The position numbers and the translations under genes were made by a program. Below the pieces are notes generated by a model. It searched no databases, was not told the origin of the DNA, and saw only the letters and a program-made list of their open reading frames with translations. 64,000 nucleotides of DNA, taken from the NCBI RefSeq assembly GCF_007860095.1, contig NZ_SJPT01000002.1, positions 248,001-312,000 on the forward strand. The letters are read 5' to 3'. Each line of letters begins with the position of its first letter. Position 1 is the first letter of the stretch. The stretch comes from Novipirellula galeiformis. Its GTDB lineage: Bacteria > Planctomycetota > Planctomycetia > Pirellulales > Pirellulaceae. Below, piece after piece: positions 1 to 64,000 of this stretch.

Positions 1-659
1 CGGATTGGAAATCGGGCGGCAAGTACTCGGTGATCGTTGAATACACAGGCAACCAATTCGCCGAATCGGGTTCGACCGGTGAAGTCAAAGACGCGAACCT
101 CGGCTACGGCCTCACGGGAGGTATCGGCTTCATTTGGGTCTCAATGCCTTACATCGAAAAAGGCGGTAACGAGAATGCAGTGAGGTGGTGGGGTGACAAG
201 CAAGCGACCGTCGACTATTGCAAAACGAATTTACCGAGAATCTGCGAACAGTTTGGTGGCGATCGGGAAAGTGTCTTCATCTGTGGCTTCTCACGCGGCG
301 CGATCGGAGCCAGTTACATTGGCTTGGCGGATGATCCGATTGCATCATTTTGGAAGGGAATGATGACGCATGATCATTTCGATGGCGACAAAACGTGGGG
401 CTACGCTGAGAGCGATCGCAAGTCCGCACTTGTCCGTCTGACTCGCCTGAAAGGCCGACCGGTATTGGCATGCGGTGGAGGAACGGATTTCCTGCGTGAC
501 CATCCGGAGTTGGCGAAGGTCACCATTCTACGACCGCCCGTGGCGAAGATCTTCACGATCCCCGAGGGAAAGGTCATTCATCCGCACACCGATTTATGGA
601 TGCACCGCGACAGCGAATACCGGGACGAAGCGCGTCAATGGCTGGCCAGGCACAAGTAG
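1..659 (+). CDS. Alpha/beta-hydrolase, PHB-depolymerase/esterase-like (3' part)
   Basis: The reading frame is open from the first bases of the window, so the N-terminus lies upstream; the GTG at 30 is internal. The visible ~215 residues hold the motif GFSRG, a G-x-S-x-G nucleophile elbow typical of serine esterases of the alpha/beta-hydrolase fold, followed by a strand with VLACGGG and a late HPHTDLWMHRD segment that can supply the acid/His of a catalytic triad. Similar proteins in planctomycetes are secreted esterases. The substrate cannot be told from this fragment. Stop TAG at 657-659; no gene follows for 768 bp. Confidence 0.6.
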   Translation, partial: DWKSGGKYSVIVEYTGNQFAESGSTGEVKDANLGYGLTGGIGFIWVSMPYIEKGGNENAVRWWGDKQATVDYCKTNLPRICEQFGGDRESVFICGFSRGAIGASYIGLADDPIASFWKGMMTHDHFDGDKTWGYAESDRKSALVRLTRLKGRPVLACGGGTDFLRDHPELAKVTILRPPVAKIFTIPEGKVIHPHTDLWMHRDSEYRDEARQWLARHK

Positions 660-1427
660 CCGTCAGTCGCGATTGATGCTCGCGTTGCCTAACAAACGCA
701 ACCGGTAGAGGAAACGCATCGCGGCGGCACACAGCCATGAGACCACTGCGTGCGGGGCCGACACTGGGGCGATTCGTTGCGAGGACGCAAGCCGTGGCCA
801 ACGCTCTGCGAACGAAGTAATGGTTCCAAACAAAACCGTTCTAGGAACCGATTCTGCGACAAAACAACGTTTCCCGGGGGCGTTCCCGCATTCACACTCG
901 CGGTAGCGTGGGCGATGTTTTGATTGGGCATTCCGATGTTGATGTTCGTTATCGTTTCAGCTCATAACGCTCGAGGTGGGATTGAACCGGAGATCGCACA
1001 GCAAACGGAGAGAAGGTCCGATTCCACTCTGTTCTCTTCCATTCGTTGATTTTCTGTTGTGGGGTGTGGCTACGCAGGGTGCAGCTTAATGGCGGCGTCG
1101 GGAACACGTTTTGTGTTCGCTTTTTACAAGGAGCTGCGGAGCGAATGGCAACGCCGTGATGCAAGAGAGTGCACGCCGCGAAGATTCGGCTTCAGAATGG
1201 TGCACCAGAGTGATTTTTCCGGAAAGTTCAGCGCTGCGCGGCAAGGTTCCAGCAAAAGGTTCTTGCAGAATGCGCCGCAAGGGAAATCCAAACGCCGTTG
1301 GTAGGCAACAAAGGTTGACAGCCGTGCTGTGGGTATCTAGTCTGGCCCGGGTTCCGCAGTGGGGGCGGCGAATAGTTCCTTCACTGTCTTTATGTTCATC
1401 TAGTTAATTCTCCTAGAAAGATAAGCG
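660..1427. other. Intergenic, no convincing gene
   Basis: Short open frames on both strands here have low-complexity, Arg/Ser-rich translations with no family resemblance and no ribosome site, so none is called. Apart from a promoter-like sequence near the right end, nothing is recognised. Confidence 0.5.
1315..1343 (+). promoter_or_regulatory. Possible sigma70-type promoter for the DUF1559 gene
   Basis: A perfect TTGACA at 1315-1320 is followed after 17 bases by TAGTCT (1338-1343), an imperfect -10 box. It lies about 85 bp before the ATG of the DUF1559 gene. Planctomycete promoters are poorly defined, so this is only suggestive. Confidence 0.3.
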
Positions 1428-2414
1428 ATGAAAAACTCTCAACCGATCCGCCCCGGCTTTACGCTGGTAGAACTACTCGTTGTCATTGCCATTATTGGAG
1501 TACTCGTTGGATTGCTTCTGCCCGCGGTACAAGCAGCTCGTGAAGCGGCGCGGCGGATGCAGTGCAGCAACAATCTCAAGCAGCAAGGACTCGGCCTGCA
1601 TACTCACCACGATACCTATCAAAACTTCCCAAATGGGGCGCCGAGATCACATGGGCCCAACTGGCGTTTCGAGATCTTGCCGGGACTCGAGCAGGGAAAT
1701 ATTTACGATCAAGTTGATCGGAGTCTTCATGTCTTCTCGGGTTGCACCTCAAGTAGCACCTACGGCCAGCAGGCTACAGGCAATAATTTGATTTTGATCG
1801 ACTTGATGGTGCCTACTTATAAATGTCCCTCAAGTGCCTTGCCTGCGAACGCGCCGGGAGGCGCCATGTGTAATCATGACCGCCTGCAAACCCACGATTA
1901 TGTCGGCGTCAGCGGCGCGTTTCCTGATCCGGCGGGTCGTGCGAATGTTTGTTCTACAGGGACAAATTACGGCGTGTACTGTAACACCGGCGTGCTCGTC
2001 CCTGAAAAAGAGTTCCGTTTCCGAGACATCACCGATGGCTCCTCGAACACGATTCTCGTCGCTGAGCAATCGGGGATGGTGGGCACGAATGACTATCGTG
2101 CCAACTATCACGGCGGTTGGCGTGGCTGGTCGAACTCCGGCGATGTGACCACGAATACAAGTGCACATCACATTTCGGGCATCACAACCGTGGCGTTTGC
2201 GATCAACGCGAAAACCGCGCAAGCCGGTGGTAATACCATCCCTAAGTCTGACAGGCCTTATGCCGGTAACACAATTATCAACTCCTTCCACCCAGGTGGA
2301 ATCCATCTACTGCTAGCGGACGGTTCGGTGCGGTTTGTGAGCGAGTCGCTGAATTTCACGACCCTCAGCCAACTCTGCGTCCGTGATGACGGCAGCGTCC
2401 TTGCCGAGTTTTAA
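1428..2414 (+). CDS. DUF1559 domain protein with prepilin-type N-terminus
   Basis: A 328-residue member of the DUF1559 (SBP_bac_10) family, expanded to dozens of paralogues in planctomycetes. The N-terminus has the class III signal RPGFTLVELLVVIAIIGVL: cleavage by prepilin peptidase after Gly, methylation of Phe, and a hydrophobic helix, followed by the family-typical AAREAARRMQCSNNLKQ. The C-terminal H-x9-DG signature is present (FHPGGIHLLLADGSVRF). These proteins are thought to be pseudopilin-like envelope components; their exact role is unknown. A small lipoprotein gene follows 109 bp downstream in the same direction, the usual planctomycete pairing. The ribosome site is weak (AGAAAG 8 bp before ATG). 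Confidence 0.9.
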   Translation: MKNSQPIRPGFTLVELLVVIAIIGVLVGLLLPAVQAAREAARRMQCSNNLKQQGLGLHTHHDTYQNFPNGAPRSHGPNWRFEILPGLEQGNIYDQVDRSLHVFSGCTSSSTYGQQATGNNLILIDLMVPTYKCPSSALPANAPGGAMCNHDRLQTHDYVGVSGAFPDPAGRANVCSTGTNYGVYCNTGVLVPEKEFRFRDITDGSSNTILVAEQSGMVGTNDYRANYHGGWRGWSNSGDVTTNTSAHHISGITTVAFAINAKTAQAGGNTIPKSDRPYAGNTIINSFHPGGIHLLLADGSVRFVSESLNFTTLSQLCVRDDGSVLAEF

Positions 2415-2523
2415 CCCGCTGCTATCGGTTTCTGCCGAGGGCCGGCGATTCGATGGTTATTCAATCAAGACGCCAAAATCAACTAATACTGATCAACTGA
2501 CACTTCAAGCTTAGGTAGTTTTC

Positions 2524-2961
2524 ATGGTGACGTTTCGCCGTTTGCGTTGTTCGTCTGCGTTTCTAACCAGCGCGATTGTTTTGGCCGGAGTCTTGCCCTG
2601 GGTGGGCGGATGCGAAAATTCGGCTGACTATCCAACCGGTACAATCCAGGGGCGGATCAGCTACGAAGGCCAACCTCTGCAGCAAGGAGTCGTCACGTTC
2701 TACTCCAGCGAGCTAGGCGTGGGCATTTCCGAAGAGGTCCAAGGCGACGGGCAGTATGCAACTCAAACGCCGATTCGCACGGGCAGTTACGTCGTCACGG
2801 TGCTTCCTCCCGAAGTTCCGCCGACGATGGACGAGGTGCCCGCTGCCAACACCACCCCGGTTAAAGACATCCCTGAAACGTACCGCGATCCGGCGAAAAG
2901 CGGTCTTAAGCTAGAGGTGACCGAGGGAGAAAATTCGTTTGACATTGAGATGACAAACTAG
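2524..2961 (+). CDS. Small lipoprotein with transthyretin/carboxypeptidase-regulatory-like fold
   Basis: A 145-residue protein with a lipoprotein signal (hydrophobic stretch ending VLPWVGGC at about residue 30, lipidated Cys). The rest reads as one beta-sandwich of the carboxypeptidase-regulatory or transthyretin-like type: GTIQGRISYEGQPLQQGVVTFY near the start, then GSYVVTVLPPE and a closing strand. Such proteins commonly follow DUF1559 genes in planctomycetes, and the pair is probably co-transcribed. Molecular function unknown; envelope-anchored binding or structural role inferred. Confidence 0.75.
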   Translation: MVTFRRLRCSSAFLTSAIVLAGVLPWVGGCENSADYPTGTIQGRISYEGQPLQQGVVTFYSSELGVGISEEVQGDGQYATQTPIRTGSYVVTVLPPEVPPTMDEVPAANTTPVKDIPETYRDPAKSGLKLEVTEGENSFDIEMTN

Positions 2962-3414
2962 CCGTATGGCGAGAGCGTCGTGTAACGCCCCTGCGTGCTA
3001 TGCGACAATGGGGCCATGCCTTGGTTTTGGGGCCCAGGCGAAGCGGTTGCTCCGTTCGGCTAACCTTCTAACCTCCCATCGTTTACCCCTGCTTGGCCGA
3101 GCGTCGTCACGTTGGACGATGCAAGCGATTGGCATCTCTGCGAGGGGCACCCACCATCCCGTCGTCGATCGTGAGCGAATTGCCACGATCTAGCATGGAA
3201 TGAGGACAGATTCGACGATGGGAGGCTAAAAGAATCGAGGGAAGGGTGTGCTCCACCAGGAGATCACGCGACATCCCCCGCGTTCTGCGGAGTCCACGGC
3301 GGGGCGTCCGAGGCGGTTGCAGGTCCTCGCTTGTCGATCGGTCGTTCGACGGTCACAGCGCGACGAAAGGTGGTAGCCCGCGAGCGTCCGTTTGGAGAGC
3401 AAATTGAAAGTCGC
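2962..3414. other. Intergenic, no gene recognised
   Basis: The region lies between the small lipoprotein gene and the 3' end of the DUF1501 gene (convergent). A perfect 7-bp inverted repeat GATCGTG/CACGATC occurs at about 3166-3189 but has no T-tract. The short ORFs here look like chance frames. Confidence 0.4.
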
Positions 3415-4875
3415 TTAGGCGATGATTTGGTGGATCGGCTCGACGGGTTCGACCCCGACCAACTTTTGCTCCAATCCGCCGTAGAAGTACGACAAGTGAT
3501 TGGGGTCCATTCCCATTTGCTGCAAGATGGTGGCATGCATATTCTTCACGTGCAACGGATTCTCAGCTGCCTCCGCACCGAGTTCGTCGGTGGTGCCGAA
3601 GCTGACGCCTCCCTTGATACCGCCGCCGGCCATGAACATCGTAAAGCCGTAGGCATTGTGGTCTCGGCCGGAGCCCTTGGCATATTCGGCGGTCGGTTGC
3701 CGTCCAAATTCGCCGCCCCAAACGACGAGCGTTTCATCGAGCATGCCTCGCTGCTTTAAATCAGCCAGCAACGCTGCGATCGGTTGGTCGGTGGCGCCGG
3801 CATGTTTGTTGTGGTTAATTTCGAGATCGCCGTGGGCGTCCCAGTTGTCGTCGTTATGGGCTCCGCCGCTGTACAGTTGAATGAATCGAACGCCGCGTTC
3901 GGCCAATCGGCGCGCGATCAAGCAGCGTTTGCCAAAGTCGCGAGTGGGTTCTTTGTCCGCTCCATACATCGCGACCGTCTTGGCATCTTCGTTGCTCAGA
4001 TCGACCGCCTCGGGTGCGGCCGATTGCATCTTGTAGGCCAGCTCGTAGCTGGCGATCCGCGAGGATAAATCCGTATTGCTTTCGCGTGAAACCAAATGCC
4101 GCCCGTTGGCTTGTTGGATCGAATCAATCAATTGCCGCTGGACGCCCTCTGGCAAATCGCGGGGCGCTGCGAGATCGAGAATCGGCGCCCCTTCGGCACG
4201 AAAGACGTTCCCTTGGTAGGTCGCCGGCATGTATCCGCTGCTCCAGTTTTTGGCGCCGCTAATCGGGCCACCGGTGGGATCCAGCATGACGACGAAGCCC
4301 GGCAAGTTTTCATTTTCACTGCCCAACCCATAAGTCAGCCATGATCCGAGCGCGGGGTTTCCCGATAAGATTCGGCCGCTATTCATCATCAACATCGCGG
4401 ATCCGTGAATCGGCGAGTCGGCGGTCATCGAATGCAAAAAGGCAATGTCGTCGACATGTTTGGCGACATGCGGAAACAACGAACTGACCCATTTGCCGCA
4501 TTGGCCATGTTGTTTGAACTTCCAACGCGGCTCCACGATACGGCCTCCACTCTTGTGCCCTCCGCGCCCAAACGTCTTCACGTTGACGGTCTTGCCATCC
4601 ATGCCGATCATGTTCGGTTTATAGTCGAACGTATCGATGTGGCTGGGGCCGCCGTACATGAACAAGAAAATGACCGACTTGGCCTTAGGGGCGAAGTGAG
4701 GTGGTTTGGGTGCGAGCGGATTAACGAACGACGTCTTGGCTTCTGAACCAGCGGCGGGTTTGAAGAACCCATCCGTCCCCAACATCGACGCGATCGCTGC
4801 GGCACCGAAACCGCCACCGGCTTGCCAGATAAATTCGCGGCGCGTGCGGCCACAGAAATTTTTGGGTTGGCTCAT
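3415..4875 (-). CDS. DUF1501 domain-containing protein (Tat-exported)
   Basis: A 486-residue DUF1501 protein, a relative of the alkaline-phosphatase/sulfatase superfamily that is abundant in planctomycetes. The N-terminus has a Tat-type signal (TRREFIWQAGGGFGAAAIASML). Family landmarks include IFLFMYGGPSHIDTFDYKP near residue 70, FLHSMTADSPIHGSAMLMMNSG, LPGFVVMLDPTGGPISGAKNWSSG, and VVWGGEFGRQPTAE with GRDHNAYGFTMFMAGGG near the C-terminus, which carry the conserved His/Asp/Glu residues. It lies 125 bp downstream of the DUF1549/DUF1553 gene on the same strand, the classic paired arrangement. Its substrate is not established; degradation of polymers or redox chemistry at the surface has been suggested for the pair. 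Confidence 0.9.
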   Translation of the reverse strand: MSQPKNFCGRTRREFIWQAGGGFGAAAIASMLGTDGFFKPAAGSEAKTSFVNPLAPKPPHFAPKAKSVIFLFMYGGPSHIDTFDYKPNMIGMDGKTVNVKTFGRGGHKSGGRIVEPRWKFKQHGQCGKWVSSLFPHVAKHVDDIAFLHSMTADSPIHGSAMLMMNSGRILSGNPALGSWLTYGLGSENENLPGFVVMLDPTGGPISGAKNWSSGYMPATYQGNVFRAEGAPILDLAAPRDLPEGVQRQLIDSIQQANGRHLVSRESNTDLSSRIASYELAYKMQSAAPEAVDLSNEDAKTVAMYGADKEPTRDFGKRCLIARRLAERGVRFIQLYSGGAHNDDNWDAHGDLEINHNKHAGATDQPIAALLADLKQRGMLDETLVVWGGEFGRQPTAEYAKGSGRDHNAYGFTMFMAGGGIKGGVSFGTTDELGAEAAENPLHVKNMHATILQQMGMDPNHLSYFYGGLEQKLVGVEPVEPIHQIIA

Positions 4876-5000
4876 TTTGCTGTCTCAATTTTTTGGGGGG
4901 GGCGATCGACCATGGACTTGGCCGGTGGGGTGCGACGAAGCCAAGGCGACGTCCTCTGCTGGATTCCCGCGATGTGACGCAGCGATCCAGGGCAAAGGGG

Positions 5001-7520
5001 TCAATCGAGGAATAAAAACTCGTTCCAATTCATGACGGTCAAACAATACAATCCCACCGCGCGTTGGCGGGTCATTCCGGGAGCTGTTTCGAGCGATGCG
5101 ATCAAGTTGACGCCGTCGGCGATTTCGCCTTCGCTGGCTGGGCGTGCGAAGGTCGCGGTAATTGCCCGCCGAACCACTTCGTCATTGTTCACCGCGGCGG
5201 CGTCAATCGATGCCGCAAATTTCGCTGCTTGTTCATGGATGAAGTCGCTATTCAAGAGCGACAACGCTTGCCCGGGTTGCAGCGTCGCGAAGCGTGCCTC
5301 GCAGGTGAGATCGGGATCGGGGAAATCAAACGCGGTTAAAAGCGGTGTTAACAATGTCCGTTTGACATGGATGTAGACGCTTCGTCGATTGCGTTCGGTC
5401 TCCGACGAAGTGCCCCATCCTTGGCCGGGGCGCGATTGGCCGGCCAGCACTTCGGCAGACAACTTTTCATAGAAGCTTGGCCCATAGACCTGCGGATTCA
5501 ACGATCCATTGACCGCGAGAATTGAGTCGCGTACCTCTTCGGCACTCAACCGCCGCGGGTCAAAACGCCAAAACAGATCGTTACCGGGATCGGTGGCAAC
5601 GCCCGTTGCGTGACTTTGAGATGACATTTGGTAGGCCCGACTATTCATCACCAAACGATGCATGGCTTTGATTTTCCAGCCGCTTTCGACAAAGGTTTGG
5701 GCGAGCCAATCGAGCAATTCGGGATGCGTGGGCGGGGTACCAAGTTGGCCAAAATTATTACTGCTGCGGACGATCCCTCGGCCGAAATGGAATTGCCAGA
5801 TTCGGTTTGCCATCACGCGAGCGGTCAAGCGATTGTCCTCGGTGACGATCCAATCGGCCAGCACACGACGACGGCCAAGCGACCGATTGTTAAACGCATC
5901 GGCGCGTGCCACATCGCTGCGGGCGGGGATTTCGGGGATGGTCGATTCGAAGATCTCCGGAAACGCCGGTTGCACCTCATCGCCAGGCGAGTGGGGATTG
6001 CCGCGAAACATCACAAACGTTTTGGCGGGCTTAGGAGTGTACTTTGCCAAGCCCATCACGGCATCACGCGGCGGTAACTCTTTCAGCTCACGCTGATTTT
6101 GACTCAGGGCATCACGCAGCGATTGGTACTCAGTCCATTGGTCGGCGCTCAGGTGGTCCTTCAATTTTTCGTTTAGGATTTTGTCGCGTTCGGGACGCGG
6201 CCCTTCGGTGGCCCGTTGATCGGGCGCAGCCATCTTGACGATGCCAGCTTGCTCGATCGTGCGCATTGCCGATTCAATTTCCCGCCGGGCGACATCATTT
6301 TGATGGTAACGAGCCTTTAGCTCTGGCGATGTAATGTCGATTTGGTTGTTCGCCGGCTCGGTTCCGCGGTCCGCATAACGCGTGACATCCTCAAAGAATG
6401 CCAACATGCTGTAGTAATCGGTTTGCGGAATCGGGTCGATTTTGTGGTCATGGCAGCGCGCACAATTGATCGTCAGCCCCAGAAACACTTGCCCGGTGGT
6501 CATGATCAAATCATCCATCTCGTCAAAACGAGCCTGTACCCGATCGACGGGTTCATCATCCCATGCCGCAAGCCGGTAGTACCCGGTTGCGGTGAGCGAT
6601 TCTGCGGTCACTTCGTCGAGCTCGTCACCGGCGAGCTGTTCACGGACAAATTGATCGTACGGCTTGTCTTCGTTGAACGATCGGATCACGTAGTCACGAT
6701 ACTTCCACGCATTGATTTTAGGATTGTCTCGTTCAAACGAATTGGTTTCCCCGTAGCGAACAAGGTCTAACCAATGGCGTCCCCAGCGTTCACCGTAATG
6801 CGGCGATTGGAGTAGCTCATCGACAAGCTTGGCAAACGCCTCGGGCGATTCGTCATTCAAGAATTCTTCGACCGCGGCGGGACTTGGCGGTAGACCGGTT
6901 AGATCATAGTAGGCACGGCGAACGAGGGTTCGTCGATCCGCCATCGCGTTGGGTTTCAAGCCGACGTCGTCGAGTGATTTGTAAAGGAATGCATCAATCG
7001 GATTTTGGTTCCACAGCGGATCGTCGACCTGCGGCGGGGCAACTTCGGCCATCGGCTCGAATGCATAATGTTTGCCCCAGGGAGCTCCTGCAGCGATCCA
7101 TTGTGAAAGCAATTTGGCTTCCGCCGCAGAGACCGGGTCCCCTTCGGGCGGCATCCGCTCGGATGCGTCGTCGGTCAAGATTCGCGTGAGCAGCATGCTG
7201 GCGTCCTGATCGCCAGGCACGATTGCGTGATCTCCCGAATCCGCTGTGGCGAATGCCGATGCTTGTTCCGCGAAGGAAATGCCACCTTCGGCTTGGTCAG
7301 GACCGTGACACGCAAAGCAACGTTTAGCCAAAATCGGCTGGATTTGCTTGAGGAAATCAATCTGCTTCGGTTCTTGTTTCTCGCGATCCACTGTCGGCTC
7401 GGCCGAGTCAAGCCGCATCAAAAAAACGCCAGGGGCCTCGAAGGCAGAGCACACGATTGCGAACGCAAAAGCGCAAAGCGGCAGTGAGCGAAAGCATGAA
7501 GAGAGGCGTCGTCGAATCAT
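5001..7520 (-). CDS. Planctomycete cytochrome c / DUF1549-DUF1553 (PSD1-type) protein
   Basis: A secreted protein of about 839 residues. The ATG at 7520 (MIRRRLSSCFRSLPLCAF) starts a clear signal peptide; upstream codons in the frame lack one. Order of domains: a planctomycete-type cytochrome c (PSC1) with ILAKRCFACHGPDQAEGG, the CxxCH haem site, then DUF1549 (NPIDAFLYKSLDDVGLKPN through GERWGRHWLDLVRYGET), a second CxxCH-type motif NCARCHDHKIDPIPQTDYY, and DUF1553 (RRVLADWIVTEDNRLTARVMANRIWQ, LNSDFIHEQAAKFA). It pairs with the DUF1501 gene downstream. Electron transfer linked to polysaccharide or other polymer attack outside the cytoplasmic membrane is inferred, not shown. Confidence 0.9.
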   Translation of the reverse strand: MIRRRLSSCFRSLPLCAFAFAIVCSAFEAPGVFLMRLDSAEPTVDREKQEPKQIDFLKQIQPILAKRCFACHGPDQAEGGISFAEQASAFATADSGDHAIVPGDQDASMLLTRILTDDASERMPPEGDPVSAAEAKLLSQWIAAGAPWGKHYAFEPMAEVAPPQVDDPLWNQNPIDAFLYKSLDDVGLKPNAMADRRTLVRRAYYDLTGLPPSPAAVEEFLNDESPEAFAKLVDELLQSPHYGERWGRHWLDLVRYGETNSFERDNPKINAWKYRDYVIRSFNEDKPYDQFVREQLAGDELDEVTAESLTATGYYRLAAWDDEPVDRVQARFDEMDDLIMTTGQVFLGLTINCARCHDHKIDPIPQTDYYSMLAFFEDVTRYADRGTEPANNQIDITSPELKARYHQNDVARREIESAMRTIEQAGIVKMAAPDQRATEGPRPERDKILNEKLKDHLSADQWTEYQSLRDALSQNQRELKELPPRDAVMGLAKYTPKPAKTFVMFRGNPHSPGDEVQPAFPEIFESTIPEIPARSDVARADAFNNRSLGRRRVLADWIVTEDNRLTARVMANRIWQFHFGRGIVRSSNNFGQLGTPPTHPELLDWLAQTFVESGWKIKAMHRLVMNSRAYQMSSQSHATGVATDPGNDLFWRFDPRRLSAEEVRDSILAVNGSLNPQVYGPSFYEKLSAEVLAGQSRPGQGWGTSSETERNRRSVYIHVKRTLLTPLLTAFDFPDPDLTCEARFATLQPGQALSLLNSDFIHEQAAKFAASIDAAAVNNDEVVRRAITATFARPASEGEIADGVNLIASLETAPGMTRQRAVGLYCLTVMNWNEFLFLD

Positions 7521-8056
7521 AATTTTGATTTCTTGCCGTCTGGAGGTAGGGCACGTTAACGGGGCTCGACAGCCGATAAAGGTTGCCGAAGGCCCGTTGC
7601 TGCTTGCCACCATTGTGACAGGAAAGAGGCGTTAGGCCAAGCAGGAAACTACAGGGGCGATTGAGATATTTTGCCAGCTCGATTTGAGGGCGCGAATCGG
7701 AGTGCTCATCCCGCCAGCGCATGCTAGTTGGTTTGCGTCGGCCGTAACGCCGGCATTTTGGCCATCGACGCGAAGGCGGCGGCGCCGCAAGAGTAGGCAG
7801 GGGCACGGGCCAATAACGCTAAAGGGAGCGTGCTGCGACGGAAAGGCGAAACCAATGGGGCTTCCCTTTTATGCCGCGTGTGAGACAAGCCGCCGGGCCT
7901 CATCGCGTTGTAAAACGCGGAGCGGATCGCGATGCACCGCTAGTTAACTCGAACGTCGTCTGAGCGGTATTGCCACCACGGCAGACAGGCATCGGGACAT
8001 CGGCCTATGGGAGACGTGTCGATGACGCAACGATTTCGCTGCACTGTTTCGCGTCT
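7521..8056. other. Intergenic, no gene recognised
   Basis: Between the PSD1-type gene and the next minus-strand gene. A small perfect hairpin (CGCGTT/AACGCG, about 7903-7919) is visible without a T-tract. The open frames that cross the region are Arg-rich and without recognisable composition. Confidence 0.4.
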
Positions 8057-9520
8057 CTAGCGAGCCAGCGTCAGGGAGTCCATTCGTTCGGTAATCGTCG
8101 AATGAATCTTCTCGAGTTCTCGCTCGAGTTGTTGGTTGCTGTTGTACAGCAAGACAAGCTCCGCACGGGTCTCTGCGAGCGATTTGCTGACCTGGTCATG
8201 ATACGCTTGGATTGCGATCTTTTCCTTTTCGGTTTGATCGAAATCTTGCTCAAGCTTCAATTTGTCCGCTTGGGTCGTGGTCAACATCGCTTCGGTGGCT
8301 CGAATCGCATCGAGAAGCACGGTTTTTTGGTACTCCACTTTCTTGTCTTGTGCTTCCAAAGCGGTCAAGCGGAGCCGGATGCGTCGCAGCACAAATCGGT
8401 AATCGTTCAAGGGACGGATGTAGAATTGATTGATCAATTTGACGACGCCCGAGTCGATCAACTGATTGGCGGCTTCTTCCTTGAGCACGATCTGGTCGCC
8501 AACTTTAAAGCCAACTTCGTCCCCTTCGGTCCGTTGCAAACGGCTATCCAGGGCGCGCCCGGTGCCATCGAAAAAGTTTCCATCGGTTGCCGCCGTAGTG
8601 CGTTGTCCGTCGACCTGTTCATTGTGTTTTTTGATGAACTCGACGCGCGTCCAACGGCTCAACGGAGGATCGTCGGGAGTCGCTTGTTTGCCATCGCGAA
8701 GGTAGGAATTCAGAGTCGCTTCGCTAATTCCCGATTCAAAAAGATCGGCCAGCAGCTTGTCGTCGACGCGACCAAACAGATTCTCTTCGTCCGAAACGCT
8801 TCCATCGGCGATGAACATTTCGTGCCCGTCGAGAGGTAGCATCTCGTAGATTGACCAACTGCCCGCTTGCATGCTGGTGATCGAATCTTGTTGGATTTTT
8901 TCAAGATTGCTGGTGGGTTGTAGCGTGACCTGGTCTGGCGTGCTCGCGGTCACACGAAATTCACCCAGATAGAACCGGGGCAGCAACGAGGTGGAGTTGG
9001 GCATCGGGCGTTCGGCAAATCCGTAGACGATCAAGCCTTCGGGGACCACAGGTGATGGGGCCGCTGCTGCCGCCGCCGGGGCGGGTTCTGCAGCACCGCC
9101 AGCATCAGCGGGAATGACTGCCGCGTCTTGCGTACGGGCTAATACGATGCCATTGAGGTCACCGTTCTTCAGTTCCAAGGAACGCCACACGCGGCCGGTT
9201 TCGATACCGATTACCGACAACTCGTGGGTCAGTGCCACTAAGCCTTTGCCCGCCTCGGGGTTGGTGGTGCTGCCGAATTTGAGCGTATGATTCTCTGCTT
9301 TTGCTTTTTCAGCGCGGAGTTCGAGCTCTTCTTTGACTTTATGCCATGCCGCACGGCTCTTCAGTGCCCCGGCGGTGGGGAAGATAAAGATCACCGACAG
9401 CAACATGATTGAGATCACGGTGGTGATGTGGTACCAGCGCCACTGCGGTGCTGCCTTCCAGACGAGCACAAAGAAACCGATCACGACAACGATCAGTAGG
9501 CCTAAAATAGCGTATTGCAT
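8057..9520 (-). CDS. Uncharacterised membrane-anchored coiled-coil protein
   Basis: I do not recognise a family. The 487 residues begin with two adjacent transmembrane helices (about 3-22 and 32-52), a charged helix, a central soluble part that includes an Ala/Pro-rich linker (AEPAPAAAAAAPSPVVPEG near residue 155), and a C-terminal ~110 residues predicted to be coiled coil (TTQADKLKLEQDFDQTEKEKIAIQAYHD and onwards, rich in Leu/Glu/Lys heptads). The start ATG at 9520 fits the first helix directly. The gene stands alone, divergent from the TolC-like gene with 421 bp between. A cell-envelope scaffold or sensor is possible; no catalytic motif is visible. Confidence 0.75.
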   Translation of the reverse strand: MQYAILGLLIVVVIGFFVLVWKAAPQWRWYHITTVISIMLLSVIFIFPTAGALKSRAAWHKVKEELELRAEKAKAENHTLKFGSTTNPEAGKGLVALTHELSVIGIETGRVWRSLELKNGDLNGIVLARTQDAAVIPADAGGAAEPAPAAAAAAPSPVVPEGLIVYGFAERPMPNSTSLLPRFYLGEFRVTASTPDQVTLQPTSNLEKIQQDSITSMQAGSWSIYEMLPLDGHEMFIADGSVSDEENLFGRVDDKLLADLFESGISEATLNSYLRDGKQATPDDPPLSRWTRVEFIKKHNEQVDGQRTTAATDGNFFDGTGRALDSRLQRTEGDEVGFKVGDQIVLKEEAANQLIDSGVVKLINQFYIRPLNDYRFVLRRIRLRLTALEAQDKKVEYQKTVLLDAIRATEAMLTTTQADKLKLEQDFDQTEKEKIAIQAYHDQVSKSLAETRAELVLLYNSNQQLERELEKIHSTITERMDSLTLAR

Positions 9521-9941
9521 GATCGTTTATGAGAGAGGTTGAACAGTCATAGTCAAAGACGAAGCAGTCGATCGGGAGGTGATCGGAGGCGTGTTGCAAG
9601 AAAACCGCAATAAAAGTCCTCCGTTGGATAATAAGTTGGGCAAGATGTACCGTCAAGCTTTTCTCGTAATCTGCGGGACAATCAACGCAGATCGTGGGTC
9701 CATTTGGAGCGACCGTAGCACCAAAACCGACTTTTCAAGCTCACGGCGCGGACGGGGTTCTGTCGTCACAGTCGTTGCAACCGGCGTGTCCGTCAACCAA
9801 ACCGGTGCACCGAACGGCATAACCCTACGATCCGGTAAAGGCCGAAGGGAAAGTGTCCGAACTCGATAACAGTACTAACGGATGTGCGTTTTGTAGGCGT
9901 TATCCTCGAAAATTCAGTTCTCTCACACCCGAACGTCCAAC
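9521..9941. other. Divergent intergenic region, promoters expected
   Basis: The 421 bp separate the unknown membrane protein gene (minus) from the TolC-like gene (plus), so promoters for both should be here. I could not identify consensus boxes, and the ORFs that cross it look spurious. Confidence 0.4.
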
Positions 9942-12761
9942 GTGAGCAAAAATCCCCCCCGCTTGGATGGCGGTCCATCGATCGCTGCGAATCGATTCGT
10001 ATCGAACCCAACCTTCGCGGCTGGGCCCTGGATCTCGACCCCCGGTGTGATGCTCTTGTGCATCATGTTTCTCAGTAGCGTTGGCTGCCATCGTCAGTAC
10101 TATCGCAAACAGGCTGACAACGAAGTCAATCTGTTGCTCGATGAAAAGTCACAACATATTTCGCGTCCCCCCACGATGCCGCTGCGAATTGACGTTGATC
10201 GCCGCAGTCGGATGTTTAATCCCTTTGACTTGGATTTTCAGCCGATTCCGTTGGACGATCCGTCCTCGTACGAATACATGCAATGTGTCGATGGACGACG
10301 CGGGTATCCGATGTGGGAAGCCGCCGGGGTGACGAATACCGCCGAGAGTCCCGATTGGTGGCAATTCCTGCCGCTGGACGATGATGGGATTTTGGTCCTC
10401 AATGCCGAGAACGCAGTGCGAATTGCGTTGCTGCATTCCCCGGAATACCAAGCCCAATTGGAAGAGCTCTATTTGGCAGCCTTGGATGTCAGCAACCAGC
10501 GATTTCAGTTTGACACCCAGTTCTTTGGAGGGGCCAATACCTTCTTGACCGCCGATGGCCGCCGCCGCAGCGGAGGGAACAACAACAGCAGCACGCGTTT
10601 CGAGGTCGGCACGTACAGCGAAGGGCAACGTCCCCTCTCGCTGGAACGGAGATTCGCTACCGGCGGCGAATTGGTCGCCGGCGTGGCCAACAACATCGTT
10701 TGGGAGTTGAGTGGACCAAATAGCCAAAGCGCCTCGACCATCTTTGATTTCACGTTATTGCAACCGCTGTTGCGTGGTGCGGGACGCGACAGAGTGCTCG
10801 AAGGGTTAACCTTTGCCGAACGCAATTTGTTGGCCAACGTGCGCGCCTTCGAACGCTACCGCCGCAGTTTCTTCTTGAATATCACGGTCGGTCGCGGCCC
10901 CGAAAGTTTGGTTAACGCGGGTAACTCCAATATCTCCATCAATGGTCAAGGGTTCGGAACCGGCGGCGGCAGCGCCAGCGGCTATTTGGGCTTGCTGCAG
11001 ACTCAATTGCAGATCCGCAACCTCGAAGAAAACATCGCTCGTCAAACCGAAAACTTGCTGATCCTTGAAGACACCTTGATCGAGCAATTGACCACAATTC
11101 CCGATGACGCCGAAACGATCATTCGCCAGCGATTACAAGTCGCACAGGCGCGTTCGAGTTTGCTCCGCTCGCAAAGTCAATTGGTAGCCCAGCAAGCGGG
11201 TTATGAACGCTCGGTCGATGCGTTTCTCCGCAACCTTGGCTTGCCACCCTACATCTGTGCACGTTTGGAAGACCCCATACTCGAGCGGTTTGAGTTGATC
11301 GACCGAGACTTGCTCGGCCGTCGTGAACAACTTGCCTTGGTGCGAACCAACGTCGGCAGAATCAATGTTTCGATTCTCGAGCGTGGCACGTTCCGCGTCG
11401 ATGAAGCCACCGGTTTACCGGAATCGCAAATCGAGTGGAGCGATGAACTTGCCAAGACGCTCGCGGCGTTACGCAATGAAATCCAACCGTTGGCGAAGTT
11501 CAACCAATCGCTGATTAAGGACGACTTGCCACGCGTTGCTGAGGACATGTCACGCTTTGAGGACTCGTTGCAGGAGCGGGAAAGCCAAAACCGTCGGTTG
11601 AGCAAGATGTACCAGGAACAGAAAACTCAGATCTGTTCGCTGCTCAATACAAGTGACATTGATGAGTCGCTATTTGACATCCAAGACCTGGGCTCTCTTA
11701 ACGCTCAATTGAAAGAGGATTTCGACGCACTTGGCGAACGCTTGGCGACCTACGAGCAACGAATTGCCAAACTTGATCGTGCCATTGCGGAGCTGGCGAC
11801 GCGTGGTCCGGAAGACAAAGACCCGGTAAAAGTGGCACTGTTGCTTCGCGATAACATCATCCTCGCGTCGCAGGACTTGTTGGCCGTGCTAGCCGACGAC
11901 GTGTTGACGCTGCAGCTAACCCAAGCACGGGCGAGAACGGAAAGCGTGTTGCTTCCCGAAGTCGAAATTGACGCTCCCACGGCACTGGAAATCGCTCGGG
12001 CAAACCGTCGCGATTGGGCGAATGCTCGTGCCAGCCTTGTCGATACGTGGCGTTTGATCGAAGTCACCGCAGACGACTTGGAAAGCTCGCTCGATGTGGT
12101 GTTCAACGGCGACGTTCAAAACGTTGGAAACAATCCACTCGATATGCGTTCGTCTACTGGACGATTGCGAGTGGGGTTGCAATGGGACTCACCGATCACA
12201 AGGTTGGTGCAACGAAACAATTATCGTGCTAGTTTGATCGACTATGAACAAGCCAAACGAGCCTATTACGGATTCGAAGATGACGTTTGGCAACAATTGC
12301 GTGCTGAAATTCGACAACTGCAAGCGAATCGTTTGACGTTCGAACTCGGCCGGCAAGCGGTCAGCATCGCGGCCTCACAGATCGAGTTGAATGCCGATAT
12401 CCGAGCACTCAACGAAGCCCGTGGACGCAGCAGCGGTCCGACCGCCGCCCGTGATGCGATCAGTGCGTTGAACGATTTGCTCGACGCCCAGAACTCGTTG
12501 TTGAATATCTTCGTCAACTACGAAGTCGTTCGCCGCAGCCTTGATTTCGATCTCGGTACGATGGAGCTCACGCCCGAAGGATTGTGGATGGATCCAGGAA
12601 AGTTAGATCCTGCGTATCTGTTGACACTCTCTGGGACCCAGGAATCGGGAATGATTGGCGGTTGCAACGCTTGCTGTCTGCCGTCACGACCGCTGCCTCG
12701 TCAACCCGACTACGGGATGATTCAAAGCGACGGCGTCCCCGCGGTAACGTTGATCGAGTAG
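9942..12761 (+). CDS. TolC-family outer-membrane efflux lipoprotein, unusually long
   Basis: At 939 residues this is about twice the usual TolC/OMF length. The N-terminus has a lipoprotein-type signal (VMLLCIMFLSSVGC, Cys near residue 49). TolC-like sequence follows: NAVRIALLHSPEYQAQLEELYLAALDV, FDFTLLQPLLRGAGRD (the typical turn before the second barrel strand) and, near the C-terminus, DAISALNDLLDAQNSLLNIFVNYEVVRRSLDFDLGTMEL. A long charged helical insertion (about 480-680) separates the two halves and should lengthen the periplasmic coiled-coil tunnel. The start is taken as GTG 9942; an internal GTG just before VMLLC is an alternative. No inner-membrane or adaptor gene is adjacent, so its substrate is unknown. 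Confidence 0.75.
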   Translation: MSKNPPRLDGGPSIAANRFVSNPTFAAGPWISTPGVMLLCIMFLSSVGCHRQYYRKQADNEVNLLLDEKSQHISRPPTMPLRIDVDRRSRMFNPFDLDFQPIPLDDPSSYEYMQCVDGRRGYPMWEAAGVTNTAESPDWWQFLPLDDDGILVLNAENAVRIALLHSPEYQAQLEELYLAALDVSNQRFQFDTQFFGGANTFLTADGRRRSGGNNNSSTRFEVGTYSEGQRPLSLERRFATGGELVAGVANNIVWELSGPNSQSASTIFDFTLLQPLLRGAGRDRVLEGLTFAERNLLANVRAFERYRRSFFLNITVGRGPESLVNAGNSNISINGQGFGTGGGSASGYLGLLQTQLQIRNLEENIARQTENLLILEDTLIEQLTTIPDDAETIIRQRLQVAQARSSLLRSQSQLVAQQAGYERSVDAFLRNLGLPPYICARLEDPILERFELIDRDLLGRREQLALVRTNVGRINVSILERGTFRVDEATGLPESQIEWSDELAKTLAALRNEIQPLAKFNQSLIKDDLPRVAEDMSRFEDSLQERESQNRRLSKMYQEQKTQICSLLNTSDIDESLFDIQDLGSLNAQLKEDFDALGERLATYEQRIAKLDRAIAELATRGPEDKDPVKVALLLRDNIILASQDLLAVLADDVLTLQLTQARARTESVLLPEVEIDAPTALEIARANRRDWANARASLVDTWRLIEVTADDLESSLDVVFNGDVQNVGNNPLDMRSSTGRLRVGLQWDSPITRLVQRNNYRASLIDYEQAKRAYYGFEDDVWQQLRAEIRQLQANRLTFELGRQAVSIAASQIELNADIRALNEARGRSSGPTAARDAISALNDLLDAQNSLLNIFVNYEVVRRSLDFDLGTMELTPEGLWMDPGKLDPAYLLTLSGTQESGMIGGCNACCLPSRPLPRQPDYGMIQSDGVPAVTLIE

Positions 12762-12777
12762 TGCCGCGTCGGTTGCT

Positions 12778-12876
12778 AAAGCATGTTGCAAAATGAAGGG
12801 TGCTTCAAGCCGTAGCTGCGTTCGCAAGAACGCGGTCCACTATCTGGCGACGGCAGTTACATCAACATCAAAAATG
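12778..12876 (+). repeat. Dispersed ~100-bp palindromic repeat, copy A
   Basis: Intergenic element between the TolC-like and aldo/keto reductase genes. It contains the hairpin core GCGTTCGC-AA-GAACGC, then GGTCCAC and GACGGCAGTTACATCAA, and matches copies at 29384-29488 (reverse) and 38004-38106 (direct) over nearly its full length. Its left end (AAAGCATGTTGCAAAATGA) resembles the terminal sequence of copy B. Confidence 0.65.
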
Positions 12877-12878
12877 AT

Positions 12879-13784
12879 CTAGCGAGATGGCAACGCGTCT
12901 CGGACCCGTTGGGCAATCGTTTGAAGCAACTCTGCGGGCAACACGCCTTGTTTTGCCGCGGCGATGTTCTCCGCAAGATGGCGGGCGTTACAGGTTCCCA
13001 CGATGGCGGTATGGCAATGGGGATGGGACAGCGTGTAACGCAAAATCAATTCCGCTCGCGTCATTGATGCAGGTAAGACTTCATCAAGTTTTGCTCGTTC
13101 CCAAATGTCGTCGAGCGCCGGGCGTTTGATTTCGGCGTCGGGACCGCCGTGTGCGATCCCCCCGCGAAGAATGATTCCCGCGCCGTTGTTCGCCGCTTCG
13201 CTGATCACGTCATGGTGCTCCGGTGCGAGCGCCGAATAGGGCAACTGGAACGTATCGAAAACGCCCAGTTTCATCAGCTTCAACATTTCAGGAAGTTTGG
13301 TCGAAACGCCGAGGAAGCGAATCATGCCTTGCGTTTGAAATCGCACTAATTGTTCGATCAATCCTTCACGTTGGAGCGTTTCCGCATCGCCACCATGGAA
13401 TTGCAGTAAATCAAGGTGACCGGTCTGCAAACGAGCGAGACTCTTTTCGAGGTTTCGCTCGATCACCTCCTTATTCCAGTGGTGCTCAATCTGCAGATGG
13501 TCGTCGTGTTGGGTATAGACGCAACCACATTTGCTTGCCAAGAAATATTCGGATCGCCGCGCACCGAGGTAGCGTCCAATCCGCTCTTCGCTGAGACCGT
13601 AATCGGGGGCCGTGTCGATGAAGTTGATTCCTGAATCGAGCACCTGATGGAGGATGGACTCCGCATCCTGTTCGCTGACGTCACGTACACCCCACGTTTT
13701 GGGGCCGCGGATTCCCATGCTTCCGTAGCCGAGTTGAGTGACTTCGATTCCGGTACGGCCAAGTTTTCGTGTGGGTAAGTTCAT
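12879..13784 (-). CDS. Aldo/keto reductase
   Basis: A 301-residue NADPH-dependent aldo/keto reductase. The ATG at 13784 (MNLPTRKLGRTGIEVTQLGYGSMGI) matches the family start; upstream codons are not homologous. Family marks: INFIDTAPDYGLSEERIGRYL (Asp and the catalytic Tyr), LASKCGC at the catalytic Lys, LLQFHGGD at the His, FQLPYSALAP, and a C-terminal HTAIVGTCNARHLAENI for cofactor phosphate binding. The substrate cannot be predicted. It starts 80 bp after the queG stop on the same strand and may be co-transcribed with it. Confidence 0.9.
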   Translation of the reverse strand: MNLPTRKLGRTGIEVTQLGYGSMGIRGPKTWGVRDVSEQDAESILHQVLDSGINFIDTAPDYGLSEERIGRYLGARRSEYFLASKCGCVYTQHDDHLQIEHHWNKEVIERNLEKSLARLQTGHLDLLQFHGGDAETLQREGLIEQLVRFQTQGMIRFLGVSTKLPEMLKLMKLGVFDTFQLPYSALAPEHHDVISEAANNGAGIILRGGIAHGGPDAEIKRPALDDIWERAKLDEVLPASMTRAELILRYTLSHPHCHTAIVGTCNARHLAENIAAAKQGVLPAELLQTIAQRVRDALPSR

Positions 13785-13864
13785 TGTGTTCTTGGGGGTG
13801 ATCAGAGGGAGGGGGTTGCGTTCTTTCGGGTTCAGTTGAAACGGAGCCGCGTCAAAGACCAACA

Positions 13865-14941
13865 TCAATGCGCGGCGGCGCGTTCGATTTTGTCGATCGC
13901 CCAACGTGATGCTTCCCGTACCAGAGCATCTTCGTCGGCGAGTCCGTGACGCAAAGCGGACAGCGAATTTGGGTCGAGCTGGTTGCCGAGCACCAAGGCA
14001 GCGTTGCGCAACACGCCGCGCCGGCGTGTTCTCCACAGCGGCGTTTTGCGGAACCGGAGCCGAAACTCGGCATCATCGAGAGAAAACAACGCCCTCAATT
14101 CCAACGTTTGTAGAGGCGTGTCTTCGGGTTGCTCCGCGTCGTCGCGACGCATCGCTTTGCGGTTCCACGGGCAAACCTCTTGGCAAACATCACATCCGAA
14201 GGCCCAATCCCCGACCGAGTCACGCAGATCATCGGCGATCGCGTCTCGGTTTTCAATCGTCAGATAGCTGATGCATCGCGTCGCATCCAACACCCCCGGC
14301 TGTGGAAACGCTGCGGTCGGACAAGCGTCAAGACACGCGGTACAGGTTCCACAATGCGACGACTCGTGGGGCGTGTCGGTGGGGAGCTCAAGATCGGTAA
14401 GCACACAGGCCAGAAAGAAGTAGCTGCCTAAATGCTTGTTGATCAGCAGCGTGTTTTTTCCTTGCCAGCCCAGACCGGCCAATTGAGCGATCTCGCGTTC
14501 CATGATCGGAGCGGTATCGATGACGCCCCGTGCCATCGCGGTGGGATCGAATTGGCGAATCAACTTGACAAGCCGTTTTAGCTTCGGATGAATGATGTCG
14601 TGATAGTCATCGCCTTGCCAGGCATAGCGAGCCACTCGGCCCGTGCCGGGCGGTACCGCGGTGCGGGGACCAACATCATAGGGATAGGCCAAGGCGATCA
14701 CGCTGCGACACCCCTCCAGCACGCCGGCGGGATGTCGATAGGCCTCTAGTCGATCGGCGAGGTAGGACATTTCGCCCGCATAGCCCGCTTCGATCCAGCG
14801 GGTCAAATCAGAAAATCCGCTCGACTCGATCGCCGGGGCTACGCCGACCGCGATGAAACCAAGCTCGGATGCTTGCCTGCGAAACGTCGCCAACAAATCG
14901 GTTGGCGACGTGATCGGATTCGATTGGCCGCGTTCACTCAA
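13865..14941 (-). CDS. queG: Epoxyqueuosine reductase
   Basis: QueG performs the last step of queuosine synthesis in tRNA, reducing epoxyqueuosine with cobalamin and two [4Fe-4S] clusters. The sequence shows the N-terminal cobalamin-binding domain ([31 protein letters not shown]), two ferredoxin-type cluster motifs ([16 protein letters not shown] and [13 protein letters not shown]) and a C-terminal HEAT-like end ([19 protein letters not shown]). The stop is at 13865. The start is uncertain: TTG at 14941 overlaps the end of the MFS transporter gene by 8 bp; ATG at 14998 would overlap it by 65 bp. Neither has a good ribosome site. Translational coupling to the transporter gene is likely. Confidence 0.9.
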
Positions 14942-16307
14942 CGGGAGCAGTCTCGACAGGGCCAATATCGGCCTTGGCAATCTCGACGCCGCGTTCATGG
15001 AAGAACAGCAAGAAGCCGACCAATACGGCCAACGCAAATAGGGCTGGCTTCATCCAGAGATCGTACCACTGGATCGCGGCGAGTTCGGAATGTCGCAATT
15101 CATCTTTTTCGGCTCGCAGCGATGCGATCGCTTCGGCACTGGCTTCAGCTTTGACCGCGTCATCAATTTGCTTGGTCTTCTCGACGACCTCGGCGCTGAA
15201 TTGCTTTGACTCGGTCGTCGTGTGCTGGCCTTCGATACGGCCGGCCACTTGAGCACCGATCATCATTCCTAGGCCAAGCGTCAACATCACCAACAATCCT
15301 TGAGCTTGGGCGCGTACCGCTTCAGGGGCCTTCTTGTCCGTATAGATTTGCCCGGTGACGAAGAAGAAGTCGTAACAAATCCCATGCAGCACGATTCCTA
15401 AGATAATCATCCAACGCACTTGATCCGACGCTCCGTAAGCAAACAACGTGTAGCGTCCGACCCATGCCAACATGCCGATCGCGAGCATCCATTTGACGCC
15501 CAAACGGCGGAAAAAGAACGGCATCACCAACATGAATACGATCTCAGAAATTTGACCGTAGGACATCGTCGTCCCGATCGGCAACTGAGTTAGCTCGACA
15601 ACGCGGCTGGCGATTTGGTAGTAAAACGCCAACGGAATGCAGATCAACATCGACGAAATAAGGAACACAAAATAGGAGCGGTCCTTCAACAACACGAGCG
15701 CGTCGAGACCGAACAATTGTCGAATCGAAACCTTCTCGTTGGAGCTGACCGGCGGGGTGTCCGGAAGAAAGAAACTAAACACCCCGAGTGCAACGGCCGC
15801 ACCTGCGGCGAGATAGAACATGCCCGCATTGGTTTCGAAACCGGTAAAGGTCAGTACAAAACCGGCGGCAATCCAACCAATCGTCCCCAACACCCGGATG
15901 CCGGGAAACTCTGTCTCCGGATCCGACATGTTCTTCAGTGCGATCGTATTGGACAACGCAAGGGTTGGGTAATAGGTCAACATGTAACCGAGAAAGAATC
16001 CCCAGTTGATGAAGCCGGGCGATGCCCCCCCTTTCATCGAGGAGACCGCCGCAAACATGATCACGCCGCCCAGGAGGTGCAGGATCGCGAGCACTTTTTG
16101 TGCGGAAAAGAATCGGTCGGCGATCAAGCCCACCAACAACGGCGTCAACAATCCCGCGATCGGACCCACCGAGTACGTGTTTCCAAAGTCACTAGGCCCG
16201 AATCCAATCGTAGACAAATAGTTTGGCGCTGTGACGTACCACGATCCCCAAACAAAGAACTGCAGGAACATCATGATCGAAAGACGGATGCGAACGCTTG
16301 GGGCCAT
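14934..16307 (-). CDS. MFS transporter, nucleoside:H+ symporter-like
   Basis: A 457-residue protein with about 12 transmembrane segments. The N-terminus ([20 protein letters not shown]) and [26 protein letters not shown] resemble the Nuc_H_symport family (NupG/XapB), which imports nucleosides with protons; [35 protein letters not shown] is another typical stretch. The C-terminal part has a soluble Lys/Glu-rich loop (about 375-410) before the last helices. The family assignment is firm at the level of MFS; nucleoside specificity is inferred. A deoxyribose-phosphate aldolase gene a few kilobases away would fit nucleoside salvage, but the two are not adjacent. Confidence 0.85.
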
Positions 16308-16429
16308 TGCAAGAAACTTCGGTTGTGTGGGAAGCGGGAAAAAAAGCAGCTTGAGGGATCCGCGGCGAAGGGTGACTCGCGACTCGCCCGGTTGGATTGC
16401 TACGCGGTGAACTCAGGTCGATCGAGATT

Positions 16430-17293
16430 CTAACGTAGCGCCTCGAGTACTTGTAGTGTTGGCAGGGGATCGATGGAATCCAGCGGACTGTCGTCGCGAG
16501 CGAAGAACATCAAATGTTGCCAGGGCAGCTTGTTATACTCTTTCACCAGCTTGAAGTGGTTCGCGTGGTACTCCTTGATGATCTGGTTTTTTGACATTTT
16601 GTGCAGCGGCTTGATCGGCACGGTGGGATCCTCTTCGCGATACTCCAACAGCGCAATCACGCCCTCGGGCTTCAAGGCCCGGTGCAGATGCCAAAGCATT
16701 GATTCGGGATGTGAAAACTCGTGGTAGACATCGACCATTAAGATCAGATCGAGCTCCGCGGCGGGCAGATTGGGATTATCGACGTTGCCGAGAATCGGCT
16801 CGATATTTCGCAGTTTCGCCTTGCCACTGCGGACGCGGAGCTTTTGTAGCATCTCACGCTGAATGTCGACGGCTAAGATCCTGCCACGCTCGCCCACTTT
16901 CTTTGCCATCGGTAACGTCCAATACCCGTTGCCGCAACCGAGGTCACAGACGACCATGCCCTCGCTCAGATTGAGTTGGACGAACGAATCGGAAGCATTC
17001 TCTTCCTCGTCACGATTGTCGCGGATCAGCCACGGGGCGCCTTGGTGTCCCATCGGCTGGGCAACGATGCGACCCAGGTAAGTACGCCGCGCTTTCTCCT
17101 CAGGCGGCGTTGCCGAGACCTTGTCTGCCGAGGCTTGGGCTTGGGCTTGCGGCGTGCTAGGGCCAAGCGGCGTGCTAGGGCCAAGTGGCGTGCTAGGGCC
17201 AAGTGGCGTGCCGGTCTCAATGACCGCGGTCTCTTGCGCCCCTGCCTTGCTTGCCAAACCGACCGTCAAACTGACCGCCAAGCAGGCGATCAT
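16430..17293 (-). CDS. Exported SAM-dependent methyltransferase-fold protein
   Basis: About 287 residues from ATG 17293, the start of a signal peptide (MIACLAVSLTVGLASKAGAQE); the frame stays open upstream but that stretch overlaps the Minf_1886 gene. A low-complexity spacer with three TPLGPS repeats (residues ~30-47) precedes a class I methyltransferase domain: motif I VVCDLGCGNGYWTLPMA, motif II ILAVDIQREML, motif IV LDLILMVDVYHEFSHP and GVIALLEYRE. Substrate unknown. A methyltransferase fold behind a signal peptide is odd because SAM is cytoplasmic; planctomycetes do carry such proteins. It follows the Minf_1886 gene by 52 bp on the same strand. Confidence 0.8.
   Translation of the reverse strand: MIACLAVSLTVGLASKAGAQETAVIETGTPLGPSTPLGPSTPLGPSTPQAQAQASADKVSATPPEEKARRTYLGRIVAQPMGHQGAPWLIRDNRDEEENASDSFVQLNLSEGMVVCDLGCGNGYWTLPMAKKVGERGRILAVDIQREMLQKLRVRSGKAKLRNIEPILGNVDNPNLPAAELDLILMVDVYHEFSHPESMLWHLHRALKPEGVIALLEYREEDPTVPIKPLHKMSKNQIIKEYHANHFKLVKEYNKLPWQHLMFFARDDSPLDSIDPLPTLQVLEALR
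17151..17204. repeat. Three 18-bp tandem repeats inside the methyltransferase gene
   Basis: Unit GGCGTGCTAGGGCCAAGC, repeated at 17151, 17169 and 17187 with one substitution in the later copies; a degenerate fourth begins at 17205. The length is a multiple of three, so the repeats encode in-frame TPLGPS units just after the signal peptide. Confidence 0.85.
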
Positions 17294-17345
17294 AAACGCG
17301 GATGGACATCGAGCGGACGCCGTCTCGCTTCGCAACCGCCCCCGC

Positions 17346-17768
17346 TTAATCCTCGTCGCGAGTGACCAGTTCAAACTCAGGCTCAAACGCGCTCTCAAAG
17401 TCAAAGACGTCATCAAAATCCTCGCGGCGATCGGTTTCACTTTTTCGCATCTGTTCGATGCGAATCAGATTGTACACCAATTCACCCAGGTCACTCGTCG
17501 AGTGAATCCCCCAGTTCGCTAATACCATCTTGGCCAAATAACCATATTGATCGATCGCGTAACGGCGACACGACTCACACAGCTGTTGCCCGGTGACGTG
17601 GTTCGGGCTATCCGTGGGGTCGCCGCCTTTGGCCGCGGGCTCGCTCGTTTCGGCCTCAGCGCTCTCATGGGCGTAATGCAGTGACTCGCGGATGAATTGA
17701 TAAGCTTCGATTCGATAGCGAGTGTCGTCGTTTAGTAAATCACGAATCGCTTTAAGAGGAGTCGTCAT
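17346..17768 (-). CDS. Minf_1886 family protein
   Basis: A 140-residue cytoplasmic protein of the uncharacterised Minf_1886 family, found in Verrucomicrobia and Planctomycetes. Recognisable parts are RYRIEAYQFIRESLHYAHE near the N-terminus, the conserved HVTGQQLCESCRRYAIDQYGYLAKMVL with a Cys-x-x-Cys pair, and WGIHSTSDLGELVYNLI. The CxxC suggests metal binding or redox sensitivity, but no function is known. The ATG at 17768 has no strong ribosome site. The exported methyltransferase gene lies 52 bp downstream. Confidence 0.85.
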   Translation of the reverse strand: MTTPLKAIRDLLNDDTRYRIEAYQFIRESLHYAHESAEAETSEPAAKGGDPTDSPNHVTGQQLCESCRRYAIDQYGYLAKMVLANWGIHSTSDLGELVYNLIRIEQMRKSETDRREDFDDVFDFESAFEPEFELVTRDED

Positions 17769-18203
17769 GGGGGAACTCAGGGGGACGCGTCGAGTGATTT
17801 GACGTAGGATCGGTCGGAGTAGAACGCTTCAGAGCCTCGGTAACGGAGCAGACGAACCGCGTCGGTGAGTCGCGCCGATGTTCGCGAAAGTTGCCTTTTC
17901 GTCGAGATATCGCAAGAGAGAAGCACACGGGTGATGACTGCGTCTCTGCATTTTGACCGCTTATTGGAAAAAATACAATTCCGCTGAGATTATCCGTGTG
18001 AAAAGAATGCGATTAAACCGCCAACCGATGCGGTTCGTGCAACGATATCGTTACCACTTCCTGAGTGAATGACCCACCGCAGCGGTCGCTCTTGCGGTCG
18101 ATCGGGCGATGGAAGCCGACCGAGGTCTTAATTAATACAAACGCGACGGGGCCAAGGGGGATCGTTACCACCGGGTCACCGTCCCCTCTTTCCGCTCCGC
18201 CCC
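17769..18203. other. Intergenic, no gene recognised
   Basis: Upstream region of the Minf_1886 gene (minus strand), bounded on the other side by a terminator. Its promoter should be here, but no clear consensus is visible. The short ORF at 18013-18231 has no supporting signal. Confidence 0.4.
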
Positions 18204-18270
18204 AAAAAAAATGCTGGCGGGCAACGTACAAACGTCGTGGGGCAAACGACGTTAGTGGTCACCCGCCAGC
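18204..18270 (-). terminator. Intrinsic terminator, minus strand
   Basis: Perfect 9-bp GC-rich stem GCTGGCGGG/CCCGCCAGC (18213-18221 with 18262-18270), enclosing a second perfect 8-bp stem AACGTCGT/ACGACGTT (18231-18238 with 18246-18253). In minus-strand orientation it is followed by one A and then eight T (18211-18204). Confidence 0.75.
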
Positions 18271-18326
18271 AAGATGGTTAGAGAAATCATCAATGCGGTC
18301 TTTACGACCTCTTCAATGGTCTCTCT
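18204..18326 (-). ncRNA. Candidate structured RNA ending in an intrinsic terminator
   Basis: On the minus strand this interval folds into successive hairpins: an AGAGA/TCTCT outer pairing (18320-18324 with 18280-18284) that encloses GGTC-GTAAA-GACC (18309-18297), then a long terminator stem. No annotated gene covers it. A 12-codon ORF, MISLTILLAGDH, runs into the terminator stem but has no ribosome site. It could instead be the 3' tail of a transcript from deoC, whose stop is 250 bp upstream. Inference from base pairing only. Confidence 0.4.
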
Positions 18327-18576
18327 CGGATTGGTTGCGGTGAGATACGGGTAATAGACATGAAAACAAACGGTTACGCAATAGGGGGGTGTGTGTCTGC
18401 GTTTGGTTTGTGCCTAAAACAGCGTAAATGCGAGTTTTTTTCTGTTGTTCTGTGATTGCCAAGGCTCAATTGCAAGTGTGCGGCCCCCCGGTGGAACTGC
18501 TCCGCAGGAATAGGGTTGCCGCTCCCTAGGGGCCAATTAAGTTTGTCAGAACGGTGAAGTTTTTAGAGCGGACCGA

Positions 18577-19305
18577 TCAGTAACCGTCGCTACCGGTGTC
18601 GGCCACATCGATTCGGGGCATTCCCAGTTGAAGACGGCATGCATCGAGTATCTCCTTGGTGCGACTAGCGCCGACCCGGGTTACCCCCAGTTCGCGAACG
18701 CTCACGACGGTTTCGAAGTCGCGAATTCCTCCAGCCGCTTTCACTTGAACATGTTCGGGAGTGTGCTGTCGCATCAACGCTAGATCTTCGCTCGTCGCAC
18801 CGCTGGTACCGAACCCGGTCGACGTTTTGACCCAATCGGCGTCGAGTTGCCCACAAATTTCACAAAGGCGAATTTTCTGTGTTTCGTTCAGGTAACAATT
18901 CTCAAAAATCACTTTCACTTTTTGCTTGGCCGCATGTGCCACCTCAATCACCGCAGCAATGTCTTGGCGGACGTAGTCCCAGTCCCCGCTGATCACCTTA
19001 GAGAGGTTGACGACCATATCGAGTTCTTCACAGCCGTCGGCGATCGCTTGTTCGGCCTCGGCTCGCTTGACCGCGGTGGTGTTGACGCCGAGTGGGAATC
19101 CAATCACGGTCGATGTTTTGACCGTGCTGGCGGAAAGCAATTCGGCGCACCGTGGCACCGCGTAGGGCATGATGCAAACACTCGCCACGTCATACGCTAG
19201 CGCCAATGCGATCCCCGTTTCAAGATCGGAGGTGGAAAGCGTTGGCGTCAGCAAGGCGTGGTCGATCATTTTCGAGATCGCTTGATACGTATAACCGCTG
19301 CTCAT
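18577..19305 (-). CDS. deoC: Deoxyribose-phosphate aldolase
   Basis: DeoC cleaves 2-deoxyribose-5-phosphate to glyceraldehyde-3-phosphate and acetaldehyde in deoxynucleoside catabolism. The 242-residue protein shows the class I aldolase signatures IDHALLTPTLS at the start, ELDMVVNLSKVISGDW, the Schiff-base lysine in DWVKTSTGFG (Lys160) and the second conserved lysine in VKAAGGIR. Length is usual for the family. ATG at 19305 is preferred to the in-frame TTG one codon earlier. It is the last gene of a run of minus-strand genes; a strong terminator lies about 300 bp downstream. Confidence 0.95.
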   Translation of the reverse strand: MSSGYTYQAISKMIDHALLTPTLSTSDLETGIALALAYDVASVCIMPYAVPRCAELLSASTVKTSTVIGFPLGVNTTAVKRAEAEQAIADGCEELDMVVNLSKVISGDWDYVRQDIAAVIEVAHAAKQKVKVIFENCYLNETQKIRLCEICGQLDADWVKTSTGFGTSGATSEDLALMRQHTPEHVQVKAAGGIRDFETVVSVRELGVTRVGASRTKEILDACRLQLGMPRIDVADTGSDGY

Positions 19306-19519
19306 CAATTTGTAGTTTTGTTAAAGAGGAGAAAAAAGAAAGGGAATGGTAATCCGGTGAAGGGCAGCGGAACTGCGTCGGCGCTGAAGCGAACTCAAGC
19401 GGGCGAAAAGGATGCGATTGACAATCGCGGATGGCTTCAACTGTGCGCCGTGCAACCGTGCAACCGTGCAACCATGCGCCGTGCAACCAACAATCGACGC
19501 CGTCAACGGTGCCGATGGT

Positions 19520-20062
19520 TCACATTGCCAACCCGTGTAACTGCGAATGGTTTGGGTTTTCTAAGTCCAACAAGGCTTGCTTGGTCTCCAATCCACCGGG
19601 CGCGCTAAACCCACATAGCTTGCCTGAGGAGGCGATCACACGGTGACACGGAATGACGATGGGGATACGGTTGCGTGCCATGGCGCCGCCCACTGCACGA
19701 CTTGCTCGTGGGCTTCCCGCGCGTGCGGCGAGTTCGCGATAGGTCAGCGTCGTGCCCGGTTCGATTCGGCGACAATGTCGATAGACAGCCCCCACAAACG
19801 GCGTCCAATCAGATTGATCCACTTGGATGTTCTCGAAGGTGGTCGTGCCAAATTCGAAGAACGCATTCAGCCGGTCGTCTAGAGATTGAGCCCAGGAGAC
19901 TATTTTGGGCGTTTTTGTCTTGATTGGAGACGTGACATCCGCCTGGGCTCCCCCCCAACGCAAACGCCACAGTCCTCGGTCCGTCCACTCCGACTCGATG
20001 GGGCCGAAGGGGGAAGCGTGATGTGCGAGGGAGACCGCAGCAAGCCTAGGTTTCGACGTCAT
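19520..20062 (-). CDS. ogt: Methylated-DNA-[protein]-cysteine S-methyltransferase
   Basis: A suicide DNA-repair protein that transfers alkyl groups from O6-alkylguanine to its own cysteine. The active-site motif PCHRVI (Cys139) is intact, preceded by the helix-turn-helix recognition segment TYRELAARAGSPRASRAVGGAMARN, with the asparagine hinge before IPIVIPCHR, and followed by GFSAPGGLETKQALLDLE. ATG 20062 gives 180 residues, normal for this class, and leaves 32 bp after the mnmE stop; an upstream TTG at 20110 would overlap mnmE by 16 bp. There is no AdaA-like N-terminal domain, so it is the Ogt/MGMT type. Confidence 0.92.
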   Translation of the reverse strand: MTSKPRLAAVSLAHHASPFGPIESEWTDRGLWRLRWGGAQADVTSPIKTKTPKIVSWAQSLDDRLNAFFEFGTTTFENIQVDQSDWTPFVGAVYRHCRRIEPGTTLTYRELAARAGSPRASRAVGGAMARNRIPIVIPCHRVIASSGKLCGFSAPGGLETKQALLDLENPNHSQLHGLAM

Positions 20063-20094
20063 CGAATGCGTGCTCTTTGGAAAGGCGGTCACGG

Positions 20095-21471
20095 TTATTT
20101 GCCGATACAAAAACGGCCGAAGACACGATCAAGAATATCATCAGTGTATACTGCCCCGGTGACCTCACCAAGGCACTCGACGGCGACACGAAGTTCCGAC
20201 GCCACGAACTCGTGTCCCTCACCGTGGCGGATCAAGGTGATCGACGATTCAAGACAGGTTGCCGCTTGCCCGAGTGCCCCGGCACATCGCGCCGCGGTTC
20301 CAATCACCGACCCGACTTCTTCTTGGTCGCGCGAGGCAGCCCAGTCTGCGATGTGATCGCGCAGCGTTTGGACCCCTTCACCCGTCACGACGCTGGTGTA
20401 GATCCAGCTGGGCGAATCGCTGCGCTGGGTCACCAAGTCCGACTTCGTCGCCACCCATACGTCAACGGACGAGCGTTTTGACGAACCATCGTGCGAGGCG
20501 AAATCGCGACGCAGCGTTTCGAGATCGCCCGCCGAAGCATCGACGCACCAAACCCGCATATCGGCATTCTGAGAAGCGCGCAAGGCGTGTTGTTGTGAGG
20601 CGGCGCTAATTTCAAACAGCGGGTCTTCGTGGCTGTGGCTTTCAATCCCCGCGGTATCGACCCATTGAATCTCGGTGCCATCGATGACCGTTTCGACCGA
20701 GACGATATCACGAGTCGTTCCGGCGACATCGGCGACAATCGCGACCTCGCGACCGACCAACGCGTTGATCAAATGGCTTTTCCCAGCGTTGGGATTGCCA
20801 CGCAGCGCGACGACGGCGCGGGAGCGGTTGCCAGCGCGGGATTCCATCACGCGACGGGTTTCCTGGAGCGCGGCATGAATCGTCGTCAACCGCTCGACCA
20901 AGGCTTGGTCGCTGATGAATTCGATATCCTCGTCGACGAAATCGAGCCCCGCTTCGACATCGGCAAGTAAGTCGAGCATCTCACTGCGCATGTGCTCTAA
21001 GGGGCGAGACAGATTCCCGGCAAGTTGTCTCAACGCATGCTCAAGCGATCCTCGCTGCTCCGCTTCAATCACTCCAAGCACGGCCTCGGCCTGTGGCAAA
21101 TCCAATCGCCCGGCCAAAAAAGCCCGCATCGTAAACTCTCCGGGACGCGCCGCTCGCGCGCCTGCAGCGCTTAACACTCGAACGATCGATTCCAGTAGCG
21201 GGACGCTGCCAATCGTGTGTAGTTCGGCAGCAGGTTGGCCGGTGTAACTTTGTGACGTTGGCCACAGCGAGACGCTCACTTCGATTTCGCCGAGTGGGCT
21301 GCCCAACTCGATTCGGCTCTCGATCACTGTGGGGCGTTTCTCGTTTGCCACCGCCACTCCGACCGATCGCAGGATCGCCACCACCGCTTGACCCGACATT
21401 CGCACGATTCCACGCAATGCCGGGCTGGTGGGTGACGCGATCGCCACAATGGTTTCTTCAGAATCGAGCAT
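20095..21471 (-). CDS. mnmE: tRNA uridine-5-carboxymethylaminomethyl(34) synthesis GTPase
   Basis: MnmE, with MnmG, modifies the wobble uridine of several tRNAs. The 458 residues show the N-terminal formyl-THF-binding domain ([51 protein letters not shown]), the inserted Ras-like G domain with G1 [14 protein letters not shown], G2/G3 [15 protein letters not shown] and DTAGI, G4 TKSD, and the invariant C-terminal FCIGK that supplies the catalytic cysteine. The G1 loop has GKSH in place of the common GKSS. The MGMT gene follows 32 bp downstream. Confidence 0.96.
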   Translation of the reverse strand: [458 protein letters not shown]

Positions 21472-21616
21472 GCAGCGCCAAACAAGCCAAACGGTTCAAG
21501 GGGATCCGACGCGGCTTCCCAAGGACGGTCTGTCCGCGTCGTCGTGCGTCAACGTATTCCAGGCAACACGTTCAGGACAACACGGCTTAACGTCCCACGG
21601 TATAAAGCAACGCGGT

Positions 21617-24232
21617 TTAATGGACAAGCACCGCAGGATTGCGGTTCGTTGGCGGCGTTCGCGCGACCGACGGATCGCTAACACTCGCCCCAGCTTGACG
21701 CAGCGCATCGACGACCGAGGATTGGCTGACCAGATCGCGAAGCACGATCGGTTGGCTCGGATTCGAACCGGGATAGATCGCTAAGACAGGGATCGAGCGG
21801 CTTTGCAATTCGGCAAGCTTGGCTTTGATCTCGTCGTTGTGGTCGGTCCAATCGGCCAACATCGGCACCGCATCAAGCTCTTCGAGCACCTGCCGTGTTT
21901 GTTCGGTATTCAGCGCCACGTTGTAATTGACAATACAGTTCACGCACCACTTTGCGGTGAAGTCAACCAACACCGTGCGACCTTCAGCATGCAGTTCCTG
22001 TAATCGTGCTTCACTGTATTCCTCCCAAGCGATCGTTTTCACACCGTCTTGTTGCGGCGGTGGAGCACCCAGGTATTGAAACGCCATGAAACCGATCGCC
22101 GTTGCAATCCCCACCCCGCTGACCCAAGCCAATAAACGCTTTTCAATGTCGGCCCAGTTGGGCACTTTGCCAATGATCCAGCAACCAAACCAAACGCCAA
22201 TCAGCGTGACAAAGACGGGGACTTTATGATCATCGCTGAATTGATTAAAAAAGAACGCGACGGTTGCCAGAAACAAAAACGCCAAAAACTCCTTGAGCGT
22301 TTCCATCCAATTCCCTGGCTTGGGTAGCCAAGCCACCAACTTGGGCCAAATGCCGATCAAGAGATAAGGGATCGCCATCCCTAACCCGATCGTCATCATC
22401 AACGCCGTGGTTTGGGCGGCGGACAAGGCAATCGTTAAGCCAAAAATCGCGCCAAGAAAGGGGCCGCTACAGGGCGTCGATAAAACGGTAGCAAAGGCAC
22501 CTTTGCTGAATGCGCCCACGTAGCCTTCACGCTTCTGCAGGTCTTGCGAAACTTTGCCGCCCGCCATCCCAGGGGCTGGGATTTCCCAGACACCCAGGTA
22601 GCTCAACGCCATCGCAAACATCAACAAGGTCAGTCCAAGACGCACGGGCAGGTAGGTGAATTGTTCGCCCCAAGAGAGCGAGAACACGAGCGCTAACACG
22701 GTCAATAACGCGAACACGGCGAGGATGCCTGCGGCGTAAAAAAAGTTCAGTAGGAATGCACGCTTGCGATCCGCCCCGGCCTGTTGAACAAAGCTCATCA
22801 CTTTCAGCCCCACGACCGGCAACACGCAGGGCATGAAATTCAAAATCACGCCACCCAAAAATGCGAACATCAGCACCATCGCAAAGGAACGCCGCTTTTG
22901 TTCCCCGCCATCTTGAATCACGATCGGTTGCGTCGTGGCCGACGTATCCGCGTTGTTGCCCGCGTTGTTGCTGGCATGGGTATCGGGAACCATCGCGCCG
23001 TCGGTCGGGGCGGCTGCCGTCGAGTTACGGTTCCGCTCGCCGTCGGGCTGCGCTGTTTCCGGTTTTGCTTCGAGCTCGTCGACCCAAGCGGTTTCAGCCG
23101 CCGCATCGAGTACGTCAACGCGTTTCGCGCTCACGAGCGTGACGGGAGCAGCTTGCTTGGTACGGCTCGTTGATTTTGCGACCGTGACGGTCGACGTGAA
23201 CGTTAGGGCCATCGGTTTTTGACAGCTTGTATCGGTACACGCTTGGTAGGCGACCATCCCGGCCACTTGACGCTCGCCGAGCTGCGCGTCGCGGGGAACT
23301 TCAATCGGAATCGTCCAAGTCACGTTGCCGTGGTGGAACATTACCCCCGGCAATAATTTGGCATCGACGGGGACCGCCACGCTACTCGCCTGCGGCGCTC
23401 CGAATCGCAAACCTGACTTTTCCACTACCACGATATTCGTCGAAAAGTCGCCGTCATCCACGGTCGCTTGATAAACGTGAAAACCGGCGTCCGGTTTTGC
23501 GGTTAGTTTTAGCATCGCGCGCTCGCCCGGAGCGACGGTGGTGGGAACTAGCTCTGCGACCCATTGGACTTCGTAACCATCGTCACGGAACGGTTTCGCA
23601 GCGACCGGTTGCTCGGACGCGACGGATTGTGCTTCTTTATCGGACTTCGCGGCAACCATTGCTGTGGTCGTTGAGGATTCGCCCGCGAACGTTGCCGTCA
23701 ATGTTTCTGAAATTGGAATACAGGCACCATCGGGCTTACACACCTGGGCCTTGACCGCAATGGCGATCGGCTCACGGAAATCGTCGGGGATGGAAATTGG
23801 AGCCGACCACACGACTCGCCCTCCATGCTCTTCGATGGTGATCCCTTTGAAGATTTCTGAAACACTCTTCAGCGGAGCTTCGTGCGGAGTAAAACTGCCC
23901 GCCAACTTCACCGATTCGGGCGACTCGATTGCGAGCCGAGTTCGCATCGGTCCGCCAGCCGGTTGGGTGACCGAATAGATATGCCAGCCACGATTAACAT
24001 TGACGATGACGTCAAGTCTGGCTTGGGATCCGCCTTCGCCCGGGAAGTACTTTGCTTCCCATTGCGCCGGTTCATCGGAGGCTTCGTCGAGGCCACCGAG
24101 TGAAAAATCGGAAAACACACTCCCGTCGTTGCCGAAGCCGTTTTGAGCCGCCGCTGGATTGGCCGCCCCAATGAGCAACGCGAGTGCAAGCAAAACAAAC
24201 GCGATCGTACCGCCGCCGTTCTTTTTCATCAT
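21617..24232 (-). CDS. DsbD-like thiol:disulfide interchange protein
   Basis: An 871-residue inner-membrane protein that moves electrons from cytoplasmic thioredoxin to periplasmic targets. Order: signal peptide (to about residue 30, ending AAAQ), two periplasmic beta-rich domains of the DsbD N-terminal type, a Glu/Asn/Thr-rich linker, a CcdA/DsbD-beta membrane core of about eight helices with the two redox cysteines in GGVILNFMPCVLPVVGLKV and LSTPCSGPFLGAIFG, and a thioredoxin-like C-terminal domain with WCVNC (residues 762-766). Duplication of the N-terminal domain makes it longer than E. coli DsbD (about 565). The kinase gene 47 bp upstream reads the same way. Confidence 0.88.
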   Translation of the reverse strand: MMKKNGGGTIAFVLLALALLIGAANPAAAQNGFGNDGSVFSDFSLGGLDEASDEPAQWEAKYFPGEGGSQARLDVIVNVNRGWHIYSVTQPAGGPMRTRLAIESPESVKLAGSFTPHEAPLKSVSEIFKGITIEEHGGRVVWSAPISIPDDFREPIAIAVKAQVCKPDGACIPISETLTATFAGESSTTTAMVAAKSDKEAQSVASEQPVAAKPFRDDGYEVQWVAELVPTTVAPGERAMLKLTAKPDAGFHVYQATVDDGDFSTNIVVVEKSGLRFGAPQASSVAVPVDAKLLPGVMFHHGNVTWTIPIEVPRDAQLGERQVAGMVAYQACTDTSCQKPMALTFTSTVTVAKSTSRTKQAAPVTLVSAKRVDVLDAAAETAWVDELEAKPETAQPDGERNRNSTAAAPTDGAMVPDTHASNNAGNNADTSATTQPIVIQDGGEQKRRSFAMVLMFAFLGGVILNFMPCVLPVVGLKVMSFVQQAGADRKRAFLLNFFYAAGILAVFALLTVLALVFSLSWGEQFTYLPVRLGLTLLMFAMALSYLGVWEIPAPGMAGGKVSQDLQKREGYVGAFSKGAFATVLSTPCSGPFLGAIFGLTIALSAAQTTALMMTIGLGMAIPYLLIGIWPKLVAWLPKPGNWMETLKEFLAFLFLATVAFFFNQFSDDHKVPVFVTLIGVWFGCWIIGKVPNWADIEKRLLAWVSGVGIATAIGFMAFQYLGAPPPQQDGVKTIAWEEYSEARLQELHAEGRTVLVDFTAKWCVNCIVNYNVALNTEQTRQVLEELDAVPMLADWTDHNDEIKAKLAELQSRSIPVLAIYPGSNPSQPIVLRDLVSQSSVVDALRQAGASVSDPSVARTPPTNRNPAVLVH

Positions 24233-24279
24233 TTTTAATTACGCTCTTTGCGCAGATTCGGTTTGCGTGGATCGATTGA

Positions 24280-25374
24280 TCAGGATTCAAAATGACTGAT
24301 TACCCGCAGCCATTGATCAATGCGGTTGGCGATGAGTTCGTCATCGTAGGAAAATGTTTGATGTTCAAGCAATAACCAAGTTGCCCAGTTCCCGAGGTTT
24401 ATCCAAGCGGATGCCCGGACGAGGCGTTCGGCGAGCACTTGTTGCTGTTCATCCAATGACGATTCTACCCGATAACCCGCCAATACCGACTGCCAAGCGG
24501 TGTGTACATCGGTGCATTGGGCGAGGAATCCTGAGATCCAACGGGCCAGGTCGGATGCCGGCGCATCGACTCGAACCGCATCAAAATCGATGATTCCCGT
24601 CACAGCCGTCTGCGTGGATTCGCCCTCAACCGCTGGCAAATCGCTGAAAAAGATATGGTCACAATGCACGTCCCGCAACACAAATTGGGTAGCAAAGCGA
24701 GTTTCCGCAAGGGAGGCAAGTTCGCTTTCGATCTTCGTCTTCGCCTGCTTCCAATCCACGTCCAATCGACCGACCGCAATCTCCAAAGAATGTCGGAGCC
24801 GCAGGTTTTCAATCTGCCGCCGGTCCGCTGACACGACTTGGTTCATGATCGCCGCTAATTCCGTTAATCGCTTGCGTCGCGCCAGCAGACAGGGCGCGGG
24901 TTGATACTGGGTCCCGAGTGTCGCTACCGAACGATGAAAGCGGGCGATCGCCGACGCCCCGAGTGACATCCGATGGAGCCGTTCTTGGTGCACCAGCTCG
25001 GACTCCGGCGTGGGCACCGACCAAGTCCCAAGTAACGCAGGCGGTTCCTGCCAAACCCGCCCTCCAACCCAACGCACCAATTCCCAAACAGACGCTCCCG
25101 CTTCGATCGCCGATCCACGGTGATCTCGCGGCGCGAGGATCGCCGGGACGAATTCACATCCGTTGCGGCGTGAGTGAGTCATCACGCGATGGATTTCGTC
25201 AACGCGTAAAAGCGACGTCCCGATGGGATAACGCTTCAGCGCGTACCTCTTTTGTCCCGTGACCGTGACGCGAAACAGAGCGGCGCCGCTCATCCCCGGC
25301 GCGATTGGATCGATCGAGACGATGTCGGCCGGGTCGACCCAGTGTTGCAGCACCGCTTGAGGGCTGGGAATCAT
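24280..25374 (-). CDS. Phosphotransferase of the aminoglycoside-phosphotransferase/choline-kinase fold
   Basis: 364 residues with a protein-kinase-like fold: an N-lobe with GMSGAALFRVT and YALKRYP (the ATP-binding Lys), the catalytic loop LRDVHCDHIFF (Asp with downstream partners replacing the usual HxDxxxxN) and the metal-binding IIDFDAVRVDAPASDLAR. The family phosphorylates small hydroxyl or amino compounds. The substrate is unknown, and antibiotic resistance should not be assumed. ATG 25374 overlaps the tsaE stop in an ATGA arrangement, so the two genes are translationally coupled. The same pairing of tsaE with an APH-type kinase occurs in other bacteria (TsaE next to AmgK-type kinases), but specificity here is unproven. 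Confidence 0.8.
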   Translation of the reverse strand: MIPSPQAVLQHWVDPADIVSIDPIAPGMSGAALFRVTVTGQKRYALKRYPIGTSLLRVDEIHRVMTHSRRNGCEFVPAILAPRDHRGSAIEAGASVWELVRWVGGRVWQEPPALLGTWSVPTPESELVHQERLHRMSLGASAIARFHRSVATLGTQYQPAPCLLARRKRLTELAAIMNQVVSADRRQIENLRLRHSLEIAVGRLDVDWKQAKTKIESELASLAETRFATQFVLRDVHCDHIFFSDLPAVEGESTQTAVTGIIDFDAVRVDAPASDLARWISGFLAQCTDVHTAWQSVLAGYRVESSLDEQQQVLAERLVRASAWINLGNWATWLLLEHQTFSYDDELIANRIDQWLRVISHFES

Positions 25375-25901
25375 GTCAGCGCCCAGCCGGCGCTGCGGCA
25401 TTCGTACTCTAATTCGCCAAACGCTTCACGTAGAGACTCGTCGTTGGTGAACATCGAAACTTGGCGAAGATTAGGATCGTCTCCGATCTCGATTTGAATC
25501 CACAACGTTTCCAGAGGCATCACGGACGAAACCAAGTCAGCCCACTCGACCAGGGTCCAGGCCTCGACATCGTCAAAGAGTTCCTCGACACCGAGCTCAA
25601 GGAATTCGTCGTCATCGGCAACACGATAGGCATCTAAGTGATGCAATTTGATCGCACCTTGGTGCGTTTGCAGCAGCGTGAACGTGGGGCTGGTCACTTC
25701 GGCTGGTTCAATACCGGCGGCCAACGCGATCGCTTGCACGAACCGTGTTTTTCCCGCCCCCAAAGTCCCGATGAATCCGAAGGTCATCCCCGGACGAAAC
25801 GCCCTGACCATCCAGCCGGCGAGGGTGTCGATTCGCGGCAAATCGAGGTGACGCAAACTCAAGGCGAGTTTACCGATACGTTTTGGACCCAAGTCAACCA
25901 A
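25371..25901 (-). CDS. tsaE: tRNA threonylcarbamoyladenosine biosynthesis ATPase
   Basis: TsaE (YjeE) is the ATPase partner of TsaB/TsaD in t6A37 formation on ANN-reading tRNAs. The 176 residues include the Walker A GTLGAGKTRFVQAIA, the conserved VTSPTFTLLQTH, the HLDAYRV segment and the Walker B-like VEWAD. The called start is a TTG at 25901 because no ATG lies near; the true start could be an internal codon, since the first 20 residues are weakly conserved. It ends inside the next gene's ATG (4-bp overlap). Confidence 0.9.
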   Translation of the reverse strand: MVDLGPKRIGKLALSLRHLDLPRIDTLAGWMVRAFRPGMTFGFIGTLGAGKTRFVQAIALAAGIEPAEVTSPTFTLLQTHQGAIKLHHLDAYRVADDDEFLELGVEELFDDVEAWTLVEWADLVSSVMPLETLWIQIEIGDDPNLRQVSMFTNDESLREAFGELEYECRSAGWALT

Positions 25902-26088
25902 CTCCTATTCGATGATGAATGGAGAGTATGTTAAAGCATCGAAGGTCCGGCGCGATCCCGCCCTGATTGACTTGCGGAGGTCGTTCGTGGTCCGCCAGAA
26001 CCGTGCGTACTCCCGCTGATGGAGTGGCTGCTCGATTACCGATCGAGCGGTTTCTGACTCCGCGATCACGCTACGAGATCGCCCACCG

Positions 26089-26289
26089 TTAAGCAGCGTG
26101 CCGCGATTCCGTTGGCAATGCGAAGTGCGACAAGGTTCGCTCAAGGCAACCGAATTCTCTTAGCGTTTGCTTAAACAACGCTGCGGTTTGTGGCGTTGAT
26201 TCGAAGTCCAGATCGTCCAGTAACTCAAGCATTTCAGCGAGTTCGAATTGCAGCACCAATTCCTCGGGTGTTAGCGGCGACCGGCTCAT
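26089..26289 (-). CDS. Small hypothetical protein, 66 aa
   Basis: No family recognised. The start ATG at 26289 has a good ribosome site (GGAG eight bases upstream), unusual for this window and the main reason to call it; an earlier in-frame ATG at 26334 is less likely. The peptide (MSRSPLTPEELVLQFELAEML and onwards) is acidic and helical with one Cys. It lies between tsaE and the sulfatase, reading the same way. It may be a small regulatory or partner protein; nothing more can be said. Confidence 0.45.
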   Translation of the reverse strand: MSRSPLTPEELVLQFELAEMLELLDDLDFESTPQTAALFKQTLREFGCLERTLSHFALPTESRHAA

Positions 26290-26649
26290 GGAAACACTCC
26301 GACGGGGGGAATAATCGTTGATGTCGCTTCGCAACTAGCGGTGCAACCGGAACGTGGCTCACAGAAGACCAACGCCACACAACAGTTTCGTTCGGAACAT
26401 CAGGCAAAATGCGACATCAAAAACGGAGGGCAGCACGGTTGGATGCTTTGAAACCGGACCGGTCGTGCGGGCTGGGTAAAGTACATCGATGTCAAAGGTG
26501 GCCCACCCCATGAGATAAAACGTCCGGAAAGATTTAGCGGCCCACCAGAAAGAAACAAACGGAAGCGAAGGGGTGCCCCCCCTCGGCAGAGCGAAATCGG
26601 GGACCTGAACTGCATACGGCGGTGATCTCGGCACCGCCAAGCGGTTTCC
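26290..26649. other. Intergenic; open frames judged non-coding
   Basis: Minus-strand frames of up to 93 codons cross this stretch, but their composition (Pro/Trp/Phe-rich, several overlapping frames of similar quality) and lack of a ribosome site argue against a gene. It may be decayed or repeated DNA; comparison with other genomes would decide. Confidence 0.35.
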
Positions 26650-28218
26650 TCACTGAGCCTCTTTGTTTAGCGGTTCATCCACCACAAGTGCCGCCGGAAA
26701 ATCAGCGGCCTCCGCTCCACCCCGCTGTTTCCAACGTTTGTTCTGTGAACCCCCTTTGGGTTGATTCATCGGGATGTCCATCCCCCCCTCTTCGCCGAGC
26801 ATTTCGTACAAGCGATTTTCCATGGCTTTGGCTACCGAACGGAACTGGGGATTGGCAATCAAATTGTTCGTCTCGTCCGGATCGTTGGACAAATCATACA
26901 ATTCGTCGACATCCCACAATCCGTAGTAGGTGATGTATTTGAAGCGATCACCGCGAAGGGCGAACTGAGTCGGCGTCTGAGGGAAATTCTTTTCCCAATA
27001 ATAGACGTAGAGAAAGTAGTCACGCCACTTCATCTCAGGCTTGTTGGGAAGATCCAAGAAGCTTGCGCCGTCCATGTCATCGGGTGTCTGCAGCCCCGCC
27101 GCGTTCAGGATCGTGGGCCCGATATCGATGTTGCCGATCACCGCATCGACGACCGTGCCTCCGCGATAGAGTTCCGGACACTGCATCAACATCGGAACGC
27201 GGATCGAAGCTTCATAGGAAACACGCTTGTCAATCAAGCCGTGTTCACCCCACATGAAACCGTTGTCCCCCATGTAGATGACCAAGGTCGAATCGAGAAC
27301 CCCCATTTTCTCGAGCTGTGCAAGCACTCGCCCGACACTGTCGTCAACCGCTAACACCGATTCACAATAACGGCGATAGAGATGGTCGAGTCCTTTGTCG
27401 CTGTGGTATGAAAAGTCGATGCCATGCCAGCTATTGCGCTGATCGCGAACCCATCGCGGCGCATTGTTGCTGTCTGAGATTTCTTTGCCACGCGGCAGGA
27501 AGCTCAGGTCTGCCGACGCGTAACGTCCTGCGTGACGCTCGGCTGGCGTGAAATTCGCGTGAACCGCCTTGTGGGAAAGGTATAAGCAAAACGGCTTCTC
27601 CGCCTGCTTCTGGGTTTCCAGCCAAGCGACCGCGTAGTCGGTCAACTCATCGGTGATGTAGCCCTTTTGCTTGACCCGTTTGCCGTTGACATTCAGGGTG
27701 TATTTGGGACCCGGGGGCAAGTAGTTGCCTTGGCCACGGAAGCTAATCCAATGATCAAAGCCAGGCCGCGGAGCATCGTCGCCGCCGCCCATGTGCCACT
27801 TGCCAATGAAACCCGTGCGGTAGCCAGCCTGCTGGAGGTATTGGGGAAAGAAGGTCGTCCCTTCGGGAACCGGGCGATTGTTGTCGATCACGCGATGCTT
27901 GTGCGTGTAGAGCCCGGTCAAAATCGACGCGCGGCTGGGAGAGCACAACGACGTGGTGACAAACGCGTTTTTCAGATGCACACCGTTGGAGGCGAGTGAA
28001 TCTAAATGCGGCGTTTCGAGAAACGGATGCCCCATGAAGCCCATCGCATCGTAGCGATGATCGTCGGTCAAAATGAACACAACATTGCGTGGCTTCACGC
28101 CTGGGATCTTCGCAGCCTCCACTCGCTCGCCACTTGTCTCCGCAACGGCCCACCCCGCAACGGCCCACCCCGCAACGAGGTTCATCAGAAGCATGCCAAC
28201 CATCAAACGCCAATTCAT
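26650..28218 (-). CDS. Secreted formylglycine-dependent sulfatase
   Basis: A 522-residue type I sulfatase. A signal peptide (about residues 1-25) contains a short direct repeat, WAVAG. The active-site motif is CSPSRASILTG with Cys92 to be converted to formylglycine by the maturase; metal ligands appear in FILTDDHRYDA and later in YMGDNGFMWGEHGLIDKRVSYEASIRVPML. The overall length and the C-terminal FKYITYYGLWDVDELYDLSNDPDETNNLI segment match arylsulfatase/N-sulfoglucosamine-type enzymes of planctomycetes that release sulfate from algal polysaccharides. ATG 28218 has GGAG nine bases upstream. The exact substrate cannot be predicted. No sulfatase maturase is in the window. Confidence 0.92.
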   Translation of the reverse strand: MNWRLMVGMLLMNLVAGWAVAGWAVAETSGERVEAAKIPGVKPRNVVFILTDDHRYDAMGFMGHPFLETPHLDSLASNGVHLKNAFVTTSLCSPSRASILTGLYTHKHRVIDNNRPVPEGTTFFPQYLQQAGYRTGFIGKWHMGGGDDAPRPGFDHWISFRGQGNYLPPGPKYTLNVNGKRVKQKGYITDELTDYAVAWLETQKQAEKPFCLYLSHKAVHANFTPAERHAGRYASADLSFLPRGKEISDSNNAPRWVRDQRNSWHGIDFSYHSDKGLDHLYRRYCESVLAVDDSVGRVLAQLEKMGVLDSTLVIYMGDNGFMWGEHGLIDKRVSYEASIRVPMLMQCPELYRGGTVVDAVIGNIDIGPTILNAAGLQTPDDMDGASFLDLPNKPEMKWRDYFLYVYYWEKNFPQTPTQFALRGDRFKYITYYGLWDVDELYDLSNDPDETNNLIANPQFRSVAKAMENRLYEMLGEEGGMDIPMNQPKGGSQNKRWKQRGGAEAADFPAALVVDEPLNKEAQ

Positions 28219-28379
28219 CAATCAGGACTCCGTAGGAAAGGCCATGCCGCAAAAGGAAATCGAAATACCACTGCCGTCTCTCCGTCCCATGATAACCCGT
28301 CGTCTATCGCTCGTTTGCTTCACTCCACAGCATTTCCTTCCACGCTCGCCCCCCGATCCGATTCCCTTGCCCGTTCCCC

Positions 28380-28491
28380 CCCATTCCCAATGCATCTCGC
28401 TCCCAATCCACCTCGTTCCCAATCCACCTCGTTCCCAATCCACCTCGTTCCCAATGCACCTCGTTCCCAATGCACCTCGTTCCCAATCCAC
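28380..28491. repeat. 16-bp tandem array (about seven units)
   Basis: Unit CTCGTTCCCAATCCAC, with C/G variation at one position, begins at 28396, 28412, 28428, 28444, 28460 and 28476, with a degenerate unit before at 28380. It is intergenic, upstream of the sulfatase and of the Cys-rich lipoprotein gene. The unit length is not a multiple of three, and all three frames stay open through it, so ORFs crossing it are artefacts of the repeat. Confidence 0.9.
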
Positions 28492-28743
28492 CTTGGATGG
28501 ACGGCAGCGGCTTGAACCACCCCCGGTCGGCTCGAAAATCAAGATCGATTTCTATCGGACCATCACTTCCGATCGCTGGCCCGATCTCGAAGAACGGCCG
28601 ACAGGATCGGGGCTGAGATCGAGGTTTGCTAGCGTTCTCCTTGCGTTAACTTTTGCGGATTGTGCGGATTTGTTGGACTTTGACGGCCGGGCAGGCCGAT
28701 CTGAGAACTAAACACCAGGCAAGCTGACGAAGGTCCAACGCAA

Positions 28744-29334
28744 ATGAAACTTAAACCGACCCTATCATTCTTTACCCTCACCTTTTCCCTGCTCTGGTTC
28801 GCCGGATGCTGTGGGCCCAATGGCGGCGGTTGCGGGCCGATTTTCTTTGGCGCGCCCGGCTGTGGGACTCACGGATGTGGCGGTTGCGATAGCGATGGCT
28901 GTGGTGAACTTTACGTCGACCCTTGGGTCAACCATCCCGCCGATGCCGGTGATCCATGCGACAAGTGTAGCAATCACAATGGGCAATCGTGTGGGAAGTG
29001 CCGATCGGTGTTCTCGGGTGTGGAAAGTTTGTGGGGATACCGACGCGGCGTCGACGTCGGTTGTGGTGGATGCGACATCGGTTGCAACAGTTGCGCACCC
29101 GCCTGTGACTCAGGCTGTAGCGATTGTGATTCACACTCGACCGAAATTTACCACGGTGAGACGTACCACAGTGAGACCTATTCCGAGGGCGAATACATCT
29201 CGGGCGACTCTTACCAGAGCGGTGAAACGATCGTCGAATCTCCTGCACCGAGCTACCAACCTCAGCGAACACGGAAGATCTTCCGCTCCAAGCCACAGGT
29301 GGCACGCGGAGTCCCAACGCCTGCGAACCGATAG
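28744..29334 (+). CDS. Cysteine-rich lipoprotein, unknown function
   Basis: 196 residues with a lipoprotein signal ending LWFAGC (Cys at about residue 22). About 28 cysteines follow in the first 140 residues, many in C-x-x-C or CGGC patterns (GCGTHGCGGCDSDGCGE, CDKCSNHNGQSCGKC, CGGCDIGCNSCAPACDSGC), suggesting many disulfides or metal clusters. The C-terminal ~55 residues are Cys-free and Ser/Thr/Tyr/Glu-rich (STEIYHGETYHSETYSEGEY). It belongs to no family I can name. It converges with the DUF1207 gene, from which it is separated by a dispersed repeat. A wall or outer-envelope structural role would fit cysteine-rich planctomycete envelopes but is inference. Confidence 0.65.
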   Translation: MKLKPTLSFFTLTFSLLWFAGCCGPNGGGCGPIFFGAPGCGTHGCGGCDSDGCGELYVDPWVNHPADAGDPCDKCSNHNGQSCGKCRSVFSGVESLWGYRRGVDVGCGGCDIGCNSCAPACDSGCSDCDSHSTEIYHGETYHSETYSEGEYISGDSYQSGETIVESPAPSYQPQRTRKIFRSKPQVARGVPTPANR

Positions 29335-29383
29335 AGGTGGATTGCAACCAAAACGTTGCGTCGCTGGTCGGTTGTTGCTTCCT

Positions 29384-29488
29384 AGAGCATTCAAATTTTG
29401 ATGTAGTTGCCGTCGTCCACCGATGGTAGACCGCGTTCTAGCGAACGCGGGTGCGGATTTGACTCCCACGTCATTTTCAAAATGCTCT
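29384..29488 (-). repeat. Dispersed ~100-bp palindromic repeat, copy B
   Basis: Reverse-oriented copy of the element at 12778 and 38004. It carries terminal inverted repeats (AGAGCATT at the left end, AATGCTCT at the right) and the hairpin core GCGTTC-TA-GCGAACGC. It sits between two convergent genes, where it could act as a bidirectional stem structure. Confidence 0.65.
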
Positions 29489-29520
29489 TGCACGCTTGCG
29501 AGGAAACGAGTGCCCCCCGC

Positions 29521-30618
29521 TCAATAATCAAACCACAACCCGCCGCCGATCTGTTCTTCGCGTTGATCGTAGAATTGAAACTGAGTCGTGTAGCCGTTTA
29601 GGTACTGCAAACCGAATCGCAGGCGGCGTTTGGACTCGGGGCCTTGCCATTGCCATCCGGCTTGCAGATTCATCGTCGGCGAGAAATCAACCACTTGGCG
29701 AATGTCGAGATTGACTGCCGCAAAGGGGCCGCCCCGCTGCGGCGAAAGCGGGGCTGGGACGTATTCTGCGCCCGTTTGAATCTGGACAGGCTTGGCGCCG
29801 CCGGATGCCTTCACGCCGTAGGCAAATTCGCCGTACAAACGCAGCGGATCCGAGGCTTGGTAGCTGAGCCCAAACACCAACGATTCTGTCACATAATTGA
29901 CGCGTTCGAACAAGGGGTATCGTTCCAGGTACTCATCGCCAACGTGGGACGAGATGTGAAAGTAGCCCATCTTGGCTGACCAAGGCCCGTCGGCTCGTGT
30001 GATCAAGGTTCCAAATCGAAAATCCATCGAGTCCACGTCTTCGGAACTCATGACATCGAGTCGGACCATGACGGCACCCTCCAGGTCCCATTGCCAGCCG
30101 TTGGGATCTGAGGAGCCCAGCGAACCGTATCTCAGCAAGCCAACTCTCCCACCCAAAGTGGCGTCCCAGTACACGCCCTCTTCCGTATCGCTGAAGATCA
30201 CCATCCCGATTCGCGGCTCATGCGGCCCCGCCAGGTAAGATTTGTAGAGCAAGCCATCGGGCAAAATTGACCACCCCATTGGCTCGACCGTACGCAGGCC
30301 GGATGTTGTCTCGATTGTGTGTTCGGAGAGGACGTGATCCGAAATGACCCGTTCGGAGATGATTTGCTCCGATATGACTTGTTCGTGCGCCACGACTTGG
30401 TTGACGCCTAACAGCGATTCATGATCGGTGATCGCTTGGGTGAAGTAGCGATCGACGGCGCCAACCGCCTCGGGCAATGGCGTCGATAGCGGGGGAAATT
30501 CTCCGGCACGGATGTCGGTCAAGGTGGACGCGAATCCCAGCAGTGCAAACAACAAAACGGAGGCCCGCGAGGTGTTTGACGAGCATGGTGCTCGAAAGAT
30601 CCAATGGGAACAATTCAC
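29521..30618 (-). CDS. DUF1207 outer-membrane-barrel-like protein
   Basis: 365 residues with a signal peptide (about 1-38, ending DIRAGE). The body matches DUF1207: LLYKSYLAGPHEPRIGMVIF, GVYWDATLGGRVGLLRYG, FGTLITRADGPWSAKMGYFHISSHVGDEYL and repeated aromatic, alternating strands to the C-terminal aromatic residue (GLWFDY), the usual end of an outer-membrane barrel. A peculiar helical run near residue 70 repeats a VISE/VISD pattern (HEQVISEQIISERVISDHV). Start is GTG 30618; a later start is possible but would lose the signal peptide. Function unknown; planctomycete DUF1207 proteins are assumed to be envelope proteins. Confidence 0.8.
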   Translation of the reverse strand: MNCSHWIFRAPCSSNTSRASVLLFALLGFASTLTDIRAGEFPPLSTPLPEAVGAVDRYFTQAITDHESLLGVNQVVAHEQVISEQIISERVISDHVLSEHTIETTSGLRTVEPMGWSILPDGLLYKSYLAGPHEPRIGMVIFSDTEEGVYWDATLGGRVGLLRYGSLGSSDPNGWQWDLEGAVMVRLDVMSSEDVDSMDFRFGTLITRADGPWSAKMGYFHISSHVGDEYLERYPLFERVNYVTESLVFGLSYQASDPLRLYGEFAYGVKASGGAKPVQIQTGAEYVPAPLSPQRGGPFAAVNLDIRQVVDFSPTMNLQAGWQWQGPESKRRLRFGLQYLNGYTTQFQFYDQREEQIGGGLWFDY

Positions 30619-31061
30619 GTGCCACCGACATTACAAAGACCGACAAAAAACACCGAGGCGAAGTCGCCGTACGCGTACATGCTGTGGGTAGCCGGACCGG
30701 CATTATCCGAGCGACTACTATGATCCACCTGCGGATGTATTCGTCATTCCAACCTGCTTCACTCCGCCATTGGGTCGGGAAGTTCAGGTTGTAACGATTC
30801 CGCAAAGCGGGCGACGCTGCCTTCCCCCCCACAGTCAGTCGGAAAGATTGTCGATGAGGGGAGCACGGGCGTTTTGATTGCATTCGGCACGTAAATGTCT
30901 AGGAATCTCGCGTGACGCAATCCCATTCGGTCTGGGTTGCCGGTCGCGGGCGATGGATTCTGGGTCGGTTCGTCTTGTCCCCTCGCGCTCAGATCGATAG
31001 GCTGCAGTTTCGCGCCGTTGAAAAGGATGTTTCACGCGTTTCGGCCAAGGAGGGTAGCTTC
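30619..31061. other. Divergent intergenic region
   Basis: Between the DUF1207 gene and the histidine kinase gene. The kinase frame is open from 30912, but the first 50 codons have no membrane or family features, so they are treated as leader. Promoters for both genes should be here; none is clear. Confidence 0.4.
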
Positions 31062-32735
31062 GTGCTTCGTCGACGATCCATTCGCACCAAACTGTTTGCG
31101 GCTCTCGGGCTTCTCTCAACCATCGTGCTCGTGCTTGCATTTAGCGGCATTTGGGGGCTATATCGCTACCAGCAACTCGCAAATGCGGTCAGCCAACGGG
31201 CGACGGAGATGCCTTTCGCGAATGATATCAATCGACTCGCTGAGACCTTGCGCGACCGCAATAGCCGCGTCAACGACCTCCAGCATAATGGCGGGATGAT
31301 TGATGCCGCGTTGCTCGAGAATCCCTTGGTCGAGATCGAGCGTTCTCGTTACCACCAAGTATTGTTGGAATTGGATCTGCGACTTCAGCTTTACGAAGAC
31401 CTCGTCGAGACACTCCAAGCCGAATCGAGTTTATTGGTCGATGCGGAGCGTCAAAAACATAGTTTGGGTGAGATTCGCGAGTCGGTCGAAGCGCTCAATC
31501 GTTTTCACCGCCGCCGGTTAACGGTCGACTACTCGCACAAAAGCGAGTTGAGTGACCGACTCGATTCGTTGGTGGGCCAAACCCACGAACATTTGTCGTT
31601 GATCCATGGCGGGATGGCGGTATTTAGTCACGACGTACGCGGACAATACAACACGTGGATCGGGGTGGCTTGGCTCTGCACCATCGTCTCGATGGTCATG
31701 GTTGCCTTGTTGGTATGGGGATTTCACTCACTCGTCGTCAAACCTTTTCGCACCTTGATCGTCGGCTCACGTCTGGTCGCCGGTGGGCAATTGAATCATC
31801 GCATCGACCTCGGTACCGGTGATGAGCTCAGCGAGTTGGCCGCCGCGATGAACGAGATGACCGACAAGTTTCAAAAAGCGTATAAGAAAGTCAATTTGCT
31901 CTGTAACGATCTGGACCATCAGGTTCGCGAACGGACTCGTGAGGTCATCCAGAACGAGCAACTTGCCAGCGTCGGCTTCTTGGCTGCCGGCGTTGCTCAC
32001 GAGATCAACAACCCGCTTGCCACGATCGCCTGGAGTGCGGAGTCTCTCGAGTCGCGTTTAGAAGAGGTGGTTTGTCTCTCTGCGGACGCCGACCATCTTG
32101 ACCCGGAATTCATTGCGGTGATGCGGACAAACTTGCGCCGTATCGAAGACGAGGCTTTTCGCTGCAAAGGAATCACGGAGCGTTTGCTCGACTTCAGCCG
32201 CTTGAGTGAAGTGCGTCGCGCTTCGACCAACTTGACGGAGTTGGTTGGGGAGGTCGTCTCGATGGTCAGCAAGGTCGGGAAATACCGCTGCAAATCGGTT
32301 CGCACCCACACCTCCGGTGCCACCTTTGCGCACGTCAATCCACAGGAAATCCGGCAAGTCGTTCTGAATTTGGTCACCAACGCACTGGAAAGTGTAGACA
32401 CCGACGGGAACGTGGATGTATATGTTCAAAGCGATGGAACGACGAGCCGGGTGATTGTCCAAGACGATGGTTGTGGAATGAGCAGCGATGTGCTGGAACA
32501 CTTGTTTGAACCCTTTTTTACACGACGCCGAGACGGCACCGGAACCGGTCTGGGGCTGAGTATCACCTACCGCATTGTTTCTCAGCACGGCGGGTCCTTG
32601 ATCGCCCAAAGTGATGGCGAGGGACGCGGGTCACGAATGGAAGTTTCGTTGCCCGCACGCGCCGAACACGAAGACAATCCCACAAAAAGTCGCGACACGA
32701 TTGGATGGAATCATGAGTCAGTCAAAGCAGCCTAA
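31062..32735 (+). CDS. Sensor histidine kinase (HAMP, NtrB-like transmitter)
   Basis: 557 residues from GTG 31062, chosen because AGGAGG lies eight bases upstream and the first residues (LRRRSIRTKLFAALGLLSTIVLVLAFSGI) form a membrane anchor. A ~140-residue periplasmic sensor of helical type is followed by a second membrane helix (about 200-223), HAMP (GGQLNHRIDLGTGDELSELAAAMNEMTDKFQ), and a transmitter with the phospho-accepting His313 in GVAHEINNPLATIAWSAES, N box NLVTNALES, and G boxes DDGCGM and GTGLGLSITYRIV. The first codons of its partner regulator overlap its 3' end. The signal sensed is unknown. Confidence 0.92.
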   Translation: MLRRRSIRTKLFAALGLLSTIVLVLAFSGIWGLYRYQQLANAVSQRATEMPFANDINRLAETLRDRNSRVNDLQHNGGMIDAALLENPLVEIERSRYHQVLLELDLRLQLYEDLVETLQAESSLLVDAERQKHSLGEIRESVEALNRFHRRRLTVDYSHKSELSDRLDSLVGQTHEHLSLIHGGMAVFSHDVRGQYNTWIGVAWLCTIVSMVMVALLVWGFHSLVVKPFRTLIVGSRLVAGGQLNHRIDLGTGDELSELAAAMNEMTDKFQKAYKKVNLLCNDLDHQVRERTREVIQNEQLASVGFLAAGVAHEINNPLATIAWSAESLESRLEEVVCLSADADHLDPEFIAVMRTNLRRIEDEAFRCKGITERLLDFSRLSEVRRASTNLTELVGEVVSMVSKVGKYRCKSVRTHTSGATFAHVNPQEIRQVVLNLVTNALESVDTDGNVDVYVQSDGTTSRVIVQDDGCGMSSDVLEHLFEPFFTRRRDGTGTGLGLSITYRIVSQHGGSLIAQSDGEGRGSRMEVSLPARAEHEDNPTKSRDTIGWNHESVKAA

Positions 32736-34095
32736 GCGTAACGCAATGCACATTCTGTTTGCGGATGACGAAAAGAATCTTCAAGAGTTAATGCGTAGCG
32801 AATTGCCACGCATGGGGTATACCGTGACGGTTTGTCCCGACGGCTTGACCGCGGTCGCGGCGCTCGAGAAGGAGCCGTTTGATTGTTTGCTCGTCGACCT
32901 CGATATGCCCGGCATGAACGGGATCGATGTGATCGGGCGGGCGCGTGAATTGCGCCCAGAGATCGAAGCGGTGGTGATGACCGGAAAACCGAGCCAAGAA
33001 ACCGCCATTGCCGCGCTGCGTCATCAAGCCTTCGACTACTTGACCAAGCCGTGTCGCTTAGCCGAAATCGCAGGTCTACTCGGACGTGTTGCCGAACGAC
33101 GTCAAACCAAACGCCAACTCGCGGCGCTCCAGCACCGACTCAAACGCGCCGAAGGGGATTGCCAAATGGTCGGCAACGGATCGGCCATGGACTCGGTGCG
33201 GAAGCTGATCGCCAAGGTCGCCCCCACCGAAAGCAGCGTGCTGATTCGCGGCGAAACGGGCTGCGGAAAAGAACTGGTGGCACGGGCGATTCACGAATCA
33301 AGCTTGCGCGCCGAACAACCCATGGTGGCCATCAATTGTGGTGCATTGCCCGAGAACTTGATCGAAAGTGAATTGTTCGGACATTGCAAAGGTGCTTTCA
33401 CCGGAGCCGATTCAGCCCGCACGGGATTGTTCGAAGTCGCCGATGGCGGCACGATCTTCTTGGATGAAGTTGGCGAGTTGCCGCTCGCAATGCAAGCCAA
33501 GCTGTTGCGCGTCCTGGAAACGGGAGACATCCGACGGCTGGGCGACAACCAAACCGTCAATGTGAATGTTCGCGTCGTCTGCGCGACTCACCGCGATCTT
33601 GAGAAAATGGTCGAAGAAGGGACGTTTCGTGAAGACCTGATGTTCCGAATCAATACGTTCGAAATCGAAGTGCCTGCGCTCCGCGAACGGATTGACGATA
33701 TCGTTCCGTTGGCCTCCCATCTGTTGCGGCGGCATCGCACCGATGGCAGCAGCGAACAATTGTTTACACCCGAAGCGATCGCCGAACTGAAGGCCCATCA
33801 ATGGCCAGGCAACGTGCGGGAACTCGCCAATGTGGTAGAGCATGCAGCGATTTTGTGTGATTCCCTTCCCATCGGAACCGAACATCTGCCTCGGCATTTT
33901 GGACGTCGTCAATTACGCAAGGAACTCAGAGATTCCGAACCGATGTCGTTGCGTGAATTGGAGATGATCGCGATTGAACGATCACTGACGCGGCACGATG
34001 GAAATAAGCCAGCGGTGGCGGAAGAACTCGGCGTCAGTCTGAAGACGCTCTACAACAAGATCAACTCAGCCGAAGAGAAGCGAATGGCCGGTTAA
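32713..34095 (+). CDS. NtrC-family sigma54-dependent response regulator
   Basis: 460 residues: receiver domain with acidic pocket FADDE, phospho-acceptor Asp62 (VDLDMPGMNG), Thr (MTGK) and Lys (TKPC); AAA+ domain with Walker A GETGCGKELVARAIH, the sigma54-contacting GAFTGAD loop and FLDEVGELP; and a C-terminal Fis-type helix-turn-helix (KPAVAEELGVSLKTLYNKI). ATG 32713 overlaps the kinase gene by 23 bp, so the pair is coupled; an ATG at 32746 is an alternative without overlap. It activates sigma54 promoters after phosphorylation; targets are unknown. Confidence 0.93.
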   Translation: MSQSKQPKRNAMHILFADDEKNLQELMRSELPRMGYTVTVCPDGLTAVAALEKEPFDCLLVDLDMPGMNGIDVIGRARELRPEIEAVVMTGKPSQETAIAALRHQAFDYLTKPCRLAEIAGLLGRVAERRQTKRQLAALQHRLKRAEGDCQMVGNGSAMDSVRKLIAKVAPTESSVLIRGETGCGKELVARAIHESSLRAEQPMVAINCGALPENLIESELFGHCKGAFTGADSARTGLFEVADGGTIFLDEVGELPLAMQAKLLRVLETGDIRRLGDNQTVNVNVRVVCATHRDLEKMVEEGTFREDLMFRINTFEIEVPALRERIDDIVPLASHLLRRHRTDGSSEQLFTPEAIAELKAHQWPGNVRELANVVEHAAILCDSLPIGTEHLPRHFGRRQLRKELRDSEPMSLRELEMIAIERSLTRHDGNKPAVAEELGVSLKTLYNKINSAEEKRMAG

Positions 34096-34404
34096 GCATC
34101 GGTTTCCTGCGGCGAAGATAATCCCACAGTCTCCTGCGCCGAGGATAACCCCACGGCACTCGGCTGCCGTGCGTTTTGCGGGCGACGCGTCGGCTGCAGC
34201 AACTGCAGCGCCTCGGTGCCACAAAACTCAGCGTCTCGGTTACACGAAGCGGGGGCCTCGATATCAACCTGCGTTGGCAACCAATTCTGCATCGAGCGAA
34301 ACCGGCATCGCCCCGGGCCTGTATCAAACTGGGCCTGTATCAAACTGGGCCTACGTCGAGCCGGGCCTACGTCGAGCCGGGTCTGCATCGTGCTGGGCAA
34401 GGGC
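34096..34404. other. Intergenic, repeat-bearing, convergent
   Basis: Between the response regulator and lexA-like genes, which converge here. It contains a short imperfect duplication near 34105-34155 (TTTCCTGCGGCGAAGATAA and CTCCTGCGCCGAGGATAA) and the 16-bp tandem array at 34317-34396. No coding signal. Confidence 0.5.
34317..34396. repeat. 16-bp tandem array (five units)
   Basis: Five consecutive 16-bp units start at 34317, 34333, 34349, 34365 and 34381. The first two are GCCTGTATCAAACTGG, the next two GCCTACGTCGAGCCGG, and the last GTCTGCATCGTGCTGG, so the array grew by pairwise duplication. The period equals that of the unrelated array at 28380-28491. Confidence 0.9.
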
Positions 34405-35004
34405 TTAGATGCCGGTGCGAACCAAGCTGACCGCGACACCGATCACCTTGGCTTCTTTGACGTAGAGAGGGGGGATCGCAGCGTTAGCCGGTTGTAAGCG
34501 GACGCGATCGGCTTCGGGATGCCAATACGCTAAGGTTGCGTCGCCTTCGGTTGTCTCCGCAACCACCATCTGGCCCGGCAATGCATGGTCTTGACGCTGG
34601 ACGATGACATAGTCGCCATCGGCGATCTTGGCATCGACCATCGAATCGCCGGAGATCTGAAGCACGAAACGATTTTCGCCAAACAGCATTTCGCTGAAAT
34701 CAAGTCGATCGTTCTGAGCGAACGGTAGATGGGTCGGTGACCCCTCGACAACGCCCCCCAACGACAGGCTGTTGGGGTTGCGATCGGCCGTTTGGATCAG
34801 CTCGATCGCTCGTGACTTGTTTGGGCTGCGAATGATCAAGCCTTTGCGTTCAAGCGCCCGAAGGTGACACATCACCCCGTTAGGGCTCTTGATACCAAAG
34901 TGTTCACCAATCTCACGGACCGTCGGACCATAACCGCGCTTCACAATTAAGGAGCGGATCATGTTGTAGACGTTTTGTTGGCGATCTGTGAGCTGGGCAG
35001 ACAT
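34405..35004 (-). CDS. lexA: LexA-family repressor with altered autocleavage residues
   Basis: 199 residues: winged-helix DNA-binding domain (TDRQQNVYNMIRSLIVKRGYGPTVREIGEHFG, then SPNGVMCHLRALERKGLI) and a peptidase S24 domain (FVLQISGDSMVDAKIADGDYVIVQ). The nucleophile Ser121 is present. The usual Ala-Gly cleavage bond is replaced by Glu87-Gly88 (GGVVEGSP), and the catalytic Lys position reads as Ala or Leu (DATLAYW, residues 156-161); there is no lysine between 126 and 183. A classical SOS repressor self-cleaves on RecA filaments; this one may not, or may do so differently. The start ATG at 35004 matches the family N-terminus. Regulated genes are not visible. Confidence 0.85.
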   Translation of the reverse strand: MSAQLTDRQQNVYNMIRSLIVKRGYGPTVREIGEHFGIKSPNGVMCHLRALERKGLIIRSPNKSRAIELIQTADRNPNSLSLGGVVEGSPTHLPFAQNDRLDFSEMLFGENRFVLQISGDSMVDAKIADGDYVIVQRQDHALPGQMVVAETTEGDATLAYWHPEADRVRLQPANAAIPPLYVKEAKVIGVAVSLVRTGI

Positions 35005-35166
35005 CGACGAACCTTATTCGAATTCGAGCGTGAAAGATCATGTTGCGACGCTAGCATAACTAGTCGTTGCCATCGATTCTACCACATACTAAACGCACGT
35101 CCACACTAAAGTCGGGGGTGTCCGTTTACAGTGTCACCTTGGCGCCCCATCCCAAAGGGACATGCT

Positions 35167-35967
35167 TCAGGCCCCCCGCAGAACCAGGGCCACGGTGGCA
35201 ATGCCTGCCGGAATGCACCACCATGCGAACCAGTGCAGACGGTCCAATCGGCTCCATCCGATCAACCACTTGAGGGCCACGATCCCGACGACGAAAGAGA
35301 CCGCCGCGCCCACCATTAGCAGTCCCGGGGTGAATCCCATTTCGGGGGTGGTCAGTGACGAGGCAGCCTCGCTCGAGCGTGCCTCGATAAAACTCTTTAG
35401 TTCCAGCACGACGGCGCCGCAAATCGCGGGGATCGCCAGTAAAAACGAGAATGTGACGGAATCCTCGCGTTTTAAGCCTAGCAATCGGGCTCCTAGAATG
35501 GTCGACCCGCTGCGGCTAATCCCCGGCAGGATTGCAAAGGCTTGGAAGCATCCAATCAGCAAAGCGTTGACGATGCTCATCTCTTGATACTTGCCGTCGC
35601 GAGGACGTAATCGCCCGAGAATGACCAAGAAGATTCCTGTTACGATTAGCATTGCTCCGGCGAGCAAGGGGGATCTCATAATCCATTCAAAGTTCCTCTT
35701 GATCGTCAAACCGACAATCGCGGCTGGGATGGTGCCCACGATTAACATCGAGATGACCCGGCGATCGCTGAACAACAGATCGAGAATTCGCCGCCAATAA
35801 ACGACCAAAATCGAGCCCAAGGTGCCCGCGTGTAGAACAATCTCGAGCGTGGGCGATTCGCTAAGCTTTCCCGTCAATGCCCCCAGAACGACCAAATGCC
35901 CTGACGAACTGATGGGCAGAAACTCGGCGATCCCTTGAACAATGGCGAGAAAAAGAATCTGTAACAC
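35167..35967 (-). CDS. uppP: Undecaprenyl-diphosphatase
   Basis: UppP (BacA) dephosphorylates undecaprenyl pyrophosphate at the outer face of the cytoplasmic membrane, regenerating the lipid carrier for peptidoglycan and polysaccharide synthesis. The 266-residue membrane protein has both conserved motifs: QGIAEFLPISSSGHLVVLG, with the catalytic Glu and Ser, and PGISRSGSTILGARLLGLKRE, with the active-site Arg. Multiple membrane helices run to the C-terminus. It starts with GTG at 35967 and is divergent from a DUF368 gene that probably translocates the product. Confidence 0.95.
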   Translation of the reverse strand: MLQILFLAIVQGIAEFLPISSSGHLVVLGALTGKLSESPTLEIVLHAGTLGSILVVYWRRILDLLFSDRRVISMLIVGTIPAAIVGLTIKRNFEWIMRSPLLAGAMLIVTGIFLVILGRLRPRDGKYQEMSIVNALLIGCFQAFAILPGISRSGSTILGARLLGLKREDSVTFSFLLAIPAICGAVVLELKSFIEARSSEAASSLTTPEMGFTPGLLMVGAAVSFVVGIVALKWLIGWSRLDRLHWFAWWCIPAGIATVALVLRGA

Positions 35968-36156
35968 GGGTTGGTTGATCCTGAGGCAATGTCGGACGAA
36001 GCTAGCGGCGGGCTCGGAGGGCGATCCCTACGGGGAAGCCCTATGGGTTTTAGGTTGACAACCCGAGTTGTGGAAGAGGCATGCCCCCGGGTAGAAAAAC
36101 GGATTATAGCGGTCGCTTTGTACTCTGCGACAACCTTGTGACTTAGGAAAGCTTTC

Positions 36157-37212
36157 ATGCATCGCGTCGATGACCCCATAGCCAATTCGCCCGAACGTGT
36201 TCCCAGTCGGAGCGAAGCGGAGTCGCTCGCCTTAGTTCAAGCGAACCGATCATGGACGCGGGATTCGAATCCGTCCATTGCGGGCGATTTGATCAATGGG
36301 CTACGGGGCTTTTGTATGGGAGCGGCCGATACCGTTCCGGGCGTCAGCGGGGGCACGGTCGCATTGGTGCTCGGTCACTACCAACGCTTGGTGACATCCA
36401 TCTCGCGATTCGACTCGCATTTCTTGTCGCTCGTGATCCAGTGGAAGCTGCGTGACGCGGCGCGTTACATCGACTTCCGTTTTTTGGCGGCCTTGGGAAT
36501 CGGAATCGCCACGGGGATCGTTTCTTTAGCGGGAGTGATGCACTGGTTGCTCGATCACAAACAACCCGAAACGTATGCGGTGTTCTTTGGTTTGATCCTG
36601 GCAAGCATTTGGATCGTCAAAAACTACGTTAGCCAGTGGCGGTTGCCCCAAGCGATTGCCTGTGGCCTTGGAATCGGGGCCGCGGTTGCGGTGACGTGTT
36701 TGCCCATGGGCAGCGGCGACATGAGCTTGCCATTCTTGTTCTTAAGCGCGTCGGTTGCGATTTGTGCCATGATCCTGCCGGGCATTAGTGGCGCGTTTGT
36801 GTTGCTTTTATTTGGGGTGTATCATCCGGTGACAGGTTTGATCAAAGACGCCGTTCGTGGCAATTTCACGCTCGAATCGCTGTCACAGATTGGCGTCTTT
36901 ATCGCTGGATGCGCCTTTGGGCTGCTGGCGTTCTCGCGGTTGTTGCATTGGTTTTTAGAGCATCATCGCAGCACCACCATGGCAGCCTTGATCGGATTGA
37001 TGATCGGTAGTGTGGGGAAACTGTGGCCGCTGCAACAACCCACACCTGAGACGGCGCAGTTGGAGGCGAAGTTTCGTCAGATGGAATTTGTGCCCGCCGG
37101 CGAGTGGCCCGGAAGTCTACTGATGCTCGTCGGGTTGGCGGTGGCCGCCGTTGTCGCTGTGATTGTGGTTGAAAGCATCGCTAATAAAGTCGATAGCAAC
37201 GATCCAGCCTAG
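36157..37212 (+). CDS. DUF368 protein, PopT-type polyprenyl-phosphate translocase
   Basis: 351 residues, polytopic membrane protein of DUF368. The signature FCMGAADTVPGVSGGTVALVLG near residue 50 and the second copy SVAICAMILPGISGAFVLLLFGVYHPV near 205 show the internal duplication of the family. DUF368 members (PopT) recycle undecaprenyl phosphate to the cytoplasmic face, a role known from work on other bacteria. Here it is divergent from uppP (189 bp apart), which makes the same substrate, supporting that role. The ~45-residue N-terminal extension is cytoplasmic and not conserved. Start ATG 36157. Confidence 0.88.
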   Translation: MHRVDDPIANSPERVPSRSEAESLALVQANRSWTRDSNPSIAGDLINGLRGFCMGAADTVPGVSGGTVALVLGHYQRLVTSISRFDSHFLSLVIQWKLRDAARYIDFRFLAALGIGIATGIVSLAGVMHWLLDHKQPETYAVFFGLILASIWIVKNYVSQWRLPQAIACGLGIGAAVAVTCLPMGSGDMSLPFLFLSASVAICAMILPGISGAFVLLLFGVYHPVTGLIKDAVRGNFTLESLSQIGVFIAGCAFGLLAFSRLLHWFLEHHRSTTMAALIGLMIGSVGKLWPLQQPTPETAQLEAKFRQMEFVPAGEWPGSLLMLVGLAVAAVVAVIVVESIANKVDSNDPA

Positions 37213-37480
37213 AGTGAGCCAGCCTAGAGTAACGATCCGGGCAACGATACGCGCTAGCGTTCGGTAAGGACTAGAGATCCGAACTTCGACATCATGCCGT
37301 GTCCTCCCATGACCCAATCCTTACCCGCGTCTGGGGGCATGTTGTTGGCCCACCAATCTTCGTGTCAAAACATGCTTCGTGTCAAAACAATGCGGCTGTC
37401 GTTGGCACGCTGCATCGTTCCGCCGCTTGAGACGGTATTGGGAAGGGCGATGGCGGCAGATCGGCCACCGAAGAAGGGGT
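37213..37480. other. Intergenic, no gene recognised
   Basis: Downstream of the DUF368 gene. It contains a short direct duplication, AGCCTAGAGT, right after the stop (37208-37232), and CTTCGTGTCAAAACA repeated at about 37361-37390. No coding signal. Confidence 0.4.
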
Positions 37481-37528
37481 AAAAAAAATCCCGCCTGTCG
37501 AGCCGCACAGGGCGACTCAACAGACGGG
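37481..37528 (-). terminator. Intrinsic terminator, minus strand
   Basis: Stem of nine pairs: 37520-37528 (ACAGACGGG on plus) with 37490-37498 (CCCGCCTGT). The central mismatch on the plus strand becomes a G-U pair on the minus strand. Eight T follow (37488-37481). No minus-strand gene except the tiny ORF lies within 600 bp upstream. Confidence 0.75.
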
Positions 37529-37591
37529 CGTGTCTCGCAGTACCATCACGGAGATGATCGCGAGTGGGGTGGCTGCGCCGAAGCATCAGCC
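37481..37591 (-). ncRNA. Candidate structured RNA, three hairpins and U8 tail
   Basis: Read on the minus strand, three hairpins follow one another: a stem GGCTG/CAGCC capped by GC-TTCG-GC, a stable UUCG tetraloop (37591-37571); CTCGC/GCGAG enclosing ATCA/TGAT (37564-37534); and a 9-bp GC-rich stem (37528-37490) with one pair that forms only as G-U in minus-strand RNA, followed by A and U8. It lies directly after a tiny ORF, so it could be an independent small RNA or that ORF's 3' region. No known RNA family was recognised. Confidence 0.5.
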
Positions 37592-37604
37592 CGCCGACTT
37601 CTAA

Positions 37605-37745
37605 CTACGGGTTACCACCCCGTTGGCAAGTACAGCAATAATCCACTTGATCACCTCCTTTCACAAACTTGTTTGACGATTTCAATCCGGGTGCCAACCA
37701 GAGAGGATCAAAGATCGTACGGAAAGTTTCGTTGCGACGCGTCAT
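37605..37745 (-). CDS. Candidate small Cys-rich peptide, 46 aa (or 13 aa from internal start)
   Basis: An ATG at 37745 opens 46 codons ending in KGGDQVDYCCTCQRGGNP. Inside it, AAAGGAGGTGATC (37649-37661) is complementary to the 16S 3' tail, and an in-frame GTG seven bases later (37646) would yield the 13-residue peptide MDYCCTCQRGGNP. Such a near-perfect ribosome site is unique in the window. Hairpins and a terminator follow. Alternatives are a Cys-codon leader peptide, a RiPP-like precursor, a small structural peptide, or no coding at all. No homologue is known to me. Confidence 0.35.
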   Translation of the reverse strand: MTRRNETFRTIFDPLWLAPGLKSSNKFVKGGDQVDYCCTCQRGGNP

Positions 37746-38003
37746 CGCAACACGGTATCCCCATTATCGCTAGCAACCAAAATGGAAGCAAGTAATTCTG
37801 AGGCTATTTTTCTAGACGAAGCAACCCTGCCCGCGGTTCGCAGATGGCAGGAAAATTTTTGGAAAAGTTTCGTGGTGCCAGCGGACTGGGCCTTTGAGAC
37901 CGACACGCTCGTCAAGCATCGTGTCTCGCCCCCCCGTCCCCGACGCTAAATGCCGGTGCTGAATGCCGGTGCGGTTTACTCGCACTGGGAACGCACGTCG
38001 GAC
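37746..38003. other. Intergenic, upstream of the small minus-strand locus
   Basis: Should contain the promoter of the tiny ORF/RNA (minus strand), but no clear -35/-10 pair was found. A GAATGCCGGTGC-like duplication (ATGCCGGTGCTGA and ATGCCGGTGCGGT) lies at about 37949-37975. Confidence 0.35.
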
Positions 38004-38106
38004 TAGTGCGATTTGAGAAATGACGTAGGTAAAAATAGTAGCTACGTTCACCAGAACGTGGTCCACCGTGAACGCGACGGTAACTACATCAAAGAGAAAA
38101 ATGCTC
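38004..38106 (+). repeat. Dispersed ~100-bp palindromic repeat, copy C
   Basis: Direct-oriented copy of the element at 12778 and reverse of that at 29384. Shared parts are AAATGACGTAGG, GTAGCTACGTTCACCAGAAC, GTGGTCCACC and GACGGTAACTACATCAA. Intergenic, downstream of the 3-hydroxyacyl-CoA dehydrogenase gene. Confidence 0.65.
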
Positions 38107-38203
38107 GAGCCTTGGGGGCGCGCGGCCTAGCCCTTGGGAACGCGCGGCGATGGCGAGAACACGTATGCATAGCCTCTCGGTAGGGCATTGCGAAGTAAGT
38201 GTC

Positions 38204-39448
38204 CTAGGGGGACGCCGGAGCGAGATTGGCAAAGCGGGTGATCGCGTCGGTGGGTGTATGGGTGGAGAGAAGCTCGCTCAATTCGAAAGGAGCGCGGAGC
38301 GACTTGGAGTGGGCTTGGGCGTCGTTCAAGAACGAGCGGATCGTTTCGCTGCCGATTGCGTCAAACCAGCGGAACCACTCGCCTCGGTGCGAATAGCCGA
38401 GACCTCCGGCCATCGCGATTTCAACCTGGTCCAAGGACGGGGCCACACCGTCTTGGAGCAACAACGCTGCTTCGATCCACATTGGGATACACAACCGCAG
38501 CAGGACTTGGTCGTGTGCAAACGCCGTCGTTTCCCGGGTGTATCGATCGCGAATTTTGATTGCTTCGGGCGAGAGCGACGCGGATCGTTGGGCATCGCAG
38601 TAGTCATAGAAACCTCCCCCCCCAAACCGGCCTCCGCGTCCCGCCTTGATCAACGCGGGTAGCATTGGCGACGGATCAATGCGCGTGGGAAAGGATTGCC
38701 AATAGACCCGGCCAGCGTCAAACATCGTTCGCGAGCCGATCAAGTCGATCAATTCGAGTGGCGACAATGGCATCCCCAACTGCAACGCCGCCTGTTCGAT
38801 TTGCTCGGCGGTGGCACCTTGTGTCAACAACGTCATCGCTTCGTTTAAGTAGGGCGACAACATGCGGTTGACGACGAAGCCGGGGGCGTCCGCAACCACC
38901 AAGGGCGAGCGATTCAAGCGGCGTACATGTCGGGCCACCGAGGCAAGATTCTGCTCGCGGATGCCCTTGGTTGGGATCACTTCGACCGCGTCACGAACGT
39001 CCACTGGCATGAAGAAGTGCATGCCGCAAAGACGCGACGGCGTCGACAATGCAGCGGCGATGTCCCCAATCCGAAGCGTCGATGTATTGCTGCAAAAAAT
39101 CCAGTCTTCATCGAGGACACCCTCCATACGCTGAAAAAAGTCGCGTTTGATCTGCAATCGCTCGGCGATCGATTCAATCAAGATTCGTGGCGCGTGCGAA
39201 TCAACGCCCGACTCGCTAACGCCGTCTTGATGGTGAACCAAGTCGACCATCATGATCTCCGCTTCGCCCAACCTGACTTCCGAAACGCTCCATACTGCGG
39301 GGTCGAGTTTGAAGTCGCGGATGCTGTTTTGCAGCGCCTCGACGCTCTGGTCGGCAATCGTCACCGAAATGTTGGCGTCCAAGTGGGCCTGGGCGATGGC
39401 GCGTCCGACCACGCCGAGTCCGACAAGTAAAATGGAGGGGCGTGTCAT
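38204..39448 (-). CDS. 3-hydroxyacyl-CoA dehydrogenase
   Basis: 414 residues, NAD-dependent 3-hydroxyacyl-CoA dehydrogenase of fatty-acid beta-oxidation or a related 3-hydroxy-acid pathway. The Rossmann motif ILLVGLGVVGRAIAQAHL binds NAD; CSNTSTLRIGDIAAAL holds the conserved Ser-Asn, CGMHFFMPVDVRDAVEVI the catalytic His and Glu pair, and PGFVVNRMLSPYLNEAMTLL starts the C-terminal dimerisation domain, which is present in duplicate. No hydratase domain is fused, unlike FadB. It stands alone on the minus strand; no other beta-oxidation gene is near. Confidence 0.9.
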   Translation of the reverse strand: MTRPSILLVGLGVVGRAIAQAHLDANISVTIADQSVEALQNSIRDFKLDPAVWSVSEVRLGEAEIMMVDLVHHQDGVSESGVDSHAPRILIESIAERLQIKRDFFQRMEGVLDEDWIFCSNTSTLRIGDIAAALSTPSRLCGMHFFMPVDVRDAVEVIPTKGIREQNLASVARHVRRLNRSPLVVADAPGFVVNRMLSPYLNEAMTLLTQGATAEQIEQAALQLGMPLSPLELIDLIGSRTMFDAGRVYWQSFPTRIDPSPMLPALIKAGRGGRFGGGGFYDYCDAQRSASLSPEAIKIRDRYTRETTAFAHDQVLLRLCIPMWIEAALLLQDGVAPSLDQVEIAMAGGLGYSHRGEWFRWFDAIGSETIRSFLNDAQAHSKSLRAPFELSELLSTHTPTDAITRFANLAPASP

Positions 39449-39649
39449 GATGATTTCGTGTCAGGCTGGTTGGCTCGGGCTAATTTTCTCGGGCTGTCGA
39501 TCACCGATGTCGCATTTTGATGTAGATTCCTGCTCAGCGGTAGTCGCCTCCGATTTGGGCAATCCGGCTGCGGGCTACGCAAAATACAGGCTACGGTTTA
39601 GATTGAGTGCGAACTCTATCCTTCGTCCTTTTCGTGAAATTTGTGCTTG

Positions 39650-40495
39650 ATGCGATTTACCAAAATGCACGGTGCTGGCAACGACTATGTTTACGTCGAT
39701 TGCTTTGCTGAGAATCTTGATGACAGGAACATTGCCGAATTAGCCCAGTCCATCTCACATCGCCATTTTGGTGTGGGTGCGGACGGCTTGATTCTGATTC
39801 GCCCCAGTGAGATTGCGGACGCACGAATGCAGATGCTCAACGCCGATGGCAGCGAGAGCGAGATGTGTGGAAACGGAATTCGCTGTGTCGCCAAATACGT
39901 GTTCGACCACGGGATTGCAAAACAAGAGCAATTGAAAATCGAATCGGGCGGTTCGGTTCGCGACTTATCGCTGACGATCGGAGCCGACGGCAAAGTCGAA
40001 GCGGTCACGGTCGATATGGGAGAGCCAATTCTCGAAGCCCCGTTGGTGCCTACGTCGCTGGTCGACCACGGTCACGTGGTAGGGCACGAAGTTGAGTTCG
40101 ACGGCCAGAAACTATCGGTCACCTGCGTTTCCATGGGCAATCCCCATTGTGTGATCTTTGTCCCCCAAGCGACCGACGAGTTGGTGCTTGGCTTGGGACC
40201 TAAAATCGAGACCGACCCAAGATTTCCTAAGCGCATCAACGTCGAGTTTGTCGAGATCATCTCGCGAAGCGAAGTGCGTCAGCGAACGTGGGAACGCGGC
40301 AGTGGCGAAACTTGGGCCTGCGGCACCGGGGCGTCGGCGGTTTGTGTCGCTGGCGTGTTGACCGGCAACACGGATCGCAAGATCCTCAACCATCTGCTCG
40401 GAGGCGACCTGGTGCTCCAGTGGAACGAAACGAGCGGGCGAGTGAATATGACAGGCGGAGCGGTCGAAGTCTTTTCGGGAGAATGGAACGCGTGA
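39650..40495 (+). CDS. dapF: Diaminopimelate epimerase
   Basis: DapF converts LL- to meso-diaminopimelate for lysine and peptidoglycan synthesis, relevant because planctomycetes are now known to make peptidoglycan. The 281 residues show the two-base cysteines in MCGNGIRC (Cys73) and WACGTGASAV (Cys224), KMHGAGNDYVYVD at the start and MGNPHCVIFV in the middle. ATG 39650 (MRFTKMHG) is preferred to the in-frame TTG three codons before. It overlaps the next gene, xseA, by 4 bp (GTGA), implying an operon. Confidence 0.96.
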   Translation: MRFTKMHGAGNDYVYVDCFAENLDDRNIAELAQSISHRHFGVGADGLILIRPSEIADARMQMLNADGSESEMCGNGIRCVAKYVFDHGIAKQEQLKIESGGSVRDLSLTIGADGKVEAVTVDMGEPILEAPLVPTSLVDHGHVVGHEVEFDGQKLSVTCVSMGNPHCVIFVPQATDELVLGLGPKIETDPRFPKRINVEFVEIISRSEVRQRTWERGSGETWACGTGASAVCVAGVLTGNTDRKILNHLLGGDLVLQWNETSGRVNMTGGAVEVFSGEWNA

Positions 40496-41709
40496 GCGAC
40501 GCCGCCGCAATTGCCGACCCCGTTCACGCCATTTCGGTTTCGGAACTCAATGGACATATCAAAGCGGTGATGGAGGGAACGTTCCCATCGCTTTGGGTTG
40601 CCGGCGAAATCTCCGATCTCGTTCGTGCGCGGAGCGGGCACATCTACTTCACGCTGAAGGACGACGATGCGCAAATCCGTGGGGTGTTGTGGCGCAACAC
40701 GGCGATTCGTATCAAGCACGATCTCCAAGATGGTCAAGCGGTGCTGTGCTTTGGCAATCTCGACGTCTATGCGGCGCGGGGGACGTACCAATTGGTGGTC
40801 CGCAAACTTGAGCCTCAGGGGATCGGTTCCCTGCAATTGGCCTTTCAGCAAATGCAAGCGAAGCTTGAGCGAGAAGGTTTGTTTGCGGCCGAGCGAAAAC
40901 GCCCATTGCCCTCGTTGCCTCGACGCATTGGGATCGTGACAAGCCCTTCTGGAGCTGCGGTTCGCGATTTTCTGCAAGCCGCGTCCAATCGTTACCATGG
41001 TGCCGACGTGGTGGTGATCCCGGCGTTGGTTCAAGGGGAGGGGGCGGTGCGTTCGATCGTTGCCGCCATCCGGGCTGCTGAGCGCATCACTCCTAAGCTC
41101 GACGTGCTGGTTGTTTCGCGGGGTGGCGGGAGCCTCGAAGATCTTTGGTGTTTCAACGAGGAGCCTGTGGTTCGTGCGGTTGCCGCATGTTCGATTCCGA
41201 CGGTTTCGGCGGTAGGGCACGAAATCGATGTAACGCTTTGCGATTTGGCCGCGGACCTGCGCGCGTTGACTCCGACCGATGCGGCAACACGGGTGCTGCC
41301 GGACGGAATGTCGCTGAAATCCAGCGCTGTCAATCTGCGTCAACGTCTCGACCGTTCGATCCGCCTTTCCATTCTCCAACGCCAAAGCGAAGTTGCCGCA
41401 CTGAAGCAGCGGCCGATCCTACGCAAACCGATGGAGATCATTCAGCTGCGAGCTCGATTGCTCGATGAGTTGGATGCGCGGGCACGTCGCGCGATGACCG
41501 GCCAAATGAAGCAGGGGCGGAGTCAAGTGGGTGAACTCGCCGCTTCGCTTTCGGCGCTCTCGCCGCTCGCGGTGCTATCACGGGGCTACAGCGTGACTCT
41601 CGACGCCGACGGAAATGCGATCTCGGACGCTGGCATGCTAAAACCCGGCGATCTACTCGAGACGCGATTCCACCACGGACGCGTGCTCTCCAAGGTCCAA
41701 GCCGAATGA
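40492..41709 (+). CDS. xseA: Exodeoxyribonuclease VII large subunit
   Basis: XseA, with XseB, degrades single-stranded DNA. The 405 residues begin with the OB-fold (AISVSELNGHIKAVMEGTFPSLWVAGEISDLVRARSGHIYFTLKDDDAQIRGVLW), then the catalytic region (PRRIGIVTSPSGAAVRDFLQAASNR, VSRGGGSLEDLWCFNEEPVVRAV, SAVGHEIDVTLCDLAADLRALTPTDAA) and the C-terminal coiled coil ending LSRGYSVTLDADG. The start is taken as GTG 40492 overlapping the dapF stop, with GGAG ten bases before; ATG 40483 is a close alternative. The small subunit gene is not next to it. Confidence 0.94.
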   Translation: MSDAAAIADPVHAISVSELNGHIKAVMEGTFPSLWVAGEISDLVRARSGHIYFTLKDDDAQIRGVLWRNTAIRIKHDLQDGQAVLCFGNLDVYAARGTYQLVVRKLEPQGIGSLQLAFQQMQAKLEREGLFAAERKRPLPSLPRRIGIVTSPSGAAVRDFLQAASNRYHGADVVVIPALVQGEGAVRSIVAAIRAAERITPKLDVLVVSRGGGSLEDLWCFNEEPVVRAVAACSIPTVSAVGHEIDVTLCDLAADLRALTPTDAATRVLPDGMSLKSSAVNLRQRLDRSIRLSILQRQSEVAALKQRPILRKPMEIIQLRARLLDELDARARRAMTGQMKQGRSQVGELAASLSALSPLAVLSRGYSVTLDADGNAISDAGMLKPGDLLETRFHHGRVLSKVQAE

Positions 41710-41801
41710 CGTTTCGAATCCCCTGAGGTGGCCGATTCCAAGCGAGATCACCGCGCCTTCGGTACCGGGCCCATGCGAGCCCTGCGGCCGTGATCGTAAC
41801 G

Positions 41802-42884
41802 CTACGGCAATTGCTCGAGCCGCTCGATGACACGCATTAGGTCGGCCGGCAAGGGAGCTTCGAAGGTCATCATTTGCCCGCTCTGTGGATGGCGAAACGT
41901 CAACTTGCGAGCGTGCAACGCTTGGCGTTCGAGCAACACGGTGTCTTTCGCGGCATCTCGAGTGCCCGTAAGCATCCCCAGCGAAACCTCCGCGTGCCCC
42001 GCATAGAGGCGGTCACAAAGGATCGGGGCCCCGATGTGAGACAAGTGAACTCGGATTTGGTGCGTGCGTCCCGTCTTTGGCCTGACGCGTACTTGGGTGA
42101 AACGCCCATGCCGGCTGATCACCTCATAGAACGTCGATGCGGCCTTGCTGGTAGCATGATTCTCGCGAATCGCCATTTTATCGCGTTGGTACGGATGGCG
42201 ACCAATCGGCACATCGATGATGTCGCGATCGCGATCAATGCGTGCGGCCGTGATCGCAAAGTATTCTTTTTCCACTTCGCGGTTAGCGAACTGTTCCGAC
42301 AAATGAACGTGAATCGAATTGGTCTTGGCGACCACGATCACACCGCTGGTGTCACGGTCGAGTCGATGCACGATCCCAGGCCGCGTGGGGCCTCCCACAT
42401 CGGAAAGCGACTGAAAGCGAAACGCTAACGCACTGGTCAACGTGCCTGTCCAATTGCCGCGCGCCGGATGCACGACCATCCCAGGTGGTTTATTGACAAC
42501 GACCAAGCCGTCGTCTTCATACAACACATCGAGCGAGATGTTTTCGGGGACGGTGTCGTCCGATACTGGCTCGGGGACGCGAAAGCGGATTCGTTGATTC
42601 GCTTGGATTTTCACGCTCGGACGAACCGTTCGCCCGTCCAGCGTCGCACCTTCGGCCTGAATCGCTTGCGTGATCTGTGTACGACTAAAGCCGTCGCACG
42701 CCTGCGTCAAGAAATAATCAATCCGCTGACCCGTCGCGGACTCAGGCACGACGATGTCTCGATAGACCATTTCGCCGATGCGGATTTCACACGTGTCATC
42801 CTCATTCTGCTCATCGCTTGATTCTTCGACCCCGGTTTCGCCGGAGCCAAGTACGATGTCGTCGTCGGGAGAGTCTTGGCTCAC
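41802..42884 (-). CDS. rluD: RluD-family 23S rRNA pseudouridine synthase
   Basis: 360 residues, RluA/RluD family. An acidic N-terminal extension (about 1-35) precedes an S4 RNA-binding domain (QRIDYFLTQACDGFSRTQITQAIQAEGATLDG) and the catalytic domain with HRLDRDTSGVIVVAKT, where the first Asp is the catalytic residue, and KTGRTHQIRVHLSHIGAPILCD. These enzymes make pseudouridines in 23S rRNA helix 69 or related sites. It starts with GTG 42884, overlapping the stop of the TPR/KEEPA gene by 4 bp, so the two form a coupled pair. The target is assumed from the family. Confidence 0.93.
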   Translation of the reverse strand: MSQDSPDDDIVLGSGETGVEESSDEQNEDDTCEIRIGEMVYRDIVVPESATGQRIDYFLTQACDGFSRTQITQAIQAEGATLDGRTVRPSVKIQANQRIRFRVPEPVSDDTVPENISLDVLYEDDGLVVVNKPPGMVVHPARGNWTGTLTSALAFRFQSLSDVGGPTRPGIVHRLDRDTSGVIVVAKTNSIHVHLSEQFANREVEKEYFAITAARIDRDRDIIDVPIGRHPYQRDKMAIRENHATSKAASTFYEVISRHGRFTQVRVRPKTGRTHQIRVHLSHIGAPILCDRLYAGHAEVSLGMLTGTRDAAKDTVLLERQALHARKLTFRHPQSGQMMTFEAPLPADLMRVIERLEQLP

Positions 42885-43921
42885 GAGGCGTCCGACTCAG
42901 TCGCCGCTTCGGCGGTTTCGGGCACTTCCGGCTTAGGATCTGCTGGCGGAGCGAGTTCAACGTCCTTCTTCTCGGCGGGCTCAGTGGCCTCTTTCTTCAC
43001 CTCAGGCTTAGGCTCTTCCTTCGCGGGTTCTTCCTTCGCAGGCTCTTCCTTCGCAGGCTCTTCCTTTGCGGGTTCTTCCTTTGCAGGCTCTTCCTTCGCA
43101 GGTTCTTCTTTCGCAGGTTCTTCTTTCGCAGGTTCTTCTTTCGCAGGTTCTTCTTTCATTTCTTCGCTGGCACCTTCCTCAGGAAGATTCAACCCATCCA
43201 CGGGCTCTTTGTCGCTGGCGCCGCCCAGATCGGGAAGTTGCAAGTCGGGCATTTCGGGAAGGATCGCACCACTGGGGAGCGAAGGGGGAGCCGATGGGTC
43301 GGCTGGCGAAAAGTCTTGATCCTTGAACCAAACCAAGAAGTCCTTGGTGTCTTCGTTCGAGAGGGCAGCGATCCGTTCCTCACACGCCTTGACCATCTCC
43401 TCGGATTCACCGATTTTCGCACACTCTTTGTAAGCCGCGATTGCACTGTCGAGTTCGCCCAGCGCCTCTTCGCTACGCGCGATGCCGAAATGGGCTCGCG
43501 AGAGCAATAACTCGTTTCCGCCTTCGGTGATCGCGTTGCGAAACGCCTTGCTCGCTCCCTTCAACTGGTCTTCGGCATCCATCCGGTTGGTGTAAAGGGT
43601 CCGTGTTCCCTGGGCCAACAACGTACTGCCTTGATACAGATGGGCCCATGCTGCCGCTGGGGTGCCAGGATATTTTACCGCGACGGTGGCAAGGCCTTCT
43701 GGATCCTGCGATCCAGCCTGCTGCATCATTAACTCAAACGTCGCTTGGCTACGATCTTCTTTTGCTTTGCTGGTGTAGATCGCGTAGCCAATCCCGCCGA
43801 CCAAAAGTGCGGCCAATCCCACGGCAATGGGACGCGAATACGGCTCAATCGCTTGGTTGATCCGAACGAGATAGTTGGCGAGTATGTTTTCTTGCAGTTC
43901 GTGGCGGCGTTCGCTGTTCAT
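42881..43921 (-). CDS. TPR-like membrane protein with a KEEPA repeat tail
   Basis: 346 residues: an N-terminal cytoplasmic segment (RRHELQENILANYLVRINQAIEPYS), one transmembrane helix (about 31-49, GLAALLVGGIGYAIY), and a helical tetratricopeptide-like region (about 50-175) resembling the YfgM-type TPR_21 domain. The tail holds ten tandem KEEPA units (residues about 255-305) and ends acidic (EVPETAEAATESDAS). YfgM-like proteins tie to the translocon and BamB in proteobacteria; here that is only analogy. The repeat is encoded by 15-bp units and probably varies in number between strains. It is coupled to rluD downstream. Confidence 0.75.
   Translation of the reverse strand: MNSERRHELQENILANYLVRINQAIEPYSRPIAVGLAALLVGGIGYAIYTSKAKEDRSQATFELMMQQAGSQDPEGLATVAVKYPGTPAAAWAHLYQGSTLLAQGTRTLYTNRMDAEDQLKGASKAFRNAITEGGNELLLSRAHFGIARSEEALGELDSAIAAYKECAKIGESEEMVKACEERIAALSNEDTKDFLVWFKDQDFSPADPSAPPSLPSGAILPEMPDLQLPDLGGASDKEPVDGLNLPEEGASEEMKEEPAKEEPAKEEPAKEEPAKEEPAKEEPAKEEPAKEEPAKEEPAKEEPKPEVKKEATEPAEKKDVELAPPADPKPEVPETAEAATESDAS
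43014..43158. repeat. 15-bp tandem repeat encoding KEEPA
   Basis: Ten units of 15 bp inside the TPR gene, sense-strand reading AAGGAAGAGCCTGCG-like. The four units at the left-reading end share identical wobble positions (TTCTTCTTTCGCAGG on plus), the others vary, which suggests recent copy-number change at one end. Confidence 0.85.
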
Positions 43922-44356
43922 CGCTTCGTCTTATTTGGATTGGATTGACACGCAGATTCAGGTGCCATCGGAGCTGTCGGTGTCGGAGGGGCGATTGGCG
44001 TTAGAGCGAAACCCCACCGAAGCGCTGAAGTATAGAAATCATAATGAGTTAGCGTCAATAGAGTCACACCACGTCGTCGCAGAAAGCAATTGTTCGGCCT
44101 GACGCGAACGACGCCGCTCCATTTGTCGGAAACCAGGCAAAATGCGTCCCTTGGCTAAGCTTCGCGGCACCGCGACAGCGGACTTCGCGTCGCATTCCAC
44201 GCCGCAGGGATGCCCGCCCAAGGGTAAACTTGGCTGGCCGCACTCCGAAGTGCCAGATCTAGCGAGACAAGAAAACTACTTTTCTTGATGGTGACGGCTC
44301 TCGTTGCCGACTCTCGGGCATCGCATCCTGGCGGCATCGAGGCGGCGTGACTGCCC
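43922..44356. other. Intergenic, no gene recognised
   Basis: Between the TPR gene (minus) and the 3' end of the N-formylglutamate amidohydrolase-like gene. An A/T-rich perfect hairpin AAGAAAA/TTTTCTT occurs at about 44270-44287. No other signal. Confidence 0.4.
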
Positions 44357-45187
44357 TTAGGCGGCGTTGGCGACTTGAGACCCCTGCAATGCGAGCAGCG
44401 AATCGCAAATTCCTTGGATCACTCGATCCCTTTGCGAAACGCGGCGCTTAGCCCACGCTCGGTTCAGCAACAACTCGACACCGATATACCTTTCCGCGGG
44501 AAAATAATTCCGCATGGCGGTGATTAAGCTTTCGGTCGTCCCGCGGCGAGGATAATTCCGGCGAACGCGCACCATCGGAATGACGTCGTACATCTCGTCC
44601 ATCCAATCGAGGCAAAAATCGACCTCATCGTCGCGTGACGGGTCATACAACAGCCCGATGTCCGTTCGCCGCAGCATGCCGTTGCTGCGAAGCGCGAACG
44701 AGCGAACCGATACGTGAATGGCGTATCCGCTCCGCCGCGTCTGCTGTTCAATCGCATGCTGCACCCGGGTTCGGTAGGCTGTATGGACCTCATCAATGAG
44801 CCGCTGGCGAACTTCATCAGGCCACCGCCGCACTGTCGCGGACATCACGTTGCGATGGCGTGTCGAGCGGGTCACGTCAATCAATTCGGGCGAATGCACG
44901 TTTTCAATCACGGGAACACAGAGCAGCTTCGCCAGTCGGCGAGCGACGTAACGCGCCGGTTCGTCGCCGGGAAGTTGCGCGGGCAAGTGCCCCGGCATGA
45001 AAGCGGGATGCGCCAGCGTGATATTGGGTAACAAACGCTCCGCGTGCTGGCAAAGAGGGACGCCATCACCGCCAACCTCGGCCGCCGGACCCAATCGAAT
45101 GGAGTCTTGGGGGAGTAGAAAGGAGGAGCCGGCGAGCCAATCGGGGACTCGATCACCTCCCGTTTCACAGCTAATCAGAATGGTCAT
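44357..45187 (-). CDS. N-formylglutamate amidohydrolase-like protein
   Basis: 276 residues of the FGase family (zinc-dependent hydrolysis of N-formylglutamate and related amides). Family features include LISCETGGDRVP at the start, the basic VTRSTRHRNVMS segment, HVSVRSFALRSNG, DIGLLYDPSRDDEVDF and VRRNYPRRGTTESLITAMRNYF followed by YIGVELLLNRAW. The usual histidine degradation genes are absent nearby, so a role outside Hut is likely; no substrate can be deduced. It stands alone; the upstream region of 277 bp should carry the promoter. Confidence 0.75.
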   Translation of the reverse strand: MTILISCETGGDRVPDWLAGSSFLLPQDSIRLGPAAEVGGDGVPLCQHAERLLPNITLAHPAFMPGHLPAQLPGDEPARYVARRLAKLLCVPVIENVHSPELIDVTRSTRHRNVMSATVRRWPDEVRQRLIDEVHTAYRTRVQHAIEQQTRRSGYAIHVSVRSFALRSNGMLRRTDIGLLYDPSRDDEVDFCLDWMDEMYDVIPMVRVRRNYPRRGTTESLITAMRNYFPAERYIGVELLLNRAWAKRRVSQRDRVIQGICDSLLALQGSQVANAA

Positions 45188-45464
45188 CGCGGAAGCCCAA
45201 CGTTCGTCATTGCAACGGCCTCATTGGCCATCGGCATCGAATCGGTCCTTCGGAGCGGGCTACACGATACCCACCGACTGAACATTTATTACCGAATTGT
45301 AGGGTTCGACGCCAAGGCGGGTAAACGCCGAATTCATGCGTCCGGCAAATAAAACAGCTCCGGCGACACGATCCGGAAAGATTCCTCTTGTCTCCGCTGC
45401 TGCCGAATGGCTAACAACAGGCTCCGTTCCCCGAATTTGATCCGCTTTAAGAGAAGACGTCCCA

Positions 45465-47387
45465 ATGGGCTCGCCAAAAAATGTTAGCTGGCTAAGCGTT
45501 GTTGCACTGGCTGCGATCGTTTGTGTTGACGCGCCTAAGTCGTTGCGAGCCGATGACGGAAGTTTGGCCTCCGAGCCGTATGTCGTCTTCGTGGCCCAAG
45601 ACGAGGCTTATGCGCGTTGCGGTCCATCGGACGATCACTATCGAACCGACCCGCTTCGCTATGGACAGGAGCTCGAAGTCTACGTCGAGACTGCTGACGG
45701 ATGGCTCGGCGTCCGCCCACCTGACGATAGTTTTTGCTGGGTTCCGGCTGATGCGGTCGAGCTCATCGGCAACGGTGACACCGCGGCGGTGACCGAGGAC
45801 CGAACCGTCGCTTGGATCGGAACCCACCTCGGACGCGCACGCCAATTCCGTTGGCAAGTACAGCTCGCCTCAGGTGAGCAGGTTAGTATTCTCGGAAGCG
45901 GCCAACGCGATGGCGCCGACGGCCCGCGCACATGGTACCGGATCGTCCCGCCCTCGGGCGAATTCCGTTGGATCCACGAAAGTCAAACCGCCGAGAGCGC
46001 TGAGCAGCTCGTGCAAGCGATCCGGCAGAAATCGAGCGAGGGGATCGAATTCTTGCCAACCGAAAAAGTCGCCAAGAATAGCAACGGCAACGATGCTTTC
46101 GCCGGGCGCGGAGAATCTCGCTTGGAGCCTCGGCGAGAAACCGAGGCCCCGCTTGCCGTGCAGGGCGAGCAAGAGGGGAACCGCTCGCAAGGCGCATCGG
46201 TGTCGCAGGTCGCGATGCCGCTCGTCGCTGCGTCCACTCCTTCATCTGCAGCCGCACTCGCCCCGGTGCCTCAAGGCGACACGCCTCAGTTGAACGAGGC
46301 TCCCCGAACGGGCGACGTCACGACGCCGGAGCCGATTGGTAGTGGGCTAAACGAAGAGTGGCGTTCGAGTTCGGCGGATCGGCAAGCGAGCAAATCGAAG
46401 CACGAGCATCCCGTTTCGGACGCAGCGTCTCAGCGAGGACTGTTGGCGTCACTCGAATTTATTGGACGCCCAAGGCTAACAGATATCAACGCAGGTATTC
46501 GTCAAATCGGCAGTGGGTTGCTTGAACCCGCAAGCCCTAACAACAGTGCCCCAGGGGAAGTCGCCGAAGCCGTCGACGCCAACTGGGTCGCAGGGGCCGT
46601 CCGCCCAGCAACCGCAACGGCAGCTGGCCCGGCGGACGCTGTCCAGCGAGCCACCCATCTGCAACCGATCACGATGGCGGCGGCCACGCCCGGGCCGTTG
46701 GCTCAGGTGCAAACTGCCTTGCCCTCTCCTGCGACTCGCTACGTTTCTTCGTCTGCGATTGCAGCAATCGAGACCGAAGCCCGCGCGGCGGACGTCGAGC
46801 GATTGAGCTTGATTTTCTCTCGTTTGATGGCGGCCAGTGCGTCGTCCGCAGAAATGGCTCCTGTCGCTCGAGCCGCGCACCAGATTTCCGTCACCAATCC
46901 CGACTCCGTTATCGCCGGGCGTGCTCGGTTGTTGGCCGAGCGTGTTGAGCAGTACCAACGCGTCGCCGAACGGCGTGATGGCGCTGCGGTGATTCAAGGG
47001 ACGGGATCGCCATCGATTCCCGTTGCCCAAGCGGCTTCAGCAAGGGGCTCGGTTAGCGTGGCAAGTGCCCCTCTTGCTCACGCAGATACCGGTGCCGTCA
47101 TGTCGCAGCCTATGGCATCGCCATCGGAGCACAGCCAAAGCGGTGTCGAAGAATTAACCGCTACCGGATTCTTGGTCCAAGTCTACTCCGCACGGAAGGA
47201 CAGTCCCCCGTTTGCAATTACCGATAACGGAGGGCAAACGCTCGCGTACGTTACGCCATCGCCGGGGCTGAACCTACGGATGCACCTCAATAGCGAGGTG
47301 CGTGTTCAAGGAACTCGCTCCTTTTTGCGGGGGCTGAATACTCCGCATATTCGCGTTGCCCAGGCGACGCGGACTCTCGATCGCTAG
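45465..47387 (+). CDS. Secreted SH3-like protein with low-complexity middle
   Basis: 640 residues. Signal peptide about 1-29 (ends SLRADD). Residues ~35-95 form an SH3-like beta barrel (YVVFVAQDEAYARCGPSDDHYRTDPLRYGQELEVYVE, DGWLGVRPPDDSFCWVPADAVEL); a second, weaker one follows (GTHLGRARQFRWQVQLASGEQVSILG). A long Ala/Pro/Gln-rich spacer separates these from a helical conserved C-terminal region with ETEARAADVERLSLIFSRLMAASASSAEMAP and VQVYSARKDSPPFAITDNGGQTLAYVTP. Such proteins bind cell-wall or other ligands; no enzyme motif is seen. It is the first of four plus-strand envelope genes, though 354 bp separate it from the next. Confidence 0.7.
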   Translation: MGSPKNVSWLSVVALAAIVCVDAPKSLRADDGSLASEPYVVFVAQDEAYARCGPSDDHYRTDPLRYGQELEVYVETADGWLGVRPPDDSFCWVPADAVELIGNGDTAAVTEDRTVAWIGTHLGRARQFRWQVQLASGEQVSILGSGQRDGADGPRTWYRIVPPSGEFRWIHESQTAESAEQLVQAIRQKSSEGIEFLPTEKVAKNSNGNDAFAGRGESRLEPRRETEAPLAVQGEQEGNRSQGASVSQVAMPLVAASTPSSAAALAPVPQGDTPQLNEAPRTGDVTTPEPIGSGLNEEWRSSSADRQASKSKHEHPVSDAASQRGLLASLEFIGRPRLTDINAGIRQIGSGLLEPASPNNSAPGEVAEAVDANWVAGAVRPATATAAGPADAVQRATHLQPITMAAATPGPLAQVQTALPSPATRYVSSSAIAAIETEARAADVERLSLIFSRLMAASASSAEMAPVARAAHQISVTNPDSVIAGRARLLAERVEQYQRVAERRDGAAVIQGTGSPSIPVAQAASARGSVSVASAPLAHADTGAVMSQPMASPSEHSQSGVEELTATGFLVQVYSARKDSPPFAITDNGGQTLAYVTPSPGLNLRMHLNSEVRVQGTRSFLRGLNTPHIRVAQATRTLDR

Positions 47388-47741
47388 CCCCCGGTCGGAC
47401 TGGAACGCATCAGGTCCATCGTGCATCGGTTTCATGCGGCACGCTCCGGCAACGTCGGTCTCGCATTATCGGTCTCGCATTATCGCTCCGGTTCGCTCGT
47501 CTCGCGTCCAGTCAGCGCTGCAATGTCTCAACCGTGAGCTGGGGTAACGTCGGTTGCGGATCCCGGATTCTCGTGCTTCGTCACGATGTCATTTTGTTTG
47601 TGATGGTGCTGGTTTTTTGCGTGCAATATGAGTTGGTACGAGGCGCTGCAGTCGTTCGTTTTACGGCTTGACCCTTTGGGTTTGAATTCAGTATTCGGTG
47701 TCCCTTGTCACCGCTACTCTCGCGTCGCTTGAAACCATTGT
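47388..47741. other. Intergenic, short tandem duplication only
   Basis: A 14-bp unit, CGGTCTCGCATTAT, is duplicated head to tail at 47456-47483. No gene or terminator was seen; a promoter for the mechanosensitive channel gene is expected at the right end. Confidence 0.4.
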
Positions 47742-50700
47742 ATGCAATCCAATAAGCAACTTTTTGCGAACCATTCCGCAGCCATCGTGATGGCAATCGC
47801 GGTGGCCATGGGATCCCATGGCGTTGCGGGTCAGGGGCTAACGCTTCCCGAGCCTACAGCGGTCCAAGCGAGTTACCAAGCACATCTCGACGACGCCGTC
47901 GTTCCCGCTAGTTTTAACGAAGCGGCTGCAGCCCCAGAAACGAACGCCGCTGCGCCCGCGAAGAAGGAAACGATCCAGTCGGAACTGGCTTCCGTCGAAG
48001 CGGCCACAAACTTGTCCGATGAGGTCCGCAAAGGTTACGTCGAACGCTTGCGAAAAGCGATCGTTTGGACGGACAACGAGGAAATCGCCAGGAAGCGTTC
48101 CGCCGAAATCGAGGCGTTCCTGTTGACGCTGCCGAAAGTGCTCGCGGAGGCCCAAGCCGCGATGGCCGTTTCGGTCGATTCCGAACCGCCTGCCGTCCCG
48201 ATGGGAGGCACGATTGCGCAGCTCGAGCAGCAACTGATTGCTCTGCGAACGCAAATGGAAGCCGAGGAATCAGAGTTCCACAGCAAGGAACGCGAGATCG
48301 AAAATCGCACCGTTCGTCTTGGCGAATTGGCGAAGGAGATCTTGGACATCGAGAAGCGAATCGATGATGCGAAGAAGCAAGTCGCCACACTCGGCACCGA
48401 AAATCTGTCGTCTCGGATTCAGTCGATGGAGCAACAGGCCCGCGTGGCCTGCCTTGAGCAGCAATTGCTGACGATGAAGGCCGAGCGACGGCGTTTAGAA
48501 GAGGTCGCTCCGCTGTTGCCATTGCAACGCGATATCTTAAATCGGGCGGTCAACACACGCAAGAAACACCTGGCGAGTTGGCAGGTTGCCCTTGATAAAT
48601 GGCGCAAGGACGAGTCGTTGCGTCAAGCGGCTGAGGCGCGTCGGGTGGCTAACGAATCGCATCCCGCCTTGAAATCCGCTGCCGAAATCAATGCGGAGAT
48701 TGCGGAGTCGCGAATCAAGACTGCGGCCGATATTGAACGCATCGGCAAGATGATCGAGCTGCTTAACACCAAGGCCAAGCATTTTAACGAGGCGTTTGAA
48801 ACGCTACGGTCCAAGGTCGAACACGCCGGCGCTACCTCCTCCACAGGTTTGCTGCTACAAAAACAGCGAGGGGAACTTCCTTCGCCTTCGACGTTTGCCA
48901 AGCGTGTCGAATTAGTGGCAACGGAAATGCCTGCGACCCACTTGCAATTGACCGAATGGAAACAGATGCAACGCGACGTCGCTGATCCCGACGACGCCGC
49001 AAACCGGATGGTCGAATCGTTACCAGCATCGGTGCAGCAGTATGATCATGCCAATGTTGTCGAGGTGGTCTCGAGATTGTTGCGAGATCGACGCGATCTG
49101 TTGGACAACGCAATCGCAGACCAAGAAGCATTGCTGCGCAACTTAAACGAACTGGAATTGATCAACCAGAGCGTCGAGACTCAGGTTGCTGAGTTTCGGC
49201 AATTCCTTGACCAACGAGTGCTCTGGATTCGCAGCACCGATGCGTTTGCCGCAAAGGATCTCCGTGAAGCGTCCAAAGGGCTCGCCACGTTGATGACGCC
49301 CTCGAAGTGGGTGGAAGTGGTTCGTGTTTTTGCTGGCGACATGCTGCAACGTCCTGTGTTCGTCGTGTTTCTGGCATCCTCGTTTCTATTGCTGTTGCTT
49401 TTCCATGCACAAATGCTGGCCGCGGTGCGGCGGTTGTCGCAACCTCCTGAACCCGGATGCGAAGCAAAATTTTCGCGTTACGCCGCCGCGTTTGGAATCG
49501 CCGTCTTCCTATCGGTTCGTTGGCCCGTATTGTTACTTGCGGCCGGTTACCGATTGCGGTTAGCGAGTGGATCGACGGAATGGACTCAATCGGTCGGCGA
49601 CGCCTGCATCACTACGGTGCTGTTCTTGTGGGCATGCTCGTTGGTCCGAGAGATGTGCCGTCGCGAAAGTGTCGGGGAGCGAGTCTTCAAGTGGTCCCCG
49701 ACGGCGCTTGCCAAGGTGCGCAACGTCGTGGACTTAACCGTTTTCGTCGGGACCCCCGTGTTTGCCCTGCTCCAGCTTTCGCAATTTAGTGACGTTGCGG
49801 AGATGCGAAGTTTGCAACGGTTGCTGTTCATCTCGATTCTAGGTTTCGTCGGTCTTCAAATCGGATGGTTAGTTCGCCCCGGCGGGCCCTTCATGCTCTG
49901 CCTGCAACGCGAAGATTCAACGTCGATTACCTATCGGCTGCGACATCCCATTTGGTTCATCGTCACGGGAGCCCCGCTGGCATTTGCAATCCTATCCTTG
50001 GTGGGATACCACTTTTCGGCTTATCATTTGTCGGGGCGGCTAGCCGAAACCGCGATGGCGTTAGTGACCATCATCGTGATGTACTCGCTCGCGATTGGTT
50101 GGCTCGAAGTCAATGGCTACAATCGAGAGCTTGCCAGAAGTCTTGCGATTGAAGCGGAGCAAGCGGAATCGCTGGAATTGGCTAATCACATCGCCAACCA
50201 TGACGAGGACGAAGAGGACAGCGAGTCGTTGGGTGAGGATGCGAGCCAAGAAACCGTGAACTCGGAGTTTTGCGATCTGCTGCGATGGGCCAGCGTGATG
50301 TTGCTGATCTGTGGCGGTTGGATTATTTGGTCGGACGTGTTGCCGGCGTTGCGCGTGCTCGACCGAGTCGTGCTGTGGACCAATATCGAATCGATTGCCG
50401 AAACCGTGGTCGACAAGCAGGGCTACCAATCGATTGTAATGAACGAACGCTCGGTTCCTACGACGCTGACGGACCTGTTTGCCGCGATGTTGGTCGTCAT
50501 CGCCACGTTGTTGATCGGGCGGCGACTCCCCATCGTGCTGGAGTTGACCGTGCTGGATCGATTGCCATTAGAAGCGGGGACACAACAAGCCGTGGCAATC
50601 CTCGTGCGTTATGCGGCAACCATCGCAGGAACGCTGTTTGCCTGCAGCGTGATCCGCTTGTCATGGAGCAGTGTCCAGTGGTTGGCTGCGGCGATGACCG

Positions 50701-51314
50701 TGGGGCTAGGCTTTGGCTTGCAAGAGATTTTTGCAAACCTGGTTAGCGGTTTGATCATTTTATTCGAGCGTCCCATTCGAGTCGGCGACATGGTGACGGT
50801 GGGGAACTTGACGGGCAATGTGACTCGTATGCAAATGCGTGCGACCACAATCACCGATTTTGATCGTCGCGAGATGATCGTGCCTAACAAAACCTTTATC
50901 ACCGACAACGTCATCAATTGGACGTTATCTGATCCCATCAGCCGGATTGTGTTGCCCGTAGGGGTGGCCTTTGGGACCGATGTCCATCATGTGCAACGGA
51001 TTTTAATGAGGATTGCGGAACGAAATCCCGCCGTTATGAAGGAGCCCGCCCCGAGCACCTTGTTTAAGGGGTTTACCGAGAGTGCGCTCGACATTCGGCT
51101 GCATGTGTTCATTCCCAAACGAGATATGTACCCGATCGTTTTGAATCAGTTGAACGTGGCGATAGCAACCGAGCTGCATCGTGCGGGAATTCAAATTGCA
51201 TATCCACAGCGAGATTTGCATATCAAAACGGTCGATTCGCTTGCCGCTTTGATTCCACGCGTTCGCGAACACAACCAGAATCGCGATCAACATCGGGATC
51301 AAAACGTGGCCTAA
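47742..51314 (+). CDS. Large MscS/MscK-family mechanosensitive channel
   Basis: 1190 residues, in the range of MscK/KefA (about 1100). A signal peptide (to about residue 30) leads a long periplasmic helical domain with heptads (about 90-500), followed by about eleven membrane helices, and the MscS core at about 980-1150: AMTVGLGFGLQEIFANLVSGLIILFERPIRVGDMVTVGNLTGNVTRMQMRATTITDFDRREMIVPNKTFI, the pore helix and beta domain. The C-terminal vestibule part ends HIKTVDSLAALIPRV. Such channels protect against osmotic downshock. The AsmA-like gene follows after 17 bp, so an operon is probable. The ATG at 47742 is the only reasonable start. Confidence 0.9.
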   Translation: MQSNKQLFANHSAAIVMAIAVAMGSHGVAGQGLTLPEPTAVQASYQAHLDDAVVPASFNEAAAAPETNAAAPAKKETIQSELASVEAATNLSDEVRKGYVERLRKAIVWTDNEEIARKRSAEIEAFLLTLPKVLAEAQAAMAVSVDSEPPAVPMGGTIAQLEQQLIALRTQMEAEESEFHSKEREIENRTVRLGELAKEILDIEKRIDDAKKQVATLGTENLSSRIQSMEQQARVACLEQQLLTMKAERRRLEEVAPLLPLQRDILNRAVNTRKKHLASWQVALDKWRKDESLRQAAEARRVANESHPALKSAAEINAEIAESRIKTAADIERIGKMIELLNTKAKHFNEAFETLRSKVEHAGATSSTGLLLQKQRGELPSPSTFAKRVELVATEMPATHLQLTEWKQMQRDVADPDDAANRMVESLPASVQQYDHANVVEVVSRLLRDRRDLLDNAIADQEALLRNLNELELINQSVETQVAEFRQFLDQRVLWIRSTDAFAAKDLREASKGLATLMTPSKWVEVVRVFAGDMLQRPVFVVFLASSFLLLLLFHAQMLAAVRRLSQPPEPGCEAKFSRYAAAFGIAVFLSVRWPVLLLAAGYRLRLASGSTEWTQSVGDACITTVLFLWACSLVREMCRRESVGERVFKWSPTALAKVRNVVDLTVFVGTPVFALLQLSQFSDVAEMRSLQRLLFISILGFVGLQIGWLVRPGGPFMLCLQREDSTSITYRLRHPIWFIVTGAPLAFAILSLVGYHFSAYHLSGRLAETAMALVTIIVMYSLAIGWLEVNGYNRELARSLAIEAEQAESLELANHIANHDEDEEDSESLGEDASQETVNSEFCDLLRWASVMLLICGGWIIWSDVLPALRVLDRVVLWTNIESIAETVVDKQGYQSIVMNERSVPTTLTDLFAAMLVVIATLLIGRRLPIVLELTVLDRLPLEAGTQQAVAILVRYAATIAGTLFACSVIRLSWSSVQWLAAAMTVGLGFGLQEIFANLVSGLIILFERPIRVGDMVTVGNLTGNVTRMQMRATTITDFDRREMIVPNKTFITDNVINWTLSDPISRIVLPVGVAFGTDVHHVQRILMRIAERNPAVMKEPAPSTLFKGFTESALDIRLHVFIPKRDMYPIVLNQLNVAIATELHRAGIQIAYPQRDLHIKTVDSLAALIPRVREHNQNRDQHRDQNVA

Positions 51315-51331
51315 CGGGGTGATTCCATCGA

Positions 51332-54300
51332 GTGCCATTCGCATCGTCGTTCACTTCGAATGATGCAGGACGAATGACGCAGGACGGTGGAGGCAATCGG
51401 AAGTCGAGGACAAGCGGTGACAGTCGAACAGGCGGAGGTGATGAGAGCCTCGAAGGGAGTTGGATTTTGTTGCGAACATGGACCAGGACGAAATGGCGAC
51501 GAGGCGTGTGCATTGCATTCGGCCTGTTGTTGTCGCTCGTCCTGTTGCGAAATCCGATCTTACGATTTGCAGCGGTTCACATCGGATCCTACACGCTTGA
51601 CGCGTCCATCGAAATCGAGTCGCTTGAATTAGGCCTGACGACGATTCAGGTGACCGGCATTGTCCTGCGTGAGCCTGCACAGACCGGACCCTCTCAAGCT
51701 AGCGAGCCGCAAGCCACCGTCGGGCGTGTCGCCGTCAAGTTGTCGCCATGGGATGGGATCCGTAAGGGCATCTGGGCCAGCAATGTGGTCGTTGACGATC
51801 CCTGTTTGCATCTGCGTTTTGATCGCGGTGGCAACTTGATTTCGCAGTTCCCGGCGAGCCAGGGGGAGTCAAGCGAATCAGCTGGCACGATTCCCATTGG
51901 CCGGCTTTGCGTCAACCAGGCAAAGCTAGTGGTGCATCAAGATGGCCGCGATCCTTTTTCAGTTAGGGATGTTGGTGTTCAGGCCGAGTTTGGCGACTCG
52001 ATCCAGATTCGCACGCTGATTCCCGAGCTACTTGGTGGCACCGTTGATCTGCGTGTCCTTGTCGATGCGACCACGTTCGCAGGCACCAGCAGCCTCAGCG
52101 TCGACGACGTACAAATCAATACCGCTGCGTTACAGCACTTGCCGTTGGTGCCAGCGGAAATTAATCGCGAACCTGTTTCCGCTCGCGGGTCGTTTGCCAT
52201 TTCGTGTCAACACCCCGGTTGGCTTGACGTTCGCGCTCACTCGGTAGCGATGAAGGCTACCCTTTCGCAATTCGATTCACTGAATCTCGGTACGATTGCG
52301 GAGCGTTTCGTCTTGCAGGGAGACTTCCGTAATGGCGATTTGCGAGTCGCTGCGTCTGGGAATCCGTTGGGCGGTCAAGCCGGCTTGGAAGTTAAAGCCA
52401 ACGTGGTCGACAATTCGGTGAACGCGAACATTCGCACCCAGTTGAGCGAGTGCGATTGGAAACGAGTCGCAGTTGCGTTTCCGGAAATCCCTGAGTTTAT
52501 GATCGCTTGTCAATCCAATACGGACCTTCAACTCCATTGGCAAGACAATTTGATTGACTTTCAAACAAACTCGAGTGCATCCGCTAGCGAATTGGAATGG
52601 GATGGCATCTCCATCGCCGATGTCAGCGCATCGTTAACATTAACAGGTTCGTTTGACCGCTCTCAAGCCGATCCGTTGATGGGGAATTTAACCGGATCGA
52701 TTTCGTCCAACGGAGTGGAACTGTCATCGATAGGGGAACGCGTTAACGTTGACACGCGTGGAAACGTTGCCGGGCGTGCGTCGTTTAATGTTTCGTTAGA
52801 CAATCTCGCGTCGATGGATGCTTACGCCTTGGATGCGGTAATCAATTCGTCCGGCGTAGCGGCGAAGGGCGTCTCGGTGGACGATGTCATCGTGACGATT
52901 GGCTTGGCAAACGGCGTTGCCAAGTTGGACATGTCGGACGTCATACTACGCGATCCTCGCCAACGCCCCCTGGTTCATGCGACGGCTTCGGCAACCGTGC
53001 CGATGGCTGATGGCGGGATCATCGATTCTCGCTTGCAAGTTTCGCTGACACCTACCGATTCGATTCCTGAATTGCTGGGGGGTCCCGCAACGGATTTCCG
53101 TGGTGAACTACAGACTCAACTCAATGCATCATGTGTGTTGGCCGATGCAACGCGGCCCGAAGCGTGGAGTGCGACGGCACGTCTAGACGGTCGTGAGCTT
53201 GTGCTCAGTGGCGAGCCGGTTGATGAGTTCGTCGCCCAGGGGACGCTAGCGGACGGCAGAATTACGATCCCAGCGTTTGCCATTCGGTGGCGAGAAAATA
53301 TTTGCGAATGGATGGCCCACGGTGAACTCCGCGATGGTCTCTCGTTGGTTGGAGCGATCGAATCCAAGGCGGTTGCGATTGAGGATATGGCGGAGGTCGT
53401 GTCGCGGTTCTCTGGGACTTCACTTCCGGCGTCAGGGACGGCTGGGATCGGGGGACATTTCTCGCTGACGACCTCGCCGTTTCATTTCTCTGCAAACGGC
53501 GAGGCTGAGATCGATCACGCACGCTACGCCGGAACCAAAATTGGGAAAGCTCGCTTGCGGTGGAATGCAGACCCATCATCGTTCGTGTTGACCAGTTCAT
53601 CTAACGATTTACTCGGCGGACAGTATCAAGCTACCGCGACGGCGCGAGAGTTGGATTGGACCAAAACGGTGATCGAAGGTCAGTTCAAAAACATCCAAGC
53701 ATCCCGGCTCGTGGCCTTTGCCGGAATCTCGGTTCCGTCGGCGGGGACACTCGAGGGTGGTTTGAAAATCAGCTCCATCGCGACGGGCGACTCGCTCACC
53801 GGAAAAGCGTGGCTGAGTAGTAACAAGCTTTCGCTAAACCGATTGCCGATCGAAATCAGCAATGCAACGATCTCCGTCGCGGCCGGGGAATTGTCGGCTT
53901 CCAGTAAGGGCGTCTTGGCCGAGGGGCGTTACAACGCCTCAGCCAATGCCCAACTTTTCTCACTTGCCGATTTCTTTCAGCGCGATGCGAGACCGATAGA
54001 ACAAATTCCGTTGACCTTCGAAGCCAAATTGACCGATTTGTCGGCCCAACGCGTGATGGGGACGCTCGATTTGCCCCGAGAATCCCGTTTGTTGCAAGCC
54101 AAGGTTTCCGGCGACTGTGTCCGTACCGCTGCGATGTTTGATGGCCGACGATTGTGCAGTCTCAGTGGTGCCGTGGAGAACGTTCGCTGGGACCGCAGAC
54201 TGGTTTCGGACCGGATCACGACGGCAATCGCAGTACACCCGAGCCGGATCGAACTGGAGAAAGTTGACGGGCATTTTGCCGATGGCAGACTTTCTGGAAA

Positions 54301-55306
54301 CGCAAATGTCGATTTTTCAGCGACTCCTTCGGGGCGATTTGAGTTTGCCGCAAGTCGTGTGAATCTGCGCCGCGCGTCCGCCCCCTTTTCAACGACGGAT
54401 GTCTCGGGAACGGGGACGCTGCGTGTGAGCGGACGGATTGCTCCGGTGATTTCCGGGCACGCCGAAGTGGCGGTCGACCACGCCGTGTTAGCGGGTTTGA
54501 AGGTGCGTGAGGCACGCTTCCCTATCGGATGGTCCTACTCTCCCTCGTCCCAGGTCGCCCGTTGGCAATGTCGTGCCGGGGTCGTCGGTGTTGGCGGTGG
54601 ACGCGTTCACATCTCTTCACAAGGTAACTACGACCGCAGTTTGTCGATGGCTACGTCGATCCGGATTGAGCGAGTTGATAGCTCCAAGCTGCTTCAAGGC
54701 TCCTCGGCCGGTGCGGGAGTGATCGATGGAAACGTAACGCTTCAAGCCAAACGGGCGCGTCACCCCAAACAATTTGTCGGTCGCTTCGACTTGGAAATGT
54801 CCAACATCAAAGCGTTAGAATTGCCGGTCTTGGACGAATTGTCGTCAATGGTCAGTCTGAGTCCATCGCGACCGGGCAACGGGCAAGACGGGGGCTACGT
54901 GTTTGGACGCATCGCCGGTGGCTTGGTGCACGTGGACGAACTTGCGATTTCGCAAAGCACCATTCAAGTCATGATGGCGGGTAGCGCTACGATGGAGGGA
55001 CGATTGGACTTCGACGTCACCGCCAGCACGGAATCCAATGGGCCTGCGGATCAGTTACTGGAGATGGCGAATTCGCCAATCATGATGGCCACCGCAGCCC
55101 CGATTGCGATGGTGGCCAAAGCCAATGAGTTGTTAAAAGACCGAGTCGTCCATGTTCATGTGGGGGGCACGTCGGCGCGTCCAACGTTGCGACTGCAACC
55201 AGGAAAACAGCTGAGCCAGGACGCAGTGCGATTCTTTTTGTCGAGTAGTTTGGGCTCGAGTGTGGCTCAAGCCGTGGGCCCGCAACAACGTCCCACGCGA
55301 AGGTAA
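51332..55306 (+). CDS. AsmA/TamB-like large envelope protein
   Basis: 1324 residues. A short basic N-terminal segment leads one membrane helix (about 58-75, WRRGVCIAFGLLLSLVLL), then an extended, beta-rich periplasmic region with repeated AsmA/TamB-like strands (SIEIESLELGLTTIQVTGIVLREP, VDDPCLHLRFDRGGNL near the start; RLDFDVTASTESNG near the end) and a C-terminal VHVHVGGTSARPTLRLQPG. This architecture is shared by bridge-like lipid-transfer proteins of the AsmA clan, so inner-to-outer membrane lipid movement is a reasonable inference. The start could be GTG 51332 or ATG 51374. It follows the MscS gene by 17 bp. Confidence 0.7.
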   Translation: MPFASSFTSNDAGRMTQDGGGNRKSRTSGDSRTGGGDESLEGSWILLRTWTRTKWRRGVCIAFGLLLSLVLLRNPILRFAAVHIGSYTLDASIEIESLELGLTTIQVTGIVLREPAQTGPSQASEPQATVGRVAVKLSPWDGIRKGIWASNVVVDDPCLHLRFDRGGNLISQFPASQGESSESAGTIPIGRLCVNQAKLVVHQDGRDPFSVRDVGVQAEFGDSIQIRTLIPELLGGTVDLRVLVDATTFAGTSSLSVDDVQINTAALQHLPLVPAEINREPVSARGSFAISCQHPGWLDVRAHSVAMKATLSQFDSLNLGTIAERFVLQGDFRNGDLRVAASGNPLGGQAGLEVKANVVDNSVNANIRTQLSECDWKRVAVAFPEIPEFMIACQSNTDLQLHWQDNLIDFQTNSSASASELEWDGISIADVSASLTLTGSFDRSQADPLMGNLTGSISSNGVELSSIGERVNVDTRGNVAGRASFNVSLDNLASMDAYALDAVINSSGVAAKGVSVDDVIVTIGLANGVAKLDMSDVILRDPRQRPLVHATASATVPMADGGIIDSRLQVSLTPTDSIPELLGGPATDFRGELQTQLNASCVLADATRPEAWSATARLDGRELVLSGEPVDEFVAQGTLADGRITIPAFAIRWRENICEWMAHGELRDGLSLVGAIESKAVAIEDMAEVVSRFSGTSLPASGTAGIGGHFSLTTSPFHFSANGEAEIDHARYAGTKIGKARLRWNADPSSFVLTSSSNDLLGGQYQATATARELDWTKTVIEGQFKNIQASRLVAFAGISVPSAGTLEGGLKISSIATGDSLTGKAWLSSNKLSLNRLPIEISNATISVAAGELSASSKGVLAEGRYNASANAQLFSLADFFQRDARPIEQIPLTFEAKLTDLSAQRVMGTLDLPRESRLLQAKVSGDCVRTAAMFDGRRLCSLSGAVENVRWDRRLVSDRITTAIAVHPSRIELEKVDGHFADGRLSGNANVDFSATPSGRFEFAASRVNLRRASAPFSTTDVSGTGTLRVSGRIAPVISGHAEVAVDHAVLAGLKVREARFPIGWSYSPSSQVARWQCRAGVVGVGGGRVHISSQGNYDRSLSMATSIRIERVDSSKLLQGSSAGAGVIDGNVTLQAKRARHPKQFVGRFDLEMSNIKALELPVLDELSSMVSLSPSRPGNGQDGGYVFGRIAGGLVHVDELAISQSTIQVMMAGSATMEGRLDFDVTASTESNGPADQLLEMANSPIMMATAAPIAMVAKANELLKDRVVHVHVGGTSARPTLRLQPGKQLSQDAVRFFLSSSLGSSVAQAVGPQQRPTRR

Positions 55307-55409
55307 TCCTCGTCGAACGCTTCCCATCACGAAACCAACCTAACCTCAGTTCAACACGGGATCGGACAATCCATTCGGTCTCTTACTGCAGCAAAACACA
55401 AACGATTAC

Positions 55410-56315
55410 ATGCGTAGGAACGAGAAACGATCGATGAATAGAACACGAATGAGCGGTGGAGTGGCGTGCACGTTTTGCATGATCACGTCGATGGCGATTG
55501 TCATCGTGGGCACGCAAACAGGTTGTCGCACCGCCGCTTCGATGGGACTGCCGGTTTCGGCCGGTTCGCATACCTTGATGTCGGACGCTGCGAAGATTCG
55601 CGAAGCGATGGGGCATCCCACGAATGCGGCAACCGAGCTTGCAAAATTGACCCTTCCGGCGCATCGTGTCGAAGCGGGCGATGTGCTCGTGATCGAACCG
55701 AACGATTTTGATTCCCCGGTTCGCTTGTCGAGCGACCAAACCGTTCAACAAGACGGTACGATCGAACTAGGGTCGTATGGGCGTTTGCAAGTCGCGGGAT
55801 TATCAGCCGAAGAAATCCAGAACCAAGTTCAAGGGATGGTCGCCTATCATGAAACACAAAAGCGACAAACTCAAATCGCATTGGCGTCGCATCGCGGTGA
55901 GAGTTCCGAAAGCGAAGCCGAAGCGATCGATTACGGCGTCACCGTTCGCTTGGTCAACAAAGAAAGCGGTTTGTTCTATGTGATGGGCGAAGTCAACGCG
56001 CCTGGATCCTACCCCTTGGTCGGTCACGAAACGGTCCTCGACGCCCTGATCGCTGCCGGCGGATTGTCCGACCGATGTAACGACCACAAGATCATCTTGA
56101 CGCGTCCGCAGCTTCCCGGACAACCTCGTTTGATCATGCCCGTCTGTTATCAACACATCCTACAGATGGGTGATGTCGCGACGAATTATCAATTGATGCC
56201 GGGCGATCGCATTTATGTTCCCAGTATGACGATCTGGGAAGATATCAAGCAAAGTGTCCGCTGGAATGGCGAAAAGAGCTGTCCTCATTGCCGCGAGTAT
56301 GCGGCCAAACCGTAG
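55410..56315 (+). CDS. Polysaccharide export lipoprotein (Wza-like, SLBB)
   Basis: 301 residues. A signal with lipobox GTQTGC (Cys near 39) is followed by the Poly_export domain (HRVEAGDVLVIEPNDFDSPVRLSSDQTVQQDGTIELGSYGRLQVAGLSAEEIQ) and an SLBB domain (GLFYVMGEVNAPGSYPLVGHETVLDALIAAGGL). It ends with an unusual C-terminal CPHCREYAAKP. Wza-type proteins form the outer-membrane pore for capsule or exopolysaccharide. No Wzc, Wzx or glycosyltransferase gene is adjacent, so it may serve a distant cluster. ATG 55434 is a possible later start. Confidence 0.85.
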   Translation: MRRNEKRSMNRTRMSGGVACTFCMITSMAIVIVGTQTGCRTAASMGLPVSAGSHTLMSDAAKIREAMGHPTNAATELAKLTLPAHRVEAGDVLVIEPNDFDSPVRLSSDQTVQQDGTIELGSYGRLQVAGLSAEEIQNQVQGMVAYHETQKRQTQIALASHRGESSESEAEAIDYGVTVRLVNKESGLFYVMGEVNAPGSYPLVGHETVLDALIAAGGLSDRCNDHKIILTRPQLPGQPRLIMPVCYQHILQMGDVATNYQLMPGDRIYVPSMTIWEDIKQSVRWNGEKSCPHCREYAAKP

Positions 56316-56341
56316 GCGATTTTGGGTTGGCTAAGACAGGC

Positions 56342-57430
56342 CTAAGTTTGGGGCGGTTCGAGAAATTCGGTCACTCCCGTCGCTTCAGTCACTTGGATGT
56401 TCGTGGCCAGATGCTGGTGGGCGATGCGCTGCACCTCGTCACCAGCGACTTGTTTTTTGTGACGTCGCACGGACTTGGGGTTCGCCAATCGACCAATATG
56501 AACGACCGGTTCCCCCGGTTGGACGGCGGGCAAGGTGGTCATTCCGATCACGATTCCGGAGAACGGAGATTCGAGACGGTTTTGATCCTCGGCTAACAGG
56601 TTGCTATTTGTTGCGATTGCTTGCCCTTTCACGACGCTGTCGCCCGGAGCGACGTGCATCGACATGAACCCACCTCGCTCGGCACGCAACCACTTGGTCT
56701 CGCGAATGACCGCTTGCGTGTCGGGAACGTCCGGTTTGCCGGGCATCATGCCGAGTTCCTTCAGCACATTGAAGATGCCTCGGGTCATGCAATCGACCAC
56801 CGACGATTCCACTTTCCAAACCTCTCCCCCCTCGATAATGATGGTCGGACATCCCGCCTTGGTGGCCTCGCGTCGCAGCGAACCCTTGGGGCCCTTGCCG
56901 TGCAAAATAATTCCGGCACCAAAGGCTTCCGCCATCCGCAAACAATCGGGGTGGTCCAAGTCGGCTCGTACATTTGGGAAATTGGTGCGACGGACCGCGG
57001 CGGTGTGCATATCGATGCCGTAATCACATTTTTTGATTAGCGAATCGAAAATCACTTTTGCAAGCCGCGACGCCATACTTCCCCCGAGTGTTCCAGGGAA
57101 ACAGCGATTCAAATCACGACGATCCGGCAAATAACGCGAATGCCGCTCGAAACCAAGTACATTCAACACCGGGATCAGCAATAACGTCCCGCTGTGTAGC
57201 GTCCAATCACGATCGCCAAGCAGCATGCGAATGGCACCCGTTCCATTCAATTCGTCTCCATGCAACGCCGCGGTTGCAAAGACGGTGGGCCCTGGATTCA
57301 ATCCCCGACGTATCTGGATTGGAATCACCACACTTCGGCTGCTGTAGCTTTCAGTCACCTCGAAGTCGGTATTGACGGCTTGCCCCGGTGCTACGTCGCA
57401 GCCGAACCACTGCATGTTTGATTTGGTCAT
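56342..57430 (-). CDS. Succinylglutamate desuccinylase/aspartoacylase-family hydrolase
   Basis: 362 residues, zinc carboxypeptidase-like (AstE/AspA). Zinc ligands are HGDE (TAALHGDELNGTGAI) and the His of GIDMHTAAV; the catalytic Glu lies in IIIEGGEVWK; a substrate-binding RDLNRCFPG is present. The C-terminal ~90 residues form a barrel-sandwich, lipoyl-like domain (FMSMHVAPGDSVVKGQAIATNSNLL). It lies downstream of the RimK-like ligase on the same strand (169 bp), suggesting that the two act on the same amide bond in opposite directions, or process the same glutamylated substrate. That link is inference. Confidence 0.85.
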   Translation of the reverse strand: MTKSNMQWFGCDVAPGQAVNTDFEVTESYSSRSVVIPIQIRRGLNPGPTVFATAALHGDELNGTGAIRMLLGDRDWTLHSGTLLLIPVLNVLGFERHSRYLPDRRDLNRCFPGTLGGSMASRLAKVIFDSLIKKCDYGIDMHTAAVRRTNFPNVRADLDHPDCLRMAEAFGAGIILHGKGPKGSLRREATKAGCPTIIIEGGEVWKVESSVVDCMTRGIFNVLKELGMMPGKPDVPDTQAVIRETKWLRAERGGFMSMHVAPGDSVVKGQAIATNSNLLAEDQNRLESPFSGIVIGMTTLPAVQPGEPVVHIGRLANPKSVRRHKKQVAGDEVQRIAHQHLATNIQVTEATGVTEFLEPPQT

Positions 57431-57599
57431 GGGACGATTATAACCGGAAACAGCTTGATGTCGGATGGGGGATACAAAATCAGAATCAATCTGGGATGCC
57501 GACTACGAACGCGGACGGTGGGTTGACGCGTCGTCGCGTCGGCAGAGCCCAAACGCGGGTGCGGCTCAAGCGGCAGCGAAAAGGAACCGGCCAACCTCA

Positions 57600-58817
57600 C
57601 TATTGGTAGGTCGGTGGAGCGGAAGCCTCGTCAATCATCGCCGGATCAAGGGAGCGAACCACGGGCGCACGTTTCTTGCGAGTCTTCTTCGGGACCAAGT
57701 CCTTCATCGCCTCTTGTTTACCAAAGCACAGCAAGCGATCGCCCGCTTCGAGCATACGCGAATGCTTGGGGTTGGGAATAACCGTTTTTCCGCGATACAG
57801 TGTCAATACGTTGATGTCACGATCGATAAACTCGCCGTCCGTGATCGTCATGCCCACGAAGTGCGAGCCTTCGGGCACGACCAATTCACAAACCCCGTAA
57901 CCGCGGCTGACGGTCAAGCGTTGGCGGATGTCCATTTCGGGGAAGTCGACGTGGGCCGCACAATACTCGATGATGGCACCGGCAATGTCCATCTTTGTCG
58001 CACGCTCGATTCCCTCTAGCCCCGGAGAGCTGTTGACCTCCATCACCTGGGGACCGTTTTTGCCCTCGAGCATGTCCACCCCTGCGACCCGCAGCCCCAT
58101 GATCTGGGACGCGCGGATCGCAGTTTCGCGATACTCGTCATCGAGTTCAACGGCTTCTACAAGCCCTCCACGGTGCACATTACTGCGAAACTCGTCTCCT
58201 TGGGCTACCCGCCGCATCGCGCCGATGACTCGGTCCCCGACGACAAAGGCGCGGACGTCGCGGCCCTTGCTTTCTGCCACAAAACTCTGAACCAAAACAT
58301 TCTGTTTGGCGGTTTGCAATGTTTCGATGATCGCTTCGGCGACTTTGATCGTGTCTGCCAAAATCACTCCGACTCCCTGAGTCCCCTCCAACAGTTTAAT
58401 GATCACCGGCGCCCCCCCGATCCGCTGAATCGCAGGGATCACATCGCCGCGATCACGCACAAACGTGGTCCTAGGCATTCCGATATGATGCCGACTGAGC
58501 ATCTGCAGACTGCGCAGTTTGTCGCGAGAGTTCGCAATCCCCGCGGAGCTGTTCGCAACGAAAACATTCATCTGCTCAAGCTGACGGACCACCGCGGTAC
58601 CGAAGTAAGTGATACTGGCTCCGATTCGGGGGATCATGGCATCAAATCCACCCAGCGGCTTACCTTTGTAATACAAATCTGGCTTGCCGGGTTGTAGATC
58701 GATCGAACACTTTAACGTGTTGACCACCGACGCCTTGTAGCCGCGTTCCTTGGCCGCAGCCATCAGTCGTCGGGTGCTGTAACAACGCGGGGCGCAAGAA
58801 ATGATGCCAAGATTCAT
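57600..58817 (-). CDS. RimK-like ATP-grasp ligase fused to an RCK_C-like domain
   Basis: 405 residues from ATG 58817. The first ~290 form a RimK ATP-grasp ligase (MNLGIISCAPRCYSTRRLMAAA; PRIGASITYFGTAVVRQLE; IKLLEGTQGVGVILAD; VAGVDMLEGKNGPQVMEVNSSPGLEGIE, with the metal-binding Glu and Asn). The last ~90 (SRGYGVCELVVPEGSHFVGMTI, DRDINVLTLYRGKTVIPNPKHSRMLEAGDRLLCFG) read as a TrkA-C/RCK_C ligand-binding domain. RimK enzymes add glutamate to proteins or small acids; the RCK_C part may sense a nucleotide or ion. The following gene is an AstE/AspA hydrolase. Confidence 0.85.
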   Translation of the reverse strand: MNLGIISCAPRCYSTRRLMAAAKERGYKASVVNTLKCSIDLQPGKPDLYYKGKPLGGFDAMIPRIGASITYFGTAVVRQLEQMNVFVANSSAGIANSRDKLRSLQMLSRHHIGMPRTTFVRDRGDVIPAIQRIGGAPVIIKLLEGTQGVGVILADTIKVAEAIIETLQTAKQNVLVQSFVAESKGRDVRAFVVGDRVIGAMRRVAQGDEFRSNVHRGGLVEAVELDDEYRETAIRASQIMGLRVAGVDMLEGKNGPQVMEVNSSPGLEGIERATKMDIAGAIIEYCAAHVDFPEMDIRQRLTVSRGYGVCELVVPEGSHFVGMTITDGEFIDRDINVLTLYRGKTVIPNPKHSRMLEAGDRLLCFGKQEAMKDLVPKKTRKKRAPVVRSLDPAMIDEASAPPTYQ

Positions 58818-59104
58818 AACGGCAATAGCCTTTGCAAAAGAGAGGATCGGAACGTGACGCGGTGTCGCATTGTTCGCTTGCATTCTAACTTTTGCTGCCA
58901 AGCGATGCACAAACAACACCGCGATGAGCTCCGAATTTGCATAATCAATGCGGTGCGTTGATCAGACCCTCGTCAAGCCAATTCGCATTGAAAGCGATTC
59001 GGTAGACACGATGTCTTGCTGGCGGTTTACTGATCCGCGTCGCTACGAGCGGACGGTTTGACGCCCCGCGGGCAACCCGCGACAGGCTAAGAGCCGCGTC
59101 ATAC

Positions 59105-60561
<1,457 letters not shown>

Positions 60562-60565
<4 letters not shown>

Positions 60566-62673
60566 TCGCCCCTCAGACTTTCAATATACGAGTGTGGCAG
60601 CGCTGGCAAGATAACCGAAATTCGCGTCCCCTGGCCGACCGTCGAACGCACCTCGACCGCACCCTCGTGGCTGCGCACGATGCCGATCGTGGTACTTAAC
60701 CCCAGTCCGGTTCCCTGGCCCCGTTCTTTGGTCGTAAAGAATGGATCGAACATGCGTTCGCGAAGATTTTTGGGGATCCCCGTCCCGGTATCGGACACGG
60801 TGATCGAGAGATAATCACCCGGTTGCAGGGTGGCGTAAGCGTATGAACGTTCGGTCGCCAACGTGATCGGGGAGACCGAGATTTTCAACTCGCCGCTGGC
60901 CGACATCGCATCGCGAGCATTGATGGCGAGATTCATAACCACTTGGCTAATCTCGGTTGCATCTCCGAGCACCTGGGAAAGTCCCGAACCGATTTGTGTC
61001 TCCAACTTGATGCCCGGAGGCAACGTTGCTTGCAATATCGCCGCAACTTCAGGGATGATTTCGTCGACGCGAATGGGCCGCTGCTCCCCCTCGCCTCCCC
61101 GAGCGAACGTCAACAGTTGAGCAATCAAATCGGCTCCCCGACTGGCCCCACTTCCGATCGTCTCTAGCAGGGCGTCGCGGTCGACGTTGGCATTTTTGCG
61201 TTGCAACATCCGACAACTCATCAAGATCGGCGTCAGCAAATTGTTCAAATCATGAGCGATCCCGCTTGCCAGCGTGCCCAAACTTTCGAGTCGTTGCCGG
61301 CGACGTTCGACTTGTTGTAACCGATTGCGTTCACCCAGATCCAAATCCAGCACCACTTCGCCAATCGTTTCATTGGCTTCGCGTATCCGCGTGCGTCGAC
61401 GTTCGATCCGCAGCCCTTTTCCAGCCTTGGTGCGGGCCATCAATTCTCCCGACCAACGCTCCGCCTCGGCGTACTCGACCGCGTGAATGTTATTGTCGTT
61501 CCCCCGGGGCGGGACAATACGCAACAAATCATTGGCCGTTTGACCAATCACCTCGCGTGCCTCGAAACCATATAAATGTTGTGCACCGCGATTCCAATAC
61601 ACCACCCGACCGACGGCGTCGAGGATGTGCAGCGGCTCCAAGATTTCGCTCAACAAAGCCTCGTGCTGCTTTAGCCGCAGACGCGACGCTTCGCGTTCGG
61701 AGACGTCCCGTACCGAGATCGCCAAAAACTCTTGATCACGAATCGTTTGCGGGGTGATGGTCAATTCGGTATGTAGTCGCGAGCCATTGGGACGCATCGC
61801 TTTGACACGTCGCGATAGCGTGCTTTCGCGATCGCCGTGGTTCAAGCGATTGGCTAACCACTCGTCAATCACCGTGGTCGTCAACAGCGATCCTATCGCG
61901 GTGCCTTTGAGTGACGCTTCATCGGACTGGAACATTTGTTCGAACGCTGGGTTTGTCATCAGGATGCGACCTCGCTCGTCGGTCAAGATAATTCCATCCG
62001 ACGACCCGCGTACGATCAACGCAAACCGTTCGTCCGCTTCGAGGGTTCGCAGATCCGCGAGTTGTCGCAGTCGTTGTTCGCCGCGGCGTGCCACATAGAG
62101 TAAGCCGACCAAGGCGAGCATCAGCGCGTGGCCGCCGATCAAGGCCCAAACGGCTTCGCGTCGCTCTCGCTCGGCCGCGATTCGTTTGCCAGCCAAATAG
62201 TCCTGATTTGCTAATCGGATCGCCTCGAGTCTCGCTCGCAATTGAGTCGCCCGATCGCGCAGTCGAGTCTTGTCGCTGACACTCAACGAGGTTGCATTGG
62301 AGGCGTGTGGACGAATCTCGCTGAGATAGATCTGACATTCCTTCAAGATCGGCTCGAGCGGATCGGCCAACGTGACACCGTCAAGCACCTCGAGCAACTG
62401 CTCGCAGCGAGCGATCGCTTCGACGAGCTCGCGATGGTCTTGTTCGTCACCCCCGAGTGTCAGTGCTCGCAGCCGAGAAGCAGCCGTTCCGAGCGAAAAA
62501 CGTAGACTCGAAAGTCGCCCGATTTGTTCTTCGGTGTTGACAATCTCGCGGTGCGAATTCGGCAAGTCGTCGAGCGCCCGAAACGCGATCAAACATGATA
62601 TCAAAATCGTCAACACGGTCACGATCACGGCGATCGCAAAACCGTTTGTGCGTAGCCAACGGGTCAAAGGCAA
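60562..62673 (-). CDS. PAS-domain sensor histidine kinase
   Basis: 703 residues. Two membrane helices (about 13-32 and 180-197) flank a helical periplasmic sensor (CHASE3-like in character). Two PAS domains follow (ADERFALIVRGSSDGIILTDERGRILMTNPAFEQMF; SEILEPLHILDAVGRVVYWNRGAQHLYGFEAREVIGQ), then the HisKA with His474 in GTLASGIAHDLNNLLTPILMS and an HATPase_c (NLAINARDAMSA, VSDTGTGIPKNL, GTGLGLSTTIGIV). The start is a TTG; no ATG lies near the first helix. The overlap with the NtrC-type regulator shows its partner. The signal is unknown; PAS may bind a cofactor. Confidence 0.93.
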
Positions 62674-62992
62674 CTCTCGAATGGAAATGGGGGAAACGAG
62701 GGAGACTTGCTACAGATCGATTCTCGGCCGAGGGGCTGAGATTCTATCACGGCGATTTAGACTTCGTCGATTCGATATTCAACAAGATTCCTCTTTCAGC
62801 GAAGTGCGAGGCCGGTAGAGGCGAGACGCCCTTCCTCCCTTCCTTCCATTGCCGACACGGCACAGCGAAATTTTAAGTATTCCGCAGACAGGCACACCGT
62901 TTGCGATGCATTTGAGAGCAATCCGATTTTTGTCGACGCTCACCCACCGGCGTCCCCCCCACGGCCGTCATTTATCAAGTTTGATTCATTTC

Positions 62993-63400
62993 ATGAACGA
63001 TCGGGAAGCATTCCAAGACGCACTTCATCATGCGAAATCGACGTGGGTTGGTTGCCAATGGTGGACGCAATTTGGCAGTGCAGGCTTGAATCTTGCGGGT
63101 TTACGTAGCCGCCAGGCCGCGTTGGCGGCAAAAGCGACGCGAGGTGAGGAGTCCCAATGCTGGTGCGAAGCGGCGATTTGGCTTATCCAAATCGAACGTG
63201 ATGCCGCACTTGCCGCCGAACTAGCTCAACAGGCCTTTCGTGCCGCGGAATTGGGCAACAACGAGACCGCCCGCCAATTGTTAAATGACGCCGTGGAATT
63301 AGAACGCAAGTACCGTGAGCCGACTGTCTATCCCCACGTTCAACAAATTTATCAACTAGCGAACCCCGTTCCTGAAAGTCTATCCTTAAGGGGCAATTGA
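62993..63400 (+). CDS. Small helical hypothetical protein, 135 aa
   Basis: Frame open from 62849, but the first 48 codons are basic and unconserved in look; the ATG at 62993 (MNDREAFQDALHHAKSTWVGCQWW) gives a compact 135-residue helical protein with ERDAALAAELAQQAFRAAELGNNETARQLLNDAVELERKY, a TPR-like helix pair. No family recognised, no signal peptide. It is divergent from the PAS histidine kinase gene; the intervening region would hold both promoters. Confidence 0.55.
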   Translation: MNDREAFQDALHHAKSTWVGCQWWTQFGSAGLNLAGLRSRQAALAAKATRGEESQCWCEAAIWLIQIERDAALAAELAQQAFRAAELGNNETARQLLNDAVELERKYREPTVYPHVQQIYQLANPVPESLSLRGN

Positions 63401-63872
63401 TTTTCCATTGGCATGGAAAACTTCTTGCCAACGATCGCGGCGGCCGGTGGTTTCGGTATGCGTCAAAATCGGTCACACTTTTCCTAGAGATCGCTCTGGT
63501 TGCTCCCGTTCGAGCTGACGCCGCAATGCCGAAGACATTGGCATGCCAAAGGCATGGGGATGCCAAAGGCATGGGGATTCCCAAGTCACGGGCATTCGCG
63601 ACTTCGAGTGAAGTGGTTGGGCAATCTCGCCGAGATTTCTCAGTGGGGGCGGGTCGAGGTTTGGCAAACGGGGTCGGTTTTCCAGTGCAGACAGGGACGA
63701 AACGGAGACAGGGGCGAAACTTCGGGCCGGAGTCCCCGTGTTATTCGTGGCGTGGATATTTTGAGTCTCGGACGTCCCGTACCCAGTGACATGTCCGTCC
63801 CCCCGGGCTGCTCGAATTTGATTTCACCTTCATTTACATTCCATCCATTCACCATCCACGAAAGAGTCGTCG
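63401..63872. other. Intergenic with a 17-bp direct duplication
   Basis: A palindrome-rich unit ATGCCAAAGGCATGGGG occurs twice head to tail (63543-63576), preceded by TTGGCATGCC. No coding signal; the promoter of the last gene is presumably in the second half. Confidence 0.45.
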
Positions 63873-64000
63873 ATGCCTAGCTCTGATGCCCCTACTTCGA
63901 ACGTCGCAATTGCAGAGGATCGTCCCTGGGAAGAATTGCTTCGTTTGGCCCAAGAGGGCACCAGCGTTGAGCTCGAAGACTATGTGTCCCAGCTTTCGAC
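63873..64000 (+). CDS. 5' part of an unidentified gene, possibly MgtE-like
   Basis: ATG at 63873 opens a frame to the window end (42 codons): MPSSDAPTSNVAIAEDRPWEE, then LLRLAQEGTSVELEDYVSQLS. The last part resembles the helical N-domain start of MgtE magnesium transporters (a PWEEL... then leucine-rich helices), but too little is visible to be certain. Confidence 0.4.
   Translation, partial: MPSSDAPTSNVAIAEDRPWEELLRLAQEGTSVELEDYVSQLS

Follow-up and report, generated by a model that had tools for sequence, protein, structure and literature searches.

A conserved candidate small mRNA with an extended Shine-Dalgarno sequence and a 13-codon reading frame in Novipirellula galeiformis

Here we ask what is encoded by a minus-strand locus of Novipirellula galeiformis in which a near-perfect ribosome-binding site, a very short reading frame and a series of RNA hairpins ending in a terminator stand in an otherwise gene-free stretch of ~990 bp. 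The locus lies in a 64,000-nt stretch of contig NZ_SJPT01000002.1 (hereafter the window), and the extent of the surrounding gap given in a preliminary description of that window was borne out. The unit itself is larger than first described: it occupies positions 37791-37481 of the minus strand, with its upstream edge at ~37791, and consists of a promoter, a 5′ hairpin, an extended Shine-Dalgarno (SD) sequence, a 13-codon ORF, hairpins and a terminator. Its sequence and that of its relatives suggest to us an autonomous small mRNA of ~275 nt whose function would be ribosome engagement and brief translation more than the supply of a defined peptide, a reading to which we give a probability of about 0.5.

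The frame by which the locus was initially recognised, a 46-codon ORF (37745-37605, minus strand) ending VDYCCTCQRGGNP, is present in the sequence, but it is not the gene. An in-frame stop interrupts its 33-codon extension before the true start in 76 of 139 elements from related genomes, the same stops mean that the 46-residue peptide is not conserved, and its ATG falls within the conserved 5′ RNA hairpin. The gene is the 13-codon frame that runs from a GTG at 37646 to a TAG (37605-37646, minus strand) and shares the VDYCCTCQRGGNP end. The internal ribosome site with its in-frame GTG, previously estimated to match the anti-SD over ~13 bases, was found to extend to 14 nt when compared with the organism's own 16S rRNA: the SD sequence GAAAGGAGGTGATC (37649-37662, minus strand) is the exact Watson-Crick complement of the 16S 3′ end of this genome, and its GGAGG lies 7 nt from the GTG.

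Complementarity of this length invites the explanation that the locus is an antisense fragment of 16S rRNA or a chance string, since its 14 letters are precisely the complement of the 16S end. The sequence AAAGGAGGTGATC occurs three times in the 7.4 Mb genome, once in the element and twice antisense to 16S ends. Against this explanation, identity to the 16S antisense stops at 14 nt, the window has no Rfam match, 162 of the 199 family genomes retain the element and its stems covary, and we rejected it as almost certainly wrong. Within the window, a scan for the 14-mer with up to two mismatches gave three matches, compared with a mean of 0.43 after shuffling, and only the match at the element is exact. 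Elsewhere in the window, AAGGAGGTGATC at 13461-13472 (minus strand) lies inside an apparent coding stretch with no start codon in place and is probably due to chance. Among 141 distinct elements, complementarity to 16S reaches at least 12 nt in 97, whereas control stretches reach at most 8 nt; it reaches at least 16 nt in three, as measured against the 16S tail of the window's own genome.

Upstream of the frame, a sigma-70-like promoter is predicted ~11 nt before the 5′ hairpin, on the basis of the sequence and of promoter scores in relatives. Its −35 box is TTGCTT (37786-37791, minus strand) and its −10 box GATAAT (37763-37768, minus strand), separated by a 17 nt spacer, and transcription would be expected to start near 37757. 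The two boxes match 8 of 12 consensus positions, and a simple scan of the window that required 9 of 12 thus returned none at this place. Across 130 relatives with a hairpin, the best promoter score ahead of the hairpin averages 7.89, against 5.68 in a control of one single-letter shuffle per element. The 5′ hairpin that follows (37730-37752, minus strand) has 9 bp and a GACGC loop; of 139 elements, 119 have a hairpin with an ACG[CT] loop, compared with a mean of 17.3 and a maximum of 24 in shuffles that keep single-letter content only, and its arms vary widely among relatives with the pairing retained.

The UUCG-capped hairpin, second stem-loop and U8 terminator listed in the preliminary description are all there, and we define two further pairings beside them. 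An outer stem (37566-37621, minus strand) joins GGGGTGG within the ORF (37621-37615) to CCACCCC (37572-37566), the strand beyond HP1. Hairpin X (37587-37600, minus strand) forms just past the stop codon, pairing 37600-37596 with 37591-37587 around a GGCG loop, and the hairpin HP1 (37571-37591, minus strand), which carries the UUCG loop in the window, pairs 37591-37587 with 37575-37571. The 5′ arm of HP1 is therefore common to hairpin X, and the two are mutually exclusive. Downstream lies HP2 (CTCGC...GCGAG; 37534-37564, minus strand), with an anti-SD word, GATCATCTCC, at 37559-37550, and then the intrinsic terminator (37481-37528, minus strand), a stem of 17 pairs at 37528-37490 followed by the U8 tract at 37488-37481. 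The terminator is GC-rich, as stated earlier; where a single central G-U pair had been reported, the sequence reads three. Read forwards, 119 of 139 elements have a terminator-like stem; read backwards, 21 do. The RNA from 37700 to 37481 folds better than all of 200 shuffles (z −3.6), and the predicted full transcript gives a z of −4.6 against shuffles. The lowest-energy fold predicted for this RNA closes the SD sequence and start codon: GGAGGUGAUC and GAUCAUCUCC form 10 bp, and AGUGG, from the start region, pairs with CCACU.

An initial DNA search matched 13 genomes in a set of 40 relatives that includes the organism's own; 12 of the 13 show the element and the remaining one looks like chance. 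The covariance search among relatives that had been suggested as a check gave a positive result. A covariance model (R1) built from eight sequences, with E-values that are rough, finds the element in 162 of the family's 199 genomes (six of the 162 being seeds of the model) and in 51 of 68 genera, and 157 of these 162 matches have an E-value of 1e-6 or better; the weakest, at E 0.013, may be due to chance, and 37 of the 199 genomes have no match to the model. Each matching genome of the family has a single match, except three (G015, G057 and G130). The two matches in G130 score equally and both lie at contig ends (C12 41-141 and C14 211454-211554), perhaps one place assembled twice. A search of 294 genomes across the phylum gave matches in 22, comprising four from the family, 16 from a second family, f18, and two from other families; none of the 20 misses listed for that search, which had 252 further misses, is a genome of the same class. 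Rfam returned no match for the window element at E-values up to 1, and in the literature that we searched, which was covered in part, we recognised no description of it. For the comparisons below, forms of the element were sought at 173 loci (L074-L192, which come from the scan of named-species genomes described below, being left out), of which 167 matched and six did not; the ORF was recovered from 165 of the 167, giving the 141 distinct elements, and in the remaining two a similar ORF falls beyond the limits set in the script. Two of the 141, L072 and L073, are forms from other families.

Compensatory changes in the stems, named in advance as evidence that would support the element, were found among the relatives. 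In alignment A4 (100 elements thinned by hand, with covariation counted irrespective of relatedness), 94.6% of stem cells are paired, 10 of 11 pairs have changed on both sides, and there are 50 double-change cells compared with 12.1 after shuffling. The excess is seen in each stem: 35 cells against 9.3 in the outer stem, which pairs ORF codons 8-11, 25 against 5.0 in hairpin X and 19 against 4.0 in HP1. Because A4 was fitted to a seed model, it favours the outer stem and upper HP1 but not hairpin X, whose inner three pairs hold in at least 95 of the 100 elements and whose outer two hold in 63-69. Two other measures did not exceed shuffling for these hairpins: for the number of pair types, 255 of 500 shuffles were as high for hairpin X and 58 of 500 for HP1, and for the number of pairs with double changes the corresponding figures were 25 and 57 of 500. 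When RNAalifold was run alone on A4, the inner pairs were all that it retained of hairpin X. As for the alignments themselves, a first automatic one gave a poor consensus fold and misaligned L008 and L011; the seed alignment A3 holds eight sequences without these two, has a hand-drawn structure and displays no covariation by itself.

The signals for translation are conserved. The start codon is GTG in 133 of the 141 elements and TTG in eight, the distance from GGAGG to the start is 7 nt in 121, and the ORF has exactly 13 codons in 117, with an overall range of 11-16. Of the 24 ORFs of other length, 19 stay in frame, three (L204, L240 and L246) are shifted and two are the forms from other families. 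L204 (genome G071) is one letter longer in the SD region and one shorter in the ORF and thus reads a different frame, which may reflect decay, variation or sequencing error. The stop codon is TAG in 76, TAA in 37 and TGA in 28 elements, and TGG never occupies its position, whereas independent variation of the last two letters would lead one to expect 15.1 cases.

The two halves of the peptide behave differently. Across 31 independent, non-overlapping pairs of elements, codons 2-7 carry four synonymous and 23 non-synonymous single changes, with 6.2 synonymous changes expected in the absence of selection, and by this comparison the peptide is unconstrained as protein in its first half. Codons 8-13 carry 23 synonymous and 11 non-synonymous changes, with 11.1 synonymous expected (binomial 3e-5), and on the same comparison the second half is constrained, either as protein or via RNA pairing. 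Among the 117 peptides of 13 residues, Cys5 is found in 106, always encoded by TGT and never by TGC, Ser7, where serine occurs, is always encoded by AGC, and Gly10 is found in 115. The fixed TGT and AGC codons look like a constraint on the RNA. The CCTC peptide that had been proposed as a conserved feature stands in so far as the short peptide is kept in outline; its Cys4 appears in just 55 of the 117.

These data bear directly on the reading in which the locus is a functional peptide gene, V-x-x-x-C-T-S-Q-R-G-G-x-x, with the RNA structure merely tuning its translation. The retention of start, stop and frame, the near-invariance of Gly10 and Cys5, and the excess of synonymous changes in codons 8-13 (23 against 11.1 expected) all agree with it. 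However, codons 2-7 are free of amino-acid constraint, and codons 8-11 are paired in the RNA and undergo compensatory changes that alter amino acids (at pair 85-217, for example, GC is found in 86 elements and AU in seven). Furthermore, unrelated peptides stand behind the same kind of SD sequence in other families of the phylum and in Alphaproteobacteria. We therefore regard a peptide gene as rather unlikely. Since start, stop, frame and length are all kept while codons 2-7 are free to change, it seems to be translation that is selected more than the peptide.

A short ORF followed by alternative hairpins and a terminator in series is also the arrangement of leader-peptide attenuators, in which the ribosome on the short ORF decides between hairpins; a ribosome on the ORF of this element would likewise choose a hairpin. 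In the attenuator class a conserved gene must follow on the same strand, and here the element differs. The downstream frame (36157-37212, plus strand) is convergent with it, and when neighbouring proteins of at least 90 aa were clustered across 21 loci, each of 18 kb, none of the clusters was shared by more than four. An attenuator of a downstream gene was rejected on these grounds and is very improbable, in keeping with the earlier remark that there is nothing downstream to attenuate and that a stand-alone RNA or peptide is to be preferred. The more specific suggestion of a Cys-codon leader fails likewise, given the low frequency of Cys4, the missing downstream gene and the free amino acids of codons 2-7. 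A RiPP-like precursor, a further proposal, would call for conserved maturation genes nearby and was discarded because no neighbour (ORFs of at least 90 aa) recurs in more than four of the 21 loci. By prediction, the transcript stands alone with its own promoter and terminator, and the combination of no recurrent neighbour and a convergent downstream frame implies that the unit acts in trans or on itself. Two membrane-protein frames of 351 aa and 266 aa adjoin the element in the window (35167-37212), presumably a DUF368-like and an undecaprenyl-diphosphatase-like protein, and the same two are found beside it, in differing orientation, in 3 of the 21 loci, including L204 and L207.

Action in trans could take the form of a regulatory sRNA whose anti-SD loop masks the ribosome sites of other mRNAs, with the ORF secondary. 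The stand-alone unit would suit this, as would the word GATCAYC or ATCACC, which is present in 57 of 139 elements compared with 3.4% of dinucleotide shuffles. In contrast, the remaining 82 elements have no anti-SD word, and the conservation of start, stop and frame would be needless, all of which makes a trans-acting sRNA an improbable account. A related idea, that a downstream anti-SD locks the SD sequence throughout the family, was not supported. Pairing of the SD sequence with its own downstream stretch averages 18.8, compared with 17.6 for exchanged SDs and 16.0 for shuffled stretches; closing exceeds 0.5 in 49 of 135 elements against 29.4% of shuffles, which is not clearly above the control, and the spacer pairs no better than expected by chance with the letters that precede GATCA (p 0.21 and 0.99). 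Modelled folds suggest that such a lock is confined, at most, to some members, the window element included.

For the autonomous small mRNA that we favour, the anatomy suggests the following mechanism. The long SD duplex would capture 30S subunits, and the 13 codons would then be translated. A ribosome at the stop codon would cover one arm of each of two structures, the ORF arm in the outer stem and the 5′ arm in hairpin X, allowing HP1 to form; on RNA without a ribosome, the outer stem and hairpin X would re-form. In some members, that of the window among them, the anti-SD region of HP2 may in addition pair with the SD sequence and start codon, closing the site. Such an RNA would read out the supply of ribosomes, and its output in trans would be its fold, its lifetime or an exposed anti-SD loop. 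Whatever its mode of action, the element would amount to a missed core gene, present in most genomes of the family and usually once, absent from Rfam and too short for the usual gene finders. It bears on whether tiny ORFs serve cells as sensors of ribosomes, a question to which sequence comparison contributes a case in which selection appears to act on translation but not on the peptide's first half.

The closest known systems are the rreB/rreR small mRNAs of Alphaproteobacteria, which Hahn et al. reportedly described in 2017 as having an extended SD sequence, a GTG start and an ORF of 14 or 18 codons. An extended SD sequence in this class has 16 nt or more (16-17) of complementarity to the 16S 3′ end. 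Our element is alike in having an extended SD sequence, a GTG start (or, in a few relatives, TTG), a short ORF of 11-16 codons, well under the ~30 that bound the class, and a stand-alone small mRNA; it differs in that complementarity in the window extends over 14 nt, short of the 16 nt of the class, and would differ also in peptide, RNA structure and phylum. When R1 was run on 33 chosen loci from alphaproteobacteria and other lineages, scores were at most 27.8 bits (L136, E 2.5e-4), apart from L299, which is the same place as L072 and scores 39.2 bits, and many of the matches span little beyond the SD sequence and start (16-19 bits). The kind is known from Alphaproteobacteria, and this element is a separate variant of it with its own anatomy. 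By sequence it resembles the alphaproteobacterial small mRNAs in design, and common descent may or may not extend beyond the SD sequence.

The design recurs well outside the family. A scan of genomes of named species for GAAAGGAGGTGATCCAGTG found at least 119 stretches; among the 80 matches listed, almost all belong by title to Alphaproteobacteria or unassigned Proteobacteria, the others being two Phycisphaerales, one Nitrosomonadales and one Deltaproteobacteria. Of these 80, 79 open a frame of 11-33 codons and one (L094) a frame of 57; the listed loci have 18 codons in Rhodobacterales, 14 in Bradyrhizobium and ~25 in many others, and the lengths in Bradyrhizobium and Rhodobacterales fit the rreB/rreR mRNAs of Hahn and colleagues. 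Eight genomes, six proteobacterial by title and two of Phycisphaerales, have one extended-SD site each, as do nine of 150 genomes sampled from L083's phylum. In the window's own phylum, the looser pattern AAGGAGGTGRTCNNGTG is found in 22 of 246 genomes, compared with six for a backward control. Six of the 22 belong to the family or to f18. In each of the remaining 16 the site opens a different frame, usually of 9-19 codons; those of L293 (41 codons) and L298 (26 codons) may be chance matches. The loci L294-L297, L299-L303 and L310-L314, from other families of the phylum, each have an extended SD sequence followed by their own ORF of 9-19 codons, and several of these ORFs end alike (RRWLST, RRLSS, RRCLSS, RRCLT and RRCLA), unlike the QRGG type.

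Such comparisons carry the extended-SD small-mRNA idea beyond Alphaproteobacteria. They also allow a wider and still doubtful proposal: a cross-phylum class of single-copy, translation-operated RNAs that would sense ribosome supply, in which the ribosome and not the peptide might be the working part. Its members would share a design of near-maximal SD pairing, by which 30S subunits are captured, and two alternative folds, with a peptide largely dispensable and swapped between lineages. A further motif, Rhodopirellula-1, is listed for Proteobacteria and Planctomycetes without an Rfam accession, and rated ambiguous as an RNA and probably cis-regulatory (PMC2864571). By this description it may or may not be identical with our element.

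Among Rfam families, the Caulobacter sRNA CC2171 (RF01867) is similar in having the same SD sequence and GTG at the same place in its model, together with a terminator, and differs in that the Rfam structure joins its start region to the 3′ end, unlike that of the window element. The CC2171 model has no match in the window element (E up to 1) and finds the elements of relatives weakly, the best being L006 (31 bits, E 5.4e-5 in 351 nt); its 75-bit cut-off was reached in none of the 20 genomes searched. Of eight loci submitted to Rfam, L083 (88.3 bits) and L112 (91.5 bits) pass that cut-off, and both have 25-codon ORFs. Rfam files CC2171 as an sRNA; in the alphaproteobacterial loci L083, L112 and L109 a frame of 21-25 codons stands behind an extended SD sequence, and the CC2171 family may itself be a small mRNA.
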